NCBI GenBank assembly: GCA_027624795.1
Contig: JAQBTX010000005.1
Location: 1 to 36,430 of the forward strand
Source of the DNA: a bacterium
Lineage (GTDB): Bacteria > Patescibacteriota > Microgenomatia > UBA1406 > GWC2-37-13
Direction of reading: 5' to 3'
Length of the DNA stretch: 36,430 bases
Below, piece by piece: positions 1-36,430 of this stretch; the first letter of the stretch is position 1, and every line of letters starts with the position of its first letter. The position numbers were made by a program, and so were the translations under genes. Under the pieces are notes generated by a model. It had not been told where the DNA came from, did no database searches, and was given only the letters and a program-made list of their open reading frames with translations.

Positions 1-213
1 TTATGGTACGGTTCTGCCCTTATTGATGAAAGTGGAGAAATGATTGGATCAATGTATGTGGTAAGTTTTCCTACACGCAAAGCTTTAGATAAATACCTTC
101 AACAAGAACCGTATATATTAGGAAATGTATGGAAGTCAATTGAGATTATGAAATGTACTACTCGCGATCCTTGGCAATTTAATCGGCCGAAAGAGTTTTT
201 TGTAAATGAATAA
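1..213 (+). CDS. YCII-related domain protein, C-terminal part (truncated by window edge)
   Basis: Open frame 1 translates to LWYGSALIDESGEMIGSMYVVSFPTRKALDKYLQQEPYILGNVWKSIEIMKC..., which resembles YciI-like proteins; stop TAA at 211-213. Confidence 0.6.
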   Translation, partial: LWYGSALIDESGEMIGSMYVVSFPTRKALDKYLQQEPYILGNVWKSIEIMKCTTRDPWQFNRPKEFFVNE

Positions 214-218
214 CGTAT

Positions 219-671
219 ATGAAAATACTCATTTTCACCGAAGGAACAGCACTCAAACCAGGTTCTGAAGAATCTCATGAAGCGCATGAGTTTAGAAAAT
301 ATATTCCCAATGGTCAGGTTGTTCAAAAACTTCAGCATTGGAAAGATCAAGGTGCGGAAATTTATTACCTAACTTCACGAACAACATCTGAAGAAATCGA
401 TGACATTCGTTATGTGTTAGAAAAACACCACTTTCCACAGGTTCAAAATCTTTTATTTCGAAAAGATGGCCAGGAATACAAAGATGTCGCAGAATTACTT
501 ATTCCCGACGTTTTTATCGAAGATGATTGCGCAAGTATTGGGGGAGAAGTAGAGATGACCTATCCACATATCAAACCAGAGATCAAATTAAAAATTCACT
601 CAATAGTCGTTGCGGAATTTGCAAATATTGATTATCTTCCAGAGAATATTCAGGAACTTGCAAAGTTTTAA
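219..671 (+). CDS. hypothetical protein, possibly HAD-like
   Basis: 150 aa ORF starting MKILIFTEGTALKPG, 5 bp after the preceding stop. Confidence 0.65.
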   Translation: MKILIFTEGTALKPGSEESHEAHEFRKYIPNGQVVQKLQHWKDQGAEIYYLTSRTTSEEIDDIRYVLEKHHFPQVQNLLFRKDGQEYKDVAELLIPDVFIEDDCASIGGEVEMTYPHIKPEIKLKIHSIVVAEFANIDYLPENIQELAKF

Positions 672-767
672 TCTCCAAAATCTTTGCAGTAAAAAAAATG
701 GAATTGCAGCAATTATTAATTAAGATATGGAAATTTAATCGTCAGAAAGAATTTTTTTTAAAAATGG

Positions 768-773
768 TATAAT
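768..773 (+). promoter_or_regulatory. extended -10 promoter element (TGGTATAAT)
   Basis: TG-N-TATAAT upstream of the membrane protein ORF whose ATG is at 800. Confidence 0.5.
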
Positions 774-799
774 ATTTGTATTATCACTGCTTTATTCTT

Positions 800-1516
800 A
801 TGAATTCATTTACATTCTTCAAAAAAGGATTCAAACTAGCTAACAATAACCTCCATCTGTTAGGGATTGGATTTGTTTTATCTCTGTTATATTCTCAAGA
901 GCAATTATTTACCTACCCTGGCATTGGTCTTATTTCCTTCATTTCAGTCTTATTATATTTTGGATACCATTTATCTATACCTCTTTTTCTAGATATGAGG
1001 GAGAAGAAAAAAGATCTCTCATTTTCTAATATAGTAAAAACTTCCCTTTCTAATATGAAAAGATCAATTTTACCTTTCATAGTACTTATTTTTTTTGCTG
1101 GAATAATGTTAGTGCTTTATAGTGTAATCGCATTCTTATCTAGTGGAAATGGAGACTTAGAAGCATTTCTTACAGAAGGAAACCTATTTCAAGGAAATCA
1201 ACTTTTAGCATTACTATTTTATGCTTTATCATCATTTTTTATTTTTAGTTCAATCTATTTTTCCATAGAAAAGTTTGGACTTTTTCGCTCAATAATAAAA
1301 AGTATTCAGTTTAGTTTTAGACACCTCTCGTTTATCATGTTTGTTGGCTTACTCTATTGTATTTCCTATCTTCTTTCGTCAACCGTTTATGATTCCATTT
1401 CAAAACCAATGAACATTTTACTTCAAATAGGGATTGTAGAATATATTGAGCTCATTCTCATTTCTAGTGCCTATTATTGTTATTTTCAAGGAGACAAAGT
1501 ATTAAGAAAGAAGTAG
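800..1516 (+). CDS. multi-pass integral membrane protein, function unknown
   Basis: Several hydrophobic segments; start re-assigned from the TTG at 776 to the ATG at 800 (MNSFTFFKKGF). Confidence 0.65.
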   Translation: MNSFTFFKKGFKLANNNLHLLGIGFVLSLLYSQEQLFTYPGIGLISFISVLLYFGYHLSIPLFLDMREKKKDLSFSNIVKTSLSNMKRSILPFIVLIFFAGIMLVLYSVIAFLSSGNGDLEAFLTEGNLFQGNQLLALLFYALSSFFIFSSIYFSIEKFGLFRSIIKSIQFSFRHLSFIMFVGLLYCISYLLSSTVYDSISKPMNILLQIGIVEYIELILISSAYYCYFQGDKVLRKK

Positions 1517-1582
1517 CATATTTTTTCCTTACGGTTTTCAAACCTATCAAGTTGTAATTTCCCGTTGCTCTGCGTCAATCAA

Positions 1583-1640
1583 TTGTCATTCCCGTGAAAA
1601 CGGGAATCCAGACTGGATCCCCGATCAAGTCGGGGATGAC
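1583..1640. repeat. dispersed palindromic repeat, family A (TGTCAT...ATGACA ends)
   Basis: TTGTCATTCCCGTGAAAACGGGAATCC...GGATCCCCGATCAAGTCGGGGATGAC: two hairpins with complementary outer ends. Confidence 0.8.
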
Positions 1641-1683
1641 GTAAGACATCCTGTTGCTCAGTAACTATCATTTGAGAACTAAA

Positions 1684-2562
1684 TCAAGAAGCCTTCTTCA
1701 TAGATACATTTATGACCACGATCGAAAGAGTAACAAGCACCATTGCAGTGATCTGAAATGGATTGAGTTCCTCTTGAAACCAGAAGTATCCTATCAGTGC
1801 CGCCCATACCAGTTCAAGCGAAAGGATAATTGTTCCCAGGCTCAAATCAAAATGCTGAAATCCATATACCGTAAGATATGAGAGTAAGAAGAAATTGAGC
1901 GAGAAAAAAAGAAGCCATACAATACCAACAAGATCAAAGGGTTGAAGAATAGTGTACTGATTGGTAAAGATAATAAGGATAAGTCCAACTATGAGTCCTG
2001 CAAGCATTTGATACATCACAAGAACCAGGTTGTTGATTTTCCCACCTAAATACTTCTTCATGCTATTTACTACCACATCACCAATTCCTGCTATACCGGT
2101 CAACACCATACCAAGTCCTATGGATTCAATACCTTTTGGAAGAATAAAAAATACCAAACCAGCGAGTGCAAGAACTAAACTCACCGTTTTTTGTTTGCTA
2201 AATCCTTCTTTAAAAAATACGATGCTCACTATAAGGGAAGTAATGAGGGTTGTTGCATAAAAGCTAAACGTGGCTTTTGAGAGTGTGGTGAGAACTACTG
2301 CATAGGTGAACAAAAAAATTATTGCAGCAAACACAACTGAATGAACAATGAGAGGAACTATTAGATTTTTTGAAATATTGACTGCGGAAATTTTCTTAAT
2401 GTAAAGAATTATTGCAATAATGCAAAACACTATCATTGAGCGCGCAAATGTCATCTGATTTTCGGTAAGATATGGTCCAATGGCACGAACAATTACACCA
2501 AAAGAGCCGTATATAATTGAAGTTCCCAGAAGAGATAGAAATCCCTTATATTTTGGTTGCAT
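1684..2562 (-). CDS. EamA/DMT-superfamily transporter
   Basis: 292 aa, about 10 hydrophobic helices; N-terminal GTSIIYGSFGVIVRAIGPYLTENQMTFARS and C-terminal LSLELVWAALIGYFWFQEELNPFQ are typical of EamA repeats. Confidence 0.85.
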   Translation of the reverse strand: MQPKYKGFLSLLGTSIIYGSFGVIVRAIGPYLTENQMTFARSMIVFCIIAIILYIKKISAVNISKNLIVPLIVHSVVFAAIIFLFTYAVVLTTLSKATFSFYATTLITSLIVSIVFFKEGFSKQKTVSLVLALAGLVFFILPKGIESIGLGMVLTGIAGIGDVVVNSMKKYLGGKINNLVLVMYQMLAGLIVGLILIIFTNQYTILQPFDLVGIVWLLFFSLNFFLLSYLTVYGFQHFDLSLGTIILSLELVWAALIGYFWFQEELNPFQITAMVLVTLSIVVINVSMKKAS

Positions 2563-2671
2563 GTATCATAGATTATACATGACTAAGCTCAGCTTCTTTA
2601 AGAATGCGCAATAGACAATATTTAAGTTATGTATTAATATAGGAATATGCATCTTTATTCATACACCAATC

Positions 2672-3475
2672 ATGACTACAAAACTAGCACTATTTAAAGG
2701 AAATAAAATTCGAAAAGCAATTCATAAAAATGAATGGTGGTTTTCTGTTATTGATGTGTGTCAGGTTCTATCTGGAAGTGTTGATGCGGGAGCTTATTGG
2801 AGAAAGCTTAAGCAGCGACTCATAAAAGAAGGAAGTGAGATCGTGACATTTTGTCACGGACTGAAAATTGAGGCTACAGATGGAAAGAAGTACAAGACAG
2901 ACTGTGCTAATACGGAAAGTATGCTTCGACTAATCCAAACAATTCCAAGTAAAAAAGCGGAACCTCTCAAACTTTGGCTTGCAAAGGTGGGATATGAGCG
3001 GATTCAAGAAATAGAAGATCCAGAACTGGCAACCAAACGGGCAAAAGCTCTTTATAAAGCAAAAAAATATCCAGATGCATGGATTGAAAAAAGAATGCGA
3101 GGAATTGCAATTCGTGAAGAACTGACAGATGAATGGAATAAAAGAGGAGCACATACCAATAGGGAATATTCTATTCTAACAGCAGAAATATCTAAGGCTA
3201 CTTTTGGCATGACACCATCAGAATACAAAAAATTTAAGAATCTTACTCGTGAAAATTTACGAGATCATATGACTGATCTAGAGTTAATTCTTAATATGCT
3301 GGGTGAAGCAACAACTACTAAAATTACAAGAGATCGGAATTCAAAGGGTTTTCCTAAACTCAAAATAGATGCTCATGACGGTGGGGCAGTCGCTGGAAGA
3401 ACGCGAAGAGATATTGAAAAGCAGTCTGGAAAAAAACTTGTGTCCAAAAAAAATTATCTCCCAAAGAATACATGA
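2672..3475 (+). CDS. Bro-N / DinD-like protein (phage-antirepressor-type annotation)
   Basis: N-terminal KIRKAIHKNEWWFSVIDVCQVLSGSVDAGAYWRKLKQRL is Bro-N-like; C-terminal NLRDHMTDLELILNMLGEATTTKI resembles DinD. Confidence 0.8.
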   Translation: MTTKLALFKGNKIRKAIHKNEWWFSVIDVCQVLSGSVDAGAYWRKLKQRLIKEGSEIVTFCHGLKIEATDGKKYKTDCANTESMLRLIQTIPSKKAEPLKLWLAKVGYERIQEIEDPELATKRAKALYKAKKYPDAWIEKRMRGIAIREELTDEWNKRGAHTNREYSILTAEISKATFGMTPSEYKKFKNLTRENLRDHMTDLELILNMLGEATTTKITRDRNSKGFPKLKIDAHDGGAVAGRTRRDIEKQSGKKLVSKKNYLPKNT

Positions 3476-3813
3476 AACAATCTAATCCCTTCCATGAATA
3501 TATTATGCAAGACTTGCTTCATCATATTCCCGGTATTTCATCCAGAGCTATGTTTGGAGGGTATGGTATATATAAAGATGGACTCATATTTGGACTGATT
3601 GCAGATGATGAGTTATATTTCAAAGTTGATGAGCTCAATAAATCTGGTTACGAAAAAGCGGGAAGTACTCCGTTTATTTATCAACGCGGAAGTCACCCCA
3701 AAACTGCGATGCCCTATTGGAAGGTTCCCGCTGATGTTATGGAAGATAGAGAGCTCATTGTAGTGTGGGTAGATAAATCGGTGGCTGCCAGCAGAAGAGC
3801 AAAAAAAAGATAA
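3472..3813 (+). CDS. TfoX N-terminal domain protein
   Basis: ISSRAMFGGYGIYKDGLIFGLIADDELYFKVDELNK is characteristic of TfoX_N; ATGA overlap with the upstream ORF. Confidence 0.85.
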   Translation: MKQSNPFHEYIMQDLLHHIPGISSRAMFGGYGIYKDGLIFGLIADDELYFKVDELNKSGYEKAGSTPFIYQRGSHPKTAMPYWKVPADVMEDRELIVVWVDKSVAASRRAKKR

Positions 3814-3841
3814 AAGAAAAGGGCGGCTTTTGGCCGCCCTT
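3811..3841 (-). terminator. Rho-independent terminator of the DsbA-family gene
   Basis: Perfect 9-bp stem AAGGGCGGC/GCCGCCCTT with 5-nt loop; on the minus strand it is followed by TTTTCTTTT. Confidence 0.8.
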
Positions 3842-3857
3842 AGAAGGACACTTCCAA

Positions 3858-4670
3858 TCAGGCTCCCTGCACTTGGAACAATTTATCATGCATTTCCCAG
3901 AACTTTCCTTGATCTTGTGCACAAAGCGATGCTTCTGCTGCTTTTTGTGCATTTGGATGTATTTGAGTTAAAGGAAGTTGCTTAAATACGATCTTTACTT
4001 CTTTTGGATATGCTGCTTTGAGCTGTTGTATTGTGCCAAATGCGCGCGCACAAAATGGACATTCAAAGTCAGAATACTCCAGTATTGTCACTGGTGCATC
4101 TTTCGGCCCTGTAAAAGGAGAATTTCCTACGTTTACAGCTACTGGTTCAGGTTTAAAAGAAGGATTTGCGGGATCAGAACAATAAGTTTGAAGACCTTCT
4201 GAGTAATCAGTACAAATGGTTGAAGAAGTTCCATCAAGCTCTTTGTCTATGATCTCTTTAAAGTTTTCAAAGGGGAAAGCACCGCCTAAAAATTTTCCGT
4301 TTATGAAAAATCCTGGAGTACCTTGTACTCCTAAGCCTGTAGCTTCAGCTACCTCAGCTCCTACTGCTTCAGCCTTTTCACCTTTAGAAAGACATTGCTC
4401 AAATTTCTTTGTATCTAAATCAATCTCTTTTGCATAAGCTATGAGATTTGTCTCAGACAAAGGAGATTCTCCACCACCTTGTTGACCCGCTCCAGCAGCT
4501 GGTCCGGTTGTTTGAATATTTTTTACTCGATAAAACGTATATCCCTGAAAAAGGAATAAGGCGACTATAAGTACTGCTAACAAATTAAATTGCTGACTCA
4601 GTCTGTTTAAAACTGCGTTCGTATCAACGATCTTTGTTGTGGGAGCTGGTTGTGTTTTTTTTGCTACCAT
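3858..4670 (-). CDS. membrane-anchored DsbA-family thioredoxin-fold protein with apparently circularly permuted domain order
   Basis: N-terminal TM (FNLLAVLIVALFLFQGYTFY), then LSETNLIAYAKEIDLDTKKFEQCL...GVQGTPGFFINGKFLGG (normally C-terminal), then DAPVTILEYSDFECPFCARAF...QGKFWEMHDKLFQ (normally N-terminal). Confidence 0.88.
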   Translation of the reverse strand: MVAKKTQPAPTTKIVDTNAVLNRLSQQFNLLAVLIVALFLFQGYTFYRVKNIQTTGPAAGAGQQGGGESPLSETNLIAYAKEIDLDTKKFEQCLSKGEKAEAVGAEVAEATGLGVQGTPGFFINGKFLGGAFPFENFKEIIDKELDGTSSTICTDYSEGLQTYCSDPANPSFKPEPVAVNVGNSPFTGPKDAPVTILEYSDFECPFCARAFGTIQQLKAAYPKEVKIVFKQLPLTQIHPNAQKAAEASLCAQDQGKFWEMHDKLFQVQGA

Positions 4671-4735
4671 AAGTGGAAAAAAAATTATAAATAAGTAATT
4701 ACGATGGACTCATGATACCATATTTTTCTGCATAT

Positions 4736-5071
4736 CTAGCGTATCAAAGTCCCTGGACGAACCTCATTTGGCACAGGGATGAGTATTGGACTGTCATCTT
4801 GGTCTGCAGCCATGAGCATTCCTTGAGATTCTAAGCCTGCCATTTTGCGCGGTTCTAGATTTACTAAAAATAAAAACTGTTTTTCTACCAATTCATCGGA
4901 TGATACCCATTGTTGCATGCCCGTTAAGACTGTTCGCTCTCCTAATTCTTCCCCGAAGTATACGGTGAGCTTTATGAGCTTTTTAGAATCAGGCACATTT
5001 TCAGCCGCAATAACTTTTCCCACTCGAATATCAAGTTTAAGAAAATCTTCATATGTTATTGTGTCTTTCAT
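4736..5071 (-). CDS. tRNA-binding (EMAP/Trbp111, MetRS C-terminal-like) domain protein
   Basis: YEDFLKLDIRVGKVIAAENVPDSKKLIKLTVYFGEE...GMLMAADQDDSPILIPVPNEVRPGTLI matches the standalone tRNA_bind domain. Confidence 0.88.
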   Translation of the reverse strand: MKDTITYEDFLKLDIRVGKVIAAENVPDSKKLIKLTVYFGEELGERTVLTGMQQWVSSDELVEKQFLFLVNLEPRKMAGLESQGMLMAADQDDSPILIPVPNEVRPGTLIR

Positions 5072-5096
5072 GTATTAATTATAACTATTATTTATC

Positions 5097-5184
5097 CTGT
5101 CATTCTGACCCCGAGCACTCGGGGGAAGAATCCATGTATTTTCCTGGATCCTTCGGCTTTGCCTCAGGATGACAACAAGTTGTC
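5097..5184. repeat. dispersed palindromic repeat, family A
   Basis: CTGTCATTCTGACCCCGAGCACTCGGGGGAAGAATCC...GGATCCTTCGGCTTTGCCTCAGGATGACAACAAGTTGTCA; abuts the alaS stop codon. Confidence 0.8.
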
Positions 5185-7015
5185 ATTTTGCATAAATTCT
5201 ATACATATTGCTTCCGATTTTTTTGAATCGTTCAATCTCGATAGTTCCTATATCACTTGTATTTGTTACATGTGGTCCTCCACAAAATTCCTTAGAATAG
5301 GCATCTTTAATGGAATTTTCATTTGCTCCAATGAAATATACTTTTACTTGATCGGGGTATTTTTCTTTGAAAAATGATCTAGCTCCAAGCTTTTGCGCTT
5401 CTTCTTTTGGCATAATTTTGAATGCAACGGGAAGTGCATCGTTTACTCGTGTATTTACTATAGTTTCTACTTTTTTCATCTCTTCTTCTGACGGCTTTCT
5501 TGCAGAGTAAAAATCAAATCTTAATCGGTCTGCAGTAATATTTGAACCCTCTTGCCTTATAGAATCATCCATCACATCAAAGAGAGCCTGATGTATTAAA
5601 TGGGTTGCCGTATGATATTTCACAGTCTGCTCAGATTTATCTGCCAAGCCACCTTTGAATTTCAGATCAGCTGATGATCGAGATTTTTCTTTGTGAGTCG
5701 CAAATTCCTTGTCATAATCTTCTTGAGACAAATGTATTCCTTTTTCTTCCAGTAGTTCTTGGGTTATTTCAAATGGGAAACCATACGATTGATATAAATT
5801 AAATGCCTGTTTGGCATCAACCGACGTTAATTTATCTAGCTCTTTTAATCCTCGTTCAAGGGTTCTTTGAAACTTTGCAACTTCATCCATAACAACCGGA
5901 AGAATGGTTTTTAAATCTTTTTTAGCATCAAGGTAAATATCATCGTATGTTTGTAGAACTTCATAGATAATAGGTTCCAAAGAATCTATGGAATACTGTT
6001 CATTGAGTGCACTCATCTTTACTAATGCCCGTCTCAGAAGTCTACGCAGTACATATCCTTGTTCTTTGTTTGAAGGGGTAACACCATGTTTGATCATAAA
6101 TACGGCGGTTTTAATATGATCGGTAATGATGCGAAGAGCGGGTTTGTTTTCATCAACATCGTAAGAATGATTCGTAGCTTTTTCTACCGCTTTTACAATA
6201 GTTGAAAACACATCAGTGTTGAATATATCTGGATCATTTTGTGCGGCAGCAAGGAGCCGCTCCAGACCACCACCAAAGTCTACGTTTGTTTTAGGGAGTT
6301 CTTCGAAGGTACCATTCGATACCTTCTTGTACATCATAAACACTGAATTACCAATCTCAAGAAACAAACCACAATCACAATTTTGGTGACACTCATCTCC
6401 AAATGCAGAATCGTGTTCACCATCAAATTTATAAAATACTTCACTGTCGGGTCCACCAGGCTCGCCTGCTGGCATCTTTTCTGGCTCGCCTGCACGTGAC
6501 CACCAATTTTTACTTGCAGGGTACATACGGATTCTATCTCCCACTTCTGCTTTAATACCTACTTCATCAAATAATGCTTTCCATACCTCAATACTCTCAT
6601 CGTCTCGTGGCGCCTGATCATTTCCTTCAAAGACGGTTACATAGAGTCGGTTTGGATCTATGCCAAGTCCAATTTTTTCATCAGTTAAAAAGGTAAAAAA
6701 GTTTCGGAGTTGCTCTTTTTTAAAGTAATCACCGAGTGACCAGTTTCCCATCATCTCAAAAAAAGTATCATGGCGATTGTCACCGACCTCTTCAATATCT
6801 TGCACTCGTACACACGGTTGAATATCAAATAATCGAACTCCCAAGGGGTGGGGAACACCAAGTAAATTGGGCACAAACTGTTGCATACCTGAACCGGTAA
6901 ACAACGTGGTCGGATCATCTTTTGGAACCAGGGGAGAAGGAGGGACCTCTGCATGATCTAACGACTTAAAAAAAGCTGAATATAACTCGCGTAGTTTTTT
7001 ATGTCCGATTTTCAT
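5183..7015 (-). CDS. alaS: alanyl-tRNA synthetase, short form lacking the C-terminal DHHA1/C-Ala region
   Basis: Catalytic core (DDPTTLFTGSGMQQFVPNLLG, RHDTFFEMMGNWSLGDYFK) and editing motifs HTATHLIHQALF and CGGPH; ends after the editing domain at 610 aa. Confidence 0.95.
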   Translation of the reverse strand: MKIGHKKLRELYSAFFKSLDHAEVPPSPLVPKDDPTTLFTGSGMQQFVPNLLGVPHPLGVRLFDIQPCVRVQDIEEVGDNRHDTFFEMMGNWSLGDYFKKEQLRNFFTFLTDEKIGLGIDPNRLYVTVFEGNDQAPRDDESIEVWKALFDEVGIKAEVGDRIRMYPASKNWWSRAGEPEKMPAGEPGGPDSEVFYKFDGEHDSAFGDECHQNCDCGLFLEIGNSVFMMYKKVSNGTFEELPKTNVDFGGGLERLLAAAQNDPDIFNTDVFSTIVKAVEKATNHSYDVDENKPALRIITDHIKTAVFMIKHGVTPSNKEQGYVLRRLLRRALVKMSALNEQYSIDSLEPIIYEVLQTYDDIYLDAKKDLKTILPVVMDEVAKFQRTLERGLKELDKLTSVDAKQAFNLYQSYGFPFEITQELLEEKGIHLSQEDYDKEFATHKEKSRSSADLKFKGGLADKSEQTVKYHTATHLIHQALFDVMDDSIRQEGSNITADRLRFDFYSARKPSEEEMKKVETIVNTRVNDALPVAFKIMPKEEAQKLGARSFFKEKYPDQVKVYFIGANENSIKDAYSKEFCGGPHVTNTSDIGTIEIERFKKIGSNMYRIYAK

Positions 7016-7019
7016 GAAG

Positions 7020-7029
7020 TATAATTATA
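7020..7029. promoter_or_regulatory. palindromic bidirectional -10 element TATAATTATA
   Basis: TATAAT on both strands within the 18-bp gap between alaS and nnrD, each ending 8 nt from its ATG. Confidence 0.65.
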
Positions 7030-7033
7030 GCAA

Positions 7034-7903
7034 ATGAATATCATATCGATTCAGAGTTCAGATATATCTGGTGTGGAATCTGTTCTTAAACAATTATACA
7101 TCCCTGAAGCAAATTCTCATAAAGGAAATAATGGGAAAGCGCTCATAATCGGTGGATCATCTCTCTTTCACAGTGCATCTTTATGGAGTGCAGAAATTGC
7201 ATCACATTTTGTAGACATGGTGCATTATGCGTCAACCAAAGAAAATAATGAAATATTTGTAAATCTGAAATCTCTCTTTCACAACGGCATCGTGGTACGG
7301 CAAGAAGATATTGATGCGTATGTTGAGGAAGATGATGCGGTACTCATTGGGCCTGGGATGGTGCGGGGGGAAGACGAAGAGGCTTCGTACGCGCGTGCAC
7401 TCACTCATCGATTACTCAAAGATTTTCCCCATAAACGATTCGTGATCGACGCCGGTGCGCTACAAATGATCAATGCGGCCTGGCTTAAGGAACTTAAGGA
7501 GCCCGCCATCATAACTCCCCATAAAAAAGAATTTAAACAACTCTTTGACATCGATGTATCCGAACTATCTGAAGAAGAAATTGCACTCATCGTGCAACAA
7601 AAGGCTCATGAATATTCATGCATTATTCTGCTTAAATCAATACAAGATTACATATCTGATGGGGAAGAGGTATATATTGTGCGCGGGGGGAACCAGGGTT
7701 TGACCAAAGGAGGAAGCGGAGATATACTTGCAGGACTCACCGTAGGACTTTTCAGCAAAAGTGAAGCTTTAGTAGCGGCAGTAAGTGCATCATACGGTAT
7801 CAAAACTGCTGCAGATGAGTTATATAACGAGAAGGGATATTGGTATAATATGGAAGATATCATTGATACCATACCCGGTATATTTGCCAAGAGTTTATTA
7901 TGA
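7034..7903 (+). CDS. nnrD: ADP-dependent NAD(P)H-hydrate dehydratase
   Basis: GKALIIGGSSLFHSASLWSAEIA, RFVIDAGALQMI, TPHKKEFKQLF and GNQGLTKGGSGDILAGLTVGL motifs. Confidence 0.9.
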   Translation: MNIISIQSSDISGVESVLKQLYIPEANSHKGNNGKALIIGGSSLFHSASLWSAEIASHFVDMVHYASTKENNEIFVNLKSLFHNGIVVRQEDIDAYVEEDDAVLIGPGMVRGEDEEASYARALTHRLLKDFPHKRFVIDAGALQMINAAWLKELKEPAIITPHKKEFKQLFDIDVSELSEEEIALIVQQKAHEYSCIILLKSIQDYISDGEEVYIVRGGNQGLTKGGSGDILAGLTVGLFSKSEALVAAVSASYGIKTAADELYNEKGYWYNMEDIIDTIPGIFAKSLL

Positions 7904-8319
7904 ACAGAGAAACAATCATTGCAATCAGTATGGGAATTGTCCTTGGAGCTTTAGTAGCTCTTGTAGTTTTTTTCCAGAGCAATAAAACAGACGAAACCAA
8001 AGTAGTACCGGTTGCTCCGAATCAGGCTACAAAAGATACCACCAGCCAACCATCGGTGCCAAAACTTCTCAGTATTACGAGTCCAGAGCAAGGAACAGTG
8101 GTAGATGCAAACACAATATCTATAACGGGCAAAGCTCCCAAGAACAGCTTAATTATTGTCCAGTCGGCTTCTTTTGAATCGACCTTTAAAAGCAAAGAAG
8201 AAACATTTAACGTTGACGTTGATCTACAGATCGGAGAAAATGTGATACAGCTCAGTGCTTACACCGAAAGCAGTACACCACAACAACAAACATTACGAAT
8301 TTATTATATTGAAGAATGA
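7900..8319 (+). CDS. membrane-anchored protein with Ig-like extracytoplasmic domain
   Basis: N-terminal TM (IIAISMGIVLGALVALVVFF), then LLSITSPEQGTVVDANTISITGKAPKNSLIIV...ENVIQLSAY, a Big/glucodextranase-like beta-sandwich pattern. Confidence 0.7.
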   Translation: MNRETIIAISMGIVLGALVALVVFFQSNKTDETKVVPVAPNQATKDTTSQPSVPKLLSITSPEQGTVVDANTISITGKAPKNSLIIVQSASFESTFKSKEETFNVDVDLQIGENVIQLSAYTESSTPQQQTLRIYYIEE

Positions 8320-9002
8320 TACGCGTTCATTATTTGATTCTTGCACTCATCGTTTTGCTTGGCATGATGGCAGTTCCCACCATGGCCCAATCTCCTACAG
8401 AACCGAGTGAAGTAATAGAAAAAGAAGTAGATCAGCTGAAAGAAAAAGTTGCGAAGCAAGTAAAAGGGCTTAATGTAAAGAGCAAAGCAGTGGCAGGAGT
8501 AGTACAAGATATCGTTGGAGATACCATCTTTATCATTAATGCTTCGGGTGAACGTATAGAGGCATTAGTCGATAAAACTCTAACCAACTACTATGAGGTA
8601 AATGGATCTCGCTTAAATGACATAAACTCAGATGATTTTGAGGTAGATGAATACGTATTTATTACTGGTCCGGAAATCGGAGAAACAATAACAGCCAATG
8701 CGGTTTATAAAGACACACCGTACCGTGTGTTTTCGGGGAAAATTGTTGAAGTCGATAAAGAGGAATTTACCCTACGGATTGCTGCTATAGACAAGTCTAC
8801 ATATCTTCTTGATATTGAAACCAGTACTACAACACTCCTTATGGATATCAATACATTAGAGACAAGTAAGATTGGATTTTCAAAATTTAAAGAAGGCGAT
8901 GCAGTTCATGCAGTAATAGAGCTCGACCCCACTGCCCCAATAAAAACTCAGTATACCGCAGTGAAACTCCTCGTCATTCCCAATGAATATTTTATACAAT
9001 AA
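8316..9002 (+). CDS. secreted/exported hypothetical protein
   Basis: Signal peptide MIRVHYLILALIVLLGMMAVPTMAQS; beta-rich, DUF5666-like; overlaps the upstream ORF by 4 bp. Confidence 0.65.
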   Translation: MIRVHYLILALIVLLGMMAVPTMAQSPTEPSEVIEKEVDQLKEKVAKQVKGLNVKSKAVAGVVQDIVGDTIFIINASGERIEALVDKTLTNYYEVNGSRLNDINSDDFEVDEYVFITGPEIGETITANAVYKDTPYRVFSGKIVEVDKEEFTLRIAAIDKSTYLLDIETSTTTLLMDINTLETSKIGFSKFKEGDAVHAVIELDPTAPIKTQYTAVKLLVIPNEYFIQ

Positions 9003-9013
9003 TACTTCTATTT

Positions 9014-11752
9014 ATGATCTCTTTTTTAAAATCTTTTTTCGACTTTAATCATCGTGAACTCACTCGAATCAACAAAATTGTTGATCTCATTAATGATTTG
9101 ACTGACAAAGCAGGGAAGCTTACCGATGCTGATTTTCCCAAAGAAACAACAAAACTTCAAAAGTTGCTTAAAGAAGGAGCGTCTCTTGATGAACTTCTTC
9201 CCTGGAGCTATGCTTTAGTGCGCGAGGCGGCTGATCGAGCCCTTGGTCAGCGTCACTATGATGCACAACTCATTGGAGGAATTGGACTTCATGAAGGTAA
9301 AATCATCGAGCAAAAAACGGGAGAAGGAAAAACACTTACTGCAACATTGGCCCTGTACTTAAATGCTCTGACCGGAAAAGGAGCACACTTAGTTACTGTA
9401 AACGATTATTTGGCTCGGCGTGACGCTGGCTGGATGGGTCAGATATTTACGTTTTTGGGACTTACCACAAGTGCTATGATTTCGGGAAAATCATTTATCT
9501 TTGATACGCAGTACAACAATCCCGATGAGCAAGATCCCCGACTCGCAAAACTCAAACCAATATCGCGCAAAGAAGCATATGCTGCAGATGTAACGTATGG
9601 CATAAACTCAGAATTTGGATTCGATTATCTGCGAGACAATATGGCGCACCATCCTGAAAATAGAGCGCAACGCGGATTTCATTTTGCGATTGTCGATGAG
9701 GCTGATTCGGTACTCATAGACGAAGCGCGAACTCCTCACATCATCTCAGCTCCCTATGAACAAGATGTATCTAAATATTATGACTATGCAAAAATTGTTA
9801 CCAAACTTAATGAAGAGCATGATTATGTAATCGATGAAAAACTTCACACGGCTCACTTAACTGAAAAAGGTATAGAAACAATAGAGTCAATATTGGGAGT
9901 CAACAACATCTATGAAAAAGATTTTGAAACATTATTTCATATTGAGGCTGCCTTGAAGGCAAATACACTTTTTCAAAATGATAAAGAATATATTGTGCGA
10001 AATAACGAAGTAATCATAGTCGATGAATTTACTGGGCGACTTTTGGAAGGAAGACGATTTTCTGAAGGTCTTCACCAGGCAATAGAAGCCAAAGAAGGGG
10101 TACCCATCAAGCAGGAATCACGAACTCTTGCCACCGTATCACTCCAAAATTATTTTCGTATGTATGAAAAGCTTGCAGGTATGACGGGTACTGCTGCAAC
10201 AGAAGCAGAGGAATTTAATAAAATCTACGGAACCGATGTACTCGTGGTACCAACTCACAGAGAACTTGCACGCAAAGATCATGCCGATATGATCTATAAA
10301 ACCATGAAAGGAAAATACCAAGCCATAGCACAAGATGTAGCTGAGCAATATAAAAACGGTCGACCGGTTCTCATTGGTACCACTTCTATAGATAAAAATG
10401 AACTCCTCTCTAGAATTCTCAATGAGAAAGGCGTGAAGCACGAAGTACTCAATGCTAAAAACCACGCTCAAGAAGCAAAGATCATATCACAAGCAGGGAG
10501 AAAACATGCCATTACGGTTGCAACCAACATGGCGGGAAGAGGAGTTGATATTGTATTGGGAGGAGAAATCCAGGAAGGAAACTATAAAAATAAAAAAGCA
10601 TTTGAAAAAGCCAAAGAGCATTGGCAATCAGAGCACGATGAAGTAATAGAGCTTGGTGGCCTGTATGTTATAGGTACTGAGCGGCATGAATCCCGTCGTA
10701 TAGACAATCAGCTTCGTGGTCGGTCTGGCCGTCAGGGTGACCCAGGAGAGACGCAGTTTTATGTGTCGCTTGAGGACGATGTAATGCGCATATTTGGCGG
10801 TGAGCAGATATCTAACATGATGACTATGCTTAAGTTCCCTGAAGACCAACCTCTCAGTCACGTGATGGTTTCCAAAGCCATTGAACAAGCTCAAATTAAA
10901 GTAGAGGGATTTAACTTTGATACGCGCAAACACTTAGTAGATTATGACGATGTCCTCAATAGGCAACGAGATATAGTGTATGCACTGCGCCGGAATATTC
11001 TCATTCAACCCGAAGAAGAACCGAAAGAATTTGACTCCACTGTCTTTAGAATTGTTGATGAGCAAATTGTTGCAATGAGCGCCAGTTTTATGGCCCTTCA
11101 AGAAACCGATGAAACGATGATTGAGCAGTTTTCCAATGACGTGTCAACGCTTCTTGACATAAGTGCAGCGACACACATCGAGAAACTAACCAAAGGGGGA
11201 GACCAATTAAAATTGCAAGAATACCTCGAATCTGAAGCACAGAAAAAGTACGCTGCACAAGAAAAGAAGGTTGGGCAAAAAACCTGGCAACATGTGGTGC
11301 GCTCACTCTTTCTTTCCACCATAGACACCTATTGGACTCAACACCTTACCGCAATTGACGATCTACGCCAAGGCATAAATTTGCGAGGTTATGCTCAAAT
11401 GGATCCATTGGTTGAATATAAAAATGAAGCATTTAAAATGTTTGAAAAGTTGCTGTCAGATATAAATTTTGAAGCAGTTCGAAGAACAATGCGCATACAA
11501 ATCGAAGAGAAAAATCCAGATCACAATCATGAACACAATGATCAACCTATGCAGTTTCAAGCAGCTGGAAGGGTAAATCCATTTAATGCAGCAGCACAAG
11601 AGCCCAAAGGCTCAGGGGCTCAGCAACTCAAAGACTCAGTAACTCAAAGACTCAGCACCTCAGGGACTCAAGGGAAGAAAAAAATTGGACGTAACGACCC
11701 CTGCCATTGTGGAAGTGGTAAGAAATATAAGAAATGCCATTATCCGAATTAA
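9014..11752 (+). CDS. secA: preprotein translocase subunit SecA
   Basis: KTGEGKTLTATLALYLNALTGKGAHLVTVNDYLARRDAGWM, VDEADSVLIDEARTP, NMAGRGVDIVLGG and C-terminal zinc motif CHCGSGKKYKKCH. Confidence 0.98.
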   Translation: MISFLKSFFDFNHRELTRINKIVDLINDLTDKAGKLTDADFPKETTKLQKLLKEGASLDELLPWSYALVREAADRALGQRHYDAQLIGGIGLHEGKIIEQKTGEGKTLTATLALYLNALTGKGAHLVTVNDYLARRDAGWMGQIFTFLGLTTSAMISGKSFIFDTQYNNPDEQDPRLAKLKPISRKEAYAADVTYGINSEFGFDYLRDNMAHHPENRAQRGFHFAIVDEADSVLIDEARTPHIISAPYEQDVSKYYDYAKIVTKLNEEHDYVIDEKLHTAHLTEKGIETIESILGVNNIYEKDFETLFHIEAALKANTLFQNDKEYIVRNNEVIIVDEFTGRLLEGRRFSEGLHQAIEAKEGVPIKQESRTLATVSLQNYFRMYEKLAGMTGTAATEAEEFNKIYGTDVLVVPTHRELARKDHADMIYKTMKGKYQAIAQDVAEQYKNGRPVLIGTTSIDKNELLSRILNEKGVKHEVLNAKNHAQEAKIISQAGRKHAITVATNMAGRGVDIVLGGEIQEGNYKNKKAFEKAKEHWQSEHDEVIELGGLYVIGTERHESRRIDNQLRGRSGRQGDPGETQFYVSLEDDVMRIFGGEQISNMMTMLKFPEDQPLSHVMVSKAIEQAQIKVEGFNFDTRKHLVDYDDVLNRQRDIVYALRRNILIQPEEEPKEFDSTVFRIVDEQIVAMSASFMALQETDETMIEQFSNDVSTLLDISAATHIEKLTKGGDQLKLQEYLESEAQKKYAAQEKKVGQKTWQHVVRSLFLSTIDTYWTQHLTAIDDLRQGINLRGYAQMDPLVEYKNEAFKMFEKLLSDINFEAVRRTMRIQIEEKNPDHNHEHNDQPMQFQAAGRVNPFNAAAQEPKGSGAQQLKDSVTQRLSTSGTQGKKKIGRNDPCHCGSGKKYKKCHYPN
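11599..11673 (+). repeat. short direct repeat array inside the secA linker (16-bp period)
   Basis: AACTCAAAGACTCAG occurs twice (11625-11639, 11641-11655), flanked by degenerate GGCTCAGGGGCTCAG / CACCTCAGGGACTCAA. Confidence 0.8.
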
Positions 11753-11830
11753 ATAACAAATCTTAATATTTAGATTGTCACAACAATATTGTCAACCCCC
11801 GAGGTTGACGGGTTGCATTATATTCTTGAT

Positions 11831-12469
11831 ATGAAACAAGTACCCTTTTACTCCAATACCCCCGATAACACCCATTGCTTTCAAGCGGTTATCAAGATGA
11901 TAGCTAAAAATTATTGGCCAGATACTAATTATTCATGGGATGACTTGGACCATATTACGGAGAAAAAAGCAGGATTGTGGACATGGCCTATGGCTGGTTA
12001 TATCTGGCTTGCAAACAAAGGACTTAAAATTGAGAGCAGTAGCATTTTTGATTTCCATGGATTTTATAGTGAAGGTTACGATTACTTCTTAAGAACGTTT
12101 GGCAAAGAAATTGCTGATGGGCAATATGAGCACACAGATATGAAACAAGGACAAATGCTTGCAGAACAATTTGTAACCCACAATGGGATTGTGCATAAAG
12201 CCGAGATTCCTTCAAATAGCAATATTCAAGCTAAACTGAAAAATGGTTACTTGGTAGTATGCAATCTAAATCAGTATGCATTAAATCAAAAAGAAGGGTA
12301 CTCAGGTCATTTTGTATTAATATACGACTATGACGACAAAGGACTCACAATGCACGATCCTGGCCTACCATCATATGAAGCGCGCCATGTATCTTATGAT
12401 GTTTTTGGTAAGTCATGGGCATATCCAGACGGAAAAGCAAGGAATTTGACAGCCATAATGAAGTATTGA
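11831..12469 (+). CDS. peptidase C39-like papain-fold protein
   Basis: Start re-assigned to MKQVPFYSNTPDNTHCFQAVIKMI; catalytic-type Cys (THCFQA), His (GHFVLIYDYD) and Asp (MHDPGLP). Confidence 0.75.
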   Translation: MKQVPFYSNTPDNTHCFQAVIKMIAKNYWPDTNYSWDDLDHITEKKAGLWTWPMAGYIWLANKGLKIESSSIFDFHGFYSEGYDYFLRTFGKEIADGQYEHTDMKQGQMLAEQFVTHNGIVHKAEIPSNSNIQAKLKNGYLVVCNLNQYALNQKEGYSGHFVLIYDYDDKGLTMHDPGLPSYEARHVSYDVFGKSWAYPDGKARNLTAIMKY

Positions 12470-12484
12470 TCTCTCCAGAGGGAC

Positions 12485-12527
12485 GGTCCCCCTTCAAGAA
12501 GGGGGTGCCCGTTAGGGCAGGGGATGT
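12485..12527 (+). repeat. double-hairpin repeat, family B (left copy flanking the DUF559 ORF)
   Basis: GGTCCCCCTTCAAGAAGGGGGTGCCCGTTAGGGCAGGGGATGT; stems CCCCCTT/AAGGGGG and GCCC/GGGC. Confidence 0.85.
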
Positions 12528-12537
12528 ATTAAACTAA

Positions 12538-12906
12538 TTGAATGAAGCCAACCCCTACAACCCAAGTCTCAGGAAACTTGCTAAAGATATGAGGAATAAT
12601 AGCACTCTCTCTGAAGTATTACTATGGAAATGTATTCAAAAAAAGAAAGTTAATGGCTATACGTTTCTTAGACAAAAACCACTTCTTAACTATATAGTTG
12701 ATTTCTATTGTCCAGAGCTCAATGTTGCTATCGAAATAGATGGATCTGTCCATGAATATGCAGAAGCAAAAGATCAAAAAAGACAAAAGGAGCTTGAACA
12801 ACATAGAGTTCGTTTTATCCGATTTTTAGATCATGATATTCGTAAAAATCCCGATGGTGCAGTACAAGTTATTGAAAAGTGGATTAAGGAGAATACCCAG
12901 AAATAA
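12538..12906 (+). CDS. DUF559 (Vsr-like) endonuclease domain protein
   Basis: KLAKDMRNNSTLSEVLLWKCIQKKKVNGYTFLRQKPLLNYIVDFYCPELNVAIEIDGSVHEYAEAKDQKRQKELEQHRVRFIRFLDHDI. ORF starts with TTG at 12538; first in-frame ATG at 12541. Confidence 0.92.
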   Translation: MNEANPYNPSLRKLAKDMRNNSTLSEVLLWKCIQKKKVNGYTFLRQKPLLNYIVDFYCPELNVAIEIDGSVHEYAEAKDQKRQKELEQHRVRFIRFLDHDIRKNPDGAVQVIEKWIKENTQK

Positions 12907-12954
12907 CATCCCTCCCTCCGCCTATGGCGGAGTACTCCCTTTCCAAGGGAGATC
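12907..12954 (-). repeat. double-hairpin repeat, family B (right copy, inverted relative to the left)
   Basis: CATCCCTCCCTCCGCCTATGGCGGAGTACTCCCTTTCCAAGGGAGATCT; stems CTCCGCC/GGCGGAG and CTCCCTT/AAGGGAG. Confidence 0.85.
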
Positions 12955-12992
12955 TATAAAATGACTAAATTAATTATGATAAGATTACTCAT

Positions 12993-13532
12993 ATGAAAAA
13001 AGTTGCTTTCTTCTTGTCTGCTAATGATCTTGATAAGAAGTATTCAGTTCCCGCATTGGAGCTCGTGAAGTTAATTGTGGAATTGAAATATGGTTTTGTG
13101 TATGGTGGTACGAATAAAGGACTTATGAGTGAAGCTTCAGATTTGGTAAAGTCACTCGGTGGGCATATCACCGCCATATCTTCAAAAGAATTTGCATTGA
13201 AGCTTAAAAAAGGAGCAGATGAGGAATACATGTGTGAAGATGTGGCAGATCGAAAGCGCAAGTTTATTGAGTACTCAGATGCATTTATAGCACTTCCCGG
13301 AGGGATGGGAACACTTGATGAGATAACCGAAGTTATTGCCAAGCGTAAACTCGACTTACTTCATAAACCAATAGCGTTTCTGAATATCGATGGATTTTGG
13401 GATGGACTTATAAAACAGATCAACGACATGTATAAACATGGATTTTCTCCATATACATTTGAAGACATGTGTTTTTCTTCAAGTAATCCAAAAGAAATAA
13501 TGGGGTATATCGAGAAGAATATTGAAGAATAA
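12993..13532 (+). CDS. LOG family (TIGR00730-type) Rossmann-fold protein
   Basis: FVYGGTNKGLMSEASD, ALPGGMGTLDEITEV (PGGxGTxxE) and KPIAFLNIDGFWDGL motifs. Confidence 0.9.
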   Translation: MKKVAFFLSANDLDKKYSVPALELVKLIVELKYGFVYGGTNKGLMSEASDLVKSLGGHITAISSKEFALKLKKGADEEYMCEDVADRKRKFIEYSDAFIALPGGMGTLDEITEVIAKRKLDLLHKPIAFLNIDGFWDGLIKQINDMYKHGFSPYTFEDMCFSSSNPKEIMGYIEKNIEE

Positions 13533-13538
13533 CAACAT

Positions 13539-13588
13539 ACATCCCCCGATCCCGATAAATCGGGATCGCCCCCTTCATAAGGGGGACC
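13539..13588 (-). repeat. double-hairpin repeat, family B
   Basis: ACATCCCCCGATCCCGATAAATCGGGATCGCCCCCTTCATAAGGGGGACC; followed at about 13600-13620 by a further imperfect hairpin CTCTCTTCTTGAAGGGAGAG. Confidence 0.85.
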
Positions 13589-13634
13589 AATATTTAGTAC
13601 TCTCTTCTTGAAGGGAGAGCCCTGACAAGACTAT

Positions 13635-14420
13635 CTAATACAACTTCACCAAACCCTTTTCCAGAACTTTTTTGAATCCTATTCGGACAAAGAATATAGA
13701 TACGATAAGGTAGACCACATTTAACCCAAAGCTTTTCCAGAGCATGATTGGATCAACATACCCCGTGTTTATAAGGGATCTTGCAGATTCAAACACGTAG
13801 CTAGTGGGAATAAAATGCGCTATATTTTGCGCTAAAAGCGGGAGGATAGAGAGGGGGTAAAAGATAGCTGAAAAGGGATTCACCAAATTAGGAAATGACC
13901 AGGCAAGATTTTGTAATTTTGTACCAAAGCGAAGTATGAAGCTGGAAATAATAAATCCTACTACCCATCCACTCATCATAAGCAGTAAAATAAACAGTAA
14001 TAGATAAGGTCCATATGTCAGCATATTCACGTCGTATAAAACATATGCTACTACAGAGGCAATACCCAACATAAGAAGAACTTTAATAATGCCATTTATC
14101 ATAAATGCCACAATCCATTCAGTAAACGAAATGGGAGAAGAGAAGATGTTAATGAGATTTTTATTCCATACTTCTTCCAGTAAATTTACCGAAATTTCAT
14201 ATTGTGTGCGCCAGACTACATACCAAAGTATGAGTCCACCTATAAGATTTGTAGATAAGTTCGGATCTCCGGCAAATGCCTGACGAAAAAATAAACTCGT
14301 AAATCCCCATAAAATAATATCCATAATAACCCAATAAAAAATGTCCATAACTCGATCAAAACTATGACGCATCAAGTAAATGTAACGAAGAACAATGCCG
14401 TATATTCTATGCATGCTCAT
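13635..14420 (-). CDS. ABC-2 type transporter permease
   Basis: 261 aa, six hydrophobic segments; IFYPLSILPLLAQNIAHFIPTSYVFESARSL is typical of ABC2_membrane. Confidence 0.88.
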   Translation of the reverse strand: MSMHRIYGIVLRYIYLMRHSFDRVMDIFYWVIMDIILWGFTSLFFRQAFAGDPNLSTNLIGGLILWYVVWRTQYEISVNLLEEVWNKNLINIFSSPISFTEWIVAFMINGIIKVLLMLGIASVVAYVLYDVNMLTYGPYLLLFILLLMMSGWVVGFIISSFILRFGTKLQNLAWSFPNLVNPFSAIFYPLSILPLLAQNIAHFIPTSYVFESARSLINTGYVDPIMLWKSFGLNVVYLIVSIFFVRIGFKKVLEKGLVKLY

Positions 14421-15367
14421 GTTATGGATTCAAACTTATTACTCTCTTCATTTTTTATCTCTCTGGTTGCCATCTGTATGAAATAATCTTCAAGGGTAGG
14501 CTTATCTATAGAAATTTCAAGAAATTGAATATTCCGCTGTATCATGCTTCCTAAGAATTTGGGGATATCTTCTTCAGCAACTTGAACTTCAATTCTTTTT
14601 CTTGTTTGGCTATGAAGAATATCTTTTTCCACACAAAAATCAATAAATGATTCTTGATTATCTTCATCAAAATAGAATGAAACAGTAGTAGTTTTGATGG
14701 TTTTTGCCAGATTGGCAGGCAGATCATTTGCTACTACTTTTCCATCTTTGATAATCATCACCCGATCACATATATCTTCAACTTCAAACATATTGTGTGA
14801 GGTAAAGATGATCGAGATGTTATGTTTTTCACGTTGTTCCAAAATATACTCGCGAATAAAGTGTGCAGATTCTGGGTCCAAACTGGCAGTAGGTTCATCC
14901 AAAAGTAATACTTGTGGTTTGTTTATGAATGCTTTCGCTAAATTTACTCTGGTAAGCTGTCCGGCAGAATAATCATTGAGCACTTTGTCTTGCAGCTCTT
15001 CTAATCGAAATTGTTTGATCATTTCCGAAACTCGTTCCTTGCGATTCGGGATATTGTACAAGTAGCTTGTATAAGTCAGGTTCTCTTTTGCGGTAAGGAG
15101 CCAAGGAAGATTAGTGTAAGTGGAAGAAAAATTTACTTTTTCTAGTATTTCAGATCGGTGTGCTGCAATGTCTTTTCCAAAATATGATACCGTTCCACTC
15201 GTTGGGGTTAGAGCGCCTAAAAGCATCTGAATCGTAGTGGTTTTGCCGGCACCGTTTGGGCCAAGTAACCCCAAAATTTCCCCTTCCTTAAGATCAAAGG
15301 AAATATTGTTCACTGCGGTGAAATCTTTAAATTGTTTAGTGAGGTTCTGAACCTGAAGAACTGACAT
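14417..15367 (-). CDS. ABC transporter ATP-binding protein
   Basis: Walker A GPNGAGKTTT, LSGGQ-equivalent YSAGQL, Walker B VLLLDEPTASLD. Start re-assigned to MSVLQVQNLTKQF at 15367. Confidence 0.93.
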   Translation of the reverse strand: MSVLQVQNLTKQFKDFTAVNNISFDLKEGEILGLLGPNGAGKTTTIQMLLGALTPTSGTVSYFGKDIAAHRSEILEKVNFSSTYTNLPWLLTAKENLTYTSYLYNIPNRKERVSEMIKQFRLEELQDKVLNDYSAGQLTRVNLAKAFINKPQVLLLDEPTASLDPESAHFIREYILEQREKHNISIIFTSHNMFEVEDICDRVMIIKDGKVVANDLPANLAKTIKTTTVSFYFDEDNQESFIDFCVEKDILHSQTRKRIEVQVAEEDIPKFLGSMIQRNIQFLEISIDKPTLEDYFIQMATREIKNEESNKFESIT

Positions 15368-15375
15368 GAGAATAG

Positions 15376-15381
15376 TATAAT
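15376..15381 (+). promoter_or_regulatory. -10 element TATAAT, 6 nt from the ATG (leaderless-type)
   Basis: aatagTATAATacatatATG upstream of the GT2 gene. Confidence 0.55.
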
Positions 15382-15387
15382 ACATAT

Positions 15388-16200
15388 ATGACCCCATTCC
15401 TTTCTGTAGTGATCCCAACTCTCAATGAAGAAAAGTTTCTTCCCCATTTATTATCTGATTTAAATGAACAATCAGAGAAAAATTTTGAAGTCATAGTGGT
15501 TGATGGAAATTCTGAAGATAAAAGTCGTGAAGTGTGCAAAGAGTTTAATAAGCTCAATATACAAATCTACACGTCTAACAAACGAAATGTATCTACCCAG
15601 CGCAATATCGGAGCCAAAAAAGCTAAAGGTGCATACATCTTTTTTATTGATGCAGATTCGCGCATCAATCATTCTTTTCTATCAGACCTTTGTAATCTAT
15701 TGGAAAAAGAGAAGTCGCTTATTGTGATTCCTGCTAGTGTTCCCGATATGAATCATCCAACTGAACAGATCTATTTGAAACTTTCAAATATTGCTGTTGA
15801 GCTATCACAATTTACGGTTAAGCCATTTAGTAATGGTGGCATATTCATATTTGAACGACATTTTTTTCATCACATTGGTGGGTTTAATGAATCGCTGTAT
15901 TTGTCTGAAGATCATGAGATTATACAGCGAGCAAAGAAAGTGGGAGTAAGTGCACGGTATGTGCGAGACTTGGTATTTACTTTTAGCATGCGAAGGTTTC
16001 GCCAAGATGGAGCATTTGATATGCTGAGTAAATATTCACTTACATTCATCTATACGTTGGCAAAGGGAGGAGTAGATAAAAAATTCTTTGAATATGAGAT
16101 GGGTGGAGAGCGATACACCAAACAAGAATACAAAAAGAAACTGATTGAATTTAAGAAATTATACAAACAGCTCTTTGGTTCAGTTGAAGATTTAATGTAA
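15388..16200 (+). CDS. family 2 glycosyltransferase
   Basis: SVVIPTLNEEKFLPHLLSDLNEQSEKNFEVIVVDGNSEDKS...FFIDADSRI, a GT-A fold with DxD. Confidence 0.93.
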   Translation: MTPFLSVVIPTLNEEKFLPHLLSDLNEQSEKNFEVIVVDGNSEDKSREVCKEFNKLNIQIYTSNKRNVSTQRNIGAKKAKGAYIFFIDADSRINHSFLSDLCNLLEKEKSLIVIPASVPDMNHPTEQIYLKLSNIAVELSQFTVKPFSNGGIFIFERHFFHHIGGFNESLYLSEDHEIIQRAKKVGVSARYVRDLVFTFSMRRFRQDGAFDMLSKYSLTFIYTLAKGGVDKKFFEYEMGGERYTKQEYKKKLIEFKKLYKQLFGSVEDLM

Positions 16201-16201
16201 G

Positions 16202-17962
16202 TCATTTCACTACTACACTTTTTGCAAGGTTGCGGGGCTTATCGGGGTCAAAGCCTTTGGCGATGGCCAAGTAGTATCCCATGAGCTGCGCTACCACGAC
16301 ATTGGGCAAAACTGTAGCATCTTGACAATCAGGAATGTGAATATATTCATCATATGCTTCATGATTATCATGAGCTAATCCAATAACATATCCTCCTCGG
16401 GCTCGCACTTCGTATGCTGCAGAAAGGGTATCTTCATAGGTCTCATCATGGGGGTTAAAGAGAATGATCGGGGTTCCTTTTTCTACCAATGCAAGCACGC
16501 CATGCTTTAATTCCCCTGCAGCAAATCCCTCTGCATGCACATAGGAAACCTCTTTTATCTTAAGTGCTGACTCTAAAGCAGCTGGGTATGAAAGTCCTCT
16601 TCCTAAAATAAATATATGCTTCTGATTTTTTATATCATCAACAATCTTTCTGATGGCATCTTGTTCATGGAGTAACTGCACTATTGCATCAATCGCTAAG
16701 TTGAGATTACTTATTCCATTTTTATACGTACCGTTTATTTCATGTGCGATTAGGTACAAGTAGGCAATTTTTGCAGTGTACGCTTTTGTGGAAGCAACTG
16801 CCTTTTCGGGACCGGCATTTAGTAATATATTGTCATTTGCTTTTCGATAGAGTGTGGACCCAATAGAATTAGTTATTGCTAAAATATGAGCTCCCTTTTC
16901 CCGAGCATGATCTACTGCAGAGATGGTATCAATGGTTTCCCCTGATTGAGAGAGGGGAATGATAAGTGATTTGTTGGTAAGAAAATCTACCAAGTAGGTA
17001 AATTCAGATCCAATAGAATTATTTACATGTCGTTTTGCAATTTTGGAAAACAAATAAGTTCCGGCCAACGCTGCATACGATGCGGTGCCGCAGCCAATGA
17101 GGTATGTTCCAAAAGCATCTTTAATGAGCTTTGCAGCTTTTGATACTTCTGCATGGGCGTTTTGCGAAATGGCTCGTAGAATAGTTGGCTGTTCGGCAAT
17201 TTCTTTGAGCATGAAATAGTCATAATTACCTTTACTTGCAAGCTGCGCGTCGTAGGGCAGTGATATAAATGCAGGTTCTTTTTCTTTGCCATACGCATCT
17301 AAAATGATTAATGAATCACGTGTAAGCTTGGCCGACTCACCATCTTCTAAGAAATATACTTCTTTAGTGTGAGGGAGAATAGCGGTTGCATCAGAGGCAA
17401 TATAGTACCCATCGCTGGCTTTTCCAATAACTATTGGAGAGCCATTTTTTATGATGTAAAATAACTGCTTTTTGGGAAACAGTATAATTACTGCATTCAT
17501 GCCATCTATTGTTTGCTTTGTTTGTTTCATAATTTCATCTAAATCATCTGAAGTTTTAGACATCTCTTCGACAAAATGAGCAATAACTTCACTATCTGTT
17601 TCAGATTTGAATAGGTGACCTTTTAATGAGAGCTCTTTCTTAAGTAATGCAAAATTTTCTACGATACCGTTGTGAACAAGTACCACCTCTCCGGTGCAAT
17701 CGGTGTGTGGATGTGCATTTTCTGTAGATATTCCTCCGTGAGTTGCCCAGCGGGTGTGACCAATGCCAAGGGAAGATAGAACATTTGGCGCTTTCGCATC
17801 ACCGATCTTGCCGGGGTGTTTGGTTATATGCACTGTACCATCATCTTTTTGAAGCGCTATGCCCCACGAGTCATACCCTCGGTATTCCAGAGATTTAAGT
17901 CCTTCTAATATGAAAGTCGAAGCATGTTGATTAGTCCCGATGTAGCCAAATATTCCGCACAT
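16202..17962 (-). CDS. glmS: glutamine--fructose-6-phosphate aminotransferase (isomerizing)
   Basis: MCGIFGYIG N-terminal Cys nucleophile, GHTRWATHGG, two SIS domains (PLSQSGETIDTI); start re-assigned to MCGIF at 17962. Confidence 0.96.
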   Translation of the reverse strand: MCGIFGYIGTNQHASTFILEGLKSLEYRGYDSWGIALQKDDGTVHITKHPGKIGDAKAPNVLSSLGIGHTRWATHGGISTENAHPHTDCTGEVVLVHNGIVENFALLKKELSLKGHLFKSETDSEVIAHFVEEMSKTSDDLDEIMKQTKQTIDGMNAVIILFPKKQLFYIIKNGSPIVIGKASDGYYIASDATAILPHTKEVYFLEDGESAKLTRDSLIILDAYGKEKEPAFISLPYDAQLASKGNYDYFMLKEIAEQPTILRAISQNAHAEVSKAAKLIKDAFGTYLIGCGTASYAALAGTYLFSKIAKRHVNNSIGSEFTYLVDFLTNKSLIIPLSQSGETIDTISAVDHAREKGAHILAITNSIGSTLYRKANDNILLNAGPEKAVASTKAYTAKIAYLYLIAHEINGTYKNGISNLNLAIDAIVQLLHEQDAIRKIVDDIKNQKHIFILGRGLSYPAALESALKIKEVSYVHAEGFAAGELKHGVLALVEKGTPIILFNPHDETYEDTLSAAYEVRARGGYVIGLAHDNHEAYDEYIHIPDCQDATVLPNVVVAQLMGYYLAIAKGFDPDKPRNLAKSVVVK

Positions 17963-18329
17963 ATGCGTATATTCTATCAAAGAAAGCCCCAATACCTATG
18001 AGCATCCACCCAAGGATGGGTAATCCAAACGGGACGACTCTGGTGAGTATTTTAGTAATATAATATTCGATTCGTATACTTTCTCGTTCGGTTATAAGCG
18101 ATTGAATAGTTTGCTCTTTCAGTGGTTCTAAAATATGTTTACTGTATTCAAATGAAAAGAGAAGAATAACAAATCCCCACATAATGATGATTTTGCCACG
18201 AGTTGGTCTATAAAGCGCCCACAAAGTCATCGAAAAAATTCCCACAACATACAGCATCGCCTCGAAATTATGTATCAAGATAAAATAAAGGGTATAGAGT
18301 ATGTTTTGTTGGGTGTCTGGTGCGATCAT
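17931..18329 (-). CDS. small membrane protein, function unknown
   Basis: 132 aa with hydrophobic segments; its 3' end overlaps the glmS start. Confidence 0.6.
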   Translation of the reverse strand: MIAPDTQQNILYTLYFILIHNFEAMLYVVGIFSMTLWALYRPTRGKIIIMWGFVILLFSFEYSKHILEPLKEQTIQSLITERESIRIEYYITKILTRVVPFGLPILGWMLIGIGAFFDRIYAYVRNIWLHRD

Positions 18330-18343
18330 ATTAATCTAAAATT

Positions 18344-18406
18344 TGTCATGCTGAACTCGTTTCAGCATCTTTATAACATAGATCCTGAAATAAATTCAGG
18401 ATGACA
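18344..18406. repeat. dispersed palindromic repeat, family A
   Basis: TGTCATGCTGAACTCGTTTCAGCATCTTTATAACATAGATCCTGAAATAAATTCAGGATGACA; nearly identical to 28656-28718. Confidence 0.9.
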
Positions 18407-18413
18407 TCTGTAA

Positions 18414-19343
18414 CTAAAATAAATTGAGCTGGTCGGTCGGTTTGGGTTTATCTATTATAACTTCTTTCTTCACTTCGGGTTTGATGTTGAATAGTTTATT
18501 AATGATTGAAAAGAGCTCGAGCTTTTTTAATGGTTCTTGTATGGCTTTGTCAAATCCTTTAAATAAAAGCGCATCATCGTATTTTTCTAAGGGAACATCG
18601 CGTACAATGGTGGCAATTTTTTTAAACAGTCGCACGTCATCTGCATGGTCAGTGAGGAGTTTTTGAAATCGAGGATTTTCTACTTTATCTAAGTTTGCCA
18701 AGAGATCTTCAATGGTTTTATTTCCTGCTAGTAACGTTTGTGTTGTTTTAGGACCAATTCCTTTTACCGTATTGTAATTGTCTGATGAATCACCAGCAAG
18801 AGCTTTGTAATCGGGAATGTGATCTGGTGTTACACCATACTTTTCTACCACCTCTTTGGGAGTAAAGAGTTGGAAATCGCTTACCCCTCTGCGGGGAGCC
18901 ATAAGATACACGTTTTCATCGGTAAGTTGAAGTAAATCTCGATCACCGGTAAGAATAAGGACTCGGTCAAAACTTTTTTTCTGTTCTTCTGTAACGGTAC
19001 CTATGACATCATCTGCTTCAAAGCCCGGCTTTTCTAGGCAGAGTAAACCCCCATCTTTAAGAAGTTGTTTGATAATAGGAATTTGTACTTTTATTCCCAC
19101 GTCCATTGGTGGTCGTTTTGCTTGATATCCTTCAAATAGTTTTTTACGAAACGTGGGCTTGGGAGTATCAAAACATACAGCAATGTGGGTTGGATTGGTT
19201 TCAGAGAGGATCTTTTCTAGCATCAGGAAAAAGCCATAAATGGCATTGGTTGGAGTGCCATCACGTGCTTTTAAGGTTTCGGGAAGGGCATGAAAAGCAC
19301 GGTGAATCATAGCATGTGCATCTATGAGAAGAAGTGTTTTCAT
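18414..19343 (-). CDS. standalone 5'-3' exonuclease (PolA N-terminal-like, FEN family)
   Basis: LLIDAHAMIHRAFHALP, GFEADDVIGTVTEEQ, LTGDRDLLQL and GDSSDNYNTVKGIGPKTTQTLL; no polymerase domain attached. Confidence 0.93.
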   Translation of the reverse strand: MKTLLLIDAHAMIHRAFHALPETLKARDGTPTNAIYGFFLMLEKILSETNPTHIAVCFDTPKPTFRKKLFEGYQAKRPPMDVGIKVQIPIIKQLLKDGGLLCLEKPGFEADDVIGTVTEEQKKSFDRVLILTGDRDLLQLTDENVYLMAPRRGVSDFQLFTPKEVVEKYGVTPDHIPDYKALAGDSSDNYNTVKGIGPKTTQTLLAGNKTIEDLLANLDKVENPRFQKLLTDHADDVRLFKKIATIVRDVPLEKYDDALLFKGFDKAIQEPLKKLELFSIINKLFNIKPEVKKEVIIDKPKPTDQLNLF

Positions 19344-19358
19344 AGGGTAAGTATAGCA

Positions 19359-21245
19359 CTATGTTCTTGGTTCTTCTTTTCCTACTTTCTTTTTCCCTAC
19401 AATTTTTTCAAATTGATCTTGGTCCATATTTTCAACTTTGATCAGTTCTATTGCAACGTCATCTAAGGGTTTGCGATACTTTTTGATGAGATAAACTGCC
19501 GTAACATATGCCTCTTTGAGTATTGTTTTTATCTCGGCATCTACTTGAGACATGGTAGTTTCAGACATACTTTTTTCTCCCCAATAACTTCCTCCCCATC
19601 CAGATATATCTTGCGATGGACCATAGTTTACTGGTCCCAGTTTACTCATGCCAAAATCTGTAACCATATGACGAGCGATGTTTGTTGCTTGACTAAAGTC
19701 ATTGGAAGCGCCGGTGGTGGTTTCATTAAAGACCACTTCTTCTGCAGCGCGGCCACCCATCATCACGGCTAGGCGTTCAATAAGCTGAGAGCGGGTGGTG
19801 TGCAGTTGATCGGCTGGAGATATGATGGTGTACCCAAGTGCCATACCACGAGACACTATAGATATGCGATGCACTGGATCGGTATCTTTTTGATAGTGAG
19901 AAACAATCGCGTGACCGGCTTCATGGTATGCAGTTATCTTACGGTCCATACTGGTTTGAAGTCGTTTCTTTTCTGGTCCAAGTTTAACTTTTGTTGCAGC
20001 TTCTTCAATATCGTGCATCGACAGGGAACTCTTGTTGTTTCGTGCTGCAGTTATGGCTGCTTCATTCATCATATTTTCTAAATCAGCTCCACTGTAGCCT
20101 ACGGTTTGTTTGGCGATTCGCTCAAGCTTCACGTCTTTTGCCATTGGCTTGTTGCTGGCGTGAATTTTTATGATTGCCTCTCGACCTTCTACATCGGGAT
20201 AATCTACCAGAATTCGTCGGTCAAAACGCCCAGGGCGTAGGAGTGCGGGGTCAAGTAAATCTCCTCTGTTTGTGGCGGCTATAACAATTACTTGATCATT
20301 GGGGGTAAAACCATCCATCTCAACCAAAATCTGATTTAAGGTTTGCTCTCGTTCGTCGTGTGCGGGCATACCACCTTGTGAACGAGCACGACCAATAGCA
20401 TCAATTTCATCTATAAATATAATTGCGGGTGAACTCTTCTTGGCAACTTTAAATAAATCTCGTACACGAGACGCTCCAATTCCCACCAACATTTCCATAA
20501 ATTCAGATCCTGCTATAGAAAAGAACGGAACATTCGCTTCACCAGCAACTGCTTTGGCAAGGAGAGTTTTACCTGTGCCGGCTGGCCCAACGAGCATAAC
20601 GCCCTTGGGCGGCCTGGCTCCCAGCTTTCGGTATTTTGCTGGCTTTTTGAGAAAGTCTACAATTTCTTCAAGTTCCCGTTTGGCTTCTTCAACACCTGCT
20701 ACATCTTTAAACGTTATTGTTGACTGTTCTTTGTTGAACCGTTTTGCTTTTGAATTTCCAAATGAAAACACTGAATTTTGTGAGCCTCTTGCTTGACGGA
20801 AAATGAAAAAGAAGAATCCAAATAATAGAATCGCCGGGACAATATTACCTAAGAAACGAAAGATTTCTACTGTTAACGTAGAATCTTTTGACTCAATAAT
20901 TACCTTCTCAAGGGGAATTCCTTCATCAGTTAATATTCCTCGGAAGCTGTCTGAATCTTCTTTGTAAGTAATATATGATTCCTTATTTTTGTACTGCGCA
21001 GTTACTCGGTTATCTTCAATGATGACTTTAGTCACTTTGTCTTCTTTTATGTCTAGGATTACTTTGGTAAGCGAAATTTCTTCTTTCCCATTGCTCGGGT
21101 CGGCAAGTATAGGACCAAACAGGGTAAAAAGGAAGAAGCCAATGAATGCTACGATAAAAATGGTACGCACATCAAGCTTGAGTCGAAATTCCTTGAAGGA
21201 TTTAGTAACATGCTTTGCTTTGCTTTTTTCTGAGGTCTTTTTCAT
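19359..21245 (-). CDS. ftsH: ATP-dependent zinc metalloprotease FtsH
   Basis: Walker A GPAGTGKTLLAKAVAGEA, SRH-type RPGRFDR, zinc motif HEAGH; start re-assigned to MKKTSEKSK at 21245. Confidence 0.97.
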   Translation of the reverse strand: MKKTSEKSKAKHVTKSFKEFRLKLDVRTIFIVAFIGFFLFTLFGPILADPSNGKEEISLTKVILDIKEDKVTKVIIEDNRVTAQYKNKESYITYKEDSDSFRGILTDEGIPLEKVIIESKDSTLTVEIFRFLGNIVPAILLFGFFFFIFRQARGSQNSVFSFGNSKAKRFNKEQSTITFKDVAGVEEAKRELEEIVDFLKKPAKYRKLGARPPKGVMLVGPAGTGKTLLAKAVAGEANVPFFSIAGSEFMEMLVGIGASRVRDLFKVAKKSSPAIIFIDEIDAIGRARSQGGMPAHDEREQTLNQILVEMDGFTPNDQVIVIAATNRGDLLDPALLRPGRFDRRILVDYPDVEGREAIIKIHASNKPMAKDVKLERIAKQTVGYSGADLENMMNEAAITAARNNKSSLSMHDIEEAATKVKLGPEKKRLQTSMDRKITAYHEAGHAIVSHYQKDTDPVHRISIVSRGMALGYTIISPADQLHTTRSQLIERLAVMMGGRAAEEVVFNETTTGASNDFSQATNIARHMVTDFGMSKLGPVNYGPSQDISGWGGSYWGEKSMSETTMSQVDAEIKTILKEAYVTAVYLIKKYRKPLDDVAIELIKVENMDQDQFEKIVGKKKVGKEEPRT

Positions 21246-21334
21246 ACCGCATAATTCTAACACATTAGATATGATTTTTCCCTTGTTATTCAGAGTAATA
21301 AGAGTTCACAAGTCTAGATACGAATGTCAGTGCC

Positions 21335-21420
21335 ATGTCATTGCGAGCGGAATGAAATAAAGCGTGGCAATCTATGATTATTAGAGATTGCTTCGTCGTT
21401 ATCACTCCTCGCAATGACAT
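21335..21420. repeat. dispersed palindromic repeat, family A variant
   Basis: ATGTCATTGCGAGCGGAATG...GCAATCT...AGATTGCTTCGTCG...CTCCTCGCAATGACAT. Confidence 0.85.
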
Positions 21421-21470
21421 ATTTTAATATAGTTCTGACAAAGACGATGAACTAAATTCACCATGACAAT

Positions 21471-21502
21471 ACATGGATTCCCGATCGGAGTCGGGAATGA
21501 CA
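21471..21502. repeat. dispersed palindromic repeat, family A (partial)
   Basis: CATGACAATACATGGATTCCCGATCGGAGTCGGGAATGACAG. Confidence 0.7.
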
Positions 21503-21530
21503 GTGTATTTATTGTATAATAAAGCTCTCT

Positions 21531-22682
21531 ATGACAAGAAAAATAGCCTTACAACCATCCACAATTCAAGAAGTAATTACCGTGCTCAAAGCGGGAGGAT
21601 TGGTGGTGTTTCCCTCAGATACGGTATATGGATTGTTGGTTGATGCAAAAAATAAAGCAGGAGTGAGTAAGTTACTTACTTTTAAAGACCGACCACCGGG
21701 CAAAGCGGTTTCAGTATTCATACCTTCATTTGAGTCTATAAGTACCTATGCAACGCTAAGCAAAAAAAATTCACAAACACTCAAGCAAGTATTACCAGGA
21801 GCATTTACCATCGCACTTCCGTCCAAGCATGTTCTTGATACTCGTTTAGAATCAGAAAAGGGAACGCTGGGTATTCGACTTCCCAACTACCCACCAGTTC
21901 AAGAACTCGTATCTCAATATGGTTCACCAATCACTGCGACAAGCGCCAATATGGCTGGTCGGAGTCCAAACCATTCAATTGATTCATTACTCAATCAGTT
22001 ATCTAACGTAAAAAAAGACATGATCGATCTTATAGTCGACGCGGGGAAGCTTCCAAGAAATAAGCCATCAACCGTGATCGACCTATCTGGAGACACCATA
22101 CAAACCATTCGTCAGGGAGATGCACAATTATCTTCATCTGAAACTTTTAGCTCAATATCACCAGAAGAAACGCAACAAATAGGAAAAAACATCTTAAGTT
22201 CTATAACACTCGAGAAGCCACTCGTCATTATTCTTACTGGAGATTTAGGAGCTGGTAAAACCGAAATGACACGGGGTATTGCATCGCATTTTAATATCAC
22301 CAATATAATATCTCCTACGTATGTTGTTTATTATGAATACGAAATTTCCCCCCTAGTTCCCTCTCAAAAAGGCAAGCTCGATTCAAACCAATTTATTCAT
22401 GTAGATTTATATAATATTCAGGAAGAGGATGAATTTAAAGAGCTCAACCTCCAATCATATCTTATTCCCGGAAATGTGATGGTTATTGAGTGGGGAGAGA
22501 AAGTCGGACCGCTTTATGATCAATTGAAAAAATATGCTCAAATGATATATGTGAATATTGAACATGTGAATGAGAAAAAGAGAGAAATTGAAATTAGAAT
22601 CCAGATTTATCACGTCATCCCGACCAACGTGGAGGGATCCCTCGACTCCGCTCGGGATGACAATGCATGGATCCTTCGTTAA
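21531..22682 (+). CDS. TsaC/YrdC (Sua5-type) - TsaE fusion, t6A biosynthesis
   Basis: N-half GGLVVFPSDTVYGLLVDAKN...ITATSANMAG (YrdC); C-half VIILTGDLGAGKTEMTRGIA...SPTYVVYYEY...HVDLYNI...VIEWGEKV (TsaE P-loop). Confidence 0.93.
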   Translation: MTRKIALQPSTIQEVITVLKAGGLVVFPSDTVYGLLVDAKNKAGVSKLLTFKDRPPGKAVSVFIPSFESISTYATLSKKNSQTLKQVLPGAFTIALPSKHVLDTRLESEKGTLGIRLPNYPPVQELVSQYGSPITATSANMAGRSPNHSIDSLLNQLSNVKKDMIDLIVDAGKLPRNKPSTVIDLSGDTIQTIRQGDAQLSSSETFSSISPEETQQIGKNILSSITLEKPLVIILTGDLGAGKTEMTRGIASHFNITNIISPTYVVYYEYEISPLVPSQKGKLDSNQFIHVDLYNIQEEDEFKELNLQSYLIPGNVMVIEWGEKVGPLYDQLKKYAQMIYVNIEHVNEKKREIEIRIQIYHVIPTNVEGSLDSARDDNAWILR

Positions 22683-22696
22683 CACTCAGGATGACA
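22614..22696. repeat. dispersed palindromic repeat, family A, overlapping the tsaE 3' coding end
   Basis: GTCATCCCGACCAACGTGGAGGGATCCCTCGACTCCGCTCGGGATGACAATGCATGGATCCTTCGTTAACACTCAGGATGACA. Confidence 0.85.
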
Positions 22697-22708
22697 AGAA
22701 ATAAATAT

Positions 22709-23755
22709 ATGAAAACAATACTTGCCATAGATACATCGTGTGATGAGACCTCTGCCGCAATCGTGCAAGATCGACGTGTTCTTTCACATATTGAGTATTC
22801 CCAAATCGTACTTCATCAGAAATGGGGTGGCGTGGTTCCCAATATTGCCAAGCGCGCGCATGAAGAGCGGATTGACTGGGTTATCGAAAAGGCACTTAAG
22901 AATGCACAAATACCAATATCAAAATGTGATGCAATTGCAGTGACCTATGGTCCCGGTCTTTCAATGGCTCTTTTGGTAGGTATACGTAAAGCTCAAGAAT
23001 TGTCGATTAAATTCAACATACCTCTTATTGGGGTAAATCACATGGAGGGGCATTTGTATTCTCCCTTTGTCCAAAACAGTAAGGGGAATCCAAAACGATC
23101 ATTTGAATTTCCGTACCTTGGATTATTGGTTTCAGGAGCCCATACTGAGCTTGTGAAATTTACTGACCATCTGACTTACCAGATTTTAGGCGAAACCAGA
23201 GATGATGCTGCTGGTGAAGCACTTGACAAGGCAGCGCGAATGCTTGGATTTGGGTACCCAGGTGGAGCTACTATTGAGCACCTTGCTCGGGAAGTAAACA
23301 ATAAAGATATGTTTCATTTCCCACAACCTATGATAGGATCGGGTGATCTGGCATTTTCGTTTTCAGGACTAAAAACCGCATTGATGTATACGTTAAAAGA
23401 AATGTCTGATGCAGATAAAAATACACAGCTCCGATTTCTCGCAAGCTCTTTTCAAGAAGCCATATTTCAAACCCTTATGAAAAAGACTCGTAAAGCAATA
23501 CTAAAAACGGGAATAACTAATGTATTAGTGGGTGGTGGTGTTGCCGTAAATGAGCGGTTACGTACTACCCTTCGTGCTATGATCAAAAATCAAGAGGGTA
23601 CCGTCTGGTACCCTCCATACAAATATTTAAACAATGATAACGCTGCAATGATAGGTTTGGTAGGAGCTATAAGAGCAGAACAAGGACTATATGTAAAAGA
23701 TATTTCAACGTTAGATCGAGTGGCAAGACTTTCACTTAATGAGGTAAGTAGTTAG
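22709..23755 (+). CDS. tsaD: tRNA N6-adenosine threonylcarbamoyltransferase TsaD
   Basis: MKTILAIDTSCDETSAAIVQ, NHMEGHLYSPF, LVSGAHTELV, DDAAGEALDKAARMLGFGYPGG. The ORF-track start at 22667 lies in repeat sequence, so the start is re-assigned to 22709. Confidence 0.96.
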   Translation: MKTILAIDTSCDETSAAIVQDRRVLSHIEYSQIVLHQKWGGVVPNIAKRAHEERIDWVIEKALKNAQIPISKCDAIAVTYGPGLSMALLVGIRKAQELSIKFNIPLIGVNHMEGHLYSPFVQNSKGNPKRSFEFPYLGLLVSGAHTELVKFTDHLTYQILGETRDDAAGEALDKAARMLGFGYPGGATIEHLAREVNNKDMFHFPQPMIGSGDLAFSFSGLKTALMYTLKEMSDADKNTQLRFLASSFQEAIFQTLMKKTRKAILKTGITNVLVGGGVAVNERLRTTLRAMIKNQEGTVWYPPYKYLNNDNAAMIGLVGAIRAEQGLYVKDISTLDRVARLSLNEVSS

Positions 23756-24317
23756 GAGCGTCAAATTCAGGTACTTTTGCTTTCACTTGATCATAAACTT
23801 CATTGATAAATCCCTGCACCAACATATCTCTGGCAGTGTTTTCATCTAGTCCCCTGGTTCGTGCATAGAGGAGTTGATCAGCACTTAATTTACCCGTGGT
23901 AGATCCATGGGTGCAAAATACGTCATTTGCCAAAATCTCTAAAAAGGGTCGAGAATCAATAAATACTCCAGGAGACAATATGAGGTTTTGATTCTTTTGA
24001 TATGCATGAGATTGTTGAGCACCTTTTTCTAATCGAATGAGTCCTTGATACAAAAGTTTTGACTTATCTTTAAAAACTCCCTTTATAAGCAGATTTGAAA
24101 GCGATCCTGGTGCGGTATGCCTCTGAATAGTTTCAATATGAAATTCATCAGAATCATGACCAGTAAATAGTCCATAAATATAAAGTTCCACATTTGAAGC
24201 GGTAATATCAAACGTCAATGTTCCCGAAATGTTGTGAAAAAAGATCACATATGCCTCACCCTTTTTATCAAAGGTCATGTGTTCTTGTTTTGTTTTGTTT
24301 ACGTTTATAAATTTCAT
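23736..24317 (-). CDS. short SufD-like Fe-S assembly scaffold protein
   Basis: [53 protein letters not shown] is the SufB/SufD core motif; 193 aa only. Confidence 0.88.
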
Positions 24318-25726
24318 CCCACACTTCCCTCCATCTCTAATTTTATTAATCTATTAAGCTCTATTGAATACTCAAGCGGTATCTCTTTTGTCACCGGCTC
24401 CATAAATCCAAGTACAAGCGCGGACTCAGCATCCGGCTTTGAGAGTCCGCGAGACATCAAATAGAATAATTTTTCATCTCCTAGTTTCTCAACTGTTGCT
24501 TCGTGCTGTATTTCTACGTCATCTTCTTTAATTTTCATAGATGGATAGGTGTCTGAGCGCGATTCCTCATCCAAAATGAGCGCATCGCATGACACATACA
24601 CTGATGAGTTTTTAGCCTTTGGAGAAACTTGTACAAGCCCTCTATACGATGTTCGACCGCCATCTTTTGATATTGATTTTGAAACAATGCGCGAAGATGT
24701 GTTTGGAGCAAAGTGCATCATCTTCGCGCCTGCATCTTGAATCTGTCCTTTGCCGGCAAAAGCGATTGATAATACCTCTCCACGTGCTCCCTCTCCGTAT
24801 AGGTAAACGCTTGGGTATTTCATGGTTATGCCGCTTCCAATATTGCAGTCAATCCATTCCATAAAGCCGCGTTCTGCGCAGTGTGTGCGTTTTGTTACTA
24901 AGTTATATATATTAGTGCTCCAGTTTTGCACCGTGGTGTAGCGCACATGGGCATCTTTTTTTACAAAAATTTCTACCACCGCAGCGTGCAGCGACTCACT
25001 TGTGTAAATTGGAGCAGTACAGCCTTCGACATAATGCACTTCACTTCCTTCTTCAGCAATAATGAGTGTTCGTTCAAATTGACCAAATCGTTCTGAATTA
25101 ATTCTAAAATATGCTTGAAGCGGGAGCTTTACCTTCACCCCTTTTGGCACATACACAAACGATCCACCGGACCATGTGGCAGTATTTAACGCGGCAAATT
25201 TATTGTCATGTGCGGGAATGAGTGTTCCAAAATATTCTTTCACCAAATCCTCGTGTTCGCGCAGTGCGGTGTCCATATCGCAAAATATCACCCCAACTTT
25301 GGCAAGCTCTTTATTGACACTTTCATACACCACTTCAGATTCATACTGAGCACTTACTCCTGCTAGGTATTTTTTTTCTGCTTCGGGAACGCCAATTCTG
25401 TCATACGTCTCTTTTATCTCTTTGGGAAGATCTTCCCAGGAATTTACCTGACCCTCAGTTGGTTTGAGGTAATAATAAATGTCATCAAAATCTATCTTTT
25501 CCAGACTTGGTCCAAACGTGGGCATCTTCTTTTCTAGAAAGATTTTATATGCTTTCAACCGAACATTAAGCATCCACTCAGGTTCTTCTTTAATCTGGGA
25601 TATCATGCGGACTACATCTTCACGAAGTCCTTTTTTTGATTTAAATACTGGTTTTTCTGGCATGGAAAACCCATATTTGTAGTCAAAATTGAGGTCTTCT
25701 TTCTGTTTATCTCGAGTCGATTTCAT
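24314..25726 (-). CDS. sufB: Fe-S cluster assembly protein SufB
   Basis: [66 protein letters not shown]-type region and [17 protein letters not shown]. Confidence 0.97.
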
Positions 25727-25728
25727 AG

Positions 25729-26457
25729 TTATTTGATTGATTCATACCCTTCATCTTCTATCTGCTTGGCAAGTTCTGGCCCACCAATCTTTGATATATT
25801 CCCGTTAATCATCACCAGTACTTGATCGGGTTTGAGATAATGAAGAATTCTGTTGTAGTGAGTAATTACAATATATGTTTTGTCCCTTTTGTATTTGGTA
25901 AGGAATGTTGAAATTGATTTGAGAGCGTCAACGTCTACTCCCGTATCTACTTCATCAAAAATCAACAGTTGCTTTTCCAAAACTGCCGCTTGCAATACTT
26001 CCATTTTTTTTCGCTCACCGCCCGAGGCGCCTTCATTTAATGGTCTATTCAACAGCTCCTCACTTATTCCGAGTTCTTTTGCATAAGCTTGTGCTTCTTT
26101 TCGAATCTGAAGCGGATCCTTTTTACCATTCATGGCAAGTTGCAAGAGTTGATATACCTTCACGCCAGATAGTGATAAAGGAGTTTGAAATGAAAGAAAC
26201 ATTCCCTCCTGTGCTCGTTCATTTGGTTCCATTTCGGTAATATCCTGTCCATTTAGTTCAATTGAGCTTCGGATTTCGGATTTCGGATTTAGGATTTGAT
26301 ACGCTGGATGCCCCATCAAAGCATAGGCAAGAGTAGATTTACCCGATCCATTGGGTCCCATAATAGCGTAGGTTTTTCCTTTTTCAAAAGTGAAATTAAT
26401 ACCGTTTAATATGGTTTTATCATCTATAGATACGATGAGATTAGTAAGTTTTAGCAT
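25729..26457 (-). CDS. sufC: Fe-S cluster assembly ATPase SufC
   Basis: [52 protein letters not shown]; start re-assigned to MLKLTNLIV at 26457. Confidence 0.96.
26266..26297. repeat. short tandem repeat (9-bp unit CGGATTT-type) inside sufC
   Basis: GCTTCGGATTTCGGATTTCGGATTTAGGATTT on the + strand; encodes NPKSEIRS on the minus strand. Confidence 0.8.
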
Positions 26458-26481
26458 GAGCAATTATAACAAAAAGTCGGG

Positions 26482-26487
26482 TATAAT
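26482..26487 (+). promoter_or_regulatory. -10 element TATAAT for sufS
   Basis: gggTATAATattagtatcATG, 9 nt before the ATG at 26497; a divergent TATAAT for sufC lies at 26463-26468. Confidence 0.55.
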
Positions 26488-26496
26488 ATTAGTATC

Positions 26497-27753
26497 ATGA
26501 ATGTTAAAAAAGATTTCCCCATCTTTGAAGCCCATCCAGAACTGATATATCTCGATTCAGGAGCAACATCACTCAAGCCCCAGCCAGTCATAGATGCAAT
26601 CGTCGAATATTACTCTACATATAGTGCCAATATTCATAGGGGACTCTATAAGATATCCGAGAAAGCATCTGCCGAATATGAAGAAACGCGATCAGTTGTG
26701 GCTCGTTTTATTAACGCCCCATCACCCGACGAAGTTATTTTTACTCACGGAACAACTGAGAGTATTAACTTAGTAGCATCCACTCTCGGACCAGAAAGAG
26801 TTACAGAAGGCGATGAGATAGTAACCACGGTGATGGAACATCATGCCAATTTTGTGCCGTGGCAACAACTTGCCTTTAATACCGGTGCTGATTTTAAAGT
26901 GATTGACATTAATGATCATTTTGAATTATCGGTTGTAGAAAAATCAGATCGTCGTGGGGAAGGTCACCAATTGGTAATTGATCTCAAAAGGGTTATTACC
27001 AATAAGACAAAAATTCTTGCAATAACATTAGTTTCCAATACGCTTGGAACAATAAATCCAGTTAAAGAAATTATTGCTGAAGCCAAAAAAATCAATCCTC
27101 GGATCATCACCGTAGTCGACGCGGCACAAGCAGCACCTCATAATGTAATTGATGTGCAAGATTTAGAATGTGACTTTTTAGCGTTCTCTGGTCATAAAAT
27201 GTTGGGACCTACGGGAGTGGGAGTGTTGTGGGGACGTAAACAATTACTTGACTCCATGCCACCCTATCAGTTTGGCGGCGACATGATAAACGAAGTTTCT
27301 TTAGAAAAAACAACCTACGCAAAAACACCTCATAAATTTGAAGCGGGAACGCCTCACATTGCTGGTGTCATAGGCTTGAAAGCTGCCATAACCTATCTTC
27401 AACAGATTGGGTTAGATAAGATCAGAAATCATGAAAAAGAATTAACGATGTATGCCGGACGATGGTTGAACGATGAATTATCAGACGCAATAACTTTTTA
27501 TGGTCCCAGACATATTGAATTCATGGCAGGAATCATCACATTTACTATGAAGGGTATTCACCCCCATGATATAGCGCAGATTCTTGATGAACAACATATC
27601 GCGGTTCGTGCAGGACATCATTGCGCGATGCCGCTTCATACTCAGTTAGACATCCCAGCTTCAACCCGTGCATCGTTTTACCTCTATAATTCAGAGGAGG
27701 ATGTGGAGAAGTTGGTGGAAGGTTTAAAGAAAGTCAAAAAAACATTCTCATGA
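26497..27753 (+). CDS. sufS: SufS-type cysteine desulfurase
   Basis: YLDSGATSLKPQPVIDAI, VVDAAQAAPHNVIDVQDLECDFLAFSGHKMLGPTGVGVLWG, RAGHHCAMPL. Confidence 0.96.
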   Translation: MNVKKDFPIFEAHPELIYLDSGATSLKPQPVIDAIVEYYSTYSANIHRGLYKISEKASAEYEETRSVVARFINAPSPDEVIFTHGTTESINLVASTLGPERVTEGDEIVTTVMEHHANFVPWQQLAFNTGADFKVIDINDHFELSVVEKSDRRGEGHQLVIDLKRVITNKTKILAITLVSNTLGTINPVKEIIAEAKKINPRIITVVDAAQAAPHNVIDVQDLECDFLAFSGHKMLGPTGVGVLWGRKQLLDSMPPYQFGGDMINEVSLEKTTYAKTPHKFEAGTPHIAGVIGLKAAITYLQQIGLDKIRNHEKELTMYAGRWLNDELSDAITFYGPRHIEFMAGIITFTMKGIHPHDIAQILDEQHIAVRAGHHCAMPLHTQLDIPASTRASFYLYNSEEDVEKLVEGLKKVKKTFS

Positions 27754-28112
27754 GTATTTATGCAGATCTAATATTAGATCATTACCAACATCCGCGAAAT
27801 AATACATTACTAACCCCGGGGGTTAGTAAATCAGTTGATGTGAATAACCCACTCTGCGGCGACAAACTACATATGGAAATTATTGAAAAAGATGGTGTTA
27901 TGCAAGAAATAGGCTTTACGGGGGAAGGGTGCGCGATATCTATTGCATCAGCTTCAATGCTTTCTGAATATGCAAAAGGGAAATCAAAAGCAGAATTATT
28001 GGATTTAAATGCTCAAGATGTGGTAGGATTATTGGGAATAGATCTTACTCCCAATAGAATGAAATGTGCATTGCTTGGTTGGGAAGCGCTTATAAAGTTA
28101 CTTAACAATTAA
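27750..28112 (+). CDS. sufU: SufU/IscU-like Fe-S scaffold
   Basis: YADLILDHYQHPRN, NPLCGDKLHMEI, GFTGEGCAISIASASMLSE, RMKCALLGWEAL. Confidence 0.93.
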   Translation: MSIYADLILDHYQHPRNNTLLTPGVSKSVDVNNPLCGDKLHMEIIEKDGVMQEIGFTGEGCAISIASASMLSEYAKGKSKAELLDLNAQDVVGLLGIDLTPNRMKCALLGWEALIKLLNN

Positions 28113-28127
28113 CAATTTTAAACCCCT

Positions 28128-28406
28128 ATGTCAGACGATCATAAACTCAAAGATCCTCAAAACCCTTCAGGTCCTGTTACGGTTCGCAATATGACCTTTC
28201 ACGTTGATCGCGACCTTTGTATTGGTGCCGCTACCTGTGTAGCTATAGCTCCCAATACCTATGTGATGGATTCAGAAGCAAAAGCTATCATCATTAACAC
28301 CGCAGATAACGATAGTGATGACGCTATACTCGATGCAGCACGCGGATGCCCCACTGCAGCAATCATCATTCAAGATAAAGATGGTCATCAGATCTTTCCA
28401 CAGTGA
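28128..28406 (+). CDS. ferredoxin with CxxAxxC...CP ligand pattern
   Basis: FHVDRDLCIGAATCVAIAPNTYVMDSEAKAII...AARGCPTAAIIIQDKDG. Confidence 0.85.
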   Translation: MSDDHKLKDPQNPSGPVTVRNMTFHVDRDLCIGAATCVAIAPNTYVMDSEAKAIIINTADNDSDDAILDAARGCPTAAIIIQDKDGHQIFPQ

Positions 28407-28408
28407 GC

Positions 28409-28519
28409 ATGAATAGAGATTGTCCAGAGTGTGGACATGACACCATAAAGGGCATGCCGGGTGGACGCGATGCCACGTGTGAAAATTGTGGGTACAAAGA
28501 TCCGTGTTGTTATGATTAA
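28409..28519 (+). CDS. 36-aa zinc-ribbon miniprotein
   Basis: Read directly: MNRDCPECGHDTIKGMPGGRDATCENCGYKDPCCYD*; two CxxC pairs; below the ORF-track length cutoff. Confidence 0.6.
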   Translation: MNRDCPECGHDTIKGMPGGRDATCENCGYKDPCCYD

Positions 28520-28528
28520 ATATATTGA

Positions 28529-28643
28529 GGTCCCCCTTTAGGAAGGGGGTGCCTGTAAGGCGGGGGATGTTATTTAAAACAAAGAAAAGAGTACATCCCT
28601 TCCCCCGACGTGACGTCGGAGGGCTCCCTTTTCAAGGGAGACC
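28529..28643. repeat. inverted pair of family B double-hairpin repeats with about 22-bp core (REPIN/MITE-like)
   Basis: GGTCCCCCTTTAGGAAGGGGGTGCCTGTAAGGCGGGGGATGT ... ACATCCCTTCCCCCGACGTGACGTCGGAGGGCTCCCTTTTCAAGGGAGACC. Confidence 0.88.
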
Positions 28644-28655
28644 ATACATGATGAT

Positions 28656-28718
28656 TGTCATGCTGAACTTGTTTCAGCATCTTTATAAAATAGATCCTGA
28701 AATAAATTCAGGATGACA
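28656..28718. repeat. dispersed palindromic repeat, family A
   Basis: TTGTCATGCTGAACTTGTTTCAGCATCTTTATAAAATAGATCCTGAAATAAATTCAGGATGACA; about two differences from 18344-18406. Confidence 0.9.
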
Positions 28719-28747
28719 AAAAATTATTATCAATTTTATTTATATAT

Positions 28748-28939
28748 ATGGAAACAAAAAAATGTTCGAAATGTCAGGGAGAGATGGAAGAGGGGATTAT
28801 TCCAACTTATAGTCTGGGAGCTATACCACCATCATTTTGGGTTAAAAAAATTAGCTTTATCAAAGGATTGGAAAATAAACACAATATTATTGCTTACCGT
28901 TGTAAATCTTGTGGCTTTCTTGAAAGCTACGCAAAATAG
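28748..28939 (+). CDS. small zinc-ribbon protein
   Basis: METKKCSKCQGEMEEGI...AYRCKSCGFLESYAK; two CxxC motifs. Confidence 0.7.
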   Translation: METKKCSKCQGEMEEGIIPTYSLGAIPPSFWVKKISFIKGLENKHNIIAYRCKSCGFLESYAK

Positions 28940-29053
28940 GGTTGCGCCTTACCTCATCTGTCCTGTATTATGAATGCAGATAATTCTTTCATTTCTTCGA
29001 ATGAGAATGAGATTATTATCGACTAATATATTGTTAGTTTTTAAATACTATAA

Positions 29054-30892
29054 ATGCATTTTAACTGGAAAATTGGCGGCGAGGCAGGATTTGGCATCAT
29101 GACCGCGGGACTGGTTTTTTCTAAAATAGCTACTCGATCTGGCTATCATATTTTTGACTATGCCGAATATCCTTCACTCATACGCGGTGGTCACAATACC
29201 TATGAAGTGCACGTGTCCGATTCCCCAGTGACATCATCCCAATGGAATATTAACCTTCTGGTTTGCTTAAATAAAGAAACCTACGATTTGCACAAACATC
29301 GACTTACCGAGGAGAGCATGGTCATGTATGATCCTGACGTTTTTGAGATCACAGAAAAACACGATCTTCTTCTCATACCTTTCAAAACAATTCAAAAAGA
29401 AGAAAAGATACAACCCAATATGTTAAACACAGTGGCGGTTGCGGCGAGTGTATCTATAATCGGCGCCGAACTTTCAATTTACAAAGATATCATCAAACAA
29501 CAATTTGCTAAGAAAGGAGAAGATGTCGTGAACTTTAATTACAAATTGGCAGATTTGGGTCATGCTCATGCAACCAAACATCATAAAGTTCAATCAATTC
29601 TTCCTAAACAATCAAAAGTTACTGAGCAAATAGTGATCGCGGGAAATGAATCATTTTCGTTAGCATCGGTAAGTGCAGATTGTCGACATTATGCCAGTTA
29701 CCCCATGACCCCCGCTTCATCGGTCCTTACGACTTTATCTGCAATGCAAAGTACGAGTAAGATGGTTGTGCGTCACCCGGAAGACGAGATTTCGGTTGTG
29801 AATGCTGCGCTTGGATCATCATTCGCAGGGGTTCGAAGTGCGGTTGGGACATCGGGTGGTGGATTTGCCCTTATGGTTGAAGCGTTATCATATTCTGGTG
29901 TGGCAGAGATTCCCCTGGTTGTATTTTTGGCTATGCGTAGTGGACCAGCTACCGGTATGCCTACCTGGACAGAGCAGGGTGATCTACTCTTTGCAGTACA
30001 CGGCGGACATGGAGAATTTCCTAAAATAGTCCTTGCACCCGGGGATCCTGTTGAAATGTTTGAGCTTACCCAAAAGGCATATGATTTAGCAGATATATAT
30101 CAAACACCCGTCATAGTCCTGTCAGACAAATGCTTGTCTGAATCGCATATATCTGTTGCAACAGAAACCTTTAAAAAGATGGTATCAGAGCACGTTGTAG
30201 ATCGAGGAAAAATCGTTTCCTCAACAAAACAAAAGAACTATTTGCGATATAAATCAGAAGAAGATGGGATATCGGAAATGCTTATCCCTGGACAAAAAGG
30301 CATATTCTACCAAGCAAACTCATATGAGCACCTCGAAGATTCCCACACCACAGAAGATAGTGAAGAACGCATAAAACAGGTTAATAAGCGAAGTTTAAAA
30401 CAGAATACCTATTTTAAAAATCACTTTAAACCGCCGCAAGTGTACGGAGATAAAACTGCAGATATCATATTAGTATCTTATGGATCAAATAAAGGGCCCA
30501 TTTTGGATGCGCTTAATCTTCATCATATTCCTGTCGCGTATGTACATTTCACCCATGTGTTTCCTCTAGATGAGGAAAAAATCCATGAACTATTCAAACC
30601 CTTTGAAGGAAAACGTATGATTTTAGTCGAGAACAATTCCTATGGGCAATTTGGCCAGCTTTTACGCATGCATACCGGAATCAATTTGGAAGAAAAACTT
30701 TTGAAATTTGATGGCCGTCCATTTTGGCCAGAAGAAATTGCATCATATATAGGCATGAAGCAAACTCGAAATTCGAATATCGAAATTCTAAACAAACCTG
30801 CACATATAGAAGGAGAATCAAAAATGAGCCCTCAGGAACACCTCAAACAAAAAAAATCACTTATGGATAAGTTGGCGAAGGAGATGGCGTAA
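29054..30892 (+). CDS. 2-oxoacid:ferredoxin oxidoreductase, fused gamma-alpha subunit
   Basis: N-terminal gamma-like WKIGGEAGFGIMTAGLVFSKIATRSGYHIFDYAEYPSLIRGGHNTYEV; alpha part YPMTPASSVLTTLS, VRHPEDEISVVNAALGSSFAGVRSAVGTSGGG. Confidence 0.94.
   Translation: MHFNWKIGGEAGFGIMTAGLVFSKIATRSGYHIFDYAEYPSLIRGGHNTYEVHVSDSPVTSSQWNINLLVCLNKETYDLHKHRLTEESMVMYDPDVFEITEKHDLLLIPFKTIQKEEKIQPNMLNTVAVAASVSIIGAELSIYKDIIKQQFAKKGEDVVNFNYKLADLGHAHATKHHKVQSILPKQSKVTEQIVIAGNESFSLASVSADCRHYASYPMTPASSVLTTLSAMQSTSKMVVRHPEDEISVVNAALGSSFAGVRSAVGTSGGGFALMVEALSYSGVAEIPLVVFLAMRSGPATGMPTWTEQGDLLFAVHGGHGEFPKIVLAPGDPVEMFELTQKAYDLADIYQTPVIVLSDKCLSESHISVATETFKKMVSEHVVDRGKIVSSTKQKNYLRYKSEEDGISEMLIPGQKGIFYQANSYEHLEDSHTTEDSEERIKQVNKRSLKQNTYFKNHFKPPQVYGDKTADIILVSYGSNKGPILDALNLHHIPVAYVHFTHVFPLDEEKIHELFKPFEGKRMILVENNSYGQFGQLLRMHTGINLEEKLLKFDGRPFWPEEIASYIGMKQTRNSNIEILNKPAHIEGESKMSPQEHLKQKKSLMDKLAKEMA
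30763..30795 (+). repeat. short CGAAATTC-type repeat inside the korA-like gene
   Basis: AACTCGAAATTCGAATATCGAAATTCTAAACAA, encoding TRNSNIEILNK. Confidence 0.65.
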
Positions 30893-30913
30893 AATTATTA
30901 ATACAATGAATAT

Positions 30914-31759
30914 ATGGATAATCTAGGATTTGACGGATATGCTCCCACCTGGTGCCCGGGCTGTGGAGATTGGGGAATACGAGTAGGCATAAAAGGAGCG
31001 CTTGAACAGCTCAAGCTTGATCCATCACAGGTATTTATCTCATTTGATATTGGTTGTTCAGGGAACATGAATGACTTTTTGAATGCCTATGCGATGCATG
31101 GGTTGCATGGTCGAAGTATCGCAAGTGCTATTGGTATGAAAATAGGAAATCACAATATGGATACCATTGTTATTGGGGGTGATGGGGGTATATACGGAGA
31201 GGGAGGAAATCATTTCTTACATGCCTGCAGGGGAAATCACGATATGACGGTCATAGTTCATGACAATATGGTGTACGGACTAACTACAGGACAAGTTGCT
31301 CCAACAGCTAAAAAGGGATATAAATCCAGAACAACTCCCAAGGGAATCATTGAAGTCTCTGTAAATCCACTCGCTCTTGCCATTACGCAGGGAGCGACTT
31401 TTGTAGCACAGGGATTTGCCGGAGATGCACGTGGTCTAACCGAAATTATCAAACAGGCGGTAACTCATAAAGGATTTTCACTGGTAAATATTCTTCAGCC
31501 GTGCGTTACGTTTAATAAAGTAAACACATATCAATATTTTTTGCAAAAAGTGTATAAGCTTGATGAATCCCACGATTCAACCAACATACATGCTGCGCTT
31601 GAACGAAGTATGGATGTAAATGAAGAGAAATATCCGACTGGAGTTTTATATAAAACTGAGAGGTTGGCGTACCATGAACAAATCGATCAACTTGAGGAGC
31701 CATTGGTATCGCGCGCTCCCAACACTTCAATTGATGCATTTCTTGCGCATTTTGTGTAA
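30914..31759 (+). CDS. 2-oxoacid:ferredoxin oxidoreductase beta subunit
   Basis: TWCPGCGDWGIRVGIKGAL, FDIGCSGNMNDF, VIGGDGGIYGEGGNHFLHACRGNHDMTVIVHDNMVYGLTTGQVAPT (TPP-binding). Confidence 0.95.
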   Translation: MDNLGFDGYAPTWCPGCGDWGIRVGIKGALEQLKLDPSQVFISFDIGCSGNMNDFLNAYAMHGLHGRSIASAIGMKIGNHNMDTIVIGGDGGIYGEGGNHFLHACRGNHDMTVIVHDNMVYGLTTGQVAPTAKKGYKSRTTPKGIIEVSVNPLALAITQGATFVAQGFAGDARGLTEIIKQAVTHKGFSLVNILQPCVTFNKVNTYQYFLQKVYKLDESHDSTNIHAALERSMDVNEEKYPTGVLYKTERLAYHEQIDQLEEPLVSRAPNTSIDAFLAHFV

Positions 31760-31764
31760 TAGAG

Positions 31765-31793
31765 TTGACATCTGGCAATCAATCTAATATACT
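31765..31793 (+). promoter_or_regulatory. canonical sigma70-type promoter of lon
   Basis: TTGACA - 17 bp - TATACT, ending 8 nt before the ATG at 31802. Confidence 0.8.
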
Positions 31794-31801
31794 GCTAACA
31801 T

Positions 31802-34276
31802 ATGTTTAGTTCATCCACTTCAAAAAGGATTTATCCTATCGTAGCAATCCGTGATGGGATTGTTTTTCCCACCGCAGAAAACGTATTAGTGTTTGGTCGC
31901 AAGAAAAGCGTTGATGCTTTAAAAGCGGCGATGGAGGTTACGAAAGAGGTTGTTTTGGTAATGCAAAAGAACGGTGATGTCGATGATCCTAAACCAACAG
32001 ATCTTTATAACATAGGGGTTATAGCTCAAGTCGACAAAGTAGCTCCCGGAGAAAAGGGTCAAATCAATGCTCTGGTTAAAGGAATACGAAAAGTTAAAAT
32101 TGAAACCTACACTCAAAAAGAACCTTATTTTGCAGCAGAAGTATCAGACATTTTTGATGAGGGAGTAGAAGACGAAGAAGTACTTGCGATTGTAAAGTAT
32201 ATTTCAGGACAAATTAAAAAAGCCATAAACTTAGGAAAAACCATCGACTTTGTATTTCTTATGAATATATTAAATATTCAATCAGCTGAAAGCTTCTCAC
32301 ATCAGGTTGCTATGATACTCGATTTAAAAACGAGCGATCGCCAGAAACTTTTGGAAGAAAGTGATTTAAAGAAACGCTTGGAACGAGAAGTAATATATGT
32401 CAATAAAGAGATGAAGGTGCTTGAACTAGAACATAATATTTCAAACAAAACTAATAAAAAATTTGAGCGCAATATGCGCGAGTCGTTCCTCCGCGAAAAA
32501 ATGAAGACCATTGAAGAAGAGTTGGGAAACAAAGATGATGCAAAGGAAGTAGATGAATATAAAGAGAAAATCAAAAAAGCACAGATGCCCAAATTAGTTC
32601 AAGATAAAGCGGTAAAAGAATTGAAACGCCTTTCTCAGATGTCTCAATACAATCCAGAAGCTTCCTACATTCGTTCGTATATGGATTGGTTAGTTGATCT
32701 TCCTTGGTCAAAAGCATCGGAAATGAACATAAATGTAAAGCTTGCGAACAAAATTCTCGATGAAGATCATTTTGGTTTGAAAAAGGTAAAAGAGAGAATT
32801 TTAGAATTTTTATCGGTAATGAAGCTTAAAGTGCAAGATGAGGCTCGTACGCTTGAAACAAATGAAAAGAGTGAAAAAAAGAAGAAAAGTACCGATGAGA
32901 AGACCCATAAAAAACGAGAAAGTCAGCCCGCAATTCTGTGTTTCGTGGGTCCTCCTGGAGTAGGTAAAACTTCACTTGGTCGCTCTATTGCTCGGTCATT
33001 GGGTCGAGAGTTTGTAAAAGTTTCTTTAGGTGGCATACGTGATGAAGCAGAGATACGCGGTCATAGACGCACCTATGTAGGCGCACTTCCCGGTCGTATG
33101 ATTCAAGGCATAAAACAAGCGGAAACGAATAATCCGGTATTTATGCTTGATGAAATAGATAAAATCGGTGGAGATTACCGAGGTGATCCATCTGCAGCCC
33201 TTCTTGAAGCGCTTGATCCAGAGCAAAATTTCGCGTTTGTTGATAACTATTTGGAAGTTCCATTTGATCTTTCTGATGTGTTTTTCATAACCACTGCAAA
33301 TATACTTGATACCATACCAAACGCACTTCTTGATCGACTCGAGATCATACACTTTGCAGGCTATACTGAAGATGAGAAGTACAATATTGCCAGAAATTAC
33401 TTAATTCCCAAACAGGAACGAGCTCATTATATTCCAAAAACAAACCATGATATAACTGATGGTGGACTTAAATCCATAATCCGTAGGTATACCAGAGAAG
33501 CGGGAGTTCGAGAGCTTGAACGACAAATTGCTACTATATATAGAAAAGTCGCACGTGAAATAGTAGAGAAGAAAAAAGGAACATCCAATCAGATTGGGGT
33601 AACCGATATACAAAAATATCTGGGCCCTTACAAATATGCCAGCCAAATGATTGAAGATAAAGACACGGTGGGAATTACTACTGGTCTTGCGTGGACTCAG
33701 GCGGGAGGCGACATACTCTTTATAGAAGTTGCCATCATGCCGGGAAAGGGTACACTTACGCTTACGGGAAACTTGGGAGAAGTTATGAAAGAATCCTGCC
33801 AAGCGGCGCTCTCATATATCCGCGCTCGCTGGGATTTATTCAAGCTTCCTGAATCATTTTTTAGTAACATAGATATTCATGTGCATGTACCCGAAGGAGC
33901 GGTACCAAAAGATGGCCCTTCTGCGGGTGTATCGATTGCAACCTCTCTCATATCTGCTCTTACTGGTATGGCGGTAAAAAATACGGTTGCGATGACTGGC
34001 GAGATTACCCTTCGTGGGAGAGTAACAGAAATTGGTGGATTGAAAGAAAAAGTTATTGCAGCACATCGAGCCCAAATAAAAACGGTGATTGTGCCAAAAG
34101 ACAATAAAAAAGATTTAGTAGATATTCCATCCAAAGTCAAAAAAGATCTCAAGTTTGTATTTGCTGACAGAGTAGATGACGTGCTTAAAGAAGCGCTCGT
34201 ATTCCCTAATAACAAAAAGGAATTTGTGAGCCAGCCCCACCTATTTGCACGAAAAGAAAAAGAAAGTGTGAATTAA
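31802..34276 (+). CDS. lon: ATP-dependent protease La (Lon)
   Basis: LON N-domain, Walker A GPPGVGKTS, RRTYVGALPGRMIQ, catalytic GPSAGVS with the downstream Lys region. Confidence 0.97.
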   Translation: MFSSSTSKRIYPIVAIRDGIVFPTAENVLVFGRKKSVDALKAAMEVTKEVVLVMQKNGDVDDPKPTDLYNIGVIAQVDKVAPGEKGQINALVKGIRKVKIETYTQKEPYFAAEVSDIFDEGVEDEEVLAIVKYISGQIKKAINLGKTIDFVFLMNILNIQSAESFSHQVAMILDLKTSDRQKLLEESDLKKRLEREVIYVNKEMKVLELEHNISNKTNKKFERNMRESFLREKMKTIEEELGNKDDAKEVDEYKEKIKKAQMPKLVQDKAVKELKRLSQMSQYNPEASYIRSYMDWLVDLPWSKASEMNINVKLANKILDEDHFGLKKVKERILEFLSVMKLKVQDEARTLETNEKSEKKKKSTDEKTHKKRESQPAILCFVGPPGVGKTSLGRSIARSLGREFVKVSLGGIRDEAEIRGHRRTYVGALPGRMIQGIKQAETNNPVFMLDEIDKIGGDYRGDPSAALLEALDPEQNFAFVDNYLEVPFDLSDVFFITTANILDTIPNALLDRLEIIHFAGYTEDEKYNIARNYLIPKQERAHYIPKTNHDITDGGLKSIIRRYTREAGVRELERQIATIYRKVAREIVEKKKGTSNQIGVTDIQKYLGPYKYASQMIEDKDTVGITTGLAWTQAGGDILFIEVAIMPGKGTLTLTGNLGEVMKESCQAALSYIRARWDLFKLPESFFSNIDIHVHVPEGAVPKDGPSAGVSIATSLISALTGMAVKNTVAMTGEITLRGRVTEIGGLKEKVIAAHRAQIKTVIVPKDNKKDLVDIPSKVKKDLKFVFADRVDDVLKEALVFPNNKKEFVSQPHLFARKEKESVN

Positions 34277-35217
34277 TGTCCGAGCATCATTTCCCTCAAT
34301 TTATACACTTTATTGTATAAGGAGTAATGAAAGGGCTTAATAACAAGATCATAGCTTCCTACAAATTGTTTAAACTTAGTTCCATATCCTTCTTTAAATC
34401 GGGTAAATCCACTCCAACTATCATGTTCATCATAGTTAGGTGGTAATGATCCCCACATATCAAATTCATAAGCGCCGAGCGATTTTCCCAGTTGTATGGC
34501 TTCCCACATAAGTAGATTTGACGCCATAAGTTTGCGGTGCTTCTCAGATGATCCACCGTAGGGGTAATACCATTTATGATCAAAATAAAATAGTTCATAT
34601 GCTGCCAGGGGCTCATCGTTATAAAATGCAATAAGAATATGAGCTATCCCATCCTTCAAATTTTCCCACACGATACGATGATATTCTGGTGTATGACCAT
34701 GGTAATGTTGACGTTTGCAGGTTTCAAAATATAAATCAGAGAATAGTTTAAATCCCTCATCCGTAGACATTTCCTTCACTATTACATTGTTTTTCTGAGC
34801 ATAGCGCATATTGTAGCGTGTTTTTGGCTTTAACTGTTTCATCAAATCGTCATTACTTAGTGTTAGATCAAGCACCTGGGTCCACTGGGGAAAGAGCGGG
34901 TGGGGGGATTTGCGAAGGTTGAGATGAGAAGTGAGAAGATTTATTACATCTGAAGAGTGCAATTCATCCGGTTCAAATTTAATAAAGATCAGGTTATTTT
35001 CTTTACCATATGTAACGAGTTTATCGATTAGATCAGATGAAGGATTGGCAGATCGGGGAATATACCCGATCTTAAATGGCGTATGAGGAACAGGATGAAT
35101 AGTCATGGTGAAGCCATCAATTCGAACCACATTCAATCCAGTTTCTTTGCGAGCTTCTCCCCATTGCCACGATTGTAGTGGGTGATGAACCTGCATGTTG
35201 TAAGATTGCTCATCCAT
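34273..35217 (-). CDS. FemAB/FemX-like (GNAT-fold) aminoacyltransferase-type protein
   Basis: HHPLQSWQWGEARKETG, LKPKTRYNMRYAQKNNVIVKE, YPYGGSSEKHRKLMASNLLMWEAIQLGKSLGAYEFDMWG. Start re-assigned to 35217. Confidence 0.88.
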   Translation of the reverse strand: MDEQSYNMQVHHPLQSWQWGEARKETGLNVVRIDGFTMTIHPVPHTPFKIGYIPRSANPSSDLIDKLVTYGKENNLIFIKFEPDELHSSDVINLLTSHLNLRKSPHPLFPQWTQVLDLTLSNDDLMKQLKPKTRYNMRYAQKNNVIVKEMSTDEGFKLFSDLYFETCKRQHYHGHTPEYHRIVWENLKDGIAHILIAFYNDEPLAAYELFYFDHKWYYPYGGSSEKHRKLMASNLLMWEAIQLGKSLGAYEFDMWGSLPPNYDEHDSWSGFTRFKEGYGTKFKQFVGSYDLVIKPFHYSLYNKVYKLREMMLGH

Positions 35218-35218
35218 A

Positions 35219-36325
35219 TTATTTATTTCCCGCTTGAATGATAACATCTAGTGTATCTTTCGCTGACTGTTCCCATGAAAAATTCTTAACACGATCTTCA
35301 CCTGCTTTTATGAGAGTTGAATACGTCGATTTATTTTCATAAAGCATTGAAATTTTTTCTTGCAAATCATTACTATCCTTAGGATCAAAGTACAAACACG
35401 CATCTGCACCAATTTCTGGCAAGCTTGAAGCATGAGACGAAATAACGGGACACCTATAACTCATTGCTTCTAAAATCGGAATGCCAAAGCCTTCATAAAG
35501 GGATGGGAGTACAAAACAAAAGGCATTACTGTAAAGCTGTGCTACTTTTTCATCGGGTATAAAACCGGTAAAAATGACCGCATCTTCAACATTATATTTC
35601 TTCACTGATTCAAATAAATTATCAAATAACCAACCATGCTTTCCCACGATCACTAATTTAAAATCCTTGTTTGTTTTATGAAATGCTGCAAATGCTTCAA
35701 CTAATGTGGGTATATTTTTGCGTGGCTGAAGAGTACCGACATACATGAGGTATTTCTGTTTGATAAGATCGTATTCCTTCAATACGTCAATACCATTTTT
35801 AGGAAGAGTGTGTTTTTCAAATCCGTTATAGATTACGTGTAGATGTTCCTCATCTACATCAAAGTATTTTTGAATATCTTTTTTTGTTGTTTTGGAAACT
35901 GCTATTATTTCTCGAGCTTTTCCTATAGACGCTGCGGTCCAGTTGGTAAGCTTATATAAATCCTTTTTTAAAAACTCATCAGGATAGTAATAGTAGGACA
36001 AATCATGAATGGTAACAACAAGGGGTACCGGACAATAGCGGGGTGAATAATGGGCGGGGGAGAAGAATACATCAATATCTTTTTTTTTATAGAGCCTCCA
36101 AGGTAAAAAGACCTGTGACCACATGCGACTTCCCTTGATCACTTCATAGGAGTAATGCGGTGTTTCCTTTGGCATGGTGGGAAGTGGCATACTTCTGAGG
36201 AAAACCTTAAAAGATGTATTAGTTGAGCTTACTTTTGCAAAGTGCTCAAGCATGCTTTGCGTATACACCGAAACACCGACTTTATGTTCTACATTGGCTT
36301 CATTGCCATCTATGCCGATAATCAT
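35219..36325 (-). CDS. family 1/4 glycosyltransferase (GT-B)
   Basis: YVGTLQPRKNIPTLVEAFAAF, VIFTGFIPDEKVAQLYSNAFCFVLPSLYEGFGIPILEAMSYRCPVISS. Confidence 0.95.
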   Translation of the reverse strand: MIIGIDGNEANVEHKVGVSVYTQSMLEHFAKVSSTNTSFKVFLRSMPLPTMPKETPHYSYEVIKGSRMWSQVFLPWRLYKKKDIDVFFSPAHYSPRYCPVPLVVTIHDLSYYYYPDEFLKKDLYKLTNWTAASIGKAREIIAVSKTTKKDIQKYFDVDEEHLHVIYNGFEKHTLPKNGIDVLKEYDLIKQKYLMYVGTLQPRKNIPTLVEAFAAFHKTNKDFKLVIVGKHGWLFDNLFESVKKYNVEDAVIFTGFIPDEKVAQLYSNAFCFVLPSLYEGFGIPILEAMSYRCPVISSHASSLPEIGADACLYFDPKDSNDLQEKISMLYENKSTYSTLIKAGEDRVKNFSWEQSAKDTLDVIIQAGNK

Positions 36326-36430
36326 GCGTGTTTTTTAAATGTGGTCATAAGAGTATTATAGTATGCAGACCACGAGTATTGCTTGGCATGAATTGCACCA
36401 TCTGCTATCATTCCTATGCGAAGAGTATTG
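36322..36430 (-). CDS. C-terminal end of another glycosyltransferase-like protein (truncated by window edge)
   Basis: Minus-strand frame reads ...NTLRIGMIADGAIHAKQYSWSAYYNTLMTTFKKHA*; ATGA overlap with the next gene. Confidence 0.65.
   Translation of the reverse strand, partial: NTLRIGMIADGAIHAKQYSWSAYYNTLMTTFKKHA

Follow-up and report, generated by a model that had tools for sequence, protein, structure and literature searches.

RESULTS

A DUF559 gene lies between two inverted double-hairpin arms

The window, i.e., the whole 36,430-nucleotide stretch of Patescibacteria DNA that we analyzed, contains an ORF of 122 codons with a TTG start at positions 12538 to 12906 of the plus strand. It codes for a PD-(D/E)XK nuclease of the DUF559 family (PF04480), as indicated by a Pfam profile search (E = 4e-28, 97.9 bits), an AlphaFold2 model, and comparison with relatives in genome G065 of the same genus and on contig C47 of the window genome. 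As first proposed for this locus, the ORF is framed by two double hairpins inverted relative to each other. Arm A (12485 to 12527, plus strand) comprises a tail, GGTCCCCCTT-CAAG-AAGGGGG, a second hairpin (hp2), TGCCC-GTTA-GGGCA, and the head GGGGATGT, which is turned toward the gene. Arm B (12906 to 12955, minus strand) starts with the head ACATCCC over the stop codon, followed by CTCCGCC-ATA-GGCGGAG, CTCCCTT..AAGGGAG, and the tail AGATCT. The conserved head GGATGT points at the gene in both arms. Both were defined by their sequences and by hp2 pairing tests (stems of 5 versus 2.7 in shuffles for arm A and of 7 versus 3.4 for arm B), and arm A also by the repeat family to which it belongs. The gap between arm A and the ORF is 10 bp rather than the 11 bp initially given, and arm B begins on the third base of the stop codon (12906), confirming the placement of the right repeat. 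Directly outside arm A, GATCTCTCCAGAGGGAC (12468 to 12484, no strand assigned) is probably the remnant of a decayed outer B-type hairpin; the same remnant is present in genome G062.

Compared with the copies in G065 (loci L020 and L120, which are one record) and on contig C47, the window gene lacks one base close to its start, in the region 12538 to 12560. This puts the usual ATG (12542) in another frame, so that the TTG alone preserves the reading frame. The missing base may reflect either early decay of the gene or an assembly error.

The arms recur elsewhere in the window. A gene-less head-to-head pair consists of an arm A at 28529 to 28570 (plus strand) and an arm B at 28593 to 28643 (minus strand), as expected from the original prediction of an ORF-less copy there. 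G065 lacks about 410 bp between the same neighbors (28523 to 28933), corresponding to this arm pair, a GTCATGC repeat, and a small ORF resembling a zinc ribbon. An A-type arm identified by sequence, regular expression, and hp2 test (CGATCCCGAT-TT-ATCGGGATCG) is found 3′ of a LOG-family gene (13539 to 13588, minus strand). This copy had been described as single; the repeat is real, but a decayed B-type hairpin lies next to it at about 13597 to 13622.

Other palindromes were observed in the same stretch. A second family, GTCATGCTGAACTTGTTTCAGCATC...CAGGATGACA, is present at 18343 to 18406 and 28655 to 28718 in two copies that are 97% identical. Another palindrome, GTCATCCCGACCAACGTGGAGGGATCCCTCGACTCCGCTCGGGATGAC, at 22614 to 22661, lies within the 3′ coding end of an ORF (21531 to 22682) and runs into the beginning of the following one. 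Judged by eye, the former ORF is an apparent fusion of TsaC/YrdC-like and TsaE-like parts, and a TsaD-like gene follows directly.

Structure and relatives of the DUF559 protein

The AlphaFold2 model of the window protein (pLDDT of 90) and structure comparisons revealed a PD-(D/E)XK fold. Acidic and basic residues of the active site are conserved, with E26, D55, E66, D68, H72, and R95 invariant in an alignment of 67 sequences. Together with the PF04480 match, this bears out the earlier assignment of the enzyme as a DUF559 nuclease devoid of a Y1 domain. The closest solved structure by both sequence and fold is NGO0050 (3hrl), a DUF559 protein from structural genomics, followed by the catalytic domain of the homing endonuclease I-Bth0305I (3r3p; sequence E = 2.6e-4, Foldseek probability of 1.0). 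Vsr is a weaker fold match than these two. There is also remote likeness to methyl-directed nucleases (PADLOC mREase_II, E = 4e-6; PvuRts1I fold). No methyltransferase gene was found among the scanned neighbors of DUF559 genes. In Caulobacter, DNA is damaged by the DUF559 protein VsrA if the methylation presumed to be cognate to it is absent (PMC12907096), indicating that DUF559 proteins can act on DNA in vivo.

The arms belong to a repeat family dispersed in the genome

In the 1.07-Mb window genome, the palindrome CCCCCTTN{0,14}AAGGGGG was found in 14 copies versus none for the reversed control, and a broader pattern in 33 copies versus 1. With counts so far above those of the controls, these palindromes are not due to chance. 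Between A and B arms, the first hairpin (hp1) displays paired C-G to T-A double changes (CCCCC/GGGGG versus CTCCC/GGGAG). The sequence of hp2 is variable, and its pairing is nearly always kept, with a mean stem of 6.2 bp versus 3.2 bp when tested directly against shuffles. By these pairing patterns, both arm stems are real.

The genome contains five DUF559 genes on four contigs, and all five are located between inverted double-hairpin arms whose heads face the gene. Head subtypes match on the two sides of each gene: GATGT/ACATC on C23 and C47, GGTGGT/ACCACC for the two genes on C71, and AGGTGT/ACACC on C44. In addition, gene-less tail-to-tail pairs of approximately 100 bp are inserted in frame inside tatD, leuS, valS, gatB, polX, and miaA, where they translate to peptides such as HPPSSGHPLPEGGPAHDLPFKGSTPP. 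Comparisons with orthologues of the same genus revealed gain or loss of these in-frame units: that of valS is common to G065 and that of tatD to G062, those of gatB and polX are present in the window genome only, and miaA of G065 harbors a truncated remnant. The layout proposed for the window, in which inverted hairpin repeats enclose the gene and pairs without a gene lie elsewhere, thus holds far beyond it, and the four additional arm-flanked genes, the in-frame copies, and the cross-phylum spread described below extend the first reading.

Other insertions were seen in the same genes. In the window genome, gatB contains a second, different in-frame palindromic insertion, VIASAAKQSNSKEIATSTTSPRNDK. 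Repeats related to the second family of the window (GTCATTCCCGCG) are found in valS, leuS, and tatD of G062 and G063, in the same permissive loops as the DUF559-type units of the window genome.

Occupancy of the window site differs between genomes of the genus

We compared the window site in related genomes. It is empty in G063, where the two flanking genes overlap without any insertion; G062 has a solo arm A, and both the window genome and G065 have arm A, the DUF559 gene, and arm B. The solo arm in G062 may mean either that the gene and arm B joined an existing arm or that they were lost in G062. The search for empty sites in relatives, proposed at the outset, therefore yielded empty, solo, and full states but no precise empty/filled pair in near-identical genomes.

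Two observations were made on G065. In its arm A, 5′ of the DUF559 gene, the loop of hp1 is split by another palindromic sequence, TCCGCCAGAGGCGGATCAGCCTTTGGCTGAC. On its contig C78, a DUF559 gene is located between two complete two-arm units rather than two single arms.

Inverted repeats flank DUF559 genes in many phyla

We searched for relatives and collected 80 DUF559 loci spread over many phyla. For the 72 loci tested, the score is that of the best inverted repeat spanning the gene. Fifty-three of the 72 exceeded the 99th percentile of random intervals from the same loci, where 0.7 would be expected, and 54 exceeded the same percentile when the controls were 1,053 other ORFs from those loci. 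Armed loci were found in Bacteroidota, Planctomycetota, Chloroflexota, Marinimicrobia, Spirochaetota, Desulfobacterota, Hydrogenedentota, and Cyanobacteriota and in one Lysobacterales MAG; the typical form in Bacteroidota is AATTCCCCTCTTGAGAGGGGTTAGGGGTGTGT-gene-ACACACCCCTAACCCCTCTCAAGAGGGGAATT. Enrichment of repeats around DUF559 genes, on which the original prediction had staked itself, was thus found across phyla (54/72) and in Pontibacter (86/89; see below). The window cassette itself scored only 8 and was missed by this sequence-level method, because what its two arms have in common is structure and ends, not sequence. As cassettes of the window type escape the scoring, the cross-phylum figures are likely underestimates. 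The same scoring showed no clear arms at the DUF559 genes of Escherichia coli, Neisseria, Azospirillum, and most cyanobacteria, indicating that the DUF559 family is mixed.

No armed, near-identical empty/filled pair was found in plasmid and phage collections. At three cyanobacterial plasmid loci (L282, L283, and L284), DUF559 genes are found beside genes for PglX (BREX) or DUF1156 proteins and VapC or PIN toxins. The arms of the plasmid matches beside PglX or DUF1156 genes are weak or absent, and this context is possibly a second, defense-linked setting for the family.

Nuclease and arm subtypes go together in Pontibacter

One to eight DUF559 matches were detected in 46 of 50 Pontibacter species. 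Flanking inverted repeats were found at 86 of the 89 loci tested, with a median score of 33 compared with 12.5 for the 99th percentile of the controls. Six arm classes, A to F, were distinguished, with 26 of 129 loci not assignable to any of them. DUF559 protein identity was strongly correlated with arm similarity (Mantel r = 0.848, n = 76), as was still the case with one locus per site and class (r = 0.826, n = 38); in both analyses none of 2,000 permutations gave a value as high. The nearest protein neighbor had the same arm class for 72 of 76 loci, and for 33 of 38 in the reduced set, with 7.5 expected by chance. Each nuclease subtype is thus coupled to an arm subtype of its own. The class D arm was found in both orientations relative to the gene.

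Pontibacter sites are occupied differently from one species to another. One site has a class A, C, or D cassette depending on the species. At another, species show either no insertion, a lone palindrome, paired arms lacking DUF559, or a complete cassette (class A, B, or D). Loci L200 and L210, whose flanks are approximately 90% identical, have different DUF559 genes at one site. Comparison of one site across the 50 species showed several states with flanks too divergent to fix the boundaries, and among near-identical strains we did not encounter any precise empty/filled pair.

Orphan repeats track the nuclease in some classes

Repeats are also abundant away from the genes. Counted as exact patterns in assemblies of varying quality, class D repeats numbered up to 123 per Pontibacter genome, with zero for reversed controls; class C and E repeats were counted in the same manner. 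Many orphans form inverted pairs with a repeated spacing, of about 108 bp with heads inward for class E and, with heads outward, of about 70 bp for class D and 105 bp for class C. No target-site duplication was visible at 20 class E units, 20 class C or D units, or 74 cassette ends. Cut-and-repair or single-strand routes fit these ends better than DDE transposition.

The four Pontibacter species without DUF559 had 1, 3, 16, and 0 repeats in total, compared with a median of 46 (P = 0.002, uncorrected for phylogeny). In the Patescibacteria family, hairpins were more numerous in genomes with DUF559 (P = 5e-5, also uncorrected for phylogeny). Repeats are therefore scarcer in relatives lacking the gene, as the original prediction required. 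Copy number was likewise proposed to track DUF559, and this held by class for two of three classes, in comparisons uncorrected for phylogeny: class D orphan copies numbered 32 with a class D nuclease versus 10 without (P = 0.0022), and class E copies 21 versus 2 (P = 0.0023). In class C, repeat number did not follow the presence of a matching nuclease (P = 0.22). Many class D or E repeats are also found where no nuclease of the same class is assigned, e.g., in G100 and G102 (class D) and G114 (class E), which speaks against the reading of the cassette as a mobile unit.

DISCUSSION

We propose that DUF559 genes such as these, together with the inverted hairpin arms around them, constitute a unit that is mobile or spreading, a functional analogue of the RAYT/REPIN system, and we assign this reading a probability of about 0.6. 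Its broader version, in which DUF559 proteins would be the dedicated mobilizers of a large, previously unrecognized superfamily of palindromic repeats, spanning at least eight phyla, with subtype-specific arms and driven by a PD-(D/E)XK enzyme without a transposase, we regard as an even bet. The nuclease would recognize the arm of its own class, probably when single-stranded DNA exposes it as a hairpin, and nick or cut at this arm or at a target; during repair, a unit would then be copied into the break. Its own cassette may be a substrate in cis, and gene-less pairs may be substrates in trans. The in-frame copies would be the survivors of selection against disruptive insertions. Cleavage of the arms and mobilization of the unit by DUF559 are what we infer from the genomic patterns.

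The arms might instead be REP- or MITE-type repeats moved by another enzyme, Y1 or other, with DUF559 as passive cargo or a hitchhiker caught between them. Y1 transposases (PF01797) are indeed available, with two matches in the window genome on other contigs (C20 and C52) and occurrences in 52 of 72 members of the Patescibacteria family. Long terminal inverted repeats sometimes flank RAYT genes (PMC3733652), and this reading would account for the orphan arms retained by genomes to which no matching nuclease could be assigned. However, passive capture is not expected to place DUF559 between arms at nearly all Pontibacter loci and across phyla, nor to make arm class follow DUF559 phylogeny, and no Y1 transposase was detected in G064, G065, and G012 (completeness of 66, 91, and 89%), all of which have arms and DUF559. 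We therefore consider this explanation unlikely. That arms and nuclease form a selfish addiction or guarding pair, in which DUF559 spares or cuts the arms in a state-dependent manner, as a Vsr- or restriction-like enzyme would, seems to us quite improbable. Their co-occurrence would then reflect maintenance, not mobilization. The harm done by Caulobacter VsrA to cells without the cognate methyltransferase (PMC12907096), the remote likeness to methyl-directed nucleases, and the PglX or DUF1156 neighbors on some cyanobacterial plasmids agree with such a pair, but it leaves unexplained the inverted flanking pairs, the differing cassettes at one site, and the dispersed gene-less pairs of set spacing.

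The arms are GC-rich intergenic hairpins, often beside stop codons, as would be expected of ordinary terminators, insulators, or mRNA-stabilizing hairpins of DUF559 operons. Nevertheless, they are also found upstream of the gene, as mutually inverted copies across it, in frame inside the conserved genes listed above, and as gene-less pairs of set spacing, and they are missing from the other ORFs of these loci. Plain terminators were rejected on these grounds, and regulatory hairpins in general are a very remote prospect.

Among known systems, the mobile unit that we favor most resembles RAYT/REPIN (REPtron; PMC2817692, PMC3116915). In both, the enzyme gene is located beside or between palindromic repeats, repeats of the same class are dispersed as singlets and inverted doublets, and an enzyme-specific repeat class is combined with cross-phylum spread. 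The RAYT enzyme is a Y1 HUH transposase, unlike the PD-(D/E)XK DUF559. GTAG is absent here, the arms of the window genome ending in GGATGT, GGTGGT, or AGGTGT and those of Pontibacter in other tags. RAYTs are reported to be single copy, whereas Pontibacter genomes have up to eight DUF559 copies, and DUF559 arms occur in two orientations relative to the gene. Lacking the Y1 domain and the GTAG tag, the system was rejected as a member of the RAYT family. TIRtrons (TIRYT; PMC3733652) similarly have long inverted repeats around the gene and related repeats elsewhere in the genome, but with a tyrosine transposase. REPs with a CGTC tag have been described as devoid of a dedicated transposase (PMC3733652).

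I-Bth0305I and Vsr share their fold and recognizable sequence similarity with DUF559. Homing endonucleases are encoded inside an intron or intein and cut the intron-less allele, whereas DUF559 has no such host and is free-standing between hairpin arms at many unrelated sites, and membership in the intron homing endonucleases was rejected for this reason. Vsr nicks next to T:G mismatches that arise from a linked cytosine methyltransferase; DUF559 is not known to have such a role. Rickettsia palindromic elements are also inserted in frame in conserved protein genes, and we know of no enzyme dedicated to them. The units described here end in ACATC/GATGT, neither belong to that sequence family nor carry its CGTC tag (PMC3733652), and have an associated nuclease. 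Bacterial MITEs are similar in being short, gene-less inverted-repeat elements that look like deletion versions of an enzyme-bearing element. They derive from DDE transposons, with a target-site duplication and a DDE transposase encoded elsewhere, and no such duplication was visible at the DUF559-type units examined.

Many palindromic repeats of bacteria have no known mobilizing enzyme. No connection between DUF559 and repeats was found in the open-access papers searched. Our comparisons suggest that, for one common class of such repeats, DUF559 enzymes may be the missing partners responsible for their spread. If so, a common domain of unknown function would gain a role, and it would become possible to test how thousands of repeats, intergenic or in frame, arose. 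Spread driven by a nuclease alone, with no DDE or Y1 transposase and no serine or tyrosine recombinase, would then be open to study in culturable hosts such as Pontibacter.
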